From an uncultured Chloroflexales bacterium (GTDB taxonomy: Bacteria > Chloroflexota > Chloroflexia > Chloroflexales > Chloroflexaceae): DNA of 64,000 bases. Positions 1-64,000 of this stretch are shown in pieces. The notes under the pieces were generated by a model. That model ran no database searches, had not been told where the DNA came from, and saw only the letters and a list, made by a program, of their open reading frames with translations. How positions within the stretch are numbered: the stretch's first letter is position 1; each line of letters opens with the position of its first letter. The translations under genes were made by a program, and so were the position numbers. The DNA is taken from positions 1 to 64,000 of the forward strand of contig CAKZSI010000030.1 of assembly GCA_937918935.1 (NCBI GenBank), given 5' to 3'.

Positions 1-21
1 CGGGAGGGTGCTACCCTCCCG
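1..21. repeat. Short palindrome, family B repeat
   Basis: Perfect 9-bp inverted repeat (CGGGAGGGT / ACCCTCCCG) with a 3-base loop, directly upstream of rbfA. It is the first of many GGGAGGG-N3-5-CCCTCCC elements in this window. Confidence 0.8.
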
Positions 22-44
22 GACCCTCCCCTCCGGGGTAACCG

Positions 45-455
45 ATGTCGAAACAGCGGCTCCAGCAGATCGCCGATACTATGCAGCAGATCATCGGCGA
101 AGTCATCCAGTATGAACTGAAGGATCCGCGCATTGGCTTCGCCACCGTTACCGGGGTAGAGGTCAGCGCTGATCTCCAGCACGCCAGAGTGCGCGTCTCG
201 ATCATGGGTGATCCCGCACAGCAGGCCGAGACGCTGGAGGGCCTCGAACGCGCCAAAGGCTTCATTCGCAAGCGCGTGGCCGAGGAGATGAGCCATATGC
301 GCTTTATCCCCGAATTGCGCTTCGTTCACGATACGTCGCTTGAGTACAGTCTCCATATTCAGGAACTGCTGCGCCAGGTGGAAGAGGAACGCAGGGCCAA
401 TCCCCCCAGACTCGACGACGAACGGCCCGATGCGGAAGAGCGCCCCGGGGAATGA
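45..455 (+). CDS. rbfA: Ribosome-binding factor A
   Basis: 136 residues, the usual length for RbfA, a cold-shock-associated KH-fold protein that binds the small subunit and is needed for late 16S rRNA 5'-end maturation. The N-terminal part fits the family pattern: [20 protein letters not shown], then a strand region with [16 protein letters not shown] near residues 38-53, then IRKRVAEEM and the conserved PEL(R)F segment near residue 90. The C-terminal 25 residues are charged and variable. The ATG at 45 follows a GGGGT stretch six bases upstream. Its position just before nrnA and truB matches the widespread infB-rbfA-nrnA-truB cluster, so infB is expected just left of the window. Confidence 0.93.
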
Positions 456-477
456 GAGGCACATTACGAGAGGGTTC

Positions 478-496
478 GGGAGGGCTACGCCCTCCC
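478..496. repeat. Family B palindrome
   Basis: GGGAGGGC / GCCCTCCC, 8-bp perfect inverted repeat with a 3-base loop, between rbfA and the methyltransferase start. Confidence 0.8.
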
Positions 497-516
497 AATT
501 GTTCCACCCGGACCCT

Positions 517-1101
517 ATGGACGGACCGGACGCCTACTACAAGAAGCGCATTCCCTACACCCTGCGCGGCCAGCAGTTCGCCTTCGATGTGGGATACACG
601 CTCTTCTCGTCGTTTCAGGTTGACGAGGGCACCGATCTGCTGCTACGGACCATCGAGCCCTCTGAGCCGCCCACGCGCATCCTCGACCTCGGGTGCGGCA
701 TCGGGGTGATCGGCATCGCCCTGGCACGGCGTTACCCCCAGGCCACGGTGGTGCTGGCCGACAAGGATCTACTGGCCGTGCGCTACGCCCGGCACAACCT
801 GGCGCTCAACGGCGTCACCAACGCCACCGTGGTCGGCAGCGTGGGGATGGAGGCCGTTCCACCGGGGCCGTATGACCTGATTGTCTCCAACGTGCCCGCC
901 AGGATCGGCGACCTGGCTATCGAACAGGAGTTCGTGCTTGCGCCCCTCGAACACCTGCGGCCCGGCGGCGAGTACTGGTTCGTGGTCGTCAGCGGGCTGA
1001 ACCACCTGATCCCGCGGCTGGGGCCGCGGCACAATCTCAAGCTCAAGGAGATCAAGAAGCGCTCCGGGCATACGGTGTACCGGCTGATAAAAGACGTGTA
1101 G
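517..1101 (+). CDS. Class I SAM-dependent methyltransferase (MTS/RsmC-like small domain)
   Basis: 194 residues from the ATG at 517. The open frame extends further upstream, but that part overlaps rbfA and a repeat, and the family-like sequence begins at MDGPDAYYKK. Motif I is clear (ILDLGCGIGVIGIALA, about residues 55-70), followed by an acidic motif II (VVLADKD). The catalytic NPP(Y/F) motif of the rRNA and protein methylases is replaced by SNVPA near residue 120. The fold is therefore that of the RsmC/HemK-related 'methyltransferase small' family, while the substrate is unclear. Lying inside the rbfA-nrnA-truB cluster, an rRNA or translation-factor target is a reasonable inference. It is not a convincing RsmC, which is about twice this length. 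Confidence 0.8.
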   Translation: MDGPDAYYKKRIPYTLRGQQFAFDVGYTLFSSFQVDEGTDLLLRTIEPSEPPTRILDLGCGIGVIGIALARRYPQATVVLADKDLLAVRYARHNLALNGVTNATVVGSVGMEAVPPGPYDLIVSNVPARIGDLAIEQEFVLAPLEHLRPGGEYWFVVVSGLNHLIPRLGPRHNLKLKEIKKRSGHTVYRLIKDV

Positions 1102-1193
1102 CGGGGCATCTGGTCAGCTTGCAAACCAGGCTCCAGGAGGGCCGCGCCCACGTGTACGAGTCTGTAAGAATAGTTTTTCACCAAATACTTGCC

Positions 1194-1234
1194 CCCTCTC
1201 CGGCCCTCCCCCGGTGAGGGAGGGCCGGAGAGGG
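1194..1234. repeat. 17-bp perfect inverted repeat (family C core)
   Basis: Left arm 1194-1210 and right arm 1218-1234 are exact reverse complements (arm starts CCCTCTCCGG) around a 7-base loop. It sits just ahead of the nrnA start at 1262. No T-run follows, so it is not a classical terminator. The flank AGTCTGTAA near 1159 resembles the flank of the repeat near 42530. Confidence 0.85.
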
Positions 1235-1261
1235 AGGCGAACATGTATTCCAGGTACCGCG

Positions 1262-2251
1262 ATGATCCACACCGACCCCGAAGCGGCCGCACCGCTGTTC
1301 CACGCACAGATCGCCCAGGCCCGGCGCATTCTGCTGCTCACCCACGTCAACCCCGACGGCGACGCGGTCGGGTCTATGCTCGGCGCGGCCCACGCCCTGC
1401 GCACCATCGGCAAGGAGCCGCTCTGCCTCCTCTCCTCGCCCCCGCCCTCCTACTGCCAGCGTCTTCCCGGCGCCGAGTGGCTCCAGGTCTTCCATCCCGG
1501 CGATGCACTGCCCGCAGCCGATCTGACCTGGATGCTCGACACCGCCACACCCCGGCGCGTCGGCCCCATCGCCGATGCCTACCTGCCCGAACTGTTCACG
1601 CGGCCATTGTTGATCACCGACCACCACGTGACCAACGACGGCGGCGGCTCGCTGAACCTGATTGACCCGCGAGCGGCCTCCACCGCCGATCTGCTCTTCC
1701 GCCTCCTGCGGGCCATGCAACTACCGGTCGGCCCCGAGGCCGCCACCTGCCTCTACCTCGGCCTTACCACTGACACCCAGAGCTTCCAGACCAGCAGCAC
1801 CTCGCCGCAGACCCTGCGCACCGCCGCCGATATGCTCGTCAGCGGCGCCGACCTGCGCGCAGTGATTACCGCGGTCTACTTCAGCATCCCCGAGAGCACC
1901 ATGCGCCTGACCGCCCTGGTTCTCAGCGACATGCGCCGCGAGGGGCCGCTGGCCTGGGCCAGTGTGACCCTGGCACACCTGGCCGCCACCGGGGCCGGCG
2001 ACGAGGCGACCGATGATACGATCATGCGTATGCAGCGCATTGACGGCGTGCGGGTCTGCGCCCTGTTCAAGGAGCGCGACAACGCCACGGTCAAACTCAG
2101 CCTGCGCTCCACGCCCGACATTGATGTCTCGATCATCGCCCAGCGCCTGGGGGGCGGGGGCCACACCCAGGCCGCCGGGGCCACGCTCCCCATGAGCCTG
2201 GAGGAGGCCCGGGCCGCCGTGCTGCCCTTGCTGCGGGCGAGTCTGGGCTAG
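1262..2251 (+). CDS. nrnA: DHH-family oligoribonuclease / pAp phosphatase
   Basis: 329 residues. NrnA degrades short RNA oligomers and dephosphorylates 3'-phosphoadenosine 5'-phosphate in the cytoplasm. Visible motifs are HVNPDGDAVGS (about residues 28-38, metal-binding motif I), LDTATP (motif II), the defining ITDHHVTNDG (motif III) and the DHHA1 signature RLGGGGHTQAAGA near the C-terminus. The ATG at 1262 starts the family-like sequence; upstream in-frame codons fall inside the palindromic repeat and are unlikely to be used. The neighbours rbfA and truB support the assignment. Some family members are annotated as phosphoesterase RecJ domain proteins, but the single-domain length fits NrnA, not RecJ. 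Confidence 0.92.
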   Translation: MIHTDPEAAAPLFHAQIAQARRILLLTHVNPDGDAVGSMLGAAHALRTIGKEPLCLLSSPPPSYCQRLPGAEWLQVFHPGDALPAADLTWMLDTATPRRVGPIADAYLPELFTRPLLITDHHVTNDGGGSLNLIDPRAASTADLLFRLLRAMQLPVGPEAATCLYLGLTTDTQSFQTSSTSPQTLRTAADMLVSGADLRAVITAVYFSIPESTMRLTALVLSDMRREGPLAWASVTLAHLAATGAGDEATDDTIMRMQRIDGVRVCALFKERDNATVKLSLRSTPDIDVSIIAQRLGGGGHTQAAGATLPMSLEEARAAVLPLLRASLG

Positions 2252-2600
2252 ATGTGCTATCACTCCACCACGCCCCACCTCGCAGCGGCGCATCCCACTG
2301 ACCACGTGTAATGTCTTTCACCGGCGGCTCGCTCCCCGCCGGGTATCCCTCATAGCTGCTCGCCATCCACTCCTACACGTTGCGGGCCATATCCAGCGCC
2401 CCACAGGCCGCGCCTGCCGGGCAACTGCCTACCGGCACCGGGCGATCCCGCCCGCTGTCCTTGAAGATGGCCCGCTCCGGGGTTGGCGGGGCCTCGCCCC
2501 AGGGGTAGCCATGGTACCCGCCCGCTCCATCCTGGACCGGCGACCTCCCACGCGGCCTCGGTGGGCGCAGGCCACCGCTGTCCGCCGCAACGTCTCAACA
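2250..2600 (-). pseudogene. Decayed formylglycine-generating-enzyme (SUMF1-like) domain
   Basis: Read on the minus strand, two frames together spell a degraded FGE/SUMF1 domain. The first frame gives PTEAAWE (compare family RLPTEAEWE). A frame change near 2495 leads to YPWGEA, then PVGSCPAGAACGALDMARNV, an in-frame TAG (plus-strand 2373-2375) where the family has Trp, then EWMASSYEGYP and LRGGAWW. The family consensus is roughly ALDMAGNVWEW and LRGGSW. The fragment lacks the N-terminal half and the C-terminal R-C-A-x-R region, and abuts the nrnA stop. At least one frameshift, one nonsense codon and truncation at both ends indicate a dead gene. Whether it came from duplication or transfer cannot be told here. 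Confidence 0.75.
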
Positions 2601-2661
2601 GGAAACAGGCCTTAATGGTACAATCAGACCATAGCCTCCCTGCCCAGGCTCATCGCAAACC

Positions 2662-3537
2662 ATGACTCTCCACGGCTATCTCAACATTGATAAACCCGCC
2701 GGCCCGACCTCGCACGACATCGTGGCGCGCGTCCGTCGCCTGGCGGGCCGCTCCACTCGCGTCGGGCATGCCGGCACGCTCGACCCTATGGCGACCGGGG
2801 TGTTGCCGGTGGCCCTGGGCCACGCCACGCGCCTGATCGAGTACCTGGCCGACGCGCGTAAGGGCTACGTGGGCCTGGTGCGCCTGGGAGTTACCACCGC
2901 GACCGACGACGCCGAAGGCGAGGTCCTGGCGACCCGCCCCGTGCCGCCCCTCGATGACGCGGCGATCGAGGCGGCCGTCACGCCGCTGCGGGGCGCTATC
3001 CTCCAGGTACCGCCGGCCTACGCCGCCCTGCACTACCAGGGTCGCCGGCTCTACGACCTGGCGCGTGCCGGCGCGGCCCCGGAACTGCCGCCGCGCACCG
3101 TGGTGATCTACCGCCTCGACTGGGAACACGCTGGTCCCGACACGCTGCGCATCGTAGTGGAGTGCGGCAAGGGGACCTACATCCGCAGCCTGGCGCGCGA
3201 CATCGGCGCGGCCCTGGGCTGCGGCGCACACCTGGCGGCGCTCCGGCGCACCTTCGTTGGCCCGTTCCACCTCGATACGGCTCTGCCCCTCGACACCCTC
3301 GGCGGCGACCCGGCTCAACTGGCCGCGGCGCTGCTCCCCCTCGAAACCGCCATTGCCGGCTGGCCCGCCATCACCCTCGACGCCGAGCAGGCGCGCCGCG
3401 TGGCGAACGGCATGCCCGTGGACCTCCCGGCCCTCGGCGGCGAACGGGCCCGCGCCTACGGCCCCGACGGCGCGCTGCTGGCCGTCCTGCGTCGCAGTGG
3501 CGATCACTGGCGCCCGGAAAAGGTGTTCCTCGCCTGA
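2662..3537 (+). CDS. truB: tRNA pseudouridine-55 synthase
   Basis: 291 residues. TruB converts U55 of the T-loop of elongator tRNAs to pseudouridine. The N-terminal YLNIDKPAGPTSHDIVARVR and the catalytic GHAGTLDPMATGVLPVALG are textbook; the nucleophile is Asp41. A later KGTYIRSLARDIG motif and a short PUA-like C-terminus complete the family pattern. The ATG at 2662 begins the conserved sequence. The gene is separated from nrnA by about 410 bases holding a pseudogene, so it may have its own promoter; a TACAAT at 2619-2624 is a possible -10 box without a good -35. Confidence 0.95.
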   Translation: MTLHGYLNIDKPAGPTSHDIVARVRRLAGRSTRVGHAGTLDPMATGVLPVALGHATRLIEYLADARKGYVGLVRLGVTTATDDAEGEVLATRPVPPLDDAAIEAAVTPLRGAILQVPPAYAALHYQGRRLYDLARAGAAPELPPRTVVIYRLDWEHAGPDTLRIVVECGKGTYIRSLARDIGAALGCGAHLAALRRTFVGPFHLDTALPLDTLGGDPAQLAAALLPLETAIAGWPAITLDAEQARRVANGMPVDLPALGGERARAYGPDGALLAVLRRSGDHWRPEKVFLA

Positions 3538-3601
3538 GGCATAGCTTACGGTCGGCGTCCCGGATAACAAGACCGTTACCTTCCCGGCGTTCCTCATGGT
3601 A

Positions 3602-3630
3602 TTGTCATGAACAGGTGGGCATGTTATAAT
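3602..3630 (+). promoter_or_regulatory. Sigma-70-type promoter of the mtnA riboswitch transcript
   Basis: TTGTCA at 3602-3607 and a perfect TATAAT at 3625-3630 with a 17-base spacer. The S-box aptamer begins about 48 bases after the -10 element. Confidence 0.8.
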
Positions 3631-3677
3631 CGCGCATCGTTCGGAGGGGTTCAACCGGCCCATCGAACTCCATAGCG

Positions 3678-3810
3678 CTCATCCAGAGGGGCTGAGGGAC
3701 TGGCCCGATGAAGCCCGGCAACCTCCGCAGTGGCACGGCGACAGCGATGGCCGTAACGCGGAACGGTGCCAATTCCAGCGGCGAGGCATGCGCGTTCGCC
3801 GGAAGATGAG
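3678..3810 (+). promoter_or_regulatory. SAM-I (S-box) riboswitch aptamer
   Basis: P1 is formed by CTCATC (3678-3683) and GATGAG (3805-3810). Inside are the typical S-box core segments: CCAGAGGGGCTGAGGGACTG, then GCCCGATGAAGCCCGGCAAC and GGTGCCAATTCC. Its position before mtnA and a methionine-cycle gene block fits. SAM binding would stabilise P1 and so free the downstream terminator; this regulatory logic is established for the class and inferred here. Confidence 0.93.
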
Positions 3811-3822
3811 AGGAACGTATGC

Positions 3823-3850
3823 AGCCTCTCGACGCGCGAGAGGCTTTTTT
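3823..3850 (+). terminator. Riboswitch expression-platform terminator
   Basis: Nine-bp stem AGCCTCTCG (3823-3831) / CGAGAGGCT (3837-3845), five-base loop, ending in a run of six T (3845-3850). The 3' strand of P1 plus the next bases (GAGAGG, 3808-3813) can instead pair with CCTCTC (3825-3830), giving the mutually exclusive antiterminator expected of an S-box. Confidence 0.88.
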
Positions 3851-3855
3851 ACAGT

Positions 3856-4908
3856 ATGGCCGAAGAACTGCGAACAGTCTGGTGGGAGGAAAGGGCTGTC
3901 TGTCTGATAGACCAGCGCCGCCTTCCACACGTCCAGGAAACGGTACGCTGCGCGGATGTGGCGACGGTGGCGTGGGCGATCAAGGCGATGGTGGTGCGCG
4001 GCGCACCGGCGATCGGCTGCACCGCCGCCTATGGCATGGCCCTGGCGGCCCGGCGCAGCGCGGCAACGACGTCGAACGACCTCATCGGCGAACTTGAGGC
4101 GGCGAAGGCCACCCTCGACGCGCAACGACCGACCGCGGTCAATCTGGCCTGGGCCACGAGCCGCGTGCTTGTCCGAGCGCAGGCCAGCGCCCCCGAGGGG
4201 CCGGCGGCGGTGCGCGACGCGGTGCTTGACGAGGCCCACGCCATTCTGGCCGAGGACCTGGCCATGTGCCACGCCATCGGCGACCACGGAGCGCCCCTGA
4301 TCCCCGCGCGGGGCCACGTGCTCACCCATTGCAACGCGGGGGGCCTGGCTACTGCCGGCTACGGCACGGCGCTGGCCCCCATCCGCACCGCCTTCGCCCA
4401 GGGACGCCCGATCCACGTCTTTGTGGACGAAACGCGCCCCTTCCTCCAGGGCGCCCGCCTCACGGCCTGGGAGTTGCAACAGGCGGGCATCCCCCTGACC
4501 CTGATCACCGACAATATGGCCGGCTACGTGATGCGCTGCGGGCGCGTTGACTGCGTGATCGTCGGTGCCGACCGCATCGTGGCCAATGGCGACACGGCCA
4601 ACAAGATCGGCACCTATAGCCTCGCCGTGCTCGCCCGCGCCCACGGCCTGCCCTTCTTCGTCGCCGCGCCATCGTCAACGATTGATCTTTCACTCGACCA
4701 CGGCGATCAGATCCCGATCGAGGAACGTCCCGAGGTAGAGGTCACGCACTGCGGCGGCCAGATGGTCGCGCCGGCCAACGTCCGCGCGGCCAACCCCGCC
4801 TTCGACGTGACGCCCAACGAGTTGATCACGGCCATCATCACCGAACAGGGCGTCGTCCATCCGCCGTTCGGCGACGGTCTGCGCCGCGTGGTTATGGAGA
4901 GGCGGTAG
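3856..4908 (+). CDS. mtnA: S-methyl-5-thioribose-1-phosphate isomerase
   Basis: 350 residues. MtnA isomerises 5-methylthioribose 1-phosphate to the ribulose form in methionine salvage. It shows VVRGAPAIG (about residues 46-54), the catalytic Cys in HCNAGGLATAGYGTAL near residue 157 and the catalytic Asp in GADRIVANGDTANKIGTY near residue 240, which separates it from eIF2B-like paralogues. The ATG at 3856 is chosen because upstream in-frame codons lie in the riboswitch and terminator. The only plausible ribosome-binding sequence, AGAGG at 3839-3843, is in the 3' arm of the terminator hairpin. The gene ends four bases before the next start, so they are probably co-transcribed. Confidence 0.93.
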   Translation: MAEELRTVWWEERAVCLIDQRRLPHVQETVRCADVATVAWAIKAMVVRGAPAIGCTAAYGMALAARRSAATTSNDLIGELEAAKATLDAQRPTAVNLAWATSRVLVRAQASAPEGPAAVRDAVLDEAHAILAEDLAMCHAIGDHGAPLIPARGHVLTHCNAGGLATAGYGTALAPIRTAFAQGRPIHVFVDETRPFLQGARLTAWELQQAGIPLTLITDNMAGYVMRCGRVDCVIVGADRIVANGDTANKIGTYSLAVLARAHGLPFFVAAPSSTIDLSLDHGDQIPIEERPEVEVTHCGGQMVAPANVRAANPAFDVTPNELITAIITEQGVVHPPFGDGLRRVVMERR

Positions 4909-4912
4909 CCGG

Positions 4913-6028
4913 GTGCCTGCGGCCGAGCAAACTTTTCGTCCCGCGGTCCTCGCGGCCAATCGAGCAGCTATGGCGCAATCGTTCGTTCCCGCCTGCCTCC
5001 CGGCGCCACGGGCGGGCCTGCCCTCCGTCAGGCCCTTCGCCCCCGACGCCACGACCACCATTGCCGTGCTGAGCCAGCGTGGAACGCACGCCAATCCCTT
5101 CGCCCTCTCCCTGGCCGGCTTTCCTGGCCTGACCCTGGCCGGCGAACCCCAGCAAGCCATTGTGCAGCGCCAGGGCGCGGAGGCGGGTCTCGACCGGCTT
5201 GCCCTTGCCTATCTGCGCGATGAACGCTCCGCGGGCGCGCCTCCCGCGGAGTACCAGAGCGCAATGCTGGAACAGGTGCGCTCACTCGAATCCACCCGCC
5301 CAGGGTTTATCAAGGTTGAGTTGACCGGGCCGGTCAGTCTGGCCCTGCTGAGTGTGGACGAGCACGAGCGCCCCCTGGCCTACGATCCGGGCCTGCGCGA
5401 GGCCCTTGGCCAGCACGTGGCCCTGCGGGCGCGCTGGCTCCACGAGCAGATGGCCATGGCCGGGGCGGCGCCGCTGCTGTGCCTCGACGAGACGTTCCTC
5501 GAGGTCCTCTCCTCGCCCTTCTGCCCGCTCGACTGGGACGAAGGCGCCGATCTGCTGGCGCGCACCCTGGCCGAAATCCCTGGCTGGCGCGGTCTGTGTG
5601 TCGCGGGAAGTATGCGCTGGGCCGAACTGCTCGAACTTCCCACTGACCTGATTATCTTCGACGCTGTCAGGCGCGAGGCCGAACTGGTGCAGGCCGCGGA
5701 CGCGATCGGTCAGTTTCTTGAGCGTGGCGGCGCCCTTGGATGGGGTATCGTGCCGGGGGAAATACCCGAGCCGGTCGAGCAGTGGCAGGGACTCCTGGCG
5801 CGCCGCTTCATTAGCGCCATCGAGCAGGTGGCGGTGGCAAGTAGTATGCCGGCGCAAGCCATCGCCGACCGCTCCCTGGTCAGCACCTGTAGCGCCCTCG
5901 GTCATCTGCCCGCCGACCAGGCGGCGCGCGCCGCCGCGCTCTGTGCAGAGATCGCCGCAGCAGCGCGGACTCATTTTGGCCTTGATCAGGCATCTCGGGC
6001 CGTCGCCGAACCGGCGCACCCGTCGTAG
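4913..6028 (+). CDS. MetE/UROD-like TIM-barrel protein, possible short methionine synthase
   Basis: 371 residues from a GTG at 4913, with GGAGAGGCGG just upstream. The sequence resembles the C-terminal catalytic barrel of cobalamin-independent methionine synthase, for example IKVELTGPVSLALL near residue 125, LCLDETFLEVL near 190, GWGIVPGEIPEP near 280 and a terminal SLVSTCSALGHL that may supply the zinc-binding Cys. It lacks the N-terminal barrel of full MetE (about 750 residues). Short 'core' methionine synthases that do not use folylpolyglutamate are known in archaea and some bacteria. Its place directly behind mtnA under the SAM riboswitch supports a role in making methionine, but the methyl donor is unknown. 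A generic uroporphyrinogen-decarboxylase-like methyltransferase is the alternative. Confidence 0.65.
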   Translation: MPAAEQTFRPAVLAANRAAMAQSFVPACLPAPRAGLPSVRPFAPDATTTIAVLSQRGTHANPFALSLAGFPGLTLAGEPQQAIVQRQGAEAGLDRLALAYLRDERSAGAPPAEYQSAMLEQVRSLESTRPGFIKVELTGPVSLALLSVDEHERPLAYDPGLREALGQHVALRARWLHEQMAMAGAAPLLCLDETFLEVLSSPFCPLDWDEGADLLARTLAEIPGWRGLCVAGSMRWAELLELPTDLIIFDAVRREAELVQAADAIGQFLERGGALGWGIVPGEIPEPVEQWQGLLARRFISAIEQVAVASSMPAQAIADRSLVSTCSALGHLPADQAARAAALCAEIAAAARTHFGLDQASRAVAEPAHPS

Positions 6029-6438
6029 GGGCGTGGGAGAACCCCGGTTTCCCCCGCGAACGGGCGGGTCCGGGAGGGTTTCGCCCTCTCAGGAACCTTT
6101 CCTTGCCATCCGGGTAACGGGACGCACCGGTGCGCCACAGGGAGTCGCTCCGGATAATCGGGTAATCCAGTTTCCTTCCAGGCGCACGTAGCCCTCCTCT
6201 GACAGGGGCGCAGGGAAACACGGTTTCCTCAACCTTCCGCGGGAGTTGTTCGGACAGGCTACTGGTGTGTGAACGAAGGTTTTTGCTAAACCCAGCCCCT
6301 CCCTGACCTCCCCCGCTGGGTGAGGGCGCCCGGCTCCTCCCCCCAACGGGGGAAAGCTGGGAGGGAGGCGGAAATTCAAGGAAACTTCCTTCACAGGCTG
6401 CGATTAGCATAACTCAAAACAATAGAGGAGAACTAACC
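6029..6438. repeat. Intergenic repeat block including a MITE-like element
   Basis: This 410-base gap holds a family B palindrome at about 6071-6092, a degraded family A palindrome near 6211-6235 (GGGAAACACGGTTTCC) and a larger element at 6268-6395. The larger one is flanked by imperfect inverted ends (TGTGAACGAAGG... at 6268 and ...GAAACTTCCTTCACA ending 6395) and has a CCCTCCC/GGGAGGG-rich core. Its right end is shared with the element at 42530-42660. No coding potential is apparent. Confidence 0.7.
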
Positions 6439-7413
6439 GTGCGGATCGTTGTGACCGGATCGCTGGCCTTCGACTACATTATGGACTTCCCGGGCTTTTT
6501 CCGGGATCATATGCTGATGGAGAAGGCCCACATGCTCTCCGTCAGCTTCCTGGTCGACTCGATGCGCAAAATGCGCGGAGGCGTGGCCGGAAACATCGCC
6601 TATAACCTGGCCCTGCTCGGCGAACGACCCTTGATCGTGGGCACGGTGGGCCACGACTTCGGGGAGTACGGGCGCTGGTTGGAGCAGCAGGGGGTTGACA
6701 TCAGCGGGATCACCGTCATCGAACACGAGTTTACCTCCTCATGCTTCATCAACACCGACCGGGCCAACAACCAGATCGTCGCCTTCTACGCTGGCGCGAT
6801 GGGCCACGACCATCACCGCTCCCTGAGCGACCGCGGACTGGTTGGCGATGATCTGGTGCTGATCTCGCCCACCAGCCCCGAGGCGATCGAGCGCTTCAGT
6901 GTCGAGTGCCAGCAACTCGGCGTACCCTACATCTTCGACCCGGGCAAGCAAACGCCACGCTTGACCGCCAACCACCTCGAAGTTGGTCTTCGGGGCGCGC
7001 GGGTGCTGGTGGGAAATGACTACGAGTTCGGGATGATGGCCCGGAAACTCGACATCAGTGAAGAGGAACTGATCGCCGCCACGCCCCTCACCGTGGTCAC
7101 CCGCGGTGAACAGGGCTCGCTGATCTATACCGAGGGGCGCCTGGCCGCCCGCATTCCCATCGCCCCTGTTACCGAGGTGAAGGACCCCACCGGCGCGGGC
7201 GACGCCTACCTGGCTGGCCTGGCCTTTGGCATCGCCCGCGACCTGCCCCTCGACGTGACCGGGCGCATCGCCGCCCTGGCCGCCGCCTATGCCATCGAGC
7301 AACGCGGATGTCAGGAGCATGCCTATGGCCGGGCCGAATTCGCCGAACGCTACCGCCAGGCCTTCGGCCATGACCTGCCCGCCGAGGCCCTCAGCAGTGC
7401 CAGCGTGGTGTAA
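6439..7413 (+). CDS. PfkB-family sugar/nucleoside kinase, probable adenosine kinase
   Basis: 324 residues from a GTG at 6439 preceded by AGAGGAGAAC. It belongs to the ribokinase/PfkB family: RGGVAGNIAYNLALLG near residues 50-65 (PfkB signature 1) and DPTGAGDAYLAGLAFG near 247-262 (signature 2, with the catalytic Asp in GAGD and the anion hole). The opening VTGSLAFDYIMDFPG resembles bacterial adenosine kinase-like members. Sitting between the methionine genes and ahcY, a role in clearing the adenosine released by SAH hydrolase is likely. That substrate assignment is inference from context; other PfkB sugar kinases have the same motifs. Confidence 0.75.
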   Translation: MRIVVTGSLAFDYIMDFPGFFRDHMLMEKAHMLSVSFLVDSMRKMRGGVAGNIAYNLALLGERPLIVGTVGHDFGEYGRWLEQQGVDISGITVIEHEFTSSCFINTDRANNQIVAFYAGAMGHDHHRSLSDRGLVGDDLVLISPTSPEAIERFSVECQQLGVPYIFDPGKQTPRLTANHLEVGLRGARVLVGNDYEFGMMARKLDISEEELIAATPLTVVTRGEQGSLIYTEGRLAARIPIAPVTEVKDPTGAGDAYLAGLAFGIARDLPLDVTGRIAALAAAYAIEQRGCQEHAYGRAEFAERYRQAFGHDLPAEALSSASVV

Positions 7414-8877
<1,464 letters not shown>

Positions 8878-8946
8878 TGAGGGCCACATTCTCACAGCAG
8901 GCACTGCAAGAACGTAGCCAGACACAACCAACGAAGGAAAAGGACC

Positions 8947-10161
8947 ATGGCCAACACCTTCATGACCTCGCCCCGCTTCTACTTCACCAGTGAAAGTGTG
9001 AGCAGCGGGCACCCCGACAAGATGTGCGACCAGATCAGCGACGCCATCCTCGATGCGTTCCTGACCCACGATCCGCGCGCCCGCGTGGCCTGCGAGACCG
9101 CCACCACCACCGGCCTGATCGTGGTGCTTGGCGAGATCACCTATGAGAAGGGCTACATTCCGATCGAGGAGATCGTGCGCCGCACGGTGAAAGAGATCGG
9201 CTACACCAGCGCCGAGTATGGCTTCGACGCCGACACCTGCGGCGTGCTGGTCGCCATCCACGGCCAGTCGCCCGATATTGCACTGGGGGTGGACAAGGCC
9301 CTGGAGGCCAGGACAGGCGAGATGACCGAGGCCGAAGTGGAGGCAGTTGGCGCGGGCGATCAGGGGATGATGTTCGGCTTTGCCTGCAACGAAACCCCCG
9401 AGTTGATGCCGGCCTCGATCGCCCTGGCACACCGGCTGGTCCGCCGCCTCGAGAAGGTGCGGCGCAGCGGCGTCCTGCCCTACCTGCGCCCCGACGCCAA
9501 GAGCCAGGTCACTGTCGAGTACAGCTACGGCAAGCCGGTTCGGGTTGATACGGTCCTGATCAGCACGCAGCACGCCCCCGAGATCTCCCAGGAACAGATC
9601 CGCGCCGATGTGATCGAGCAGGTGATTAAGGCCGAGGTGCCGCCGGAGTGGTTCGATAGCCAGACGAAGATTTTCGTCAACCCCACCGGTCGGTTCGTCG
9701 TCGGCGGGCCGATGGGCGATACGGGCCTCACCGGGCGCAAGATCGTGGTTGACACCTACGGCGGCGTCGCCCGCCATGGCGGCGGGGCCTTCAGCGGCAA
9801 GGACCCGAGCAAGGTGGACCGCAGCGCCTCCTACGCCTGCCGCTGGGTCGCCAAGAATATCGTCGCCGCAGGTCTGGCCGATCGCGTCGAACTACAGGTG
9901 AGCTACGCCATTGGCGTGGCCCGCCCCCTCTCGCTGAGCATCGAGACCTTCGCCACCGGCAAGGTCGCCGATGAGGTCATTCTCAAGGCGGTGAATGAGG
10001 TCTTCGACCTGCGCCCCGGAGCGATTATCCGTGATCTGGACCTGCGCCGGCCCATTTATCGCCAGACGGCGGCCGGGGGTCACTTCGGACGCACCGACAT
10101 TGACCTCCCCTGGGAGCGCACCGACAAAGTCGAGGCGCTGCGCCAGGCCGCCGGGTTGTAG
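8947..10161 (+). CDS. metK: S-adenosylmethionine synthetase
   Basis: 404 residues. MetK makes SAM from methionine and ATP. It has [18 protein letters not shown] near residues 19-36, [15 protein letters not shown] near 136-150 and the [17 protein letters not shown]-loop region near 278. Length and motif order match bacterial MetK. A GAAGGAAAAGG stretch precedes the ATG at 8947. It is 69 bases behind ahcY, so the block makes, uses and regenerates SAM. The S-box before mtnA could tune all of it if transcripts read through, although repeat-filled gaps separate some members. Confidence 0.97.
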
Positions 10162-10443
10162 GCAGATCTCTGGTTAGTCCTGGTCAGCCACGGTTTACCC
10201 CTACGTTACCGTTGGAGGAGGCGCAGGGAGGCTGCGTCTCCCCGGAACTCCCGTTCCGCCCGCGGCAGCCCGCGCCCGATCGAAACGCGGTCGGGTCTGC
10301 CGCCGCGGGCGAAAAAAAGGTAGCGGAGGGCTGCGCCCTCCGCCCCTTCCCCAAACGGTTACGCAACTGGCCGCGCGGCACAACCATGCCTCAGGTTGTG
10401 AGGAACCCATGATCCCTCACGGTCTCGCGCGCCCGACGCGGCC
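10162..10443. repeat. Repeat-filled gap between convergent metK and prk
   Basis: Contains GGAGGCGCAGGGAGGCTGCG-type and GCGGAGGGCTGCGCCCTCCG-type palindromes (about 10218-10245 and 10323-10345). Between them is a larger GC hairpin, about 10257-10311, between CGCCCGCGGCAG and CTGCCGCCGCGGGCG, followed by seven A. It lies between two converging genes; the A-run reads as a T-run ahead of, not after, the hairpin on the minus strand, so terminator function is uncertain. Confidence 0.6.
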
Positions 10444-11364
10444 CTACAACCACTGGCCGCGCACAAGCCCGCCCACGATGAAGAGTTGCACCAGGGCCAG
10501 GGCAGGATCATGGTGGGCAGTTGAGCCAGCGCGGGTCTGGCCGATCTGCTCCAGCGGCACGCGGGCCGTACCGGGCAGGTAGCTCCAGAGCAGATCGGCC
10601 ACCCTCGCAGCCGTGGCGGGCGTAAGCGTGGACTCAATCGTAATCCGATCGCCCTCGCGGCCATCTTCATCAATAATGTCACGCTCGATACGCAGGGCCG
10701 GGTAGGTCGCGACAGCCAGATCGGCGCAAATGGGGTCGAGTGGGTGCGCTTCCGCGCCATGACGGATAATCAGTTCCGTGTCCAGCGCACCCGCCGGACC
10801 CGCCGCCGCGGGACGCACGCGGAGCACGGTTGAGGCCAGGGGACGCTGACGGTGAATGAAGCGGGCCGCGTCGCGCTCGCGGGCCGGCTCGCGGGCCACC
10901 ACCTCGGCGGGGCTGTACCCCCGCTCGCGCACGTCGCGCTCCAATCGCCAGGCGCGCCGCAGCGATTCCTCGGGATCGAGGTAGATCGTCAGGTCGAAGA
11001 GATCGGTGGCGTCGGGCGCTGTCAGGGTCAGCATCCCGTAGGCGATGACCAGACCGGTGGCGGCGACCAGTTCGGGATCGCGCAGCAGGCCAGTGCGATG
11101 ATCGTAAACGGGTTTGCTGATTTGCCCACCGGCCCGCAGCACCCGCAGATGCTGGACCATTAACTCCAGGTCGTTGGCCTGCGGATCGGCATCGGTCAGG
11201 TTGCGCGCGTTGCGCTCCTCGCGCGAGTAGCGCTGGTAGTCGTCAAGAGCGATCGGGGTTACGCCGTTGTGGCCCAGGATGCGCACCACCCCTCGCACCA
11301 GTGTCGTCTTACCTGAGGCGCTATCGCCCACCAGACCGAGCATCAGTGGTCGTCTACTCTCCAT
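10444..11364 (-). CDS. Phosphoribulokinase-family kinase (class II-like)
   Basis: 306 residues. P-loop GLVGDSASGKTTLVRG near residues 10-25, then IALDDYQRYSREERN, the ISKPVYDHRTG segment typical of phosphoribulokinase and a C-terminal region ending HHDPALALVQLFIVGGL, which resembles the terminal HHSxxLAxxQLLI of cyanobacterial-type Prk. Uridine kinases lack that C-terminal extension. Prk makes ribulose 1,5-bisphosphate for RuBisCO. No RuBisCO is in this window, so autotrophy cannot be asserted. A transaldolase follows on the same strand upstream, consistent with pentose-phosphate metabolism. GAAGG precedes the start codon by about eight bases. Confidence 0.8.
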   Translation of the reverse strand: MESRRPLMLGLVGDSASGKTTLVRGVVRILGHNGVTPIALDDYQRYSREERNARNLTDADPQANDLELMVQHLRVLRAGGQISKPVYDHRTGLLRDPELVAATGLVIAYGMLTLTAPDATDLFDLTIYLDPEESLRRAWRLERDVRERGYSPAEVVAREPARERDAARFIHRQRPLASTVLRVRPAAAGPAGALDTELIIRHGAEAHPLDPICADLAVATYPALRIERDIIDEDGREGDRITIESTLTPATAARVADLLWSYLPGTARVPLEQIGQTRAGSTAHHDPALALVQLFIVGGLVRGQWL

Positions 11365-11402
11365 AGCTTCGCCTTCGAAGGGTGCGCGTCACACACGCAC
11401 TG

Positions 11403-11520
11403 AAAAGCATGCCGTTCCTGGAAGGGCCGCACCCTTCCAGACACCGGGTGCAATCTTCCGGGTTGAGCTTCTGTCTATCCCCGGCCAGACAGGGGTGTGG
11501 GGGAACCAGGTTTCCCCACT
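11403..11520. repeat. Family B and family A palindromes
   Basis: CTGGAAGGG-ccgca-CCCTTCCAG near 11407-11430 and GGGGGAACCAGGTTTCCCC near 11498-11518, preceded by CAGACAGGGGTGTG. They fill the gap between transaldolase and the kinase. Confidence 0.75.
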
Positions 11521-11535
11521 CTCTCTCCCCGGCCC

Positions 11536-12183
11536 TCACGTCCGCGAACGCCAGTCAGCCAGGAACTGCTCGATCCCCCGGTCGGTGAGAGGATGCCGCA
11601 TCGCCTGCTGCAGCACCTTGAAGGGACAGGTAGCGATGTCGGCCCCGGCAAGGGCCGACTCGACGATGTGGCGCGGGTGGCGGATCGAGGCCGAGAGGAT
11701 CTTCGTCTTGATCTCCGGGTCCTGGCGGTAGATCTGGCTGATCTCGCGGATAAGCTGCATGCCGTCCACGCCCGTGTCATCCACCCGGCCCACGAACGGG
11801 CTGATGACAAACGCGCCCGCGCGGGCGGCCATCAGGGCCTGTACCGCATTGAAGCACAGGGTCACATTGCAGCGAATACCGCGGCGGGCCAACTGGGTAA
11901 CTGCCTTCAACCCTTCGGTGGTACTGGGCACCTTGATGATCACGTTGGGATGCCAGGCGGCATACTCGATGCCCTCCTGCACCATACCAGCGGCATCGAG
12001 CGAGATCGTCTCGGCGCTGATGGGACCGTCAACCAGTTCGGCGATTTCGGTAATGGTCGCTTTAAAATCGGCGCCCTTCTCACGGGCAATCAGGGTCGGA
12101 TTGGTCGTAACACCGCTCAACACGCCCCACGTGGCCGCCTCGCGGATCTCGTCGAGGTTCGCCGTGTCCAGATAGAGCTGCAT
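11536..12183 (-). CDS. Small transaldolase / fructose-6-phosphate aldolase
   Basis: 215 residues, the length of the TalC/FSA subfamily. [16 protein letters not shown] opens the protein, [11 protein letters not shown] is near residues 23-33 and the Schiff-base lysine is Lys84 in [20 protein letters not shown]-like and VGRVDD motifs follow (here [16 protein letters not shown] and FVGRVDDTG). Transaldolase moves dihydroxyacetone units between sugar phosphates; some close relatives are aldolases, and sequence alone does not settle which. The ATG at 12183 is preferred over one 21 bases upstream because AGGAGG lies seven bases before it. A TATAAT on the minus strand (plus 12228-12233) is a probable -10 box. 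Confidence 0.9.
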
Positions 12184-12295
12184 GCGTCGCCTCCTCATCG
12201 TCACAAACTGGGCCGGGAACCGGTGGCATTATAGCATAGTGAAGCGAGGCATGGCGGCGTGTCAAAGAGACGGTCCGGCGGCCCGTCTCTGCGCC

Positions 12296-12325
12296 TTGAC
12301 GCGCCCCGCGCTGATGAGCTACAAT
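12296..12325 (+). promoter_or_regulatory. Probable purL promoter
   Basis: TTGACG (12296-12301) and TACAAT (12320-12325) with an 18-base spacer, 31 bases before the purL ATG. No purine riboswitch is evident in the short leader. Confidence 0.65.
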
Positions 12326-12356
12326 CGGGCGTCATCATCCAGCAAAGGAAACCGTG

Positions 12357-15320
12357 ATGCCTGAGTTCCTGGTTACGGTTGCGCCGCGCGAATCAGCTCC
12401 CCGGGGCGAGACTATCCACCTCCTCTATCTGCTCGCCGGCCCGGCGCTCGGCGCTGAGACCGTAGCCTACCTTACGGCGGAATTGCTGCATGACCCGGTG
12501 GCGCAGACGGCCCGCTGGACGCGCCTCGATCGCCTGTCGCTGGCTGCCGAAGCGCCACCCGAGGCCGCCTGGGTGCTGGAGATCGCCTACCGCCCTGGCG
12601 TTACCGATAACGAGGGCGAGACGATCCTCGAAGGCGCCCGGCGCCTGGAGGCGCCCGGCCTGACCCTGGCGCGCGCGCTGCGACGCTACCTGCTTCCCCA
12701 ACAGACCGACCCCGTCGCCCGCGCCGCCGATCTGGCGATTGACCTGGTGCAAACTACCTTCACCTACGCGCCCGGTACGCGCCTGGATGAACGCCTGGCC
12801 TTCTATACCATGCTGGCAACCGTGCCCGAAGAGGGCCAACCGCTCATCGCCAGCGTGCCCCTCCGCCAGGCCGACGATGCCGCACTGCTGCGCATCAGCC
12901 AGGAGGGCGTGCTGGCCCTCGATCTCGACGAGATGCGCGCCATTCGCGACTACTTTGCCGCCCTTGGGCGTGATCCCACCGACGGCGAACTCGAAACCCT
13001 CGCCCAGACCTGGAGCGAGCATTGCTCGCATAAGAGCTTCAAGGCCCGCGTGCTGTACCGCGGCGCCACCAGCGCCGCCGATCTGCCCGACGCGAAGCTG
13101 CACCCGATGCTGCACCGCCTGGAGCACGGCCCGGTCGAGATTGACAGCCTGATCCGTACCTTCCTGATGGCCGCGACACGCGAGGCGCTGGCCCGCCGCC
13201 ACGGGAACACCGCCGCTGAACAGGCCCCGTTGACCGATGATTGGGTGCTCTCGGCGTTCGTAGATAATGCCGGGATCATCGCCTTCGATGAAGCGCACGA
13301 GGTCTCGTTCAAGGTCGAAACCCATAACCATCCCAGCGCCCTGGAGCCGTTCGGCGGGGCCAACACCGGCGTTGGCGGGGTGATCCGCGACGTGCTCGGC
13401 GTCAGCGCCGAGCCGATCGCCAATACCGACGTGCTGTGCTTCGGGATACCCGACACGCCGGTCACGACGCTGCCGCCTGGCGTGCTGCACCCTGCGCGGG
13501 TCGCCAGCGGCGTGGTGGCCGGCGTGCGCGATTATGGCAACAAGCTCGGCATCCCCACCGTCAACGGCGCAGTGCTCTTCGACCCTGGCTACACCGCCAA
13601 TCCCCTCGTGTACTGCGGCACCGTCGGCATTGCCCCCCGTGGCCTGCATCCGCGCAACGTCGCCCCTGGCGACGCGATTGTGCTCGTTGGCGGGCGCACC
13701 GGACGCGACGGCATCCACGGGGCCACCTTCAGCAGCATCGAACTCACCCGGCAGACGGCGGTGACCGTTGGCAGCGCCGTGCAGATCGGCGATCCGATCA
13801 CCGAGAAGAAATTGCTCGATGTGCTGCTCCAGGCCCGCGACGCGCGCCTCTACTCGGCAATCACCGACTGCGGCGCCGGGGGCCTCTCCTCCGCCGTGGG
13901 CGAGATGGGCGCCGAGTGCGGGGCCAGCGTGGAACTCACCCGCGTGCCGCGCAAGTACGCCGGGCTGCAACCCTGGGAGGTCTGGCTCTCCGAAGCGCAG
14001 GAGCGCATGGTGCTCGCCGTGCCCCCGGCCAGTCTGGAGGCGTTTCTCCACCTCTGCGCGAGCGAAGATGTCGAGGCCAGCGTCATCGGCGAGTTTACCA
14101 GCGACGGCCGCCTGCGTGTGACCAATCAGGGTGCGCCTGTCGTCAATCTGGATATGGAGTTCCTGCATCATGGGCGCCCCCAGCGCGTGCTGGAGGCGCT
14201 GTGGCAACCCGAGCCTCGGGCCCCTGCGGAGAAGGCAGACGGTCTGCCCTCACCCGCCGAGTTGCTGCTGCGCCTGCTCGCGCATCCCAACATCGCCTCG
14301 AAGGAGCGCATTGTGCGCACCTATGACCACGAAGTGCGTGGGGCCACGGTGATCAAGCCCTTCGTCGGCGTGGCCCTCGATGGCCCCGGCGATGCCGCCG
14401 TGTTGCAACCCCTGCCACACTCCCAGGCGGGACTGGCCCTCGGCTGTGGCATCAACCCCCGCTACGGGCGCGTGGATCCCTACTGGATGGCCCTCGCTGC
14501 GGTGGATGAGGCCCTGCGCAACGTTGTGGCCGTAGGTGGCGACCCCGAGCGCGCCGCTATTCTCGACAACTTCTGCTGGGGTGACCCGCGCTTGCCTGAC
14601 CGCATGGCCGGCCTGGTGCGCGCCGCCGCCGGGTGCTACGATGCCGCCGTCGCCTTCGGTACACCTTTCATCTCCGGCAAAGATAGTCTGAACAATGAGT
14701 ATCGCGACGCCGAAGGCGGGCGCGTCGCCATTCCACCCACGCTGCTCATCTCCGCCCTGGCCCATGTGCCCGACGTGACCCGCTGCGTGACGATGGATCT
14801 CAAAGCGCCGGGAAACCTGCTCTACCTGGTTGGCGCGACTCGCCCCGAGTTGCGCGGTAGCCACCTGGCCGCCGTTGCCGGTGCGAACCTTCCCGACGCC
14901 ACCGACCTGCCCCGGGTGGACCTGGCCGTTGCTCCACGCGCCTTCGCCGCCCTGCACCGGGCGATAATGGCCGGCCTGGCGCGCGCCTGTCACGATCTGA
15001 GCGAGGGCGGACTGGCCGTTGCCGCCGCCGAGATGGTGATCGCCGGCAACCTGGGGCTGGATCTGCATCTGGACGCCATGACCGCCGATACGCTCACCGC
15101 CCTGTTCAGCGAAACCCCCAGTCGCTTCCTGGTGGAAGTGCGTCCAGACGACGCCAGCGCCTTTGAGGCGACGCTGGACGGCGTGCCGCTCACGCGCCTC
15201 GGCACGGTGACGGTGGCGCCAACCTTGTTGATCCGCACTGCCGGAGCCACCGTGCTCGCGCTCGACGCCGCGACGCTGCGCGCGCGTTGGAAAAGCGGAC
15301 TCGACGGGATGGACCTGTAA
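12357..15320 (+). CDS. purL: Phosphoribosylformylglycinamidine synthase, PurL with PurS-like N-terminal extension
   Basis: 987 residues. PurL turns FGAR into FGAM in purine synthesis. The synthase core carries TWSEHCSHKSFK near residue 220, FKVETHNHPSALEPFGGANTG near 317, GGRTGRDGIHGATFSS near 445, and TDCGAGGLSSAVGEMG near 505. A second AIRS-like half holds GINPRYGRVDPYWMA and SGKDSLNNEY. Small bacterial PurL proteins are about 740 residues and work with separate PurS and PurQ. Here about 210 extra N-terminal residues include YRPGVTDNEGETILEGARRL, which looks like PurS. No glutaminase domain follows, so a separate PurQ should supply ammonia. The ATG at 12357 is used in preference to the GTG just before it. 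Confidence 0.95.
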   Translation: MPEFLVTVAPRESAPRGETIHLLYLLAGPALGAETVAYLTAELLHDPVAQTARWTRLDRLSLAAEAPPEAAWVLEIAYRPGVTDNEGETILEGARRLEAPGLTLARALRRYLLPQQTDPVARAADLAIDLVQTTFTYAPGTRLDERLAFYTMLATVPEEGQPLIASVPLRQADDAALLRISQEGVLALDLDEMRAIRDYFAALGRDPTDGELETLAQTWSEHCSHKSFKARVLYRGATSAADLPDAKLHPMLHRLEHGPVEIDSLIRTFLMAATREALARRHGNTAAEQAPLTDDWVLSAFVDNAGIIAFDEAHEVSFKVETHNHPSALEPFGGANTGVGGVIRDVLGVSAEPIANTDVLCFGIPDTPVTTLPPGVLHPARVASGVVAGVRDYGNKLGIPTVNGAVLFDPGYTANPLVYCGTVGIAPRGLHPRNVAPGDAIVLVGGRTGRDGIHGATFSSIELTRQTAVTVGSAVQIGDPITEKKLLDVLLQARDARLYSAITDCGAGGLSSAVGEMGAECGASVELTRVPRKYAGLQPWEVWLSEAQERMVLAVPPASLEAFLHLCASEDVEASVIGEFTSDGRLRVTNQGAPVVNLDMEFLHHGRPQRVLEALWQPEPRAPAEKADGLPSPAELLLRLLAHPNIASKERIVRTYDHEVRGATVIKPFVGVALDGPGDAAVLQPLPHSQAGLALGCGINPRYGRVDPYWMALAAVDEALRNVVAVGGDPERAAILDNFCWGDPRLPDRMAGLVRAAAGCYDAAVAFGTPFISGKDSLNNEYRDAEGGRVAIPPTLLISALAHVPDVTRCVTMDLKAPGNLLYLVGATRPELRGSHLAAVAGANLPDATDLPRVDLAVAPRAFAALHRAIMAGLARACHDLSEGGLAVAAAEMVIAGNLGLDLHLDAMTADTLTALFSETPSRFLVEVRPDDASAFEATLDGVPLTRLGTVTVAPTLLIRTAGATVLALDAATLRARWKSGLDGMDL

Positions 15321-15402
15321 GCAACGCGCCGCTGCTTGTGCAGATGATCGCCTCTTCACCGTCGAGCACGGCCAGGTTCGTAAAGATGTGCGGGAATAAC
15401 CC

Positions 15403-16104
15403 ATGGAACTGGCCACGACGCTGCTGCTGATCCTCTGCTATGGCCTGGCAGCCTACCTCGCCTGGAGTGATGGCACGCCCATCTACCTCATTACCCTGGC
15501 GGCGGGCCACATCAGCAGCCTGGTCTCGCCACTGTGGCGGGTGCTCTATGGGATCAACTACGACCTTGATCTGATCGTCGTGCAGACGCTGCTGGGCCAG
15601 TCGGTACCGCTGCCGGTCCTGATCGGTGCGGGCTGGTACTACCCCCTGCCGGCGCTGGTAGTGTACTATCTCTACGTGACCCGCTGGTGGTTTCCGACGG
15701 TGCTCACCGGCGTGATGACCTACCTGGCGCTATTACTCTACTACCTGCTGATTGAAAGCTTCGGATTACGCGCAAACATCTGGGCCTACGGCGCGGTTCG
15801 CATGCCGCCTGGTTTCTCCGCCCCGCTGCTGGCGGCGATCATGGCGGCGCTGATCGCCTATGGCCTGCTCTACGTGGTGTTGCTGAACCATCGCAGCACC
15901 TGGCCGAGCATGCTCCTGGTCATCCTGCCGGCACCCCTGCTGTTGAGCCTGCTGGTACACGGCCTGCTTGGCGCGCCGCTGTGGATCGCACTGCTGCTCG
16001 ATGGGCAGCCGTGGGTCGTTCTGGCCGGCCTGGTCAGCACCCTGCTGCTGCTGGCCTGGGCCGGGCAGATCATCACCAGCGGGATCAGGCGGCTGGGCGC
16101 CTGA
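15403..16104 (+). CDS. Polytopic membrane protein of unknown function
   Basis: 233 residues, strongly hydrophobic. I count about seven likely membrane segments, starting with LATTLLLILCYGLAAYLAW and ending with VVLAGLVSTLLLLAWAGQII. There are few polar or charged loops and no recognisable catalytic motif. It follows purL by about 80 bases and precedes aat, which gives no clear functional hint. I do not recognise the family. The ribosome-binding site is weak (GGGAATAACCC). Confidence 0.75.
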   Translation: MELATTLLLILCYGLAAYLAWSDGTPIYLITLAAGHISSLVSPLWRVLYGINYDLDLIVVQTLLGQSVPLPVLIGAGWYYPLPALVVYYLYVTRWWFPTVLTGVMTYLALLLYYLLIESFGLRANIWAYGAVRMPPGFSAPLLAAIMAALIAYGLLYVVLLNHRSTWPSMLLVILPAPLLLSLLVHGLLGAPLWIALLLDGQPWVVLAGLVSTLLLLAWAGQIITSGIRRLGA

Positions 16105-16203
16105 TGCGTGCCGCAGCGGGCAGCCGTCAACGTTATGACGCCCCGCCGTGCATGTGACCGGACTGTGGAGGTGGGGAGGTGGGGCGCCAGAGGCACTTGC
16201 ACT

Positions 16204-16797
16204 ATGCTTACCCCTGAACTCCTGATCGCAGCCTACGCGCAGGGCATCTTCCCGATGGCCGAGGACGACGGCAGCATTGGCTGGTACGAGCCGACCATCC
16301 GCGCGATCATCCCCCTCGATGCATTTCACGCCCCGCGGCGCCTGTTGCGCACCGTTCGCAGCGGGCGCTTCGAGGTGCGCTACAACACTGCCTTTGAGGA
16401 AGTGATGCGCGCCTGCGCTGCCCCCGGCCGGGGGCGCGAGACCACCTGGATTTCAGAGGAGATGATCAGCGCCTATGTGGCCCTGCACCGGCTCGGCTAC
16501 GCCCATAGCGTCGAATGCTGGCGCGAGGGTCAACTGGTTGGCGGGCTCTACGGGGTGGCCCTGGGAGGACTCTTCGCGGGTGAGAGCATGTTTCATCGCG
16601 AGCGGGATGCCAGCAAGGTCGCGCTGGTGCACCTGGTGGAACGCCTGCAGCGCGGGGGCTTCGTGCTGCTCGACTCGCAGTACATCGTCGGCGATCATAT
16701 GCGCCAGTTCGGGGCGATCGAGATCTCGCGGGCAGAATACCACCGCCGGCTGCGTGCCGCCCTGCGTGCGCCGGCGCGCTTTGCGATGGAAGCGTAA
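16204..16797 (+). CDS. aat: Leucyl/phenylalanyl-tRNA--protein transferase
   Basis: 197 residues. Aat adds Leu or Phe from charged tRNA to proteins with N-terminal Arg or Lys, marking them for ClpS/ClpAP. MLTPELLIAAYAQGIFPMAE opens the protein; IGWYEPTIRAIIPL, TWISEEMISAYVALHRLGYAHSVE, LVGGLYGVALGGLFAGESMF and LLDSQY complete the family's motif order. The ATG at 16204 begins this sequence; upstream in-frame codons do not look coding. Length is near the low end for the family, with a short N-terminus. No clpS or clpA lies in the window. Confidence 0.92.
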   Translation: MLTPELLIAAYAQGIFPMAEDDGSIGWYEPTIRAIIPLDAFHAPRRLLRTVRSGRFEVRYNTAFEEVMRACAAPGRGRETTWISEEMISAYVALHRLGYAHSVECWREGQLVGGLYGVALGGLFAGESMFHRERDASKVALVHLVERLQRGGFVLLDSQYIVGDHMRQFGAIEISRAEYHRRLRAALRAPARFAMEA

Positions 16798-16802
16798 ATG
16801 CC

Positions 16803-16866
16803 TTCCCCGCCGGCTGGGCTGCGCCCTCCCATCATCGGGCAGGGATATGGGGAAACGCGGTGTTCC
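16803..16866. repeat. Degenerate palindromes between aat and the sigma factor
   Basis: GGGCAGGGATATGGGGAAACGCGGTGTTCCCT-type family A copy (about 16838-16868) preceded by a weak family B remnant. Located between converging genes. Confidence 0.55.
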
Positions 16867-17541
16867 CTATTCATTCATCGCGCGTTGCACGGCATGCCTG
16901 GCCCGGTGCACACGCATCTTCACGGCACTCAGGCCCAGGTCGAGCATACCGGCGATCTCGGCGTACGAATAGCCGTAGATCTCGCGCAACACGAGAGCGT
17001 CACGCGCCCCGGGATCCAGACTCAACAATGTAGCCCGCAGATCGCGCCACTCTTCGGCACGCACCGCCGCATCCTCAGCCGAAGCCACTGCCAGCAGACG
17101 CTCGTGCCCGAGCGACTCGTACTCATCCGAGGCGCTAAGCGAAACCGTAGCCGGCCGGCGCTGCTGCCGCGCCAGCGCATCGAGACAGGCGTTCACCGTC
17201 AGCCGGCGCAGCCAGGCGCCAAGCGAGGCCGGGTTCACCAGATCGCCCAGCCGGAGGTAGGCCTTGAGCAATGCCTCCTGCGCCAGATCTTCGGCATCCT
17301 GCCAGTTGCCTAGAATACGGTACGCGGTAAGCAATACCTGGCGCTGGTACCGCTCGACCAGATCGTCGAAATCCGGCAGCACCGCCGGGTCGAGGGCAAG
17401 CGAGACGCCCTCCGAAACTTGCGCCTCAGGAAACGCCTGCGCTACCCCCGTTGCGACGGGTACATCCCGACATTCATGTTCGCCTGCCTCAAGCAAGGCG
17501 GTAGGATATTCATAGAGCGAAGTGGGACACAAAACGGTCAC
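16867..17541 (-). CDS. ECF-type RNA polymerase sigma factor
   Basis: 224 residues from a GTG at 17541 with AAGGAAC upstream. Region 2 is seen in DFDDLVERYQRQVLLTAYRI followed by GNWQDAEDLAQEALLKAYLR (about residues 57-98), and region 4 in LVLREIYGYSYAEIAGMLDL followed by SAVKMRVHRAR (about 180-210). About 55 N-terminal residues precede region 2 and are unlike the usual ECF start, so a later start is possible. No anti-sigma gene is adjacent; the neighbours are aat and the divergent tatB. Target promoters are unknown. Confidence 0.88.
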   Translation of the reverse strand: MTVLCPTSLYEYPTALLEAGEHECRDVPVATGVAQAFPEAQVSEGVSLALDPAVLPDFDDLVERYQRQVLLTAYRILGNWQDAEDLAQEALLKAYLRLGDLVNPASLGAWLRRLTVNACLDALARQQRRPATVSLSASDEYESLGHERLLAVASAEDAAVRAEEWRDLRATLLSLDPGARDALVLREIYGYSYAEIAGMLDLGLSAVKMRVHRARHAVQRAMNE

Positions 17542-18008
17542 GGTAGTTCCTTGCCTCAGTTGAACCGCAGGGGCTGGAAATGCTTCGTCGTTCTGTATGC
17601 CGAGAAGTCGGAACTGTGTATCTGCGGTGGTACACCACCTACCGTAAAAAGGATATCAGGTTACGGCCGGGAAGTGGCTCTTCCTGGGGATAAGCCGTTC
17701 CTATCCTAAGGGCTAGATCTGACGGGATAGTTCGGTTGAGGCGCGAGAAAAACCGGTTTTGCCTTTCTTTCCATCAGCCCGGGGCGGCAGCCGCGTGGGG
17801 AGAGGCCGCAGACGCTACGTTTTTCGTTGGGTCTGGCGGCTACGTCGCCAGACCCAACGAACCATGACCGGTATCGGGCGGCTGCGCCGCCCCAATCCCC
17901 TCGCTGGAGGCGGGGTCGCATCAGCCCCGTGGCCACCGCAGGGCTACCCACGATGCTCCGGAACGTGGTAAGATGAAAAGGGCGTCTAGCTGAACCGCCG
18001 AGAACGCG
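17542..18008. repeat. Divergent sigma/tatB intergenic region with 16-bp inverted repeat
   Basis: 467 bases without a gene. TTCGTTGGGTCTGGCG (17823-17838) and its exact complement (17846-17861) form a 16-bp perfect stem with a 7-base loop. A GGGCGGCTGCGCCGCCC palindrome follows near 17878-17895; a close relative (GGGGCGGCTACGCCGCCCC) occurs near 26306. Promoters for both genes must lie here, but I see no strong consensus boxes. Confidence 0.7.
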
Positions 18009-18887
18009 ATGGAGATTTTCAACATCCATATCTTTGAGTTCTTGCTGATCGCCGCGCTGGCGCTGGTGGTCTTTGGGCCGGAACGGCTGCCCGAGGTAGG
18101 ACGCTTCGTCGGCAAGCAGGTTGCGCGCTTCCTCGCCTGGCAGCAGCAGTCGCCCGAATTGCGCCTGATCAACGACGTGCGCAGTGAGTTCGAACGTGAG
18201 ATCGCCAGTCTCCGCGACGAGTTGCTCCGTGCCCGTAACCAGCTCGACGTTTCTCGGGATGTCGAGCAACTCCGCAGCGAGCTGCGGCCTATGCTCAATC
18301 TGCAACTCGACGCCGACCTCCGGCCCCGACAGGCCCCCGCGGCAACAGCGGCCAACTCTGGCGAGACATCCGTGGCGTCCCCAGATCCTGGCGCCACCAG
18401 CGCCTCCGTGGCGGCGCCGGCAAACGAGGGGACCGCTGCCTCCCCCGCCCCACCCGACGGCTCCACCACGCTGGCAGATGTGGCCGAGCCTGTCGCCGAA
18501 CCGCCCACCCCGCCCGGCCTGATGCCCCAACCCGCTGCCCAGGCAGTGCCGGCCACGGCGAGCCCTAATTGCATCCCCGGCACCGAACCGACCGGCGTGC
18601 TGCAACCGGTGGACGAACGGGCGCGGTACCTCGCTGAGCGCCGTTCTCGCCTGCACGATCTGCCCGACTACGATGACCCGCCCGTGCTCAACGGGGCGCC
18701 GGCCGCCCCACCATCCGAAACGCCGCCCGCTACCCTGTCCGCCGACGAACGTGAGGAGCTGCTGCGCCAGATCCAGACCCTCAGCAGCGAACTGCGGGCC
18801 CTGATCGGCGAGTTGCGCGAGCGCGGCCTCATCGGTGTGGACTGGACCCCGAATCGGGAACCTTCCCAGGAGACCCTGTCGCGGTGA
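18009..18887 (+). CDS. Twin-arginine translocation protein TatA/TatB-like with long C-terminal tail
   Basis: 292 residues. One N-terminal membrane helix (IFEFLLIAALALVVF) is followed by FGPERLPEVGR at residues 22-32, the hallmark Phe-Gly hinge, and an amphipathic helix. Pro at FGPERLPE and the partner tatC favour TatB. A coiled-coil-like stretch spans about 55-100. The rest is a long Pro/Ala-rich linker (about 105-235) and a second charged helix near 240-275 (ADEREELLRQIQTLSSELRA). TatB proteins are normally 100-180 residues, so this tail is unusually long. The stop overlaps the GTG start of tatC (GTGA), indicating coupling. Confidence 0.85.
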   Translation: MEIFNIHIFEFLLIAALALVVFGPERLPEVGRFVGKQVARFLAWQQQSPELRLINDVRSEFEREIASLRDELLRARNQLDVSRDVEQLRSELRPMLNLQLDADLRPRQAPAATAANSGETSVASPDPGATSASVAAPANEGTAASPAPPDGSTTLADVAEPVAEPPTPPGLMPQPAAQAVPATASPNCIPGTEPTGVLQPVDERARYLAERRSRLHDLPDYDDPPVLNGAPAAPPSETPPATLSADEREELLRQIQTLSSELRALIGELRERGLIGVDWTPNREPSQETLSR

Positions 18888-19672
18888 CTGCCCAGGAACT
18901 TCGCCATACCGCGCCCAATGCACCGGAACCCGATGAGGGCCGGAGCATGACCCTTATCGAGCACCTGATCGAGCTACGCACGCGGCTGGTGCGGGCCGCC
19001 ATCGGCATCATCGTTGGTCTGGTCGTCGGCGTGATTATGGTGCTGCCCGAAGGTCCGGTGCGCCTGGTTGACATCCTTATCGCCACCTTCGCACCGATCA
19101 ACGAACGCTACGCCCCGGTGCAGGCCGTTGGCACCGCCGAGGCCTTTACCAGCTACATGACCGTGGCCCTCACCGTGGGGGTCATTATCGGCATGCCAGT
19201 GATCGTCTACCAGTTGCTGGCCTTCATCGTCCCCGGTCTGACCGACAAGGAACGGCGCATACTCTTCACCGCCCTGCCCTTCGTGATGTTCTTCTTCCTG
19301 GCCGGGCTGACCTTTGGCTGGTTCATCACCGTACCCACCGCCATCCGCTTCCTGATCGGTTTTTCCTCCTCCGAACTGATACAGACCCAGCCCTCCCTGG
19401 CCAACTTCCTCAGCACCGTCACCGTGCTGCTGCTGATCAATGGCATCGTCTTTGAACTGCCGGTAATCATCTACGTGCTGGCCTTCATAGGCGTGGTTAC
19501 CGCCGACCAGCTCCGCAAGTACCGGCGCTTCGCTATCGTCGCCGTGGTCATCATCGCCGCGCTGATTACCCCTACCGGCGATCCTATCAACCTGGCTCTC
19601 CTGGCAATCCCCATGTATCTGCTCTACGAACTCGGGGTGATACTCGCCCGCTTCGTGCCCGAACGGCCCTGA
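18884..19672 (+). CDS. tatC: Twin-arginine translocase subunit TatC
   Basis: 262 residues from the GTG at 18884 that overlaps the tatB stop. MTLIEHLIELRTRLVRAAIG near residue 22 is the TatC signature, with the Glu used in signal-peptide recognition. Six membrane segments follow, including PVIVYQLLAFIVPGLTDKER and FVMFFFLAGLTFGWF, and the late LITPTGDPINLALLAIPMYLLYELGV is conserved. TatC with TatB recognises folded cargo bearing an RR signal. Codon 1 places about 20 polar residues before the first conserved block; an in-frame ATG at 18947 is an alternative start. Confidence 0.95.
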   Translation: MTAQELRHTAPNAPEPDEGRSMTLIEHLIELRTRLVRAAIGIIVGLVVGVIMVLPEGPVRLVDILIATFAPINERYAPVQAVGTAEAFTSYMTVALTVGVIIGMPVIVYQLLAFIVPGLTDKERRILFTALPFVMFFFLAGLTFGWFITVPTAIRFLIGFSSSELIQTQPSLANFLSTVTVLLLINGIVFELPVIIYVLAFIGVVTADQLRKYRRFAIVAVVIIAALITPTGDPINLALLAIPMYLLYELGVILARFVPERP

Positions 19673-19813
19673 GCGTTCGTCGGCAACGAGTGGCGCAAAG
19701 CCGCCGGTTGAGGGGGGCAGAAGCCTGCGGCCCCCGCAATAGTTCCTGTTCTGGTGTGCGCAGGAGCGAAGCCCCCCCGAGCGCGCTTGAGGGCAAAGTC
19801 TCGTTGAACTCAT

Positions 19814-19843
19814 TTGCGCCGCGCCATCGCACAATGCTATACT
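19814..19843 (+). promoter_or_regulatory. Possible promoter for the zinc-ribbon/DUF4175-like unit
   Basis: TTGCGC (19814-19819) and TATACT (19838-19843), spacer 18 bases, 46 bases before the start codon. The -35 match is only moderate. Confidence 0.45.
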
Positions 19844-19889
19844 GCCTGCAGCACGCGCTATCGTTGTTTAACGAGGTCAGGAGCCAGTT

Positions 19890-20321
19890 ATGGTTGAGCG
19901 CATCTGTCCCGCATGCCAGCACGGCAACCCGATCGAGAACCGCTTCTGCGGCGCCTGTGGCGCCGCGCTGGATCGGAACGAGCTTGCCCGTCGCGACGAG
20001 GGCGCGATTGTGATTGCCGGCCAGAGTATCCCGCTGGCCCAGGTGAAACAGGTAACCAGAGCCGTCGCCCTCGGTCTCGCCGCCGTTGCCGCCGAGGCCG
20101 GGATCGCCTGGCTCCGGCGCCGCGCCGAAGGCGGCAATCTCGCCGCCATCGCCGGCAACACCTTGAGCGCTATTCAAAAACCGCAACCGGATGTCGTGAC
20201 ACCCGCCTCATCTGCCGGCAACGTGGTGACGATCGTCAGCCAGCGGGTCGTGGAGGTCTGGGAACAGGGCGGTCTGACCCGCCAGATTGTGGAGAAGCAC
20301 GTCTGGCGCAGGGAAGGTTGA
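19890..20321 (+). CDS. Small zinc-ribbon protein
   Basis: 143 residues. The N-terminus has CPACQHGNPIENRFCGACG (residues 6-24), a C-x2-C...C-x2-C zinc ribbon. A weakly hydrophobic Ala-rich helix follows (about 50-80), and the C-terminus (VVTIVSQRVVEVWEQGGLTR) is polar. No enzymatic motif is visible. It lies 10 bases before the coiled-coil membrane protein gene, so the two are likely co-transcribed and may act together at the membrane; that is inference. Confidence 0.8.
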   Translation: MVERICPACQHGNPIENRFCGACGAALDRNELARRDEGAIVIAGQSIPLAQVKQVTRAVALGLAAVAAEAGIAWLRRRAEGGNLAAIAGNTLSAIQKPQPDVVTPASSAGNVVTIVSQRVVEVWEQGGLTRQIVEKHVWRREG

Positions 20322-20331
20322 GTAGTCTGAA

Positions 20332-21981
20332 ATGGCCCAGATGCTCACATCCTACGATCTGGTCCGGCGCCAGTTGCGGCCCCTGGGCCGGCGGCTGCGT
20401 ATCAGCGATACGTTGCTGTTCGCCAGCCGCACACTGTGGATCGCTGCCGCCTTGACAACCCTGGCGGCCCTCGCTGGCCGCCTGACGCCCATTGAGCATC
20501 TGGAACGCTGGGCCGCGTTGCCGCTCCTGCTCTGGCTGCTGGTGGTAATCGGCTATGCGCTCTTCCGGCACCTCACGCCTCTAGGCGTGGCCCGGCGCGT
20601 GGATCTGGAGCTTGACCTGCGCGAACGGCTCTCCACGGCCCTGGAACTACACGAGCGCGAGGCCAGCGATCCCCTCAGCGAGCGCCAGCAGGCCGACGCG
20701 GTCGCCGTCGCCGGCCATCTTAAACCGGCCATGCTGCCGCTGCGCCTTGATCGCCAGCGCCTGTGGTGGGCCGTGGCGCCGTTGATCCTCACCGTCCTGT
20801 TGCTGTTCGTCATCCCGAATCCGCAGGACCAGGTGCTCGCCGAGCAGCGCGCCGTCCGCGAGGCGCTGGCGGAAGCCGCCGACCAGTTGGCGACGCTCGA
20901 ACGCCAGATCAGCGAGGATCAGCAACTCAACGCCGAGGATCGCGAACGCCTGCTCAAGGAGCTTCAGGCCCTCCAGGAGCAACTACGCCGCAATCCCGGC
21001 GAACGCCAGGAGGCCCTGGCCGACCTCTCGGCCGCTGAGGCGCGTCTGCGCCAGGCACTTGACCCGAATAGCGACGCCCGCCGCGCCGCGCTCGAGCAGA
21101 TGGCCCGCAACCTGGAGGCCCTCTCCGGGCGCCCATCGGGCCAGCGCCCCGACGTCAGCCAGGCGGCCAACCAGTTGGAGCAACTTGCGCGCCAGCTCGA
21201 ACAACGCTCCGAGGCCGAACGCCAGCAACTCGCCGAGCAACTGGCCCAGCAGGCGGCGCAGATGGCCGCCAGCGAACCGCGCGCGGCGCAGAACCTCCAG
21301 AACGCCGCCAATGCCCTGCGGCAGGGCGATACACAGCAGGCCGCCCAGCAGCTTGAGCAGGCCGCCCAGCAGGTGCGCGAGGCCCAGAGTAACCTTGCCG
21401 GCCAGCAGAGCACCCAGCAGTCGCTCTCCGAACTGCAGAATGCCCGCGATCAGATTGCCCGCGCCGGCCAGCAGCAGGGCCAGGGCCAGCAGCAGGGCCA
21501 GGGCCAGCAGGGCCAGGGCCAGCAGGGCCAGGGCCAGCAGGGCCAGGGCCAGGGCCAGCAGGGCCAGGGCCAGCAGGGCCAGGGCCAGCAAGGGCAGCAG
21601 GGCCAGCAGGGCGGTGGCGGGGCGAACGCGCCCAATCTGGGCCAGGGCCAGAGCAATGCCAGCGGCAACGTCGATCCCAACCGGCCCGCCAACCAGCAGG
21701 GTAGCGGCGCCGGCAGCAGCGACCTGGTCTACCAGCCCTACCGCCCATCGGGACAACCGGGAACGCCGGAGTTTGTTCAGGGCCAGCAGGGCCAGAGCGG
21801 TTCCAGCCAGATCCAGGAAGGCCAGTCAGCCCAACCCGGGGCGAACAACCCCTCGATGGTGCCGTATGAACAGGTGTACCCGCAGTACGCCAAAGCCGCC
21901 AGCGAGGCCCTCGACCGGGGCTACATCCCGCCACACCTGAAGGACTACGTGCGGGATTATTTCAGCCGGTTGGAACCGTAG
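20332..21981 (+). CDS. Membrane-anchored coiled-coil protein with Gln/Gly repeat (DUF4175-like)
   Basis: 549 residues. Two membrane helices near 28-47 and 58-80 are followed by a third near 142-160 (WWAVAPLILTVLLLFVIPNP). A long Ala/Gln/Glu-rich coiled coil spans about 170-370. From about residue 378 to 427 is a nearly pure Gln-Gly tract made of GQGQQ-like units, then a low-complexity Ser/Pro/Gln tail ending YVRDYFSRLEP. The overall plan resembles DUF4175-type proteins found beside MoxR/BatA operons, and the next genes are exactly those. Function is unknown; a scaffold or chaperone partner of the MoxR system is inference. Confidence 0.75.
   Translation: MAQMLTSYDLVRRQLRPLGRRLRISDTLLFASRTLWIAAALTTLAALAGRLTPIEHLERWAALPLLLWLLVVIGYALFRHLTPLGVARRVDLELDLRERLSTALELHEREASDPLSERQQADAVAVAGHLKPAMLPLRLDRQRLWWAVAPLILTVLLLFVIPNPQDQVLAEQRAVREALAEAADQLATLERQISEDQQLNAEDRERLLKELQALQEQLRRNPGERQEALADLSAAEARLRQALDPNSDARRAALEQMARNLEALSGRPSGQRPDVSQAANQLEQLARQLEQRSEAERQQLAEQLAQQAAQMAASEPRAAQNLQNAANALRQGDTQQAAQQLEQAAQQVREAQSNLAGQQSTQQSLSELQNARDQIARAGQQQGQGQQQGQGQQGQGQQGQGQQGQGQGQQGQGQQGQGQQGQQGQQGGGGANAPNLGQGQSNASGNVDPNRPANQQGSGAGSSDLVYQPYRPSGQPGTPEFVQGQQGQSGSSQIQEGQSAQPGANNPSMVPYEQVYPQYAKAASEALDRGYIPPHLKDYVRDYFSRLEP
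21472..21620 (+). repeat. Coding 15-base microsatellite (Gln/Gly tract)
   Basis: Repeated CAGGGCCAGGGCCAGCAG-type units encode Gly-Gln-Gly-Gln-Gln. The unit number could vary by slippage without shifting the frame, since the 15- and 6-base units are multiples of three. Confidence 0.9.
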
Positions 21982-22291
21982 GCGCCCCGGCGCCGGGGCC
22001 GACACCCTGGATGCACGCGGGTTTCCTGGGAGGGCTTTGCCCTCCCGGACTCTCCCACTGAGTGGTCTGGCATTTCGTGCCATTTCCGCCCCCCTCCCAA
22101 CCTCTGGGAAGAGGAGCCGGACTCCCTTCCGCAGCGGGGGAGGGTTGGAGAAGGGTCAGAGTTACCGAAAAGCGTAGTACACAGAGCACTGAGCAGGGAA
22201 GTGGGGAAACCTGGTTTCCCCATACCCCGCCGACCGGCACAAGATGCAAAGCCGTGAGGGACTTCTTTTCAACCAGGATACAGGATCATCC
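21982..22291. repeat. Gap of palindromic repeats before the MoxR gene
   Basis: Holds a family B copy (CTGGGAGGGCTTTGCCCTCCCGG, part, at about 22027-22049), a family C-like CTCCCAACC...GGGGGAGGGTTGG core at 22093-22150, and a family A copy (GTGGGGAAACCTGGTTTCCCC, 22201-22221). No promoter consensus is clear. Confidence 0.75.
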
Positions 22292-23308
<1,017 letters not shown>

Positions 23309-23330
23309 TGACACCAAAGGCAGGTCCGAC

Positions 23331-24224
23331 GTGACCGAACGCACAGGCGAACCCCTGCTGGAGTCGGCGTTCCTGCGGCAGCTTGATCGCCTCGCCCTGG
23401 TGCTGCGCCGACCCATGGCCGGCGACATCCAGGGCGAGCGGCGCAGCCCGCGCCGCGGCTCCTCGGTGGAGTTTGCCGACTTTCGCCCCTACGCCCGCGG
23501 CGACGACATCCGCCAGATTGACTGGAATCTCTACGCCCGCGCCGAACGCTTCTACCTGAAGCTCTTCGTCGCCGAAGAGGAACTTAACGTCCATCTGCTG
23601 GTGGATACCAGCGCCTCGATGGACTGGGGAACGCCGAACAAGCTGCACTACGCCCGGCAACTCGCCGCGGCCTATGGTTACATCGCCCTGGCCAACCTCG
23701 ACCGCGTCAGCGTCACCGCCTTCGGCGCCGGGCCAGGCGAGTTACAATTGCCGGGAGTGCGCGGCAAACGCGGCGCTGTGCCGCTCTTCACCTTCCTGCA
23801 GCGCCTGCAACCCGGTAAACAGGGCGATCTGGCGCGGGCCTGCCATCGCTACATCCAGTCGGCCCGGACCGCCGGCCCGCTCCTGCTGTGCTCCGACCTG
23901 CTCGATCCCGGCTGGAAGGACGCCCTGAGCGCCCTGGCCTCGCGCCCCTTCGAGATCACCGTGATGCACATTCTCGCCCCCCAGGAACTTGAGCCGGATC
24001 TCGAAGGCGACCTCAAACTGGTTGATGTCGAGAGCGGCGCCCCGGTGGAGATTAGCGCCAATCTCGACCTCATGCGCCGGTACAAGACCCACCTGGCCGC
24101 CTGGCGCGGCGAAATTGAGAGTTTTTGCAACGGACGCGGGATCATCTACGTGCCGGTGGATACCAGCGTGCCGGTTGAAGAGTTTGTGTTGGGACGCATG
24201 CGCCGCCGTGGCGTGTTGCGTTGA
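23331..24224 (+). CDS. DUF58 (vWA-like) domain protein
   Basis: 297 residues from a GTG at 23331. The DUF58 signature is clear: RRSPRRGSSVEFADFRPYAR-like sequence (here GERRSPRRGSSVEFADFRPY, about residues 40-59) then GDDIRQIDWNLYARAERFYLKLF, followed by a vWA-type LLVDTSASMDWGTPNK with the D-x-S-x-S metal site near residue 90. DUF58 proteins are the usual partners of MoxR ATPases. No membrane segment is seen, so it is probably cytoplasmic or peripheral. Confidence 0.9.
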   Translation: MTERTGEPLLESAFLRQLDRLALVLRRPMAGDIQGERRSPRRGSSVEFADFRPYARGDDIRQIDWNLYARAERFYLKLFVAEEELNVHLLVDTSASMDWGTPNKLHYARQLAAAYGYIALANLDRVSVTAFGAGPGELQLPGVRGKRGAVPLFTFLQRLQPGKQGDLARACHRYIQSARTAGPLLLCSDLLDPGWKDALSALASRPFEITVMHILAPQELEPDLEGDLKLVDVESGAPVEISANLDLMRRYKTHLAAWRGEIESFCNGRGIIYVPVDTSVPVEEFVLGRMRRRGVLR

Positions 24225-24243
24225 GACAAGTCGGAAACGTGCT

Positions 24244-26172
24244 ATGTCCCTGATCACCCCCCTCGCCCTGCTGGCCGCGGCCATTGTCGGCCCGGCCATC
24301 GTGGCGATGTATCTCCTGAAGCTGCGCCGCGAGGAGCGCACCGTCTCCTCGACCTTCCTCTGGCAGCGCATGGTGCGCGATGTGGAGGCAAACGCCCCCT
24401 GGCAGAAGTTGCGCCGCAATCTGCTGCTCCTGCTCCAACTCCTGCTCATGCTGCTGCTGGTCTTCGCCCTGGCAAGGCCCTACCTGGCGGCCCAGGGCAT
24501 CAGCGGGCGCAATCTGATCATCATCATTGACCATTCGGCCAGCATGGGCGCCACCGACGAGCCACCTACCCGCCTGCACGCCGCCAGGGAGCGAGCCTAC
24601 CAGTTGATCGATCAACTGCCCGATGGCGGGCGCGCCACCGTGATCGCCGCCGGCGGACGCATGGAGGTCCCTGCCGCCGCCACCTCCGACCGGCGCGAAC
24701 TGCGGCGCGCCGTCGAACGGATTCAGCTCTCCAACGGCGGCGGCTCCGACCTCTCCCAGGCCCTGACCCTCGCCGCCGCCCTTGCCGCCCGCGAAGAGGA
24801 TAGCGAAGTGGCGATCATCTCCGATGGCAACGTCACCCTGCCGACCAACCTGCGCGTGCCCGCCCGTGTCAGCTATTTCCCCGTCGGGCGCGCCACCGAA
24901 AACATGGCCGTGAGCGCCATCGCTCTTCAGCCGGGCACAACTGGACAGACGCTCTTCGTGCAGGTCACCAACTATGGCCAGGCCAGCGCCACCCGCCGCC
25001 TCGATCTCTACCTCGACGGGGCGATCTTCAACGCCTACAACCTGACCATCGAAGCCGAACGCGAGCAGAGCCTGATCATCGATCTTCCACCCCAGGTCGA
25101 AGTGGTCGAAGCTCGCCTCGACGGCGCCGATGCCATGCCCGCCGATGACCGCGCCTTCGCCGTCAGCCCGGCGACCGAGGCTACCACCGTGCGCCTGGTT
25201 ACGGCAGGCAACCGCTTCCTCGAAACCGGCCTGAGCCTGTTGCCGAGACTGAACGTGGTCACAGTTCCCGCCGAGGCCACCACCTTCACCGAGACCGTCG
25301 CCCAGGTGCCGGTCACCATTCTTGATGGGGTAACGCCGGCTGAGTTGCCGCCGGGCAACCTGCTGTTCATCAATCCGCTCCGCTCCACGGCCTACTTCTC
25401 GGTCACCGGAACGATCGAGTTCCCGCAGGTGCGCCCGGCCAGCGGTGATGACCCTGTGCTACGCAACGTGAGCCTGAGCGAGGTGAGCGTGCTCAAGGCG
25501 GCGCGGATCACGCCGGGCAACTGGGGCCGCGTGGTGGTTAACAGTGACGGGGGGCCGCTGCTGGTGGTCGGCGAGCGCGAAGGACGGCGCGTGGCGGTCC
25601 TGAGCTTCGACCTGCACGAGTCCGACCTGCCGCTGCAGATCGCCTTTCCCCTGTTGCTCTCGAACCTGATGAACTTTCTCGCCCCTGGCAGCGGAGCCGA
25701 GGCGGCCCAACTCACCCCGGGCCAACCCCTCAGCCGCCAGGTGGACACTGCGATCACCGAGGTGCGCGTGACGCGCCCTGACGGGCGCACGGTCAGTTCC
25801 CGTGGCAGCGAGGTGCAGATCCAGGCCGGCCAGGCCATCTACGCCGACACCGACGCCCTGGGCATCTACACGATCGAAGAACTCGCCGGGGATACCGTGG
25901 TCGGGCGCCACCGCTACGCTGTCAACCTCTTCGCGCCGGGCGAGTCGCGCATCGCCACCCAGCGCGACCTGAACATCCCCCAGGCCAGCGGCGCCAGCAG
26001 CACCGTCTCACGCGAGCGCGACAGCCGGCAGGAGTTCTGGCGCCTGGTGGCGCTGATCGCCCTGATTGTGCTGCTGGTAGAGTGGCTGGTGTACCAGCGC
26101 AACGGCCTGGCCTACCTGCGCGAGCGCTGGCGCCAGCGCGCCGGCGACCGCCAATCGCCCCTGCGGTCGTGA
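24244..26172 (+). CDS. BatA-like membrane protein with vWA domain
   Basis: 642 residues. The N-terminal BatA region has a helix (SLITPLALLAAAIVGPAIVA), a conserved YLLKLRREERTVSSTFLWQR segment and a second helix near 60-80 (LLLLLQLLLMLLLVFALARP). A vWA domain follows with IIIIDHSASMGATDE (D-x-S-x-S, near residue 97). The C-terminal half is Ig-like and extracytoplasmic by prediction and ends with a last membrane helix (FWRLVALIALIVLLVEWLVY, about 600-620). The ATG at 24244 begins the family sequence. It completes the MoxR-DUF58-BatA operon, whose cellular role in this phylum is not established. Confidence 0.88.
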   Translation: MSLITPLALLAAAIVGPAIVAMYLLKLRREERTVSSTFLWQRMVRDVEANAPWQKLRRNLLLLLQLLLMLLLVFALARPYLAAQGISGRNLIIIIDHSASMGATDEPPTRLHAARERAYQLIDQLPDGGRATVIAAGGRMEVPAAATSDRRELRRAVERIQLSNGGGSDLSQALTLAAALAAREEDSEVAIISDGNVTLPTNLRVPARVSYFPVGRATENMAVSAIALQPGTTGQTLFVQVTNYGQASATRRLDLYLDGAIFNAYNLTIEAEREQSLIIDLPPQVEVVEARLDGADAMPADDRAFAVSPATEATTVRLVTAGNRFLETGLSLLPRLNVVTVPAEATTFTETVAQVPVTILDGVTPAELPPGNLLFINPLRSTAYFSVTGTIEFPQVRPASGDDPVLRNVSLSEVSVLKAARITPGNWGRVVVNSDGGPLLVVGEREGRRVAVLSFDLHESDLPLQIAFPLLLSNLMNFLAPGSGAEAAQLTPGQPLSRQVDTAITEVRVTRPDGRTVSSRGSEVQIQAGQAIYADTDALGIYTIEELAGDTVVGRHRYAVNLFAPGESRIATQRDLNIPQASGASSTVSRERDSRQEFWRLVALIALIVLLVEWLVYQRNGLAYLRERWRQRAGDRQSPLRS

Positions 26173-26340
26173 TGGGGAAACCGGGTTTCGGCACGCCCCT
26201 GCCCGTGGAGCGCAACCCTCCCGATGGCGCGCAGGGTCCGGAAGGGCAACACCCTTCCAGGAAAACCCGGGGCTGATGCAACATCCGCTTCCGGCGGGTG
26301 GATTGGGGCGGCTACGCCGCCCCATAAGGCGGTGTCTGGC
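26173..26340. repeat. Repeat block upstream of the YbdK-type gene
   Basis: Contains a family A copy (GGGGAAACCGGGTTTC, 26174-26189, right half changed), CCGGAAGGG-caaca-CCCTTCC near 26239-26260, and GGGGCGGCTACGCCGCCCC near 26306-26324 (19-base palindrome). A TATAAT at 26414-26419 downstream of the block is a likely -10 box for the next gene. Confidence 0.7.
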
Positions 26341-26471
26341 GCAAGCCCGCAGGACGTCGCAACAACCCTGGCAAGGAACATTCGCTACCAGCCTTGCGCG
26401 CCTCAGCTACGTGTATAATACATAGCACAGAAAAATCTGATCGGCACGCGGCGAGACGCCAGGAGCGGCAC

Positions 26472-27614
26472 ATGAGTGTTTACAACCCCATGGACCCCGA
26501 CTTTGCGTTTACCCTGGGGATCGAGGAAGAGTACCAGATCGTCGATCCGGAAACCCGGGAACTGCGCTCGTACATCACGCAGATCCTCGAACCAGGGCGA
26601 ACCATCCTGCGCGAGCAGATCAAGCCGGAGATGCACCAGAGCATCGTGGAAGTGGGAACGCGCCCCTGCCGCACCATCTCCGAGGCCCGCGCCGAGATCC
26701 GCCACCTGCGCGGCACGATTGCCGGTCTGGCCGATCGTCACGGGTTGAAGATCGTCGCCGCCGGGACGCATCCTTTCTCCTCCTGGATGACCCAGGAGAT
26801 CTTTCCCCACGAACGCTACCACGCCGTCGTGGGCGAAATGCAGGACGCGGCCCTGCAATTGCTGATCTTTGGCATGCACTGCCACATCGGCATGCCCAAC
26901 AATGAGGTCGCCATCGAACTGATGAACGTGGCCCGCTACATCGGGCCGCACCTGCTGGCCATCTCCACCTCCTCCCCCTTCTGGATGGGGCGCAAAACCG
27001 GCTTCAAATCCTACCGTAGTGTGGTCTTCAGCGGCTTTCCCCGCACCGGCACCCCGCCCACCTTCCACTCCGCCGCCGAGTTTGAACGCTACGTGCAGTT
27101 GCTGGTCTCCACTAACTGTATTGACAACGGCAAAAAAATATGGTGGGACCTGCGCCCGCATCCCTTCTTCGGCACGCTGGAGTTCCGCGTCTGTGATGTC
27201 GCCACCCGCCTGGAGGAGTGCCTGGCCCTGGCCGCCATGATGCAGGCAATTATCGTCAAGTTCTATCGTATGTTCGAGGAAAATACGACCTTCCGTGTCT
27301 ACCGGCGCGCCTTGATCAACGAGAACAAGTGGCGCGCCCAGCGCTGGGGACTGGAAGGCAAGCTGATCGATTTCGGCAAACGCGCCGAGGTCGAGACCAG
27401 GGCCCTCGTCCACGAGATGGTTGCCCTGGTGGATGATGTGGTAGATATGCTCGGTTCACGCCGCGAGGTTGAGTACCTGTTGAAGATCGCCGATGAGGGC
27501 AGCAGCGCCGACCGGCAACTGCGCGTCTTCGCCGAGACCAACGACCTCAAGGCGGTAGTTGATAATCTGATTACCGAAACGATGGAAGGGGTGGAGATGC
27601 TGCGCTTTGAGTGA
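26472..27614 (+). CDS. YbdK/GCS2-type carboxylate-amine ligase
   Basis: 380 residues. FTLGIEEEYQIVDPETREL near residues 13-31 is the signature of the glutamate-cysteine ligase type 2 family, and GMHCHIGMPNNEVAIELMN, SSPFWMGRKTGFKSYRS, WWDLRPHPFFGTLEFRVCD and INENKWRAQRWGLEG all fit. E. coli YbdK shows weak glutamate-cysteine ligase activity, and physiological roles vary, so the product here is uncertain. CAGGAGCGGCAC precedes the ATG at 26472. It stands alone between repeats and an acyl-CoA dehydrogenase gene. Confidence 0.9.
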   Translation: MSVYNPMDPDFAFTLGIEEEYQIVDPETRELRSYITQILEPGRTILREQIKPEMHQSIVEVGTRPCRTISEARAEIRHLRGTIAGLADRHGLKIVAAGTHPFSSWMTQEIFPHERYHAVVGEMQDAALQLLIFGMHCHIGMPNNEVAIELMNVARYIGPHLLAISTSSPFWMGRKTGFKSYRSVVFSGFPRTGTPPTFHSAAEFERYVQLLVSTNCIDNGKKIWWDLRPHPFFGTLEFRVCDVATRLEECLALAAMMQAIIVKFYRMFEENTTFRVYRRALINENKWRAQRWGLEGKLIDFGKRAEVETRALVHEMVALVDDVVDMLGSRREVEYLLKIADEGSSADRQLRVFAETNDLKAVVDNLITETMEGVEMLRFE

Positions 27615-27688
27615 CGGGGTCACAGCCGCCCCGGATGCGTAGTCCGCCCCGTGGTATATCGCTGTTTGGTCCAGGGGAGCAACCAGGT

Positions 27689-28834
27689 ATGCACTTCGAT
27701 CTGACCCGCGAGCAGGAACTGATCCGCCGGACCGTGCGGGAGTTTGCCGAGAAAGAGATCGCCCCACGGGCGCGCTATGTTGATGAGACAGGCGAGTTCC
27801 CCGCCGAAACCTTCGAGAAGATGGGCAAACTGGGCCTGATGGGCCTGCCTTTCCCTGAAGAGTACGGCGGCGCGGGCGCCGACACGATCAGCGCCGCCAT
27901 CGCCGTCGAAGAAGTGGCCCGCGTGTGCGGCTCCACCGCCCTGGCCTACGCCGCGCATATGGGCCTGGGCTCGGCGCCGATCTTCATGTTCGGTACCGAG
28001 GAGCAGAAGCGCAAGTTCCTCGTGCCCGCGGCCCGCGGCGAATACCTCGGCGCCTTCGGCCTTACCGAACCCCACGCCGGCTCCGATGCCGGGGCTACCC
28101 GCACCCGGGCAGTGCTCGAAGGCAACGAATGGGTGATCAACGGCCAGAAGATGTGGATCACCAACGCCCCCATTGCCGGCCACTTGATCGTTACCGCCGT
28201 CACCGACCCCGAGCGGGGTAAGAAGGGCATCTCGGCCTTTATTGTTCCACGCGGCACACCGGGCCTTAGCTTCGGCAAGCACGAGCCGAAGATGGGCCTG
28301 CGCGGCTCAATCTCCACGGCGGTGATGCTCGAAAATGTGCGCGTGCCCAGAGAGAACATGCTCGGCGAGCGCGGTCATGGCTTCATACAGTTCCTGCGCG
28401 TGCTGGACGGCGGGCGCATCAGCATCGGCGCCATGGCCGTTGGCCTGGCCCAGGGCGCCTACGAGGCCGCCGTGCGCTACGCCCGTGAACGCGAGGCCTT
28501 CGGCAAGCCCATCGGCATGCACCAGTCTGTCGCGAATATGATTGCCGATATGGAAGTCGGCATCGAGACCGCCCGGCTCTATGTCTACAAGGCCGCCTGG
28601 CTCAAAGACCAGCACCGCCACTTCCATCGCGAAGCCGCGGTCGCCAAGCTCTACGCCTCCGAGGTGTCGGAGAAGATCTGCCGTGACGCCATCCAGATCT
28701 TTGGCGGCTATGGCTACAGCCAGGAGTTCCCCGTCGAGCGCATGTACCGCGATACCCGTCTGCTAACCATTGGCGAGGGCACCTCGGAGATCTTGCGGAA
28801 CGTGATCTCGCACGGGGTGCTGGGCTTCCGCTAG
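27689..28834 (+). CDS. Acyl-CoA dehydrogenase (FAD)
   Basis: 381 residues, full family length. The N-terminal helical domain is followed by GAFGLTEPHAGSDAGATRT near residue 125 (FAD/substrate loop) and QKMWITNAPIAGHLIV. The C-terminal domain has RQAFGKPI-like REREAFGKPIGMHQSVANMI, then DAIQIFGGYGYSQEFPVERM followed by a short YRDTR, and GEGTSEI, where the first Glu of EGT is at the usual catalytic base position. It resembles short-/branched-chain acyl-CoA dehydrogenases; the exact substrate cannot be told. The ATG at 27689 is chosen because upstream in-frame codons are not family-like. No electron-transfer flavoprotein gene is in the window. Confidence 0.92.
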   Translation: MHFDLTREQELIRRTVREFAEKEIAPRARYVDETGEFPAETFEKMGKLGLMGLPFPEEYGGAGADTISAAIAVEEVARVCGSTALAYAAHMGLGSAPIFMFGTEEQKRKFLVPAARGEYLGAFGLTEPHAGSDAGATRTRAVLEGNEWVINGQKMWITNAPIAGHLIVTAVTDPERGKKGISAFIVPRGTPGLSFGKHEPKMGLRGSISTAVMLENVRVPRENMLGERGHGFIQFLRVLDGGRISIGAMAVGLAQGAYEAAVRYAREREAFGKPIGMHQSVANMIADMEVGIETARLYVYKAAWLKDQHRHFHREAAVAKLYASEVSEKICRDAIQIFGGYGYSQEFPVERMYRDTRLLTIGEGTSEILRNVISHGVLGFR

Positions 28835-28839
28835 AGCGA

Positions 28840-28871
28840 GCGGGCTGGTAGAGCCACTCTTACCGGCCCGC
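28840..28871 (+). terminator. Stem-loop after the acyl-CoA dehydrogenase
   Basis: GCGGGCTGGTA (28840-28850) pairs with TACCGGCCCGC (28861-28871) with one G-U wobble; the loop can close further by GAG/CTC. There is no T-run, so it may be a weak or Rho-assisted terminator or an mRNA 3' end structure. Confidence 0.45.
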
Positions 28872-28895
28872 CATGGCGTTGACCGCTGTGCAAAC

Positions 28896-28935
28896 CGCCG
28901 GGTTGCGAAACCCGGTTTCTCCACTTCCCTGCACG
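28896..28935. repeat. Degenerate family A palindrome
   Basis: GCCGGGTTGCGAAACCCGG followed by TTTCTCCACTTCCCTGC, a rearranged relative of the GGGAAACCGGGTTTCCC element. Confidence 0.55.
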
Positions 28936-28963
28936 ACCAGTGCGCAGGTGAGGAACCCCTGCT

Positions 28964-30661
28964 ATGATGGTGCGAAGCTTCACCGGCCTTGCTGCCGCGC
29001 CAGGGTTGGCGTATGGCGCTGTGGTCCTCTACCATGCCAGGGCCAACCGCCCGGGAACCTCCGCCGACCCCGCGACCGAACAGGCCCGCCTCATTCGCGC
29101 CCTCGCCGAAACCGACGCGACTATCGCGGCCCACGAGGCGGCGCTGCGCGCGGCGGGTCAGAGCGAGAGCGCCGCGATCTTCGGCGCCCACCGGCTGCTA
29201 CTCAACGACCCTTCCCTGCGCGAACGCGCCACCATCCTCGTCACCGAACTGGGCCGGGCCGCCGCCGACGCGATTATCGCCGCTGCTGAAGAGCAGGCCC
29301 TCGAACTCGAACGCCTCGGTGACGCCTACCTCAGCGCCCGGGCTGCCGACGTGCGCGCCGTGGCCTTGCAGGTCTGGCGGGCCCTTACCGGCGCCGTCGG
29401 CCCTGGTCAACTCCTGGTCGCCCCTTCTATTGTCGTGGCCCGCGACCTCGACCCCGCCGACCTCGCCGGCGCCCCGCGCGATCTGCTGCGCGGCATCGCT
29501 CTCGCCGCTGGCGGCATTACCTCCCACGCCAGCATTATCGCCCGCAGCCTGGGCATCCCCGCCGTCGTCGGGCTTGGCGATGAGATCCTGACCGCGGCAG
29601 CCAGTGCCCGCGCCATCGCTCTCGACGGCGACCACGGCATGGTGACGCTCGACCCGCCTGCCGATCTCCCGGCCCGCTTGCGTCCACGTCCGCGCGAACG
29701 CGCTGTGCGCGGCGCCACCCCCCGCGGCCCGGTCATTACCCGCGATGGGCGCCGCATCCGCCTGCTGGCCAACGTCGCCTCGCCAGCCGAAGCGCGCGAC
29801 GCCTGCGCCGAGGGCGCCGAGGGCATCGGGCTGCTGCGTACCGAATGGCTCTTTCTCGACCGTCCCGATTTGCCTGACGAGGAAGAGCAGGTGGCCCTCT
29901 ACCAGGCGGTGGCCGCCGCTATGCCCGACGCACCGATCACCGTGCGCACCCTCGATATCGGCGGCGATAAGCGCCTGCCGGCCCTGCCCCTGCCCCGCGA
30001 GGACAACCCCTTCCTCGGATCGCGCGGCATTCGCGTCTGCCTGAGCCGCCCGGAGATCTTCCTGCCCCAACTCCGCGCCCTGCTGCGCGCACGGGCCACA
30101 CACGACATTCGCCTGATGCTGCCCATGGTCACCACCGTTGCCGAAGTGCGGCGCGCGCGCAGTCTGCTTGACCAGGCACGGAACCAGCTCGTCGCCTCTG
30201 GGCGTCCCTTTTCTCCTGACATCCCCCTGGGGGTGATGATCGAAGTACCCGCCGCCGCGCTCAATGCCGCACACCTGGCCCCGGAGGCGGCATTTTTCAG
30301 CCTCGGCACGAACGATCTCACCCAGTACACCCTCGCCTGCGACCGGGGCAACCACCGCCTGGCCGACCTGTACCAGCCGCTCGATCCGGCTGTGCTGCGC
30401 CTGATCCGCATGGCCTGCGAAGTCGCCCACCAGCACGGGCGCCCTGCCGGCATCTGCGGTGAACTCAGCAGTGACCCCCAGGCGACCACGCTGCTGATCG
30501 GCCTGGGCGTCGATGAACTCACCTGCGCCCCCGCGGCCCTGGAACGGGTGCGCGCCGCCATCACCGCCACCGATACGCGCGCGGCCCGCAACCTGGCCGA
30601 GCGCGCCCTCGCCGCCGAAGACCCGCAACAGGTTCGCGCGATGCTGCGCAATACGCTATAA
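28964..30661 (+). CDS. ptsI: Phosphoenolpyruvate-protein phosphotransferase (PTS enzyme I)
   Basis: 565 residues. Enzyme I takes phosphate from PEP and passes it to HPr. The phospho-accepting His187 lies in GGITSHASIIARSLGIPAVV, matching His189 of the E. coli protein. The barrel half carries GIGLLRTEWLF, FLGSRGIRVCLSRPE, MIEVPAAAL, FFSLGTNDLTQYTLACDRGN and the Cys in GRPAGICGELSSD. Two ATG codons lie in tandem at 28964 and 28967. No HPr or EII gene is adjacent, so whether this serves sugar uptake or a regulatory phosphorelay is unknown. Confidence 0.93.
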   Translation: MMVRSFTGLAAAPGLAYGAVVLYHARANRPGTSADPATEQARLIRALAETDATIAAHEAALRAAGQSESAAIFGAHRLLLNDPSLRERATILVTELGRAAADAIIAAAEEQALELERLGDAYLSARAADVRAVALQVWRALTGAVGPGQLLVAPSIVVARDLDPADLAGAPRDLLRGIALAAGGITSHASIIARSLGIPAVVGLGDEILTAAASARAIALDGDHGMVTLDPPADLPARLRPRPRERAVRGATPRGPVITRDGRRIRLLANVASPAEARDACAEGAEGIGLLRTEWLFLDRPDLPDEEEQVALYQAVAAAMPDAPITVRTLDIGGDKRLPALPLPREDNPFLGSRGIRVCLSRPEIFLPQLRALLRARATHDIRLMLPMVTTVAEVRRARSLLDQARNQLVASGRPFSPDIPLGVMIEVPAAALNAAHLAPEAAFFSLGTNDLTQYTLACDRGNHRLADLYQPLDPAVLRLIRMACEVAHQHGRPAGICGELSSDPQATTLLIGLGVDELTCAPAALERVRAAITATDTRAARNLAERALAAEDPQQVRAMLRNTL

Positions 30662-30991
30662 TCACCGAATAGAATCCATCAGTGGTTCACCTTGAAACCC
30701 GGGCAGTTTCACGGCACACCACGAGGACAGGCAAGGGTTCTCCCGGAAGGACTTCGTTTTCCTACACCTCCTCGGCGGACAGGGGTGTGGAGAAACCTGG
30801 TTGACCCTCTTCTTACGCCAGGCATTCCAACGCCTATAAGGCGAATGTGCTACAATATACGCCATACGCCACACCGGTCATTCGTACCAACGTCGTCACC
30901 TCCCATCGCTTCGCCGCTCCTCTGTGCCCTACACCAGGGAGGATACTCTCAGGAGAACCCGTTGGCGCCAGGCCCATCCAAGGAAATGTCT
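30662..30991. other. Leader region of the sigma-factor gene with one degenerate repeat
   Basis: 330 bases. A family A-like copy lies near 30778-30808 (CAGGGGTGTGGAGAAACCTGG). Downstream the sequence is less GC-rich. TATAAG (30835) and TACAAT (30850) are possible -10 boxes, but neither has a good -35 at proper spacing. Nothing else is seen. Confidence 0.5.
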
Positions 30992-32188
30992 ATGTCTCAG
31001 ACGCCACCCGAAACCGCGCGCCCGACCGCCATCGTCAATCCCTCCGATATTCAGGCGCTTATCGCCCAGGGTAGGCAGCGGGGCTATGTCACCCTTGATG
31101 AAATGCTTCAGATCGTGCCGGCGCCTGAAGAATCCGCCGCTGAGGCCATCGACGCGGTCTACGCCGCCCTCGCCGAGGCCGGTGTTCCCGTGCGCGAGCC
31201 GTCCGATGAGCAACTTGTCGAGGAGGAGCCGGGCACTACATCGGTCATTGACTTTGATGAGGAACTCTCCGATGCGCTGCTGGGCGACAGTGTGCGGCTC
31301 TACCTGCGCGAGATCGGCCAGGTGCCGCTGCTTACCGCCGAGCAGGAGAAACGCCTGGCCCAGCAGATCGAGCGCGGCCAGAAGGCCCGGGCCGAGCTGA
31401 AAACCGTGCCGCCGGATAGCCCGCGGGCCGCAGAGCTGCGCCGGCTGATCGCTGCCGGCGAGGATGCGCGCCAGCAGATGGCCGCCGCGAACCTGCGCCT
31501 GGTAGTGAGCATCGCCAAACGCTATCGCGACCGCGGGTTGCCCCTGCTCGATCTGATCCAGGAAGGCAGCCTGGGCCTGCTCCGCGCTATCGAGAAGTTT
31601 GACCACGATAAGGGCTTCAAGTTCTCTACCTATGCCACCTGGTGGATCAAGCAGGCCCTCTCGCGCGCCCTCGCCGATCAGTCGCGCCTGGTGCGTCTCC
31701 CTGTGCACCTCGGCGAAACGCTCAACCGCATCCAGGCCGCCCGGCGCCAGTTGACCCAGAACCTCGGGCGCGAGCCGAATGATAGCGAACTGGCCCAGTT
31801 CCTCAATATGAGCGAGGAGAAGCTCCGCGAATTGCGCCGCACCGCCCAGGACCCGGTCTCCCTGGCCACCCCTGTCGGCGAAGAGGCCGATAGCACCCTG
31901 GCTGACTTCATTCCCGACCCCCACGCCCTCGATGCCGATGACGCCGCGGCCAGCGGCATGCTGCGCCAGCAGATCGCCGCCGCCCTCGATCAGCTCACCG
32001 AGCGCGAACGGCGGGTGCTGGAACTGCGCTATGGCCTCGCCGACGGGCAGCCGCGCACCCTCGAGGAAGTGGGCCGCGCCTTCGGCGTGACCCGCGAGCG
32101 CGTGCGCCAGATCGAGGTCAAGGCGCTGCGCAAGCTCCGCCATCCGCGCCTGGGCAAGCTGCTGAAAGATTACCTCGACCAGATCTGA
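30992..32188 (+). CDS. RNA polymerase sigma factor of the primary (RpoD/SigA) family
   Basis: 398 residues. Region 1.2 starts [20 protein letters not shown]; region 2 has [20 protein letters not shown], then [22 protein letters not shown] and [21 protein letters not shown]; region 3 follows; region 4.2 is [20 protein letters not shown]. The N-terminal 85 residues resemble a short region 1.1 ([17 protein letters not shown]). This could be the housekeeping sigma or a close group 2 paralogue; phylogeny would decide. The second ATG (30992) is used because AAGGA sits seven bases before it, while the ATG at 30986 would be too close. Confidence 0.92.
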
Positions 32189-32832
32189 TCCGTTTCACGC
32201 CGCCATACGCGCACCACCAGCAGCATGCCCTCGCGCACCACCACCGCCGCGGGCGTCCACGCGATCACGTTGCTGATGCCCCGTGAGCGCTCGAAATGCA
32301 ACTCCTCATCGTCGAGCGCATAGTACAGGCCCCGCGTGGTAACCCCTCGCGCCGGGCCGCCAAGCGGCAGCAATGAGATTGTATCGCCCACCGCGCCGGC
32401 GATCGGCGTCTCACCACGGGCCAGGTAGGCCTCCTGGTCAACGTCGAGCAGCCGCACCCGCCGTCCCGCCAGTTCGGGGAGCGCCAGCAGCGCCACGTTC
32501 GACAGCCCCTGATCCCAGCGTCCACCGATGGCGCCCAGCACGTCGATCGTGTCGGCCTGACGCGCCGCCGCGGCCAGCAACGCCAGCTCCAGATCGGTCT
32601 CGTCCTTCTCAATCGGGTAGCGCAGGAATGTCACTCCGGCGGCGGCGAATGCCGCCGCCGCCTCGGGCGCCAGCGAGTCCAGATCGCCGATCACCAGATG
32701 GGGCGTGAGAGCGGCGGCAAACAGGGCGTTGCCGCCGCCATCAGCAGCAATGACCAGATCAGCCCGCTCCAGAAGATCCCGGAACGGCTCCGCCCGAAAC
32801 GCGGGCGCATTGGCGACAATCACGGTGTGCAT
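32170..32832 (-). CDS. Thiamine pyrophosphokinase-like protein
   Basis: 220 residues. Thiamine pyrophosphokinase converts thiamine to TPP using ATP. The motifs [15 protein letters not shown] (near residue 27), [11 protein letters not shown] (near 47), and [17 protein letters not shown] (near 72) fit the family, as does a [17 protein letters not shown] stretch. The ATG at 32832 begins the family-like sequence. No TPP riboswitch is seen upstream. Its 3' end overlaps the 3' end of the convergent sigma-factor gene by 19 bases. TPP is a cofactor of the sucA product elsewhere in the window, but there is no positional link. Confidence 0.88.
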
Positions 32833-32887
32833 GGCGGCAAGGGGCAGGTCCGATGGTACAAGATCCCCGTGTCTCCAGCATACCACG

Positions 32888-32930
32888 AAGGGGAGGGGTT
32901 AAACCGGGTTTCCCCCCTCCCCTCCACGGC
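32888..32930. repeat. Family A palindrome
   Basis: GGGGAGGGGTTAAACCGGG followed by TTTCCCCCCTCCCC, an imperfect 36-base palindrome ahead of the ArsR-ArsC fusion 3' end. Confidence 0.7.
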
Positions 32931-32941
32931 GTGCCATCGCC

Positions 32942-33724
32942 CTAGCTCACCGCTACAGGCTGTGCTCCCCGCTGCCGGGCGCCAATGAACGTCAGCAGAT
33001 ACCGGATCCGCTGCGTCAGTTCACAGGCCGTAACAGAGAATGCTCGCAGGCGCGCCTCTTCACCCTCAACCGCCGTCGGGTCGGGAATGGACCAGTGGAG
33101 CTGCTTCTCAGCGCCAGCAAAACTCGGGCAGGCCTCCCGGGCGCGATCGCAGACCGTCACCACGTAGTCGAAATGCTGACCCTGAAACTCATCAATGTGT
33201 TTTGAACGAAGACCCTGCGCGGCTTCACCCAGGATTTCCGCGACCAGCGGATTGACCGTGCCGGGCTGAGTGCCAGCGCTGTAGGCCTCGACACTGCCGC
33301 GGCTGAGTTGTCGCAGCAGCACCTCGGCGAGTTGCGAACGAGCGCTGTTCTCGGTGCAGAGAAAGAGCACCCGTGGCCGCGCCGGCTCGGCCGGCAGGGT
33401 TTCCGGCTCAGGGGCAAGGTGCAGGGAGGGATGCAGCGCGCCGATCACCTGCTCCACCACCACACGCAGCCGGTCAACCTGGAGCCGGTAGTAGCGCAAG
33501 CCGGTGTTGGCGTCACTGGTTCGGCTGCTTACCAGTCCCAGTTGCTCGAGCTGCTTGAGCCGTTCCTCCAGAACCTCCTGCTGAACCCCGAGGCTGGCTT
33601 GCAGATCGCGGAGATGGGCATCGCTGGCAGACAGGCTTTTCACCAACCTCCACACCACCTCATCGACGAGCACGCGCGCGAGCGCAAGAGCGTTATCATA
33701 GTCCGTCGTTCCTGGCGTGGTCAT
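32942..33724 (-). CDS. Fusion of ArsR-like winged helix and low-molecular-weight phosphatase/arsenate reductase
   Basis: 260 residues. Residues about 10-100 form a winged-helix domain like ArsR repressors (VVWRLVKSLSASDAHLRDLQ, then LERLKQLEQLGLVSSR-like sequence). Residues about 117-250 are a phosphatase fold with the Cys-x5-Arg loop CTENSAR at 123-129 (VLFLCTENSARSQLAEVLL), VVTVCDRA and the general-acid loop IPDP. ArsC of this type reduces arsenate using intramolecular thiols; Cys in VVTVCDRAREACPSF are candidates. The N-terminal half has no cysteine, so it lacks the usual ELCVCDL arsenite site. The ATG at 33724 is taken as start. No arsenite pump gene is adjacent. Confidence 0.85.
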   Translation of the reverse strand: MTTPGTTDYDNALALARVLVDEVVWRLVKSLSASDAHLRDLQASLGVQQEVLEERLKQLEQLGLVSSRTSDANTGLRYYRLQVDRLRVVVEQVIGALHPSLHLAPEPETLPAEPARPRVLFLCTENSARSQLAEVLLRQLSRGSVEAYSAGTQPGTVNPLVAEILGEAAQGLRSKHIDEFQGQHFDYVVTVCDRAREACPSFAGAEKQLHWSIPDPTAVEGEEARLRAFSVTACELTQRIRYLLTFIGARQRGAQPVAVS

Positions 33725-33975
33725 AAGCGCCCTCCGAGTGGCGCATCCAGGAAGTTCTCCAACAGGAGGATCCAGGAGGGCTTCGCCCTCCTGCAAACCC
33801 TCTACCCGACCATTGGTGTAAGGCGACTTGCGGGATGCGCCATTAAGTTATACCAATCTTGACTGATATAATAGCACACTAGAGGGCAACATGGAAGGGA
33901 GTATGAGGAGACCCGGTTTGCCCACGCCCCTGTGTGTGGGAGGGTTGCGCGCGTTATGGCCCTTGCTTCCCCGAG
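33725..33975. promoter_or_regulatory. Leader of the ArsR-ArsC gene with hairpin and AT-rich promoter region
   Basis: A family B hairpin (CCAGGAGGGCTTCGCCCTCC, about 33774-33794) lies in the leader. An AT-rich stretch at 33843-33880 is the probable promoter; on the minus strand it contains TATAAC and TATTAT. It includes the 13-mer AAGTTATACCAAT (33845-33857), whose exact complement recurs at 57207. A degraded family A repeat follows near 33903-33935. Confidence 0.5.
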
Positions 33976-34452
33976 TCAGCGCCTGCCGGCCAACCCCGCG
34001 CCCCACACCTCGTCGCCGGGCCAGCCATCTTCGTCGGGGCGCCAGAGTTCGCGCACGTCACGGGCGCGCCGCAGTTGCCCGAAGGTGGTAGGAATGAACA
34101 CCACCCGCCGCAACCGCGCCGCAGGCACCGGCAGCGGCAGCGCCGCCAGCGGGCCGATGTCCACGCGGTAGTAGCGCGCGCCAGCGCGCGGGTGGTCCGG
34201 TTCGTCGGGCAGCAATTCCCGGCGCGTGGTTATCTGATAGCGCAGCACCGGCGCGTAGTAACGCACCGACCAGCGTTCGGCCCCAAAGGCCCCCGTCTGG
34301 TAAAAGGCCAGGTACTCGGCGGCGAGGCGCGGCGGCGCCTTTGCCAGCGGCACGCGGTACCACCCCGCGGCGCGCGCCAGTTCCAGGTCGCGCGGGCGCG
34401 GCGTTACCGCCACCAGCACCCGCGCGGCGTCGTCGGGCAGTTCGGTTTGCAT
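33976..34452 (-). CDS. Hypothetical protein
   Basis: 158 residues, soluble by composition, rich in Arg, Pro and aromatic residues. Conserved-looking blocks are GWYRVPLAKAPPRLAAEYLA near residue 30, WSVRYYAPVLRYQITTRREL near 60 and RLRRVVFIPTTFGQLRRARD near 115. I do not recognise the family. GGAGACACG precedes the ATG at 34452. It stands between the ArsR-ArsC fusion and the CrtC-like lipoprotein, on the opposite strand to the latter. Confidence 0.75.
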   Translation of the reverse strand: MQTELPDDAARVLVAVTPRPRDLELARAAGWYRVPLAKAPPRLAAEYLAFYQTGAFGAERWSVRYYAPVLRYQITTRRELLPDEPDHPRAGARYYRVDIGPLAALPLPVPAARLRRVVFIPTTFGQLRRARDVRELWRPDEDGWPGDEVWGAGLAGRR

Positions 34453-34494
34453 CGTGTCTCCAGACTCCGGTACAATACTCCATGGCGCACTGGA

Positions 34495-34700
34495 AGGGCA
34501 GGGGCTGGGAGGGCACAGCTCTCCCAGGAACCTTCGTTGCTCACGCGATTTTCAGGGGGGGTGGGGAAACCGGGTTTCCCCACGCCCCTGCCCGTGGGCG
34601 GGCGCCCGCCCCCCTCTGCCGGTTGGCAGAGGGAAATCGGGTTTCTCCGTCTCCCCGCCTGCGGGGAGAGGCTGGCAGGGCTACACCCCCCCCAGAATAG
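34495..34700. repeat. Dense array of family A and B palindromes
   Basis: CTGGGAGGGCACAGCTCTCC at about 34506, then a near-perfect 37-base palindrome from 34554 whose halves are CAGGGGGGTGGGGAAACC and GGTTTCCCCACGCCCCTG, then a third copy (GAGGGAAATCGGGTTTCTCC, about 34629) and a CCCCGCCTGCGGGG hairpin. This is the best-preserved family A copy in the window. Confidence 0.85.
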
Positions 34701-34753
34701 AACGAGCCTGTCGCTTCTACAAAGAGTGTACCGCTCAGAGGATAGCAAACGTT

Positions 34754-35893
34754 ATGCTTTCACGCTGGTTGGGATTACTCGCCGCCGGTTTGCTCCTGGC
34801 GGGATGCGCGGCCCCCGCGCGCCCCGAGATCCGCGCTGGCATTGACGCCGCGGCGACCCTCAGCAACGGCGACGCGGGCTTCGCCCGCGCCCTCGCGCCG
34901 CGCCCGTTCGTCTTTCCGCGCGACCATGGTCCCCACCCCGAGTACCAGATTGAGTGGTGGTACTACACCGGCAATCTCTCTGCCGGCGAGCGGCAGTTCG
35001 GCTATCAGTTGACCTTCTTCCGCAGCGGGCTTAGCCCCCGGCCCGTCGCCCGCGAGTCGGCCTGGGGCGCAACCAGCGTGTACATGGCCCACCTGGCCCT
35101 GAGCGACGTCGCCCAGGGGCGCTTCTACGCCTACGAGCGCTTCAGCCGTGACGCCGCCGGTCTCGCCGGGGCCTCAGGCGAACCCTTTCGCGTCTTCCTC
35201 GAAGACTGGTCCGCCACTGGTTCCAGCCCCCAGGGTATGACCATGCATCTGCGCGCCGCCGAGGGCGACACGGCTCTCGATCTGACCCTCGAGAGCCAGA
35301 AGCCGCCCGCGCTCCATGGCGACCAGGGCCTCAGCCAGAAGGGGCCGACCCCCGGGAACGCCTCCTTCTACTACTCGTTGACCCGTATGGCCACCACCGG
35401 CACGATCCGCCTCGGCGACCAGACCTACGCTGTCAGCGGGTTGAGCTGGATGGACCACGAGTGGGGCACCAGCGCCCTCGAAGCCGGCGCCGTCGGCTGG
35501 GACTGGTTCAGCCTGCAACTCGACAACGGCTATGACCTGATGTTCGCGCAGGTGCGCACCTCTACGGCGGTGAGTTACAGCTTCGGCAGCCTGGTTGACC
35601 CTGAGGGCCGCACGACGCCCCTCGACCCCGCCGAGGTGCAACTGGAGGTGCTGGCGACCTGGCGCAGCCCCGCCTCACAGGCGCTCTACCCCGCCCGCTG
35701 GCGCCTGAGCTTCCCCGGTCTGGCTCTGCGCCTGGAGCTTGAGCCGCGCCTGGCCAATCAGGAACTGCCGGTGTCGGTGGTGTACTGGGAAGGGGCGGTG
35801 CGCATCCAGGGCTCGCGGCAGGGCCGACCCGTCAGTGGCAGTGGCTTTGTCGAACTCACCGGCTACGCCAGGGAGCAGGGGGGGCGCTTCTGA
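34754..35893 (+). CDS. CrtC/AttH-like lipoprotein (putative carotenoid 1,2-hydratase family)
   Basis: 379 residues. A lipoprotein signal ends at Cys18 (LLLAGC). The CrtC/AttH double-lipocalin family is indicated by PHPEYQIEWWYYTGNLSAGE near residue 65, FGYQLTFFRSGL, SFYYSLTRMATTGTI and GLSWMDHEWGTSALEAGAVG followed by WDWFSLQLDNGYDLMFAQVR. Family members include carotenoid 1,2-hydratase and uncharacterised secreted hydrolases. A lipid-anchored form outside the membrane would be unusual for carotenoid synthesis, so function remains open. Its TGA overlaps the ATG of the next gene by one base. Confidence 0.85.
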   Translation: MLSRWLGLLAAGLLLAGCAAPARPEIRAGIDAAATLSNGDAGFARALAPRPFVFPRDHGPHPEYQIEWWYYTGNLSAGERQFGYQLTFFRSGLSPRPVARESAWGATSVYMAHLALSDVAQGRFYAYERFSRDAAGLAGASGEPFRVFLEDWSATGSSPQGMTMHLRAAEGDTALDLTLESQKPPALHGDQGLSQKGPTPGNASFYYSLTRMATTGTIRLGDQTYAVSGLSWMDHEWGTSALEAGAVGWDWFSLQLDNGYDLMFAQVRTSTAVSYSFGSLVDPEGRTTPLDPAEVQLEVLATWRSPASQALYPARWRLSFPGLALRLELEPRLANQELPVSVVYWEGAVRIQGSRQGRPVSGSGFVELTGYAREQGGRF

Positions 35894-36855
35894 TGGCAAA
35901 CCCGCCCCTCACCATCGTCACCGGGTTCCTCGGCAGCGGCAAGACGACCCTCCTGCGGGCGTTACTGGAACGCGGCGCGGGCGGGCGTCGGCTGGGCCTG
36001 GTGGTCAACGAACTGGGGCAGATCGGCCTCGATGGCGACGCCCTCGAACGGGCAGGCGCAGCGCCCCTTGTCGAACTGACCGGCGGCTGTTTGTGCTGCG
36101 AGGCGGGCAGCGATTTCTTGCTGGCCATTGAAGAACTCAGCGATTATGGCCCCGATTGCATCGTGGTCGAGACTACCGGTCTGGCTGAGCCAGGGGGGAT
36201 CATCCGGCACGCCCGTGGCGCCGGCCTGCCACTCGACGCGGTGGTGGCCGTGGCCGACGCCGCCAACCTCGAGGCGGCCCTCAACGCCTCACCGGTGGCC
36301 GCGTGGCAACTCCGCGCCGCCGATCTGATTATCCTCAGTAAGGTGGACCTGGTTACGCCTGCCGAACGCGCCGCTGTCGCGGAGCGGCTCCACGCCATCA
36401 ATCCACGCGCCGCGATTGTTCCGGCAAGCTACGGGCAAGCTCCGCCCGACCTGCTCTTTGGGCCGCGGCTCGACCGGGCTGATCCGCCCCCAGTGCCCGA
36501 CCATCTGGAGCGGGACGCCTTCAGCAGCCTGGCGTGGAGTGGCGACATCCCCCTTCGCCGCGCGGCGCTCGAAGCGGCCCTGCGCGACGCCAGCCCCGCC
36601 GTCTTCCGCGCCAAGGGCATCGTCCACTGCACCGACGCGCCCTGGCCCGACGACGTGCAGTTCGTCTGCGGGCGCATGAGCTTCACTCCCCTGCGCCCCC
36701 GCGCCCCACTCACGCCCCTGAACCGGCTTGTGCTCCTGGGGCCGGGCCTCGATGCCCGAGCGGCGCACTATGCCGCGACCTTCAACGCCTGCGCCGACGA
36801 GCCCGCCCGCGCCGCCGCCTGGCGGGCGCGCTACGCCGCCCTGTTTGATCGGTAG
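35893..36855 (+). CDS. CobW/COG0523-type G3E GTPase
   Basis: 320 residues. The P-loop GFLGSGKTT is at residues 11-19, the metal-binding GGCLCC (a C-x-C-C motif) at 64-69, the Walker B-like ETTGLAEPGGI near 94 and the guanine-specific SKVD near 143. A short CobW C-terminal domain follows. COG0523 proteins deliver zinc, cobalt or other metals to client enzymes. The start overlaps the lipoprotein stop (TGATG), so translation is coupled, which hints at a metal link with that protein. No Zur or cobalamin site is visible. Confidence 0.9.
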   Translation: MANPPLTIVTGFLGSGKTTLLRALLERGAGGRRLGLVVNELGQIGLDGDALERAGAAPLVELTGGCLCCEAGSDFLLAIEELSDYGPDCIVVETTGLAEPGGIIRHARGAGLPLDAVVAVADAANLEAALNASPVAAWQLRAADLIILSKVDLVTPAERAAVAERLHAINPRAAIVPASYGQAPPDLLFGPRLDRADPPPVPDHLERDAFSSLAWSGDIPLRRAALEAALRDASPAVFRAKGIVHCTDAPWPDDVQFVCGRMSFTPLRPRAPLTPLNRLVLLGPGLDARAAHYAATFNACADEPARAAAWRARYAALFDR

Positions 36856-37109
36856 AGTTGCAGAGCTGTGGAGCTGTAAATCAGGAACGTTGTTCTCCAC
36901 CGCTACAGACCGGGTACGTGGGAACGGCGAGCAACCGTCAGGCTGCACCGCTCGATACCTGGCAACGAAACGGTAATGCCCTCCGCCTATAATCAGACTG
37001 ACCGCGACGCTTAGTGCGTCCTTTACTTTCGCTTTATCACTGGATCACCCTGCTGTGTCACAATGAGCGTAGCGCCGGGCAGCATTTCCGGCATGTTTAG
37101 TGTTACTAG

Positions 37110-37152
37110 ATCCAGGGGCTTCCTGCGATATAATTCCAGGAAGCCCCTGGAT
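37110..37152. repeat. 16-bp perfect inverted repeat
   Basis: ATCCAGGGGCTTCCTG (37110-37125) and its exact reverse complement (37137-37152) flank an AT-rich 11-base loop, CGATATAATTC. No T-run follows. It lies 10 bases before the first DnaA box. Confidence 0.9.
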
Positions 37153-37161
37153 GTTGGGGTG

Positions 37162-37192
37162 TTATCCACACTTATCCACAAAATGTGGATAA
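37162..37192. other. Cluster of three exact DnaA-box consensus sequences
   Basis: TTATCCACA occurs at 37162-37170 and 37172-37180 on the plus strand, and as TGTGGATAA at 37184-37192. Boxes 2 and 3 lie within a perfect 12-bp inverted repeat (37169-37180 / 37184-37195) with an AAA spacer. No dnaA or dnaN gene is nearby. The site could be an origin, a DnaA titration or regulatory site, or chance. Confidence 0.7.
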
Positions 37193-37344
37193 GTGATCCG
37201 GTGTACTGACTACATTTAGTGGGGCAGGTCCCTGGACAGGAGCGGCTACCGAGGCCGCAGCGCAACCTTCCGGGTCGTTCGCTTTATATTCCTGCTGAAC
37301 CGACACATACGTAATTATTACGCTGTGAACTGAGTTTTTCAGTA

Positions 37345-37470
37345 ACTCCGCCCCCTCCTCAACCCTCCCGCACCAGGAGAGGGAGTCCCGCTCCTCCTCC
37401 CAACATCCTGATACACGAAAGGGCTGGGAGGCGAGTTTCTGGGAGGGCAAAGCCCTCCCAGAAACTCCCG
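37345..37470. repeat. Family C-like core and family B palindrome
   Basis: CCCCCTCCTCAACCCTCCCG is followed by a GGAGAGGGAGTCCCGCTCCTCC stretch (about 37350-37402, shown in part), and then by TCTGGGAGGGCAAAGCCCTC near 37438-37457, completing an 11-bp stem CTGGGAGGGC/GCCCTCCCAG. Confidence 0.75.
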
Positions 37471-37540
37471 TTCGAGAACTTGCCGGATGCACCACGACTT
37501 ATCACCCTTATACCTTCATATACAGCAATCCACAATCGGA

Positions 37541-38395
37541 TTAAACCCTTTCCAGCAGATCATGCAACACCGGCGCCACCTCGGCCAGCGCCGGGGGCAG
37601 GTGATCGCCACGGAGAATGGCCTGCCCGAGGGGCGAGCGTTTCAGTTCCAGCAATTCGCGCTCAAGCTCGTTGCTCATCGAGACATCGCGGAGGATCTTA
37701 CCGTCGCGGAAGGTGATCACCCGCCGGGCCGCGGCGGCCACCTCGGTATTGTGGGTCACGATCACCAGGGTCACGCCCTGCTCGCGATTCAGGCGCGTCA
37801 GCAGGGCCACGATGTCGGCTGTGTTCTTGCTATCGAGGTTGCCCGTCGGCTCGTCGGCGAGCAGCATGGAGGGCGAGTTGGCTAGAGCGCGCGCGATGGC
37901 GACCCGCTGGCGCTCACCCCCCGAAAGCTGGTTCGGCAGATGGTCCTGGCGCTCGGCCAGGCCCACCATCGCCAGCAACTCCATAGCCCGGGCGCGGCGC
38001 TGCCCCGGGCGCAGCGGCAGTTCATGCATAGGCACCTCGACGTTCTCCCGCGCCGTCAGGGTCGGCAAGAGATTGTGGCTCTGGAAAATGAAGCCGATGG
38101 TGCGGCTGCGAAAGCGATCCAGGTTGCGCACCTTTGACAGCGGCGTCCCGTTGACAATCACCTCGCCCGAGGTTGGCCGGTCGAGCGCCCCGATCAGGTT
38201 CAGCAGGGTGGACTTGCCCGAGCCGGACGGGCCGACGATCGCCAGCACCTCGCCGCGCCGGATCCACAGATCCACCCCGTCGAGGGCCTTGACCGGCACC
38301 TTTTCTCCGTACACACGGGTCAGCGCCCGCGTCTCCAGGATCACCTCGCTGGTTTCGGGCGGCGGCGCTTCCGCCGCAATGACTGGCTCAGCCAT
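37541..38395 (-). CDS. ABC transporter ATP-binding protein (MacB/LolD type)
   Basis: 284 residues from the ATG at 38395; an ATG 24 bases further upstream is possible. Walker A is GPSGSGKS (about residues 55-62), then LSGGERQRVAIARAL and Walker B SMLLADEPTGNLD with the D-loop. VYGEKVPVKALDGVDLWI matches the MacB/LolD opening, specific for FtsX-type permeases. The C-terminal 40 residues extend beyond the usual ATPase. It is the third gene of an adaptor-permease-ATPase operon transcribed leftwards. Confidence 0.93.
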   Translation of the reverse strand: MAEPVIAAEAPPPETSEVILETRALTRVYGEKVPVKALDGVDLWIRRGEVLAIVGPSGSGKSTLLNLIGALDRPTSGEVIVNGTPLSKVRNLDRFRSRTIGFIFQSHNLLPTLTARENVEVPMHELPLRPGQRRARAMELLAMVGLAERQDHLPNQLSGGERQRVAIARALANSPSMLLADEPTGNLDSKNTADIVALLTRLNREQGVTLVIVTHNTEVAAAARRVITFRDGKILRDVSMSNELERELLELKRSPLGQAILRGDHLPPALAEVAPVLHDLLERV

Positions 38396-38424
38396 GGCAC
38401 TCACCTGCTCCTGATGCAAAGAGT

Positions 38425-38462
38425 GGGGAAACCGGATTTCCTCACGCCCCTGCCAGAAGCGC
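38425..38462. repeat. Family A palindrome
   Basis: GTGGGGAAACCGGATTTCCT followed by CACGCCCCTGCC, between the ATPase and permease genes. Confidence 0.7.
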
Positions 38463-38469
38463 GGCTCCG

Positions 38470-40713
38470 CTACTCATAATGCAACGCCTCGACCGGACGC
38501 AGGCGTACCGCCCGCAGCGCCGGCAGCAGACCGCCCGCCAAACCCAATCCCAGGGCCATCGCCAGGACACGTGCGACGTCAGCCGGAGCATACGCGGCGT
38601 TGAGCATCACGCCAAAATTGGGCTCAAGGTGCACCAGGTAATTGATGCCAATCCCGATCAGCACCCCCGCCGCGGCGCTCAAGATGCTCAGAGCAAACGC
38701 TTCGGCGAGGATCATGCGCAGCACCCGCCCCGCGCGCCAGCCAACCGCGCGCAGCACCCCGATCTCCTGGGTGCGTTCGTACACGCTCATCAGCATGACG
38801 TTCATAATCACGATTCCGCCCACCAGCATCATCAGCGCCATCAGGGCGCCGAAGATTGCGTCCATCGTGGCAAAGTCCTGCATGCGCTGCGCCAGGTCGG
38901 CAGTGCGGGCCACCATGAGTTGCGGGTACCGCTCTTCGAGCATCCTGGCGATCTCGGCAGCCCGCTCGGGATGGTGCAGGGTGATCCCCAGGAAAGAGAC
39001 CTGCCGCGGCTTGCCGAAGAGCCGCTGCGCATCCTTCAGCGGCACGACTGCCCCGGCGTCTTCATAGGCCAGACCGGTCTCGAAGATGCCGACGATGGTG
39101 AACGACTGCCCCGAAACGCGCAACTGGTCTCCAACACCCTTCTCCAGGCTATTGGCCGCCATGCGCCCGAGGATCATCTCGCCCGGACGCTGGATGGTGC
39201 GGCCTTCGCTGACGCGGTAGTGGGCCAGGTAGTGCTCGCGCGGATCAACCCCGTAGACTAGAAAGAACGGCAACCCCGGCACGGCGCTGGTGCCGAAGAT
39301 CAGCCGCGAGACGCTTTTGACTTCGGGATGGGCGCGCAGTTGCTCGGCGATCCGCTCGTCAATCGCCGAGAACATCGCGTCGGAGGCCCCGGCCTGTTCG
39401 GCGAGGAGATCGGCCTGCCCGGCGGCCAACAACCGGGTGATCGCCCGCCGCGATCCCTCGCTGATGCCGGCAAGGGCCACGATCAGCCCCACACCGACGC
39501 CCAGGCCGACCATGGTCATCATGCTGCGCGTGGGGCGCCGCAGCAGATTGCGCAGGGCCGGGCCGCGCATCACCGGGGCAAGCATGCGCGTGACCGGCCC
39601 CCAGCGCACCGACGCGCCGCTCTCGGCGCGCATCGCCTCCACCGGCGCCAGGCGCGCCGCCCGCCACGCCGGGTAGCCGCCGCCGACCAGGCCAAGCACA
39701 CTGGCGATCACCAGGGCCTGGATGTAGCCGATCGGTTCCACCGCGCCGCTGAGGAAACCGCCCAGAGCCGCCGAACGCGACAGCAGGGCAATCGTCGCCA
39801 CGCTCAACAGCAATCCCAACCCTCCGCCCACCAGCGCCAGCAGCAACGCTTCGCCGAGGATGAGCCGCATCACCCGCCGCCGCCGCCAGCCCATGGCCCG
39901 CAGCACCCCGATCTCGCGGGTGCGCTCAAAGACGCTCATGAGCTGGGCGTTCATCATCCCCAGGCCACCGACCAGAATGGCGAACAGCCCGATCACCCAG
40001 CCCATGGCGCGGTAGATGTCCAGCAGTTCGTCCTGCGCGGTCGCCTCACCTGAGGCGGTGACCGCCAGTGTTGGCCAGCGGCTCTCAATCGCCCGCCGCA
40101 CCTCCTCCCGGTCGCGCGGATCGCGCAACTTGAGCTTGAAGTAGCTTACCTGGCGGCGCTTGTCGAAGGCCCGCTGCGCGTCGGCCAGGTGGATCACCGC
40201 CCCGTTGTCCTCGAAGCTCGACCCCGTCTCGTAGATGCCAACCACGTGGTAGCTGATGTCGTTGATGCGGAACTTGTCGCCAACGCGCTTTTTCAGGCTC
40301 TCGGCGCTCTTACGGCCCAGCATCACCTCGCGCTTCGCGCTGATGGGCCGCCCGGCGATGATCTGGTAGCGCCGCATCCCGAAGCTGCGCGGGTCCTCGC
40401 CGCTCACCAGGAAGTAGGGCGACTCGGGCAGTTGCAGGATGCCCACCACTGCCCCGCTGACCTCGGCAACCCCGCGCATAGCGGCGATCTCCGCGCCCAC
40501 CTCTTCGTCAATCGCGCCGACGATGATCATCACCGCGTCCTTCTGGCTCACCAGCAGGTCGGCATCGGCGCTGCTGCCTACGGCGCCGAACCCATTGGCC
40601 ATACCCTCGCCAAACGCCGAGAACACCACCACGGCCGCAACGCCAACGGCGACTCCGAGGATGGTCAGAGCGGTACGCACTTTCCGGCGCAGGAGGTTCT
40701 TGAAGCTGAGCAT
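38470..40713 (-). CDS. Duplicated FtsX/MacB-type ABC permease
   Basis: 747 residues. It has two tandem repeats of the MacB periplasmic-core plus FtsX unit. Each half starts with one helix (KVRTALTILGVAVGVAAVVV in half 1; a similar TMVGLGVGVGLIVALAGISE in half 2), has a soluble domain containing SGEDPRSFGMRRYQIIAGRP in half 1 and GVDPREHYLAHYRVSEGRTI in half 2, and ends with three helices including VFERTREIGVLRAMGWRRRR / VYERTQEIGVLRAVGWRAGR. The two-fold repeat suggests that a single chain forms the full permease. The ATG at 40713 follows GAGGT; an upstream in-frame ATG lies in a repeat. Adaptor and ATPase genes flank it. Confidence 0.92.
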   Translation of the reverse strand: MLSFKNLLRRKVRTALTILGVAVGVAAVVVFSAFGEGMANGFGAVGSSADADLLVSQKDAVMIIVGAIDEEVGAEIAAMRGVAEVSGAVVGILQLPESPYFLVSGEDPRSFGMRRYQIIAGRPISAKREVMLGRKSAESLKKRVGDKFRINDISYHVVGIYETGSSFEDNGAVIHLADAQRAFDKRRQVSYFKLKLRDPRDREEVRRAIESRWPTLAVTASGEATAQDELLDIYRAMGWVIGLFAILVGGLGMMNAQLMSVFERTREIGVLRAMGWRRRRVMRLILGEALLLALVGGGLGLLLSVATIALLSRSAALGGFLSGAVEPIGYIQALVIASVLGLVGGGYPAWRAARLAPVEAMRAESGASVRWGPVTRMLAPVMRGPALRNLLRRPTRSMMTMVGLGVGVGLIVALAGISEGSRRAITRLLAAGQADLLAEQAGASDAMFSAIDERIAEQLRAHPEVKSVSRLIFGTSAVPGLPFFLVYGVDPREHYLAHYRVSEGRTIQRPGEMILGRMAANSLEKGVGDQLRVSGQSFTIVGIFETGLAYEDAGAVVPLKDAQRLFGKPRQVSFLGITLHHPERAAEIARMLEERYPQLMVARTADLAQRMQDFATMDAIFGALMALMMLVGGIVIMNVMLMSVYERTQEIGVLRAVGWRAGRVLRMILAEAFALSILSAAAGVLIGIGINYLVHLEPNFGVMLNAAYAPADVARVLAMALGLGLAGGLLPALRAVRLRPVEALHYE

Positions 40714-40724
40714 AATTACCTCAG

Positions 40725-40812
40725 GCAGGAGCGCAGGGAAACCAGGTTTCCGCACACCCCTTCAACCGAGCGAAGCCGGAAGGTTCCTGGGAGGGAAAAG
40801 CCTTCCCGGACC
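40725..40812. repeat. Family A and family B palindromes
   Basis: GCAGGGAAACCAGGTTTCCG near 40732 and CCTGGGAGGGAAAAGCCTTC near 40786, between the permease and adaptor genes of one operon. Confidence 0.7.
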
Positions 40813-40841
40813 CTGACGCAGCAGGTGTCCCTGCCCGGCTC

Positions 40842-42326
40842 TTAATCACCCTCAATCGTCACCGTGGCGGTCATGTTCCAGCGCAGGCGCTCGTCCCACT
40901 GCTGCGGCTCCACGGTGACCGTGTAGATCACGTCGCCCTGGTAGGTCTTGCCCAGGGCCTGTATCTTCGTTACTATGCCAGGCAGGGTGAGATCGGGCAG
41001 GGCATCGAAGGTGAGCGTCACGCGATCGCCGACCCGCACGTTCACCACGTCAAGCTCGGTCAGATCGCCGGTCTCAACGCGCCAGCCGCTGAAATCGGCC
41101 AGGACAACGGCCGGCTCGCCCGGCGCGGGCTGTTCACCGACCTTCAGGTTAATCTGCACCACCGTGCCGCCGAAGGGCGCGGTGAGAGTCGCGCGTTCGA
41201 GGGTCAGCTCGGCCTGGCGCAGCGCAGCCTGAGCGGCGCGAACGCGGGCCTCGGCGGCGGCCAGTTCGGGGGTACGCGGCGGATTGGTGAGTTGCTCCAG
41301 GGCCGCGCGGGCCTGGGCCACGCCGGCTTCGGCGGCCTCGACTTCGCCGGTGCGACCGTCGCCGCTGAGGCGCGCCAGGGCCGCCTCGGCGGCGCTGACG
41401 CGGGCGCGGGCGGCCGCGATCTGGTCGGCGTCCGCTCCCGCCAGCACCTGCTCCAGGCGGGCGGCGGCCTCGCGCACCTGGGCCTCGGCGGCGGCCAGGC
41501 CGCTCCGTTCGGCCTCACGGGCGCGCTCCAGGTCCACCCCGGCCTGCGCCAGCGCAGCCTCACCATTCTCCACGGCGCGGCGGGCCGCGGCCTCGGCGTC
41601 ACGGCGCGCCTGGGGCAACTCACCGGGTAGTTTCTCCAGCTCAACGTTCTCCCAGTAGAGGCGCGAATAGGCGTCCTGAGCGTCACGCAGGGCATTGGCG
41701 GCCTCGCTCAGGCGCGTCTCGGCGGCGAGTTTGGCGGCCGACAGAGTGGCGCGCTGGGCCTCCAGGTTGGCCCGGGCCTGCGCGAGAGCGGCGCGGGCCT
41801 GTTCGACCTCGGTGCTCCTCGCGCCGGCGAGCAGCCGCGCCAGCAGGGCGCGCGCCTGGGCCAGTTCATCGCGCGCGGCCCTGACATCGGCGGATGTTAC
41901 CCGCCCGCGTGTCTGCCGGGCGAGGGCTTCGGCCCGGGCAAGTTGCGCCTCGGCCGCAGCAACCGCCTCCGGGTCAGCCGGCTCGCGCAACAGTTCGTAC
42001 TGGGCACGGGCCTCGTCGAGCGCCGCGCGCGAGCGATCCACCGCCACTTCAAACTCGGCGCTGTCGAGCCGCGCCAGCGGCGCCCCGGCGTCTACCGTCT
42101 GCCCTTCCTCCACCAGGATCGCCTCGACCACGCCGGATGTGAGAAAGCGCAACTCGGCGCTGCGAACCGGCACGATCCGACCATCGGCCACGACCCGCGG
42201 CGCCACGATCTCGACCCTGGTTTCCGGGCTTGGGGTCGGCGAAAACGCCCCTGGCACGGCACAGCCGGTCAACAACAGCAGCGCCGTACCGGCCAGGCAT
42301 CCAAACCGAACGACGGGTGGCAGCAT
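40842..42326 (-). CDS. HlyD/MacA-type membrane-fusion (adaptor) lipoprotein
   Basis: 494 residues. A lipoprotein signal ends at Cys22 (ALLLLTGC). A short biotinyl-lipoyl-like half (SGVVEAILVEEGQTVDAGAP) precedes a very long Ala/Glu/Arg-rich coiled-coil hairpin (about residues 95-340), then the second lipoyl half (GGTVVQINLKVGEQPAPGEP) and a beta-barrel domain with VGDRVTLTFDALPD. The ATG at 42326 starts the signal peptide. In Chloroflexota, thought to have one membrane, such adaptors may serve a MacAB-like export of peptides or lipids. It leads the ABC operon. Confidence 0.9.
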   Translation of the reverse strand: MLPPVVRFGCLAGTALLLLTGCAVPGAFSPTPSPETRVEIVAPRVVADGRIVPVRSAELRFLTSGVVEAILVEEGQTVDAGAPLARLDSAEFEVAVDRSRAALDEARAQYELLREPADPEAVAAAEAQLARAEALARQTRGRVTSADVRAARDELAQARALLARLLAGARSTEVEQARAALAQARANLEAQRATLSAAKLAAETRLSEAANALRDAQDAYSRLYWENVELEKLPGELPQARRDAEAAARRAVENGEAALAQAGVDLERAREAERSGLAAAEAQVREAAARLEQVLAGADADQIAAARARVSAAEAALARLSGDGRTGEVEAAEAGVAQARAALEQLTNPPRTPELAAAEARVRAAQAALRQAELTLERATLTAPFGGTVVQINLKVGEQPAPGEPAVVLADFSGWRVETGDLTELDVVNVRVGDRVTLTFDALPDLTLPGIVTKIQALGKTYQGDVIYTVTVEPQQWDERLRWNMTATVTIEGD

Positions 42327-42410
42327 CGCACACCTCCACGGTTTCCAGACTTTATAGCGTTTCTCGCAACGATTACCTGCAATGATGGCGGCACGAGCGC
42401 AGTGAGCCAC

Positions 42411-42963
42411 ACAGCTCAGGCAGGGCTTTGTCCAGGTCCTGGCTGAAGGCCCTCACCCCCTTCCCCCCGTCTTCTCAGGTAGAGAGTTTTTCGGGCGCAA
42501 AGGCGGTTTCTGCATACTCATTAGTCTGTAAACAACGTCTTTCGCTACACCCTCTCCCCCTCCCCAACCCTCCCCCGCCAGGGAGGGAGGCCGGCTCCTC
42601 CCCCTGTTGGGGAGAGGCCGGGAGGAGGGCGGAAATGCCACGAAACTTACTTCACAGGTTTGCCAAACCTGCGAGATGTGAGTGTATCATACTCCCAAAC
42701 CCCGTGGCGGCTGTCATTCTTTGTGAGGATTCCATCTCCTGCCCCGCAACCAGGGCGCGTCGTTCCCGAGATAAGGCAACACAATGGGCAACCGAACGGT
42801 AAGAGATATCCACAGAGGCTTAACATTTCTTCTCGCCGAAACTCCCGGTGGGCTGTAGGATGAGAAAAGAGCTATCGAAGTGGACGAGCGAGCATTTAGG
42901 CAAGGCAGGACGCATCGCCGCCTTCGTGCCGGGCGGTGTGCTCCGCCAGAAAGGAGCGAGACC
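42411..42963. repeat. Intergenic region with MITE-like family C element
   Basis: 553 bases between divergent genes. An element at about 42530-42660 has a CTCCCCCTCCCCAACCCTCC ... GGAGAGGCCGGGAGGAGGGC core. Its right end, GGCGGAAATGCCACGAAACT followed by TACTTCACAGG, closely matches the right end of the element at 6268-6395. The rest (42665-42950) shows no gene; promoters for the CBS gene should lie here, but none is clear. Confidence 0.65.
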
Positions 42964-43368
42964 ATGCAGGTCCGCGATCGGATGAGTGCCCACCCGGTTA
43001 CCATTGAACCAGAGTCGAGCGCCTTGTCTGCGCTAGGCATTATGCAGTACCACCGACTGCGCCATCTTCCTGTCACCGATGCGAATGGCCGGCTGGTAGG
43101 CATCCTCGCCGAGCGTGATCTCCTGCTGGCAGCCTCACGCTACCTCCACGCGGGGATGGAGGTCTCTGAGGTGATGTCGCGTGATGTATTTAAGGTGAAA
43201 CCAGAGACGCCGATTGAGGAAGCGGCGTTGCTGATGGCCAATCATAGCATCGGCAGCCTGCCCGTGGTGGATGACGAGGGGCTGATCGTCGGTATTATCA
43301 CCGAGAGCGATATGTTCCGCGCCCTCGCCGAGGTGGTCTCACCCGGACGGACGGTCGAGCAACAGTAA
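42964..43368 (+). CDS. Two-CBS-domain protein
   Basis: 134 residues, two CBS motifs: MSAHPVTIEPESSALSALGI ... RHLPVTDANGRLVGILAERD and MSRDVFKVKPETPIEEAALL ... GSLPVVDDEGLIVGIITESD. CBS pairs bind adenosine nucleotides or SAM and sense energy state. There is no catalytic domain. AAAGGAGCGAGACC precedes the ATG at 42964. It lies alone ahead of ruvB; a partner is unknown. Confidence 0.92.
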   Translation: MQVRDRMSAHPVTIEPESSALSALGIMQYHRLRHLPVTDANGRLVGILAERDLLLAASRYLHAGMEVSEVMSRDVFKVKPETPIEEAALLMANHSIGSLPVVDDEGLIVGIITESDMFRALAEVVSPGRTVEQQ

Positions 43369-43500
43369 CGCCCGCGGCGTGGAACGGTGCGGGAAGCCCA
43401 GACCTGTCAGGTGCTGCAACGTGGCGTGCCGGCGATCAGACGCTCACCGCCGTTGCCGCACCGGGCAGGTTTTTCGATTGGGCTCCGGCCCCAACCAGAG

Positions 43501-43541
43501 CACGGCGAGATGCGGCATGGCCCGTCTCGCCGTGTTATAAT
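43501..43541 (+). promoter_or_regulatory. ruvB promoter with overlapping inverted repeat
   Basis: TATAAT at 43536-43541 is a perfect -10 box, 29 bases before the ruvB ATG. CACGGCGAGA (43501-43510) and TCTCGCCGTG (43525-43534) are exact 10-bp inverted repeats over the -35 region, a good operator candidate. No TTGACA-like -35 box is seen, which would fit activator or repressor control. Confidence 0.6.
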
Positions 43542-43570
43542 GCACGACGAAACGTCTGTGCGAGGAGTTG

Positions 43571-44623
43571 ATGGACGAGACCGAGCGCCTGCTCAGCCCC
43601 AAACGCGCGGGTGACGACCCCCAGGTCGAGAAGAGCCTGCGCCCGCGCAGCCTGGCCGAGTTCATCGGCCAGGAGAAGGTGGTGGAACAACTGCGTATTG
43701 CCATCACTGCGGCAAAGGACCGCGCCGAACCTCTCGACCATACCCTCTTCTACGGCCCGCCTGGCCTGGGGAAGACCTCGCTGGCCAATGTGATCGCCAA
43801 CGAGATGGGCGTGGCCATCAAGGTCACCAGCGGCCCGGCCATCGAACGCGCCGGCGATCTGGCCGCTATTCTCACCAACCTGCAGAAGAACGATATCCTC
43901 TTCATCGACGAGGTGCATCGCCTCAACCGCGCCGTGGAAGAAGTGCTCTACCCGGCGATGGAGGATTTCGCCCTCGACCTGATCGTGGGCAAGGGGCCCG
44001 GCGCGCGCAATCTGCGCCTGAAACTGCCGCGCTTTACAGTCGTCGGTGCGACCACCCGCCTGGCCCTGCTCACCTCGCCCCTGCGTGACCGCTTCGTGGC
44101 GCCCCACCGGATGGAGTTCTACTCCGACGAAGCCATGGGCGAGATTGTGACCCGCTCGGCGCGCATCCTCGGAGTGCCGATCAGCCCCGAGGCCGCCTTC
44201 GAACTGGGGCGGCGCGCCCGCGGCACGCCGCGCATCGCCAACCGCTTGCTGCGACGCGTGCGCGACTATGCCCAGGTCGTGGCCGAAGGGGTGATCGATC
44301 TGCCGGTGGCCCGCGCCGCCTTGAGCCAGCTCGAAGTGGATGAACTTGGCCTCGACGAAAACGACCGCCGCCTGCTGCGGGCAATCATTGATCTGTTCAA
44401 CGGTGGCCCGGTCGGGCTTTCGACCCTCGCCGCCGCCCTGGCAGAAGAGGTGGACGCCATCGAAGACGTCTACGAACCTTTTCTGCTGCAACTGGGCTTC
44501 CTGCAACGCACCCCCCGCGGGCGCATCGCCACGCGCCGGGCCTACGTCCACCTCGGCGTACCCTGCATCGAACGCCAGCCACCCCCCGACGCCGATGAGA
44601 CGATCCAGGGCCGTCTGTGGTGA
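43571..44623 (+). CDS. ruvB: Holliday junction branch-migration helicase RuvB
   Basis: 350 residues. RuvB is the hexameric ATPase that drives RuvA-bound Holliday junctions. [20 protein letters not shown] opens the protein, Walker A is [15 protein letters not shown] near residue 60, Walker [21 protein letters not shown] near 110, and [17 protein letters not shown] follows with the arginine-finger region. The C-terminal winged helix is seen in [19 protein letters not shown]. The ATG at 43571 has GAGGAG just before it. ruvA and ruvC are not in the window. Confidence 0.97.
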
Positions 44624-44633
44624 GCGGTAGCAT

Positions 44634-44775
44634 CCGGGAGGGCTGTGCCCTGCCGGGTGCGGTAGCACGGGAGGGTGCGAGAGGGATGCGCCCTCACAGT
44701 TGTTACGGTGAAGAGGAGAACCGGGTTTTTCCCTACCCCCGGGAGGTCTGGGAGGGCTGCGCTCTCCCAAAAGAA
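44634..44775. repeat. Three palindromes between convergent ruvB and the STAS gene
   Basis: CCGGGAGGGCTGTGCCCTGC-type copy near 44635, a family A relative (GGAGAACCGGGTTTTTCCC) near 44713 and CTGGGAGGGCTGCGCTCTCC near 44748. Confidence 0.7.
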
Positions 44776-44782
44776 TGCAATC

Positions 44783-45745
44783 CTACCCCCGCAACGCCGC
44801 TGCAATGCCCGCCTGCAAACTGCTCTGGGTCTGGATGCCGCTCAAGTCAACGCCGAGATGCACCAGGGTCTGAGCAATCTGGGGTTGGATGCCGGTGAGC
44901 ATCACCCGTGCGCCCAGCAGTTTTACCGCCTGTGCCGCCCGGATCAACGCCTGGGCCACCTGACTGTCCACCACCGGCACACCGGTAATGTCCAGAATGA
45001 CCAGCCGGGCCTGCCGCTGCGCCACTCCATCGAGCAGGGTCTCCATCACCAACTGCGCGCGGCCGCTATCAATAGTGCCAATGAGGGGCATGATGACTAC
45101 CTCATCGGTGATAGGAATCAGAGGTGTGGACAACTCCCGCAGGACCTTGCGCTGGGCCGCCAGCACCTTCTCTTCCGTCTCGCGACGGTAGAGCGCGGCG
45201 CCAAACATTACCGCTGCGCTGCGCAGCGCCTCCACCTCAACCGCGTCCCAGCTATGGGCCACGTTGCAGTGGTCAAAGCCCATAAAGCCCCACCACACTG
45301 GCCCGACAAAAATGGGTACCACAACTAATGCCAGGATCTCCTGCGCTACCAGCAACTCCTGCTCAACGGTCGGAAAATCAGCCACCTTGCCGTAGACGAC
45401 CTGATTCTGCTTCAGCAGGCGCTCCCAGCGTTCATAGCCGGCCTCAGTTAAAGGCACATTCTGTAACTCAGGGTTGTCGATCTGCGGCGCGATCCCTGGC
45501 GCCACCCACTCCGCCACCTGGCTGATCAAGGCAGGGGCGCTCTCCGCCGCGACGTTCATAAAGATATAAGCACGACTGACCTGGACCGCCTCGCCCAGCA
45601 CGGCGAGCATCTGCGACATCTGCGCCCGCGGATCGAGGTGGAGCGACAACAACCGCGCTACCTCAGCGAGCGCGGCCAGTATCCTGTCACGTCGCCCCAG
45701 CAAGCGCTTGAGGCGGGCGACCTCTGCTTCCGATTCTGCGACCAC
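44783..45745 (-). CDS. GAF-STAS regulator (RsbR-like)
   Basis: 320 residues from a GTG at 45745 with TAGGAG upstream. A short N-terminal coiled coil is followed by a GAF domain (about residues 25-185; VSRAYIFMNVAAES, ALVVVPIFVGPVWWGFMGFD). A C-terminal STAS domain (about 205-320; TPLIPITDEVVIMPLIGTID, DITGVPVVDSQVAQALIRAA, GARVMLTGIQPQIAQTLVHL) completes it. The domain order matches RsbR-type stressosome proteins, where DITGV Thr/Ser residues are phosphorylated by an RsbT-like kinase. No kinase or phosphatase partner is adjacent. Signal and output are unknown. Confidence 0.88.
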   Translation of the reverse strand: MVAESEAEVARLKRLLGRRDRILAALAEVARLLSLHLDPRAQMSQMLAVLGEAVQVSRAYIFMNVAAESAPALISQVAEWVAPGIAPQIDNPELQNVPLTEAGYERWERLLKQNQVVYGKVADFPTVEQELLVAQEILALVVVPIFVGPVWWGFMGFDHCNVAHSWDAVEVEALRSAAVMFGAALYRRETEEKVLAAQRKVLRELSTPLIPITDEVVIMPLIGTIDSGRAQLVMETLLDGVAQRQARLVILDITGVPVVDSQVAQALIRAAQAVKLLGARVMLTGIQPQIAQTLVHLGVDLSGIQTQSSLQAGIAAALRG

Positions 45746-45787
45746 GAGGGGGACTCCTATGTGTCAGATTGACATGAAGATGGGGGG

Positions 45788-45812
45788 TCCGGGAGGGTCG
45801 CGGCCTCCCGGG
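45788..45812. repeat. Family B palindrome
   Basis: TCCGGGAGGGTCGCGGCCTC CCGGG (stem CCGGGAGG/CCTCCCGG) just upstream of the STAS gene start. Confidence 0.7.
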
Positions 45813-45917
45813 AGGAACATCCCTGCTCATCTCATCTTACAACACAGGCATTGCCAGAAACGAAAAGCAAGGCCGAATTCAGAGGGGGGCCAGCGTGGTA
45901 CTTCTTCGAACATACCA

Positions 45918-45980
45918 CAGCGGATGCGGAGGGTGCAGAAGATAGGCTTTTGAAACCCTCTGCACCCTCCGCATCCGCTG
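45918..45980. repeat. 22-bp perfect inverted repeat
   Basis: The left arm 45918-45939 (starting CAGCGGATGCGGAGGG) and the right arm 45959-45980 are exact reverse complements with a 19-base loop. It lies between two minus-strand genes, the FtsH-like gene ending at 46014 and the STAS gene starting at 45745. On the minus strand it follows the FtsH-like gene by about 35 bases, as a terminator would, but the T-run is weak. Confidence 0.85.
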
Positions 45981-46013
45981 CGGTGAGCGGGTTTGTAGCA
46001 GGAGGCGCCGAGA

Positions 46014-47972
46014 TCAGACGTCTCTGGCGCTCTCGTCATGACGTTGCTCGGCGTCGAGGATAATCGTGCCCGGCGCCGGCAAGACACCGGGGCGTACCTC
46101 ACGGCGCCGGCGCACCAGGGCGCCGCTGCTCTGCGGGCGCACGGCTGAAGCGAAGCCAAAAGCCGCACGCTCCCTGCGGGCGCTGATCGGCGTGAAGGGA
46201 TGCTCTACCTCAACCCGGTCGAGGATCTCCTTGACGTCAATGTCGGTCAACTCGTTGCGCAGGATGAGCGCCTCGGCAATCGCGATGACCGCCTCGGGGT
46301 TGTTCTCCAGGAGGCTTTTGACCTGGCGGTACTGCTCCTGCAGAATAGCCTCGATGCGCGGCTTGATGTCCGGCGCGTTGAGGCCCTGCATGCCGAAGGT
46401 CAGGTAGGAGAAAAAGCTCTCGTCCATGCCATAGGCCCCGACCATCATCGCCGCAAGGCCGGTGGCGCCCTGCAGATCGCTGGTCACCCCGCTCATCTGG
46501 ATGCCCAGGAAAAGTTCCTCGGCGGCGCGGCTGGCCAGGCTGATCTTGATCCGATCAAGCAACTCATCCTTGGTCCGGGTGTGGATCTCTTCCTCCGGCT
46601 TCCAGGCGGCAAACCCGAGAGCGTTGCCGTGGCGCACGATAGTGACCTTGGTGAGACGCTCCTTCTTGAGCAGCTTGACCATCGCGTAGGCGTGCCCGGC
46701 TTCGTGGTAGGCGATGCGCCGGCGCTCCTCGTAAGACATGCTGCGGATGGGCTGGCGCAGGCCCCACTCATGGGTCTCGCGGGCGCGGGTGAAGTCCCAG
46801 TAGTTGATGGCGGCGCGGCCGTCGAAGTGGGCGTGGATGGTGGCCTCATTGATACAGTACTTGATTGCTACCGGCGTATAGCCGATCGTGTCGGAGACCA
46901 TGCGGTCGATCGGCATCGGCTCGTGCTTAACCTTGCTAAGGTAGTACTCAATCACCTCGCGCCGGCCATCGGCATCGGGCGGCTCAACGGCGATCTTGCG
47001 GTCGAAGCGCCCGGGGCGAAGCAAGGCGGCATCGAGCGTCTCGGCCAGGTTGGTGGCTCCCATCGTCAGCACGGGGGGCATATCGGGCTTCCCGCTGCGA
47101 AGGCGGAGGGTGCGCAACAGCTTGCCCCACCAGCTATCCTGTGGCGGCGGGTCCATCTGCAGCAGCAACTCATTGAGAATGCCGTTGCCGCCGCCCATCA
47201 TGCCACCGAGGCCCATTACCACCTTGTGCGCCCCGCCGGAGGCATTGCCGTCCATCCCGGCGGCGCCAGTGCCCATCAGGCTGCTCGAACGGGCGGCGCC
47301 GATGGCGTCGATTTCATCAATAAAGATGATGCAGGCGCCATACTCGCGGGCGAAGCGGCGGGCCTTACGGTACAGGTTCATCACCTTGATATTGCCCATG
47401 CCCATCCAGGCCGACTGCAACGATGGGGCGCTGAGGTAGCCAAAGGGCACCCCGGCCTCGGTGGAAATGGCCTGCGCCAGGTAGCTCTTGCCGGTGCCGG
47501 GCGGCCCGATCAGCAGAATGCCGCGGGTCACTTCGCCACCCATCTTCTTGAACTCCTTGGCGCCCTTGAGCAAGGTCACCACCCGTCGCGCCGCTTCCAG
47601 CACCTCGGGGTTGCCACGGTAATCCTTGAAACTGATGCCCGTCTCACCCGGCTTCACCCAGTAGATGCGGGTGCGGGCCATGAAGTAGTACATCAGGAAG
47701 AACTGGAAGCCGATGAAAAAGAAGAGGTAGACGGCGACGGGAATGAACTGCAGGATCATCGGGCCAAGGTTGCCCGACAGAACAGTCTCAAACACCGGGG
47801 GCAGCAAGTTCGTCGCCAGCCAGATCCCGATCGCGATGAAGATCAGCGTGCGCACGAAGCGGAAGAGCTTCCACTGCCAGCGGTGGAAGAGTTTATCCAG
47901 CTTCTTGTCGAGTTCGCGATCCAGATCATCGCGGTACTGTGCATCGTTGGGGCGGTAGGGCTCAATGGCCAT
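46014..47972 (-). CDS. Divergent FtsH-like membrane AAA+ metalloprotease
   Basis: 652 residues. Two membrane helices lie near 40-57 and 73-97. Walker A is GPPGTGKS (156-163), Walker B CIIFIDEIDAIGAA (about 214-227) and the second region of homology ends RPGRFDR (319-325). The zinc site HEAGH is at 423-427 with a later Asp in SGVTSDLQGAT as probable third ligand. Unlike standard FtsH, there is a Gly/Met-rich insertion at about 229-262 (SSLMGTGAAG, GLGGMMGGGNG) and a second one at about 276-299. Both membrane helices are close together with a short outer loop. FtsH degrades membrane and misfolded proteins. The ATG at 47972 starts MAIEPYRPND. Confidence 0.85.
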   Translation of the reverse strand: MAIEPYRPNDAQYRDDLDRELDKKLDKLFHRWQWKLFRFVRTLIFIAIGIWLATNLLPPVFETVLSGNLGPMILQFIPVAVYLFFFIGFQFFLMYYFMARTRIYWVKPGETGISFKDYRGNPEVLEAARRVVTLLKGAKEFKKMGGEVTRGILLIGPPGTGKSYLAQAISTEAGVPFGYLSAPSLQSAWMGMGNIKVMNLYRKARRFAREYGACIIFIDEIDAIGAARSSSLMGTGAAGMDGNASGGAHKVVMGLGGMMGGGNGILNELLLQMDPPPQDSWWGKLLRTLRLRSGKPDMPPVLTMGATNLAETLDAALLRPGRFDRKIAVEPPDADGRREVIEYYLSKVKHEPMPIDRMVSDTIGYTPVAIKYCINEATIHAHFDGRAAINYWDFTRARETHEWGLRQPIRSMSYEERRRIAYHEAGHAYAMVKLLKKERLTKVTIVRHGNALGFAAWKPEEEIHTRTKDELLDRIKISLASRAAEELFLGIQMSGVTSDLQGATGLAAMMVGAYGMDESFFSYLTFGMQGLNAPDIKPRIEAILQEQYRQVKSLLENNPEAVIAIAEALILRNELTDIDVKEILDRVEVEHPFTPISARRERAAFGFASAVRPQSSGALVRRRREVRPGVLPAPGTIILDAEQRHDESARDV

Positions 47973-48035
47973 GCGTCTACTCCACTTCCAGACGCGCGCC
48001 GTCACCCCGCTCCGCATCGCGGAGCGCCAGCGCGC

Positions 48036-48677
48036 TTACTCGATGGCGACAATCTTGCCGTCTCGGTCCACGGTGAAGACAAATGAGATTGAGCGTGTGC
48101 GGGCGCTCCGGGGAACTGATACCTCTACCACGTAGAAATACATCGCCTGGGCATCGGGGAGTTTGACGCCGCCGATGTACTCAAATTTGCGGTAACGCTG
48201 GCCGTTGCGACGTTCTTGCTCCATCTGTTCGGCCAGCGCCTCGCGCGTAAAGTCGCGGGACTGTAGCGACTCCTGGAAACTGGCGCTGAAGGAGTTCCAC
48301 ATCAGATCGGCATCGTAGGTCTGCTGGCCGCGCAGGAAATCCACCACGGCGGGGGCTGGCTGGAGCCACGCCGCGCGGATGTCCGCCGGCTGCTCGCGGG
48401 CGAGCCGTGGCAGAATCAGCAGCAGGCTGAGGAAGCCGATCACACCCATAAGCAAGGTGGTAAGGATGATCCACCCCAGATTGGGGCGGGCCACCAGCCA
48501 GAGTTGCTCAGCGTACCAGAAGGCGCGATGGAAGAGCAGCCGCACGAGTCGCGCGGCCACGCCGGGGGCCGAGGGCGCGGGGGCAGTGGCATAAACCCGC
48601 GGCGGCGCCGCGCCGTAGGACGGCCCGGCGGGCGAGGGCGGCACCGCAACTGGTTGCTGCTCGCGAGGCTCTTCCAT
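48036..48677 (-). CDS. Single-span membrane protein, unknown function
   Basis: 213 residues. A Pro/Ala-rich cytoplasmic N-terminus (about 1-55) is followed by one membrane helix (LGWIILTTLLMGVIGFLSLL LILP, about 68-92). The outer domain contains VDFLRGQQTYDADLMWNSFS and ends YFYVVEVSVPRSARTRSISF and VFTVDRDGKIVAIE, which looks like an NTF2- or SnoaL-like fold. The ATG at 48677 is preferred. It is 64 bases upstream of the FtsH-like gene on the same strand, so the two may be co-transcribed and interact. I do not recognise the family. Confidence 0.75.
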   Translation of the reverse strand: MEEPREQQPVAVPPSPAGPSYGAAPPRVYATAPAPSAPGVAARLVRLLFHRAFWYAEQLWLVARPNLGWIILTTLLMGVIGFLSLLLILPRLAREQPADIRAAWLQPAPAVVDFLRGQQTYDADLMWNSFSASFQESLQSRDFTREALAEQMEQERRNGQRYRKFEYIGGVKLPDAQAMYFYVVEVSVPRSARTRSISFVFTVDRDGKIVAIE

Positions 48678-49139
48678 GGGCGTTTCCCTTTTCGCGCGGC
48701 GCTGACAACGAGACGAAAACATCGTCGTAAGAGAAGCGCCTTCCCAGGCCTCTCTGGTGCAACGGTGCGGATTTCGCGCGTTATGGGATCAGGTGAGCAG
48801 TTTGACGATCTCTGGCGTAGCCTGGCACTACGCAGAAGCACGGTCGTTATGGTGAAGTATACTTCAGCCATCTGTGAGAATCAAGGAACGTTAATGAGAA
48901 TATGATGAGTCGCCCGCCTGATTACTAACGAGCCTCCGTATCCTCGGTATTGCGCGAGCCTGCGGCCCCGCGCTTTCACTTTCCTCGGAAAGGATCTTTC
49001 GACCCTGGCCTTCCCTGTACGAGGAACAGCAGGCCACACCCTGTGCGATGCGCCGATTCGGCCCGCCACGGGCGGAACCCGGTTTGCGGGGAGGCTGCGC
49101 CTCCCCGCGCACCTCCAAACGACAACTCAGGCGTGAACA
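48678..49139. promoter_or_regulatory. Divergent intergenic region with palindromic operator candidate
   Basis: 462 bases between divergent genes. TGAAGTATACTTCA (48853-48866) is a perfect 14-base palindrome. CGTAGCCTGGCACTACG near 48818 is a 5-bp inverted repeat with 7-base spacer. A GGGGAGGCTGCGCCTCCCC palindrome lies near 49089-49107. No clear promoter consensus is seen. Confidence 0.55.
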
Positions 49140-50060
49140 ATGTCTAAGGCTCTATTCGATGCGATAGCTCTGGGCGTGCTGGCACTGTTTGCGCTGCTGG
49201 CCTGGAGCGCCGAGAGTGGCGCCCACGGGGCGCCGCTCGACCCGGTCTGGACAGCGGTGCAGCAACGGGGCACGTTGCGCGTGGCGACCGATGTGGGCTT
49301 CTGGCCCTTTGCCTTCGAACGGAAAGGGGAACTGATCGGCTACGATATTGACCTGGCCCGGGCCATCGCCACCGAGTTAGGGGCAAGGGTCGAGTTCGTG
49401 CCCACGGGCTTCGACGGGCTGTACGACACCCTGGTGAGCGGCCGGGCCGACATGATTGCCTCGGCCCTGCCCTATGCCCCCGAACAGGGCTTCCGCGCCC
49501 GCTTCTCACGCTTCTACTTCGACGCTGGTCAGGCGCTGGTCGCGCGCGCCGGCGCGCCCGTCGCCAGTGTGGCCGATCTGAGCGGTCGGGTGGTCGGGGT
49601 GGCCCTGGGATCTGACGCCAATGCCCTGGCCCGGCGCATGCTCCACGATGGGGCGAGCTTCACGCTCCACTCGGACTACGACGACCCCGCGGATGCCCTG
49701 GCTGACCTGCGGGCGGGCGAGCTCGACGCGGTCATCACCGACATGGTGACGGCGCTGGAGGCGACCCGGGGCCGTGACGAACTGCGTATTGCGGCGGCGC
49801 TGACCAGCGAACCCCTGGCCCTCGCCTTTCCGCGCGCGGCCTTCCAGCTCGAAGCCGAGGTCAACCGCATCCTCGACGCTCTGCGGCGCGATGGCTTCTT
49901 CACGCGGCTGAACGAGCGCTGGTTCGGAATGGGCGGCAGCGCCAGGGGAGGGACTGGGAGGGCTATGCCCTCCCAGAAATACTCTTCTTCATCCCGTGGT
50001 GGAGAAGCCTGGGGCCAGCCCCTCGCCCCGGGCTTTACAGAAACTTTACACAAATCTTAA
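49140..50060 (+). CDS. Amino-acid-type ABC transporter substrate-binding protein
   Basis: 306 residues. An N-terminal hydrophobic segment (ALFDAIALGVLALFALLAW) acts as signal or anchor. The SBP family 3 pattern follows: RGTLRVATDVGFWPFAFERK, GELIGYDIDLARAIATELGA, GFDGLYDTLVSGRADMIAS and, later, LRAGELDAVITDMVTALE. The family normally ends soon after LNERWFG, here about residue 260. The remaining 40 residues include a family B repeat (49954-49976) and look non-native. No permease or ATPase gene is adjacent, so this is an orphan receptor or part of a split system. Confidence 0.85.
   Translation: MSKALFDAIALGVLALFALLAWSAESGAHGAPLDPVWTAVQQRGTLRVATDVGFWPFAFERKGELIGYDIDLARAIATELGARVEFVPTGFDGLYDTLVSGRADMIASALPYAPEQGFRARFSRFYFDAGQALVARAGAPVASVADLSGRVVGVALGSDANALARRMLHDGASFTLHSDYDDPADALADLRAGELDAVITDMVTALEATRGRDELRIAAALTSEPLALAFPRAAFQLEAEVNRILDALRRDGFFTRLNERWFGMGGSARGGTGRAMPSQKYSSSSRGGEAWGQPLAPGFTETLHKS
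49954..49976. repeat. Family B palindrome inside a coding 3' end
   Basis: CTGGGAGGGC / GCCCTCCCAG, perfect 10-bp stem with a 3-base loop, within the open frame of the binding protein. The following AGAAATACTCTTCTTCA also follows the copy near 57640 (GGAATACTCTTCTTCA). Confidence 0.85.
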
Positions 50061-50302
50061 ACGGGCATGAAAAAGCTCTGGTAGTCTGGTGACACCGAGC
50101 AATCCATCGAATAACACGAAACACCGGTTCTGAGGGGTCTGTCGCGGAACGCGTCTACCTCTCTTGTCTCGACGTGTACCATGATCGTCACGGCGGGATA
50201 CTTCGCCCCTGTTCGCCGAAACCGTATGGCTTCGGGAAACGGATGTGATTGCGCAGTGGATGGCGCCAGGAAGCGCCGACGTAGCGAGCAAGGAGGCCCT
50301 CA

Positions 50303-50584
50303 ATGACCGACCTCACCAAGCTCCCCGCCGAGGAGCGCGCCAGGCTCTACTGGCGGGAGAACCTGCGCCTGATCACCACGCTGCTCATCATCTGGTTCGT
50401 GGTCTCGTATGTACCGGTGCTGTTCGTCAATCAGTTGAACAACATCGTGATCGCTGGCTTCCCGCTGGGTTACTACATGGGCTCACAGGGATCGCTGGTG
50501 GTCTTCGTGATCCAGATCTTCTACTACGCCTACGCGATGAACAAGCTGGATCAGAAGTACGGCCTGAGTGACCGCGACCGCTAG
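50303..50584 (+). CDS. DUF4212 small subunit of sodium:solute symporter
   Basis: 93 residues with two membrane helices (ITTLLIIWFVVSYVPVLFV and GSLVVFVIQIFYYAYAM). It begins with the typical YWRENLRLI block and ends YAMNKLDQKYGLSD, the pattern of the DUF4212 family (putative solute/sodium symporter small subunit). AAGGAGG lies shortly before the ATG at 50303. The large symporter follows 175 bases later, the standard pairing. Confidence 0.92.
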   Translation: MTDLTKLPAEERARLYWRENLRLITTLLIIWFVVSYVPVLFVNQLNNIVIAGFPLGYYMGSQGSLVVFVIQIFYYAYAMNKLDQKYGLSDRDR

Positions 50585-50758
50585 CGCCGCGCCGTCCATC
50601 AGAAGCGTCGCCGTTCCAGCGCAACCGGTATCGCGCTCAGTTGCATTTGTGCGCCCCGTGGTTGAACGACGGAGTCACCGCCAGAGCCGGCCAGCCGCGG
50701 CTCGCCCTCCACGGGCTATCCGCTGACGAGTGGTGTTACAAGTGTCAGGAGTGTGACC

Positions 50759-52924
50759 ATGGCTGTCTCTTCTTCGAGCGCCCAGAGCGTCTTCCGCAAC
50801 AAGATGGCGCGGTACTATGGGCTCTTTACCATCGGCTTTCTCGTCGTGTCGGCCATTATGCTGCTGCTGGAGGTCTTCGCCGGCCTGCCGTCGCGGATCA
50901 TCGGCTGGATCTTCCTGCTGCTGACCATGGCACTGTATGCCACCATCGGCATCATCTCGCGCACCAAGCTGCTCGACGAGTACTACGTCGCCGGGCGCAA
51001 CGTGCCGGCCGTTTTCAACGGCATGGCCACCGGCGCCGACTGGATGAGCGCCGCCTCGTTCATCTCGATGGCCGGTACGCTCTTCCTCATCGGGTACGAT
51101 GGCCTGGCCTATATTATGGGCTGGACCGGCGGCTACGTGCTGCTGGCCCTGCTCTTCGCGCCCTACCTGCGCAAGTTCGGCCAGTACACCATCCCCGACT
51201 TCGTGGGCGCCCGCTTCGGCGGTAACACGGCCCGCGTCGTCGCCGCCATCTGCGCCATTGTCGTGAGCCTTACCTATGTGACGGCCCAGGTCGTGGGCGT
51301 GGGCCTGATTATGCAGCGCTTCGTCGGCGTGGACTTCCGCCTGGGCGTGGTGCTTGGCCTGTCCGGCGTGCTGGTCTGCTCGTTCCTCGGCGGAATGAAA
51401 GCGGTAACCTGGACCCAGGTGGCTCAGTACATTATTCTGATTACCGCTTACATGATCCCGGTGACGTTCCTCTCCCTCAAACTCACCGGTTTCCCCATTC
51501 CGCAGTTGAGCTACGGGCAGGCGCTGCAGAATATCATGCGCCTGGAGCAGGAGCAGGGCCTGTCCAAGACCACCGAGTCGCCGGTGGTGCCAGGCAAGTT
51601 CGTCACCAGCGGGTACGTTCCGCCCTTCAACGAAGGGATGAACAACGCCTCGGCGCGCGCCGCCGTGACTCAGATCAACACCCAGTTCGGCGCCTCGCTG
51701 ACCCCGCCCGAGCCGATCACCATCCCTGACGCCAAGCGGCCTGAACTTGGCGACTGGCGTGGTACGCCCTGGAACTTCCTGGCCCTCATGGCCTGTCTTA
51801 TGCTCGGTACGGCCGGTCTCCCCCACATCCTCATTCGCTTCTATACCGTGCCCTCGGTGCGGGAGAGCCGCATGAGCGTGGGCTGGTCGCTGTTCTTCAT
51901 CTTCCTGCTCTACTTCACCGCCCCGGCCTACGCCGCCTTCTCACGCTGGAATATTCTCGAGAATGTGGTTGGTAAGCCGGTTGGCGATCTACCCGCCTGG
52001 ACGGAAACCTGGGGCCGCAACGGGTTGATCGCCATCCGTGATTTCGCCAGCATCGACGGTGTCGAAATCGGTAAGCAGCCTTCCTGGGTGAAGAACCTGG
52101 AGAAGTCCAAGGCGGTCGTCATCGAGGATCTGAACGGCAATGGCAAGATCGACCTCGGCCCCTTCGAGAAGATCGATGACAAGACCGGCCGCGCAGGCGA
52201 GATCTCCGGCACGGCAGTGACCGAGAAATCGGTCGACGGGATCGTCCAGTATGGCGAGATCGGTACGCCGACTGCCGGCACGATCGACGGCGACCTGGTG
52301 GTGCTCTCCGCGCCCGACATTGCCGGCCTGCCCTTCACCATCGGCGCGCTGGTGGCCGCTGGCGGTCTGGCCGCGGCTCTCTCCACTGCCGACGGGTTGC
52401 TGGTGGTGATCGCCTCGGCGGTGGCCCACGACATCTACTTCCGCACCATCAACCCTAAAGCCAGCCTGCAAACCCGCATCATGCTCGGCAAGGGGATGAT
52501 CGTGGTGGCCGCGGTGATCGCTGCGCTGCTGGCTCTCCCGCGTCTGGCGCTTATCGCCCAGATGGTGGCCTGGGCCTTCTCGATGGCCGCGGCAACCTTC
52601 TTCCCCATTGTGCTGCTGGGCATCTTCTGGCGGCGCGCCAATGGTCCCGGCGCCATCGCGGGCATGATCGGCGGCCTGGTCGTCACCATCTTCTACATGG
52701 CGATGAACTATGTGAACCCGGCCTTTAACGTGCTCGGCATCACCCACCTGGCGTCTGGCATCTTCGGTCTGCCGGTGGCGATCATCCTCTGCATCGTGTT
52801 CAGCCTGATAACCAAGGCCCCGCCGAAGGAGATCCAGGATCTGGTGGATAATCTCCGCAATCCGATCACCGACGACGAGATGATGGCGAAGTACGGGAGC
52901 CGCGGTTCGGCACAGGCCCATTGA
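50759..52924 (+). CDS. Sodium:solute symporter large subunit (ActP-like, VC_2705 subfamily)
   Basis: 721 residues. About 13 membrane helices with symporter motifs such as EYYVAGRNVPAVFNGMATGA DWMSAASF, GYVLLALLFAPYLRKFGQYT, and TVAL-like regions LGTAGLPHILIRFYTVPSVR and AAALSTADGLLVVIASAVAH. The subfamily, always paired with DUF4212, is thought to take up acetate or similar organic acids with sodium. Long polar insertions are present after helices 6-7 (about residues 255-320) and near 395-500, including DLNGNGKID, a calcium-loop-like motif. AGGAG precedes the ATG at 50759 by seven bases. An acetate role is inference. Confidence 0.9.
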   Translation: MAVSSSSAQSVFRNKMARYYGLFTIGFLVVSAIMLLLEVFAGLPSRIIGWIFLLLTMALYATIGIISRTKLLDEYYVAGRNVPAVFNGMATGADWMSAASFISMAGTLFLIGYDGLAYIMGWTGGYVLLALLFAPYLRKFGQYTIPDFVGARFGGNTARVVAAICAIVVSLTYVTAQVVGVGLIMQRFVGVDFRLGVVLGLSGVLVCSFLGGMKAVTWTQVAQYIILITAYMIPVTFLSLKLTGFPIPQLSYGQALQNIMRLEQEQGLSKTTESPVVPGKFVTSGYVPPFNEGMNNASARAAVTQINTQFGASLTPPEPITIPDAKRPELGDWRGTPWNFLALMACLMLGTAGLPHILIRFYTVPSVRESRMSVGWSLFFIFLLYFTAPAYAAFSRWNILENVVGKPVGDLPAWTETWGRNGLIAIRDFASIDGVEIGKQPSWVKNLEKSKAVVIEDLNGNGKIDLGPFEKIDDKTGRAGEISGTAVTEKSVDGIVQYGEIGTPTAGTIDGDLVVLSAPDIAGLPFTIGALVAAGGLAAALSTADGLLVVIASAVAHDIYFRTINPKASLQTRIMLGKGMIVVAAVIAALLALPRLALIAQMVAWAFSMAAATFFPIVLLGIFWRRANGPGAIAGMIGGLVVTIFYMAMNYVNPAFNVLGITHLASGIFGLPVAIILCIVFSLITKAPPKEIQDLVDNLRNPITDDEMMAKYGSRGSAQAH

Positions 52925-52929
52925 TCGGC

Positions 52930-53135
52930 CCGGGACGGTGGGGAGCTGCTGGAAGGGGTTTCTTCCCCTCCCAGCAACTCCAGTCTGGAGGGGTGCGGGG
53001 AGGCATAGCCTCCCCGCGCTTTTGTTCCGCCCGTGGCGGGTACACCCCCGGCGAAGCCAGAGTGAGTCTGCCACTGCGGGCGGAACACTTCGTACCGCGG
53101 AGGGAGGGCTACGCTCTCCGCACTTCCCCCGGACA
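52930..53135. repeat. Palindrome block between convergent genes
   Basis: CTGGAAGGGG-tttctt-CCCCTCCCAG near 52950, GCGGGGAGGCATAGCCTCCC near 52996, a CCGCCCGTGGCGGG / CACTGCGGGCGG hairpin around 53026-53085 and GAGGGAGGGCTACGCTCTCC near 53099. Confidence 0.75.
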
Positions 53136-53164
53136 GGCACGCACAGGGCCGCATGGCGCAATCC

Positions 53165-56100
53165 CTACTCCCACTCACGGAGTTGCCAGGCCCAGTAGCG
53201 TCCGGCCCGCAGCAGGCGCTCCTGGTGGCGCTCCAGCACCACGTAGGCCAGCACCATCAGCAGGCCCACGATCCCCAGGATGACCCACTGGTTCGCCAGG
53301 CGCACCGTGTCAACGGTCATCCACAGTACCCCCGCCACGAAGAAGGCGATCCCTCCCACGAAAGGTACACGCAGCCGCGAGAGGGCGCCGTAGGTCGCCA
53401 TGAGGAGCGACTCGCCGAAGAGGAGCAATGAGTAGAACAGGCCGCCCTCGGGTAGCAGGGCCTGCGCCGCAGTGACGCCGAGCATCAGCATCACCGCCGC
53501 AGCTTCGATCAGTTGCGATACGCGCCGCTGGCCCTGGAAGCGGCGCAGTCCGCCCGACAGGACCAGCAGGTACAACCCCGCCGGGATGACGTACCACTGC
53601 AACTCGCGCACGCCCCAGCCGGCAAGCTGGCTGAGCGCCGCGCCGACGAAGGCCCCGCCCGCCCCGTAGGCGTAGCTGGCCCGTCGCTCGCGCACGGCCA
53701 GGGTGGCCAGCAGCAGCCCCAGGCTCGCCAGGGCGAAGGTCAGCGGGGCGAGTTGCCCGCCCAGAGCGGCGCCAGACGCGAGCAGCACTGCTGCGCCGAA
53801 GGCGCCAACGCCAGTGACGCGCCGCCACAGCTCCAGGCCGAAGTGGACCGCCAGCCAGCCCAGCAGGCTGAGACCCACCAGCTCGAGCACCAGCCAGGCC
53901 GCGGCCCAGGCGCCCTCGAGCCCCGCTGCGGTGTGCGCCAGCCAGGCCCCCGGAACCGCCAGCGCCAGACCGGCCCAGGCCGCCGCCTCGCGCCGCTCGA
54001 TCTGCGCCAGCACGGCGAGCAGCGCCGCCAGCGCCAGCGCGACGCCGGCCAGCGCCCCGTCACTCGCAATGGCAAGAGCCAGGGCCCCGGCCCCGCCAGG
54101 GACGGTACTCCCGTAGCCCCACGGCCTCGCGGCGTTCCAGGGGGCCGGCGCGCGACGCAACCCGGCGCTTGCCAGCGCCTGGAGCCACACCAGCCCCGCC
54201 AGCAAGAAGCCAGCCTGCTCCGGCGGGTTGCGGGGCAACTGCCAGGCGAAGGCGTGGAGCGCCGCCAGGTCGGCTGCGACAAAGGCCAGGGCCAGGAGCC
54301 AGGGTTGCCGGTAGCGCCAGAGCGCCAGGGCATAGAGACCGGCCATGCTCCCCCAGGTGAGCGCGAGGCGGGCCGGGTCGCCCAGGGCCAGCAGCGGCGC
54401 GAGGGGCAGCAGGAAAAAGGCCACCCACTCGTAGGGCAAAGCATAGGCCCGGTCAACGCGGCGCAGGGTCTGGCCGATCAACGCCAGACCCAGGGCCAGA
54501 GAGCAGATCACCAGGGCCAGGTCGCCGAGTTGGGGCCGCCAGGCGCTAAAGAAGCCCTGGCCAGCGGCGACGAGCACACCGGTGGCCAGGAGCGGAGCCA
54601 CACCGTAGCCCAGCAGCGGTTGGCGCCAGCGGTAACTGTGCAACGCCGCCAGCCCCGCCAGGCTCAGGAAAGTGAGCGCAGCGAGGGGATGCCTGTCGAA
54701 GGACTGGGACACGGCCAGCACGGCGGCGAACGCGCCGGCAAGGACGCCCCAGACAATCGCCGGCCAGGTCCAGTAGCGCAAGGCCGTGGCGCGCAGCCGT
54801 TCGCCGCCGAGGGTGTAGGCGGCACTGAGGGCCAGGGCGGTGAGCGTCGCGGCGCGGCGCCAGGCCGTGCCCGGAACGAAACGGTCCAGTGCGAACCAGG
54901 CGGCAAGGAGAGCAGCGCCTAAACTAAGGACGGCCCAGGGCCGGCCCCGCCGCAGGGCGGCCTGCCCGCCGAAGATCAGCGCCAGCAGCAGCGCCGCCGG
55001 AAGTTGCGTCGCGGCGTTTTCGAGGGCCAGGCCGCCGGCAACCAGCGCGATGAAGATCCCCAGCGTCTGGAGGGCGGAATCGTAGGCGGGACGGAGCGCG
55101 CCGGGCCACCAGCGGGCGCTGGCGAAGGCCACCGCCGCCAGCGGCAGGAGGATCAGGCCAATCTGCCCGTATTCCAGAGGCGTAAGGGTGAGCAACGCGC
55201 CCAGCCAGCCGGTAAGCGCGGCGCCCCCGCCGGCAAGCGCCCCGGCGGCCAGACCGCCGCGGCTAGAACCGAGCCAGGCCAGGCGCCCCCGTTCGACCAG
55301 CACGACGCCACTGAGACCCAGGGCCGCCAGCGGGCCCAGGGCGAAGCGTGCCACGTTCAGATCCAGGCCCGCCGGGAGCAGGGCCAGGGCGCCAATGAGC
55401 AGCGCACCGAGGGCCAGCGGCGCAGCAGCGGGGCGCAGCCGCCGTTCGAGGGCCGCGCTCAGCCACAGGTAGGCCAGGGCCAGGAGGGCCAGGGCGAGGG
55501 CCTGCACACGCAGAAGCAAATTGAACTCGGCAAGGATCACCACCAGCGCCAGGGGCGGCGGGGCGACGGCGGCCCAGAACCACCAGACGCGCCCGTCCAC
55601 CCGGTAGCGCAGGACGCAGAACAGGGCGGTGGCCAGGAGAGTGACGCCCAGGGCGAGGCCGTCGCTCAAGCCGGCCAGATAGAGGGTGCAAGCGCCCAGG
55701 GCCAGCAAGGGCACCCCGACCAGGCTGACACGGGCAACGCCCATGGCCGGCCCCGTGGCGCCGGCTGACCGCAGGCGGATGGTAAGGGGGATCAGGGCCG
55801 TCAGGAAGATCGTGGCAACGGCACTTTTCCATCCCTGATCCAGGGCCTCGGGAGCGGCGAAGATCAGGCTGAGGGCGGCAGCCACCGCCGCGCCGGCGTA
55901 GAAAGCCCGCCGCGTGCGCCAGGCGGCGAGCAGGTAGAGCCCCAGACTGACGACCGAGGCCAGTTGCCAGGCAGGGCGCGGGGCCAGATCGAAGAGACCG
56001 GGACGGGCGAGGGCGAAACCGACCACCGGGACGAGCAGGGCGGCTACGGCCTGCAGGTTGGCCCCGGCGGCGCCCAGGGCGGGCTGGCGCGCCATCCACG

Positions 56101-56710
56101 TCCCGAGCCTCCAGAGGGCGACGGTGGTGCCGGCGAGGATGGCGAACTGCACCAGCGGGGAAAAGCTGGCCCAGTTGAAGATCACCAGGGTCAGGCTGGA
56201 TACGACCAGTAAGAACGCCCCCAGGTAGAGCAGGGCGCGGCGAGTGCCCAGAGCGAACAGCGCGGCGCCCCAGGAACGGCCACTCACCCGCGGGGGCGGC
56301 TCGGCAGCGACGGTGGCGGGCGCCGGCGCGCCGGGGGCGGGCGTTGGCGCGACGGGCGCGCGCGGCGCGGCCGTGTCACCGGGGGGCGCGGCGGGCGCGG
56401 GGGCGGGCGGCGCCGCGGCGGGCGGCGCCGCGGCAGGCAACGTGCCGAACCCGGCGGCGGCGTAGTCGGCGGCGATAAGGCCGCGAATGGTGGCCCCCAC
56501 CACCGGTGAGAGACGCTCCTCGGCCACCCAGCGTTGCACCAGAGCGTCAAACTCAACGAATCGCTCCGGCGTGGTGCGCCTGGCCGGGGAGGTCACATGC
56601 GGATTGACGGTGCGCGGTCGCGCAGGGCGGCGCGCCAGCCAGACGATGAGGACCAGAAGCAGCATTGCCGGCAGGGCGGTACACAGAAGCATGGCCAGCA
56701 GATCGGTCAT
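53165..56710 (-). CDS. Very large polytopic membrane protein (DUF2157/DUF2339-like)
   Basis: 1181 residues. One N-terminal helix (DLLAMLLCTALPAMLLLVLI) is followed by a short soluble part (RFVEFDALVQRWVAEERLSP) and a long Pro/Ala linker (about 100-165). After that come roughly 35 closely packed membrane segments with almost no soluble loops, starting RRALLYLGAFLLVVSSLTLV and ending ILGIVGLLMVLAYVVLERHQ. The arrangement, with an early RxLLYLGA motif, resembles DUF2157/DUF2339 proteins of unknown function. AGGAGAGGAGAG precedes the ATG at 56710. GC content is extreme even for this window. Confidence 0.8.
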   Translation of the reverse strand: MTDLLAMLLCTALPAMLLLVLIVWLARRPARPRTVNPHVTSPARRTTPERFVEFDALVQRWVAEERLSPVVGATIRGLIAADYAAAGFGTLPAAAPPAAAPPAPAPAAPPGDTAAPRAPVAPTPAPGAPAPATVAAEPPPRVSGRSWGAALFALGTRRALLYLGAFLLVVSSLTLVIFNWASFSPLVQFAILAGTTVALWRLGTWMARQPALGAAGANLQAVAALLVPVVGFALARPGLFDLAPRPAWQLASVVSLGLYLLAAWRTRRAFYAGAAVAAALSLIFAAPEALDQGWKSAVATIFLTALIPLTIRLRSAGATGPAMGVARVSLVGVPLLALGACTLYLAGLSDGLALGVTLLATALFCVLRYRVDGRVWWFWAAVAPPPLALVVILAEFNLLLRVQALALALLALAYLWLSAALERRLRPAAAPLALGALLIGALALLPAGLDLNVARFALGPLAALGLSGVVLVERGRLAWLGSSRGGLAAGALAGGGAALTGWLGALLTLTPLEYGQIGLILLPLAAVAFASARWWPGALRPAYDSALQTLGIFIALVAGGLALENAATQLPAALLLALIFGGQAALRRGRPWAVLSLGAALLAAWFALDRFVPGTAWRRAATLTALALSAAYTLGGERLRATALRYWTWPAIVWGVLAGAFAAVLAVSQSFDRHPLAALTFLSLAGLAALHSYRWRQPLLGYGVAPLLATGVLVAAGQGFFSAWRPQLGDLALVICSLALGLALIGQTLRRVDRAYALPYEWVAFFLLPLAPLLALGDPARLALTWGSMAGLYALALWRYRQPWLLALAFVAADLAALHAFAWQLPRNPPEQAGFLLAGLVWLQALASAGLRRAPAPWNAARPWGYGSTVPGGAGALALAIASDGALAGVALALAALLAVLAQIERREAAAWAGLALAVPGAWLAHTAAGLEGAWAAAWLVLELVGLSLLGWLAVHFGLELWRRVTGVGAFGAAVLLASGAALGGQLAPLTFALASLGLLLATLAVRERRASYAYGAGGAFVGAALSQLAGWGVRELQWYVIPAGLYLLVLSGGLRRFQGQRRVSQLIEAAAVMLMLGVTAAQALLPEGGLFYSLLLFGESLLMATYGALSRLRVPFVGGIAFFVAGVLWMTVDTVRLANQWVILGIVGLLMVLAYVVLERHQERLLRAGRYWAWQLREWE

Positions 56711-57437
56711 GGGCTCTCCTCTCCTGGGTAGAGGTCTCGACACGCAAACAACGCATCGCTTACACTCTCTCCACAACCCTCCAGAGTGGTGATGTGGAGG
56801 TATGGAGGAGTCGATCCTCCACGTTGGAATGGTCAATGTGGAGGTATGGAGGAGTCGATCCTTCACGCTGGAATGGTCAATACCGAATTACGGACACAAC
56901 CCTTACGGATGATGAACGATGGCGCGGAGCGTTCCGGCAACGGAGCGCTGCACGCCCGTGATTGCAGCTACTGCGTAGTGTACCATACGAAGCTATACGT
57001 TAGCGTAACCAGCAGGTAAACATTCTGTCACCGGCGTGTCACAGGTATCCGAGATTCCGCGTGGGCGCGACCCTGAGTAGTTTGTGAACCAGGTGGTGCG
57101 TCCGGCAAGCTTTCAAATTCAGATTGCAGATTTTGGATTGCAGATTGTCGCGCAAGGCGTCCAGGCGCGCTTTGACGCCACGCTCCTTGCGGAGGGTTGA
57201 AGTGAAATTGGTATAACTTGTCGGATGCACCAGGGGGCGGCTTCGCCACAGGAACATCCCGACAGGAGATTCTTCACTGCAGAGAGGGGAATCATGCAAG
57301 GAAAGAAAGGTAAGGCGACCCTCCACAGCGAACCACTGGTTCGCTAGCCTATGAGCAGTGGGAGAGGGGCGTGGGGAAAGCAGGTTTCCCCAGATGCTTC
57401 ACAAACAGATCGTTTTAGTCTCGAAGAGGTAACAGCA
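56711..57437. other. Long intergenic region with a 44-base tandem repeat
   Basis: 727 bases between divergent genes. The 44-base duplication is listed separately. A double GATTGCAGATT (57122-57132 and 57136-57146), an ATTGGTATAACTT element (57207-57219) fused to AACTTGTCGGATGCACCA, and a family A copy (GTGGGGAAAGCAGGTTTCCC, about 57370) follow. No other gene is evident. Confidence 0.65.
56793..56880. repeat. 44-base direct tandem repeat, two copies
   Basis: Copies at 56793-56836 and 56837-56880 begin TGTGGAGGTATGGAGGAGTC and differ at two positions. Copy 1 holds a GGAGGA/TCCTCC mini-hairpin that the T in copy 2 weakens. It lies 83 bases upstream of the large membrane protein gene start, within its likely promoter/leader region. 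Confidence 0.92.
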
Positions 57438-57617
57438 ATGGAAGCAATGAACCACCGCACGTCGCAGATGACTGGCGGCAAGGAAGGAGCGAAGCACCGA
57501 GGTCTGTTCGGCGAAGTCTCGGAGACCACGGCCCTGGTGCTGGCAGCCGTGATCACCCTGCTCACCTGCGGGGCCATCGCATACGCGATCAACGCGCTAT
57601 TCACGGCGCTGGGGTAA
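57438..57617 (+). CDS. Small single-span membrane peptide
   Basis: 59 residues from the ATG at 57438 with GAGGT ahead of it; a second in-frame ATG lies nine bases on. One helix near the C-terminus (TALVLAAVITLLTCGAIAYAI) follows a basic, polar N-terminus (NHRTSQMTGGKEGAKHRG). No known family is recognised. Clear ribosome-binding site and a sensible membrane helix support reality, but length and lack of recognised homologues keep confidence moderate. Confidence 0.6.
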   Translation: MEAMNHRTSQMTGGKEGAKHRGLFGEVSETTALVLAAVITLLTCGAIAYAINALFTALG

Positions 57618-57637
57618 AGAGAGGGTATTCAGGGGAA

Positions 57638-57690
57638 GGTTCGAGAGGACGCAGCCCTCCCAGGAATACTCTTCTTCACACTCTTCATCG
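57638..57690. repeat. Family B remnant with shared downstream tail
   Basis: GAGAGGACGCAGCCCTCCCA, then GGAATACTCTTCTTCA, matching the sequence after the copy at 49967-49993. Confidence 0.65.
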
Positions 57691-57737
57691 CGGCGCCGCC
57701 GCGAACCGACGAGGGAACGCAACAGCCCGGCGGGTCT

Positions 57738-58400
57738 TCAGAACCTGCCGGGCCGTTGTATTTCGATGACCTCGCCGGCGACAACATAGGCGCGTTCATC
57801 GGCGGCGGGGGATACCGTAGCAAAGCCGGTGAAGCTGCCGAAGGCGGGCAGGATGGTCCGGGCAGGGCTGACGAGGAAGCAGGGCAACCGTTCGCGTTGC
57901 CGACCCGGCCCGGTCAGAACGACGGCGGGATGGAGGTGTCCGGCCAGGACGTAGGTGGGGGCGGGGGTGTCAGGATAGTGGCAGAGGGCGAAGGGGCCGA
58001 GAACGAAGGGCGCGTTGACACAGGTGATGCCCCAGGCCGCGGGCGGGTCGCCGGCGCGCGCGTCGTGGTTGCCGCGCACGAGCAACACCTCGAGATGGGG
58101 ATGGGCGGCGCGCCAGGCGGCGATGGCGGCGAGCACGGCGGGCACGCGTCCGGCGCGGGCGTGGAGGAAGTCGCCCAGCAGCGCCAGGCGGGTGGCGCCG
58201 GTGCACTCCAGGGCGCCGGTAAGCCGGGCCAGGTCGGCGGCGGCGCTCTCGGGAACGGCAATGGCCGCGGCGCGAAAACTGGCGGCCTTGCCGAAGTGAG
58301 TATCGGCGACAAACAGGGTACGCTCGCGCGGCCAGAACAGCGCCCGTTCGGGGAGCAGGTCCACCGGTTCACCGCTGAGGGTGACGTGCAGTTTGTTCAT
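57738..58400 (-). CDS. Ligase-associated-type metallophosphoesterase
   Basis: 220 residues. The calcineurin-like metal motifs are all present: LFVADTHFGKAASFR near residue 29, LALLGDFLHAR near 72, VLLVRGNHDAR near 103 and LAGHLHPAV near 151. Gene length and the opening SGEPVDLLPERALFWPRERT match the DNA ligase-associated phosphoesterase group (TIGR04123), which usually lies with a Lhr-type helicase and ATP-dependent ligase. Neither is next to it here, so it may act alone. The ATG at 58400 is chosen, since the upstream open frame is repeat DNA. Confidence 0.88.
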   Translation of the reverse strand: MNKLHVTLSGEPVDLLPERALFWPRERTLFVADTHFGKAASFRAAAIAVPESAAADLARLTGALECTGATRLALLGDFLHARAGRVPAVLAAIAAWRAAHPHLEVLLVRGNHDARAGDPPAAWGITCVNAPFVLGPFALCHYPDTPAPTYVLAGHLHPAVVLTGPGRQRERLPCFLVSPARTILPAFGSFTGFATVSPAADERAYVVAGEVIEIQRPGRF

Positions 58401-58404
58401 TCTG

Positions 58405-58560
58405 TCGTGGTTGGGATGCGGGGAAACGGGGTTTCCCCATCCCCCTGCCCAATGGGAAGGGCCTGGCCCTCCCAGCAAAACCCTTTCCACCATCGCGTCG
58501 TTAGCGGGATGGGGGGAAAGCGGGTTGCCCACCTCCCTGCCCGATGGACGAGGCCACATT
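58405..58560. repeat. Two family A copies and one family B copy
   Basis: TGCGGGGAAACGGGGTTTCC near 58418, ATGGGAAGGGCCTGGCCCTC near 58452 and GGGGGGAAAGCGGGTTGCCC near 58511. A TACAAT at 58671 is a possible -10 box for sucA. Confidence 0.75.
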
Positions 58561-58757
58561 GTACCACGGTTCAATGGGAAGGCCGGGAGCGCAAGGCCAC
58601 GCCCCGCCAGTGCAGCCATCCCAACAATTATTTGTGACCGTCGCCACAAAGAGCCTGGTTCCAGGCATGGTACAATACCTGGCAGTCAGCGGCGCGAGGC
58701 AGAGGCGCCGGGCGCGGCAAGCAGACACGCGGCAAGATTAAGGCAAGAAGTCACGCT

Positions 58758-61559
58758 ATGAACATGCGGCAATTCCACGGGCCCAACGCCGGTTACCTGG
58801 TGGAGCTGTACGAGCGCTACACGGCCAACCCGGCCACGGTGGACGAGGCGACGCGAGCCTTTTTCAGCCAGTACGGCCCGCCGGACGCGGAACTGGCGAC
58901 CTCAGGGCAGACGCAACTCGATGTGACGCGGATCGTCGGCGCGGCGCGGCTGATCCGCTACATTCGTGAACTGGGGCACCTGGCGGCGCGGATCGATCCC
59001 CTGGGCAGCCCCCCGCCCGGAGACCCGGGTCTGGAACTGGTGACCCACGGGGTTACGGTCGCTGACCTGGCGGCGCTCCCGGCGCACATTGTGCGCGGAC
59101 CCCTCGCCACTCAGTCGGCCAATGCCGCCGAAGGAGTCGAAAAGCTGCGGCAGATTTACTCCGGCCCCATCGGCTATGAGACTGACCAGCTCCAGAACTA
59201 CGAAGAGCGCGCCTGGATCCGCGACTGCGCCGAGAGCCGGCGCTTCTTCGGCGGCATGGATGCCGACCGGCAGCGCGAACTACTCGACCGCCTCACCGAG
59301 GTGGAGACCTTCGAGCGCTTCCTGCACAAGACCTTCCCCGGGCAGAAGCGTTTCTCGATCGAAGGCTGCGACATGCTGGTGCCGATGATTGACGCGATCA
59401 TCCGCAACGCGGCAGTGGCCGGCACGCGGGAAGTGGTGATCGGCATGGCCCATCGCGGGCGGCTCAACGTGCTGGCCCATATTCTCGGCAAGCCATACCT
59501 CTCCATTCTGAGCGAGTTCCAGACCCCCGATTACTCCAAGGACACCTATCTGGGATGGACGGGCGATGTGAAGTACCACCTTGGGGCCCGCAAGGCCTAT
59601 CGCGAGAGCGGCATCCAGGAGATGCCCATCACCCTGGCGCCCAACCCCAGCCACCTGGAGTTTGTTAACCCGGTCATTCTGGGGCGCACGCGGGCGGCGC
59701 AGGAGAAGCGCACGCGCCCCGGCTTCCCTTACGAAGACGAGAAAGAGGCTCTGGCGATCATTATCCACGGCGACGCGGCTTTCCCCGGCCAGGGCATCGT
59801 GGCCGAGACGCTAAACCTGTCGGGTCTGGCGGGGTACCGCGTGGGCGGAGCGATCCATATTATTCTGAATAATCAGATCGGCTTCACCACCGATGCGCGC
59901 GACTCGCGCTCGACGCTCTACGCCAGCGATCTGGCACGCGGCTTCGAGATGCCGGTGGCTCACGTTAATGCCGACCATGTCGAGGCCTGCATTGCAGTGG
60001 CGCGCATGGCCTGGGCCTATCGCGAGAAGTTTCAGAAGGATTTCGTGATTGACCTGGTGGGTTACCGGCGCTGGGGGCACAACGAGGGCGACGAGCCGGA
60101 GTTTACCCAGCCGCGCATGTACGAGAAGATCCGCAACCACCCGACGGTGCGGGCCCTGTGGGCCCAGGAACTGGAGCGCCGGGGCCTGATCACCCACGAC
60201 GAGGCCGAGGCGCGGGTCGAGGCGGTAATGATGAAGCTGCAACACGCCTTCGACACCGTGCGCGAGCGGCAGCGCCTGGCGGCCACGGCGCCCCCGCAGC
60301 CACCGGCGCCGCCAGTGGTGAACCAGATGCGCAACAAGGTCTTCGCCAAGCCCATCTCGCGCCAGAAGCTGCTGGAACTGAACGAGGCGCTGCTCGAGCG
60401 GCCGGAGGACTTTATGGTGCATCCGAAGCTGGAGCGCATGCTCCAGCGCCGCCGCCAGAGCATCCACGACGAAGGGGGGATCGACTGGGCCCACGCCGAG
60501 ATGCTCGCCTTTGCCGCCATTCTGGCCGATGGCACGCCGATCCGCATGTCCGGTCAGGATACCGAGCGAGGCACCTTTAGCCAGCGGCACCTGGTGCTAC
60601 ACGATGTGATGACCGGGGAGCGCTTCATTCCCCTGCACCACATCCCGCAGGCGCGGGCCGCCTTCGCAGTGTACAATAGCCCCCTCTCCGAGGCGGCGGT
60701 GCTGGGCTTCGAGTACGGGTACAGCACCCACGCGCCGGGCACCCTGGTGATCTGGGAAGCCCAGTTCGGCGATTTCGCCAACGGTGCGCAGGTGATCATT
60801 GATCAGTTCATTGTTTCCGGGCGCGCCAAGTGGGCAGTAGACCCGGCGCTGGTTCTGCTGCTGCCGCACGGCTACGAGGGACAAGGCCCGGAGCATTCCT
60901 CGGCGCGCCTGGAGCGGTTTCTGCAACTCTGCGCAACCGACAACATCCGCGTGGCAAACCCGACGACCGCGGCGCAGTACTTCCACCTCCTGCGCTACCA
61001 GGCGTCGGCCCTGACGGTGCATCCCCGGCCCCTGGTAGTGATGACCCCCAAGAGCCTGCTGCGCCACCCGCGCGCTGCATCCTCGTTGAGTGATCTGACC
61101 CAGACGCAGTTCCAACCGGTGCTGGATCTGGGCGCCGAGGCCCCCAATCCGGCCGAGGTGACGCGCCTCATCCTGTGTAGCGGCAAGGTGGCGATTGATT
61201 TGCTCTCCTCCGCCGAGTTCGAGCAGGCCCGGGGCAACATAGATGTGCTCCGGATCGAGATGCTCTACCCGTTTCCTGAGGAGCAACTCAAGGCGGCGCT
61301 GGGGCGCTACCCGCAGGTGCAGGAGGTGGTCTGGCTGCAGGAGGAGCCACAGAACATGGGCGCATGGAACTACATCGCGCCGAAACTGCGGGCGCTGCTG
61401 CCCGCCTCGCTCCCTCTGAGCTACGTTGGCCGCCCCGAGTCGGCCTCAACGGCGGAGGGCATTCATAGCGAACACGTCGTGGAGCAGCAGCGCATTCTGC
61501 GCGAAGCGGCGCGCGGCGCGCCGGTAGTGGCGACGTCCGCCGGAGGGGTCGGGGGGTAG
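58758..61559 (+). CDS. sucA: 2-oxoglutarate dehydrogenase E1 (decarboxylating) component
   Basis: 933 residues. E1 decarboxylates 2-oxoglutarate with TPP and passes succinyl to the lipoyl E2. Full-length bacterial SucA features are present: the N-terminal GYLVELYERYTANPATVDEA segment, CDMLVPMIDAIIRNAA then VVIGMAHRGRLNVLAHILGK (about residues 228-247), HGDAAFPGQGIVAETLNLSG (TPP region, near 337), YRRWGHNEGDEPEFTQP and RLSGQDTERGTFS-like RMSGQDTERGTFSQRHLVLH, ending with LQEEPQNMGAWNYI. sucB follows after 230 bases of repeat-bearing spacer. An E3 gene is not in view. An oxidative TCA cycle is implied. Confidence 0.96.
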   Translation: MNMRQFHGPNAGYLVELYERYTANPATVDEATRAFFSQYGPPDAELATSGQTQLDVTRIVGAARLIRYIRELGHLAARIDPLGSPPPGDPGLELVTHGVTVADLAALPAHIVRGPLATQSANAAEGVEKLRQIYSGPIGYETDQLQNYEERAWIRDCAESRRFFGGMDADRQRELLDRLTEVETFERFLHKTFPGQKRFSIEGCDMLVPMIDAIIRNAAVAGTREVVIGMAHRGRLNVLAHILGKPYLSILSEFQTPDYSKDTYLGWTGDVKYHLGARKAYRESGIQEMPITLAPNPSHLEFVNPVILGRTRAAQEKRTRPGFPYEDEKEALAIIIHGDAAFPGQGIVAETLNLSGLAGYRVGGAIHIILNNQIGFTTDARDSRSTLYASDLARGFEMPVAHVNADHVEACIAVARMAWAYREKFQKDFVIDLVGYRRWGHNEGDEPEFTQPRMYEKIRNHPTVRALWAQELERRGLITHDEAEARVEAVMMKLQHAFDTVRERQRLAATAPPQPPAPPVVNQMRNKVFAKPISRQKLLELNEALLERPEDFMVHPKLERMLQRRRQSIHDEGGIDWAHAEMLAFAAILADGTPIRMSGQDTERGTFSQRHLVLHDVMTGERFIPLHHIPQARAAFAVYNSPLSEAAVLGFEYGYSTHAPGTLVIWEAQFGDFANGAQVIIDQFIVSGRAKWAVDPALVLLLPHGYEGQGPEHSSARLERFLQLCATDNIRVANPTTAAQYFHLLRYQASALTVHPRPLVVMTPKSLLRHPRAASSLSDLTQTQFQPVLDLGAEAPNPAEVTRLILCSGKVAIDLLSSAEFEQARGNIDVLRIEMLYPFPEEQLKAALGRYPQVQEVVWLQEEPQNMGAWNYIAPKLRALLPASLPLSYVGRPESASTAEGIHSEHVVEQQRILREAARGAPVVATSAGGVGG

Positions 61560-61699
61560 CCGGGGAGCATGTCTGAGGCTGAGATGCCAATGCTGAACCG
61601 AGTCTGACTGCTGGTACTGCAACGACGCTTCGTCTCGATGAGGTTGCGGGGGCCTGGTCGCCCCCAACATCTCTCTTTCTGGTATGGCGCGCCGTACCA

Positions 61700-61736
61700 G
61701 AAAAGGGTTTCGGAGGGGCTGCGACCCTCCTATCCT
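61700..61736. repeat. Family B palindrome between sucA and sucB
   Basis: TCGGAGGGGCTGCGACCCTC CTA (stem GGAGGG/CCCTCC), near the middle of the 230-base spacer. Confidence 0.6.
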
Positions 61737-61788
61737 CCCCTGACAGGCGAAGCGTCGTTGTAGGACCGGCGCCGGAGAGAAACAGGCC

Positions 61789-63057
61789 ATGGCCTACGAA
61801 ATTAAGGTCCCTTCACTGGGCGAGTCGATTGTCGAGGCGACAGTGGCCCGCTGGTTGAAACGGGTCGGCGAAACGGTTGTCGCGGGTGAACCGGTGGTTG
61901 AGCTTGAGACCGACAAGGTGAACCTGGAGGTGGCAGCGGATCACGCCGGGGTGGTGACAGCGATCCTGAAGGAAGAGGGCGCAACGGTTGGGATCGGCGA
62001 AGTTCTGGGCGCCATCGAGGCGGGCGCGGCGCCACGAGCGGAGGCTGTTGCCGCCAGGCCCCCGGTTACGGCCCCGGTTGAACCGGAGATGCGCGAGGCG
62101 GAGATGCCCGGCGGCAATGGCGCGACGGTGCTGGCAACGCCAACCGCGCAGCGCGTGGCCGCGGAGTACGCGGTGGATCTGCGGGAGGTGGCGGGCACCG
62201 GACCGGGCGGGCGGATCACCAAAGAGGACGTGCTGCGCAGCGTTCAGGGGCCAGCCAGGACGCCACCCGCGCCGGTGGCCGCCACTCCCGCTGCCGTAGC
62301 GCCAGCACCTGCACCCGCGCCGGCAGCCCGCCCCGTGGCGCCGGCACCCGCCTCCGGGCGCCACGAGGAGCGCCAGCGCCTCAGCCGGCGCCGTCTGACC
62401 ATCGCCCGCCGGCTCGTCGAGGCCCAGCAGACTGCGGCGATGCTCACTACGTTCAACGAAGTAGATATGAGCGCGGTCATGGAACTCCGCAAGCGGCGCA
62501 AGGACGCCTTTAAGGAACGCCACGGGGTGAGCCTGGGCTTCATGTCCTTCTTCACCCGCGCTGTCGTCGGGGCGCTGAAAGCCTTTCCCATGGTCAACGC
62601 CGAGTTGCAGGGCGATGAAGTCGTGGTGAAGTACTACTACGACATCGGCGTGGCCGTGGGTGTCGAGGAAGGGCTGGTGGTGCCGGTCGTGCGCGACGCT
62701 GACCGCAAGAGCTTCGCCCAACTCGAGCAGGAGATCGCCGACCTGGCCCGCCGCGCCCGCGAGGGGACCCTGAGCCTCGCCGATCTGCAGGGCGGCACCT
62801 TTACCATCACCAACGGCGGCGTCTATGGCTCGCTGCTCTCCACGCCCATCCTGAACACGCCTCAGGTCGGCATTCTTGGCATGCACAAGATCGAAGAACG
62901 GCCCGTGGTGGTCAACGGGCAGATCGTCATTCGCCCGATGATGTACCTGGCCCTGAGTTACGACCATCGGCTGATTGACGGCAGCACTGCGGTACGTTTC
63001 CTGGTGCGGGTGAAGGAGTTGATCGAGGATCCAGAGGCGTTGCTGCTGGAGGGGTAG
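61789..63057 (+). CDS. sucB: Dihydrolipoyllysine-residue succinyltransferase (2-oxoglutarate dehydrogenase E2)
   Basis: 422 residues. A single N-terminal lipoyl domain has the modified Lys43 in [10 protein letters not shown] peripheral subunit-binding domain follows (about residues 118-150; [31 protein letters not shown]), then a Pro/Ala linker and the catalytic domain with the active His in [20 protein letters not shown] near residue 395. ETDKVNLEV and the sucA neighbour distinguish it from pyruvate or branched-chain E2. It begins with the ATG at 61789 and ends 12 residues after the usual SucB finish (PEALLLEG). Confidence 0.96.
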
Positions 63058-63059
63058 GC

Positions 63060-63182
63060 CCCCCAGCAGACAGGGGGTAGGGAAACCGGTTTCCCCACCC
63101 TCCCATAACCGGCCACATTCACGGCAGAACGACAGGACAGCAAAGAGTTATCCCGGGAGGGCATGGCCCTCCCAGAACCCCC
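63060..63182. repeat. Family A and family B palindromes after sucB
   Basis: GTAGGGAAACCGGTTTCCCC near 63078 and CGGGAGGGCATGGCCCTCCC near 63154, between converging genes; either could contribute to transcript 3' ends. Confidence 0.75.
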
Positions 63183-63188
63183 CCATCG

Positions 63189-64000
63189 TTACCGGCCGTA
63201 GCGCCACTGGTAGTAGTGCAGACCAACGTTACCCATCTCGACGCGGAAGGCGGGCGGGTTAGCGGGGTTATAGGTCAGCACGCGGCGCTCGAAGACCTGG
63301 AAGAGGATAGGCGTCTCCTTGCCGCCGACCCTGGACTTGACCCAGTAAGCCCCGGTGACGGGCAGTCCGAAGACGAAGAGCGGATCGTAGACCCGTCCGA
63401 TCACGTTACGCCCTCCCTCGGTGACCAGCCCCCGCTGATTCATAAAGTCAATAAAGACCTTCGCCACACCGTGGTTGTTGTCACCCAGCACCAGGATGGT
63501 GTTGGGGTCGTTGACGAAATCGTTGAAGCCGGTGATCGAACCATCGGGGTTGAGGAAGCCGGTTGCGGGCCGGCCCAGATCATTCGGGTTGACGGCGCCG
63601 GGGCTCTGGTAGACCGGCAGCAGATCGGCATAGGTTGGGAACTGCCCGGGGTCGCCAATGGCGCTGATGCGGGCGGGGCCGCGCTGCTCAAAGCGGTTAT
63701 TGCCCAGTTGCATACGTCCGGTCATCATCTCGATCGGCAGCAGGCCATTGGTAACGTACCAGAGACTGTTGGGATTCGCGGTAGGATCATTGATCTCCAT
63801 GCGGCTCTTATCGAAGTACTGCACGGTGCGCAAACCGTCAATGCCTTCGATATACGTTTCGCGCATGATTCCACTGATGGGCGCGGGGCCCCACGTCCAG
63901 GAACGATCGGTCAGGCCCTGAGCGACGGGATAATCCTGGCGAGTCCAGACACGCAGAAAGCTCTCGTTGCCGATTGCGGGCGCGGCCAGCGCCGGCTGCA
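63189..64000 (-). CDS. Secreted protein with YFDKSRMEI domain, 5' end beyond the window
   Basis: The open frame continues past the window edge, so the N-terminus is missing; at least 270 residues are visible. The sequence runs ESFLRVWTRQDYPVAQGLTD, RSWTWGP, then GLRTVQYFDKSRMEIND, SLWYVTNGLLPIEMMTGRMQ, and late VFERRVLTYNPANPPAFRVE followed by MGNVGLHYYQWRYG. I recall similar extracellular proteins from Chloroflexota genomes, often as repeats with a C-terminal WRYG; that recollection supports the host placement but the function is unknown. An internal ATG exists at 63866 but the upstream frame looks equally coding. Confidence 0.75.
   Translation of the reverse strand, partial: QPALAAPAIGNESFLRVWTRQDYPVAQGLTDRSWTWGPAPISGIMRETYIEGIDGLRTVQYFDKSRMEINDPTANPNSLWYVTNGLLPIEMMTGRMQLGNNRFEQRGPARISAIGDPGQFPTYADLLPVYQSPGAVNPNDLGRPATGFLNPDGSITGFNDFVNDPNTILVLGDNNHGVAKVFIDFMNQRGLVTEGGRNVIGRVYDPLFVFGLPVTGAYWVKSRVGGKETPILFQVFERRVLTYNPANPPAFRVEMGNVGLHYYQWRYGR

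Follow-up and report, generated by a model that had tools for sequence, protein, structure and literature searches.

The DNA analyzed (the window) is a 64-kb stretch of a draft genome assembly of a Chloroflexales bacterium, which comprises 4,602,940 bases in 85 contigs (genome G000; the stretch is from contig C30). Between two converging genes of the window, one encoding a cobW-type GTPase (positions 35893-36855, plus strand) and the other a MacB-type ABC ATPase (37541-38419, minus strand), lies an element of ~115 bp that extends from a left to a right outer motif (37106-37219) and was delimited by alignment of five congeneric genomes. As the initial annotation had noted, the gap contains three exact TTATCCACA DnaA boxes in 31 bases. 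These are box III (37162-37170, plus strand), box II (37172-37180, plus strand), and box I (37184-37192, minus strand), each assigned by sequence match and by alignment of the cores. Box I is opposed to box II across AAA, and the two boxes fall within a perfect 12-bp inverted repeat (arms 37169-37180 and 37184-37195) that had also been described. To the left of the boxes is the expected 16-bp inverted repeat (37110-37152), with arms at 37110-37125 and 37137-37152 and an 11-nt AT-rich loop, CGATATAATTC (TATAAT). The left outer motif, CTAGATCCAG (37106-37115, plus strand), reads CTAnATnTAG in four relatives (G001, G002, G003, and G004). An inner motif, CTGGATGTTG (37147-37156, plus strand), is located 5 bp before box III and is one base off its consensus, CTAnATnTnG, in the window species, where all three boxes are exact. 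The right outer motif, CTACATTTAG, occupies 37210-37219. The less GC-rich tract that had been assigned to this region is present, although the dip is mild (about 60% versus 66%). The dnaA gene is indeed not nearby but on another contig (C9:13083), and it encodes a DnaA with AAA+ and helix-turn-helix domains. Elsewhere in the window positions 53000-57000 are GC-rich (up to 73%), have A in strong excess over T (skew up to 0.44), and include short tandem repeats at 56291-56881, and a single minus-strand open reading frame (32942-33796) joins parts that, as read by eye, resemble a helix-turn-helix regulator and an ArsC/low-molecular-weight phosphatase.

The presence of the boxes had been judged unlikely by chance, and the counts agree. 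The window contains three TTWTNCACA sites, all in the element, versus an expectation of 0.54 from dinucleotide shuffles. Three such sites anywhere in 64 kb were reached in 1 of 100 shuffles, and the chance of finding them within 31 bp is negligible. The point is settled by the relatives, which conserve the cluster, indicating that it is real. Over the whole window genome the exact TTATCCACA boxes number 21 (6 for the reversed control), and clusters of exact boxes were found at four places: on C9 beside dnaA, on C30 (the element), on C57, and on C71.

In G001 the sequence that follows cobW carries a matching element, as does the corresponding position in G002, G003, and G004. Absence of the boxes from this locus in relatives had been named, jointly with a skew minimum and a densest box cluster beside dnaA elsewhere, as the outcome that would refute the initial reading; all 5 genomes of the genus keep the boxes. 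The columns identical in all five congeneric genomes make up 75% of the core, 71% of the hairpin, and 73% of the right CTACATTTAG motif, compared with 7-36% of the flanks. The hairpin arms change together, being CTTCC/GGAAG in three species, CTCCC/GGGAG in G001, and CCTCC/GGAGG in G002, and the inverted repeat is absent as such in Chloroflexus and others. An RNA gene or terminator was considered and rejected because the core persists in lineages that lack the hairpin; terminator-like sites fall outside the element.

A DNA search revealed that other genera have cores laid out in the same way. A core model of 53 positions, built from 12 cores, matched 64 of 82 Chloroflexales genomes at E <= 0.01 and 40 of the 82 at E < 1e-6 (the latter tallied by eye), with one strong match each in nearly all genomes. 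A second, partial match to the model was seen in one genome (G020), and the model had no match in 18 of the 82 genomes, among them the close relatives G008, G023, and G054. In a 301-genome sample of the phylum no full-length match to the core was found outside Chloroflexales, the best partial match having an E value of 6e-6. A search of the window genome for further copies of the whole element returned only partial matches, at C57 and to the element's own palindromes. The element is a conserved, usually single-copy sequence that is kept about once per genome across the green non-sulfur bacteria of the order Chloroflexales.

The core has the order 10-bp CTAnATnTnG, box III, box II, and opposed box I; read as its reverse complement, the window core is box I, 3 bp, box II, 1 bp, box III. 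Boxes I and II are separated by 3 bp in all 31 aligned cores, and boxes II and III by 0-2 bp in 30 of the 31, the exception (G021) having 12 bp. The CTAnATnTnG motif, with small departures allowed, stands to the left of box III in the 31 aligned cores, and its distance from box III is 11 bp longer in two of them (G051 and G018). Both kinds of longer gap amount to about one extra helical turn, which suggests that the factors involved must share the same face of the helix. Of these cores, 19 come from species outside the training set of the model, and all 19 have CTAnATnTnG, although they were still picked by that model. Box II is degenerate in most other species (2-3 bases off consensus in 17 of 31 aligned genomes). 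Among all loci examined, the CTAnATnTAG motif is almost confined to those of the element. In the whole 4.6-Mb window genome CTANATNTAG occurs at two sites, one of which is the element, whereas the reversed control gave 28. The second CTANATNTAG site (C77:8339) has no exact box nearby; a one-mismatch box, CTATCCACA, lies about 110 bp away.

A site of this kind might be a DnaA titration sink, or a datA-like site promoting ATP hydrolysis, in which case it would hold DnaA without recharging it. Three good boxes are held together in one place, as a sink would require, and a single conserved cluster outside oriC fits any DnaA-regulating role. However, a sink needs boxes alone, whereas in the element the 3-bp gap of the opposed pair is fixed, a non-DnaA motif is retained in phase with the boxes, and the copy number stays at one. 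Moreover, three boxes make a small sink in a genome that has 21 exact boxes, and we consider this role rather unlikely.

At most loci where the neighbors are clear (gene calls in the relatives were made by a simple codon-composition method), the element falls between genes, and the neighbors differ by lineage. It lies on the 3' side of an ABC ATPase gene in five genera (g1, g4, g5, g11, and g13), on the 5' side of ruvB in three (g3, g6, and g17), on the 3' side of a CAAX-type protease gene in genus g9, on the 5' side of a Zn-ribbon-like gene in family f2, and on the 3' side of a VWA gene in family f4. Hence, the element is probably not the promoter of one gene. A promoter would be expected to remain beside the gene it serves, and changing neighbors are the pattern that a trans-acting site would produce. 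The initial annotation was correct in placing the boxes in a gap between converging genes, but its suggestion that they regulate those genes is unlikely to hold, as the core is kept while the neighbors change. Control of the neighboring gene or genes by DnaA through this site would be in keeping with the recurrence of the same ABC ATPase gene beside the core in five genera and with the four genomes (G006, G020, G025, and G034) in which the core lies directly on the 5' side of a gene and is followed by a TATAAT-like hexamer. This reading must contend with the variety of adjacent genes and with the frequent placement of the core at a neighbor's 3' end, and the only promoter-like match in the window falls outside the element. 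It therefore seems to us quite improbable.

The initial annotation had also raised the possibility of a replication origin away from dnaA, and densely clustered boxes between genes would suit a chromosomal origin. GC skew gives this proposal no support at the element itself. In the window genome, for which skew was computed from sampled stretches of the draft, it has negative values to the left and to the right of 37.2 kb. In favor of an origin, skew does turn nearby, about 10-20 kb away in the window and about 10 kb away in G002. The homologous element of a 5,258,541-bp genome is inside 120 kb over which skew stays positive except for two small dips. Thus, the GC-skew minimum sought as a mark of oriC does not coincide with the element, and without a skew flip there the element is probably not an origin. 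Note that the argument from skew is only moderate because skew is weak in these genomes; the coarse skew of two finished Chloroflexus-like genomes was noisy. In addition, a strongly AT-rich unwinding region is not evident at the element, and another box cluster, beside a bifunctional-nuclease gene, is at a skew turn in two families. That the element is the chromosomal replication origin is thus very improbable.

The other cluster looks more like a displaced replication origin and is a candidate for the true oriC away from dnaA. It consists of three DnaA boxes in direct orientation, spaced by 20 and 21 bp and flanked by a CNNM/CorC-type gene and the bifunctional-nuclease gene (C71:79368-79417 in G000). 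The triple was found in 54 of 82 Chloroflexales genomes at <= 3 mismatches, where the control gave 0 matches. The strand-adjusted GC skew turns at this triple in two finished genomes, each from a different family (the Roseiflexus-sized genome and the 5,258,541-bp genome), but not in the window genome. A second cluster having the I, II, III order, with spacings of 6 and 1 bp and without CTAnATnTAG, was found at C57:80273-80306 of G000. It is also present in G002 and G004, and the skew turns there in G000 and G002. In the published C. aurantiacus genome, oriC is drawn at twelve o'clock on the map and dnaA is listed as Caur_0001 (PMC3150298). Distances between the element and dnaA range from about 45 kb to 1.9 Mb.

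Another reading, in which the sequence is what is left of a mobile element with inverted ends and the boxes are incidental, would account for the CTAnATnTAG-type ends, the hairpin, and the locations that differ by lineage, but it is just as improbable as an origin given the one copy per genome in nearly all, the conserved core within changing flanks, and the many lineages in which the hairpin is missing and the boxes remain.

Our preferred, albeit tentative, interpretation is that the element is a conserved, usually single-copy DnaA-binding site that would regulate the initiator in trans, most likely as a lineage-specific counterpart of the DnaA-reactivating sequences (DARS) of E. coli. We infer that two DnaA molecules meet head to head on box I and its opposed partner, box II, and that a third DnaA binds box III in tandem with that on box II. 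A partner protein would read the 10-bp palindrome CTAnATnTAG on the same helix face and would thereby fill the role played at DARS by flanking DNA, IHF, and Fis. The resulting complex would release ADP from DnaA, allowing ATP to be reloaded. Speaking against this reading are the spacings, which are not those that DARS1 and DARS2 share, the departures of box II in 17 of the 31 aligned genomes, the 18 of 82 genomes that the model did not match, and the wide variation in distance to dnaA. Beyond the box cluster itself, the present analysis adds the order-wide conservation, the CTAnATnTAG motif, and the dependence of location on lineage.

The literature found describes DARS-type control of DnaA in proteobacteria alone, and a search on DnaA boxes and Chloroflexus returned nothing relevant at the level of titles and abstracts. 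If the element is a DARS counterpart, then a nucleotide-exchange switch on the initiator would not be peculiar to E. coli and its relatives. The same box logic, shared by the members of an order in a distant phylum while the locations shift, would suggest that recharging of the initiator is general or recurrent. The element offers a compact DNA target for testing DnaA recharging in a deep bacterial branch, and the CTAnATnTAG motif could serve as bait for the partner protein.

Box clusters already known provide three points of comparison. The first is the dnaA-adjacent boxes of Chloroflexales, which like the element use TTATCCACA. In the Roseiflexus-sized genome the region by dnaA contains an opposed pair, TTATCCACAaaatTGTGGATAA, that resembles the pair of the element. 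Unlike the element, these boxes are located beside scpB-dnaA, and the copy in the window genome is without CTAnATnTAG. The second is datA of E. coli, which the initial annotation had put forward together with DARS as a possible analog. Of the roles proposed there, a datA/DARS-like site is the best supported, although it is the DARS half of the analogy that stands, through the match in box order and orientation, whereas the datA arrangement differs. The datA minimal unit is composed of boxes 7, 2, and 3 around an IHF site (PMC5742627). The element is likewise an intergenic DnaA-box cluster off the origin, but its boxes are not arranged like boxes 2, 3, and 7, which in datA surround an IHF site; they form a compact opposed pair plus one tandem box.

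The third and closest comparison is with DARS1 and DARS2. The DARS core has three boxes, equally spaced in DARS1 and DARS2, with box I opposed to boxes II and III (PMC5742627), and boxes I and II bring about head-to-head contact of ADP-DnaA (PMC8682772). The E. coli boxes, located by inspection of NC_000913, are TTATCCACT-5-TGTGGATAA-3-TGTGTATTA for DARS1 and TTATTCACC-5-TGTGGATAG-3-TGTGAAGAA for DARS2. The element has this box order and orientation, with box I opposed to II and III. It too is intergenic and away from oriC and dnaA, and it is flanked by sequence that would serve other factors. If the cluster by the nuclease gene is the origin, then the element lies at 0.53 and 0.48 of the replichore from that putative origin in two finished genomes, the values for DARS1 and DARS2 being 0.66 and 0.41. 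The element differs in its distant phylum and in its spacings, which are 3 and 0-2 bp rather than 5 and 3 bp, and owing to this difference and to an activity that is only inferred we have not filed it as a member of DARS. E. coli DnaA favors box pairs that are 2-3 bp apart (PMC11317965), compared with 3 bp for boxes I and II of the element and mostly 0-2 bp for boxes II and III. Conservation of the DARS2 core extends over gamma- or beta/gamma-proteobacteria (PMC4245941, PMC5742627), and because DARS cores are reported only for proteobacteria in the literature found, common descent with the element is unlikely. Where DARS1 has its flank and DARS2 its IHF and Fis sites, the element has the CTAnATnTAG motif. 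It is conceivable, if a shade more tentative than the DARS-like role itself, that Chloroflexales evolved a DnaA-recharging site independently of proteobacteria, using an opposed pair plus one box and a partner of their own that reads CTAnATnTAG.
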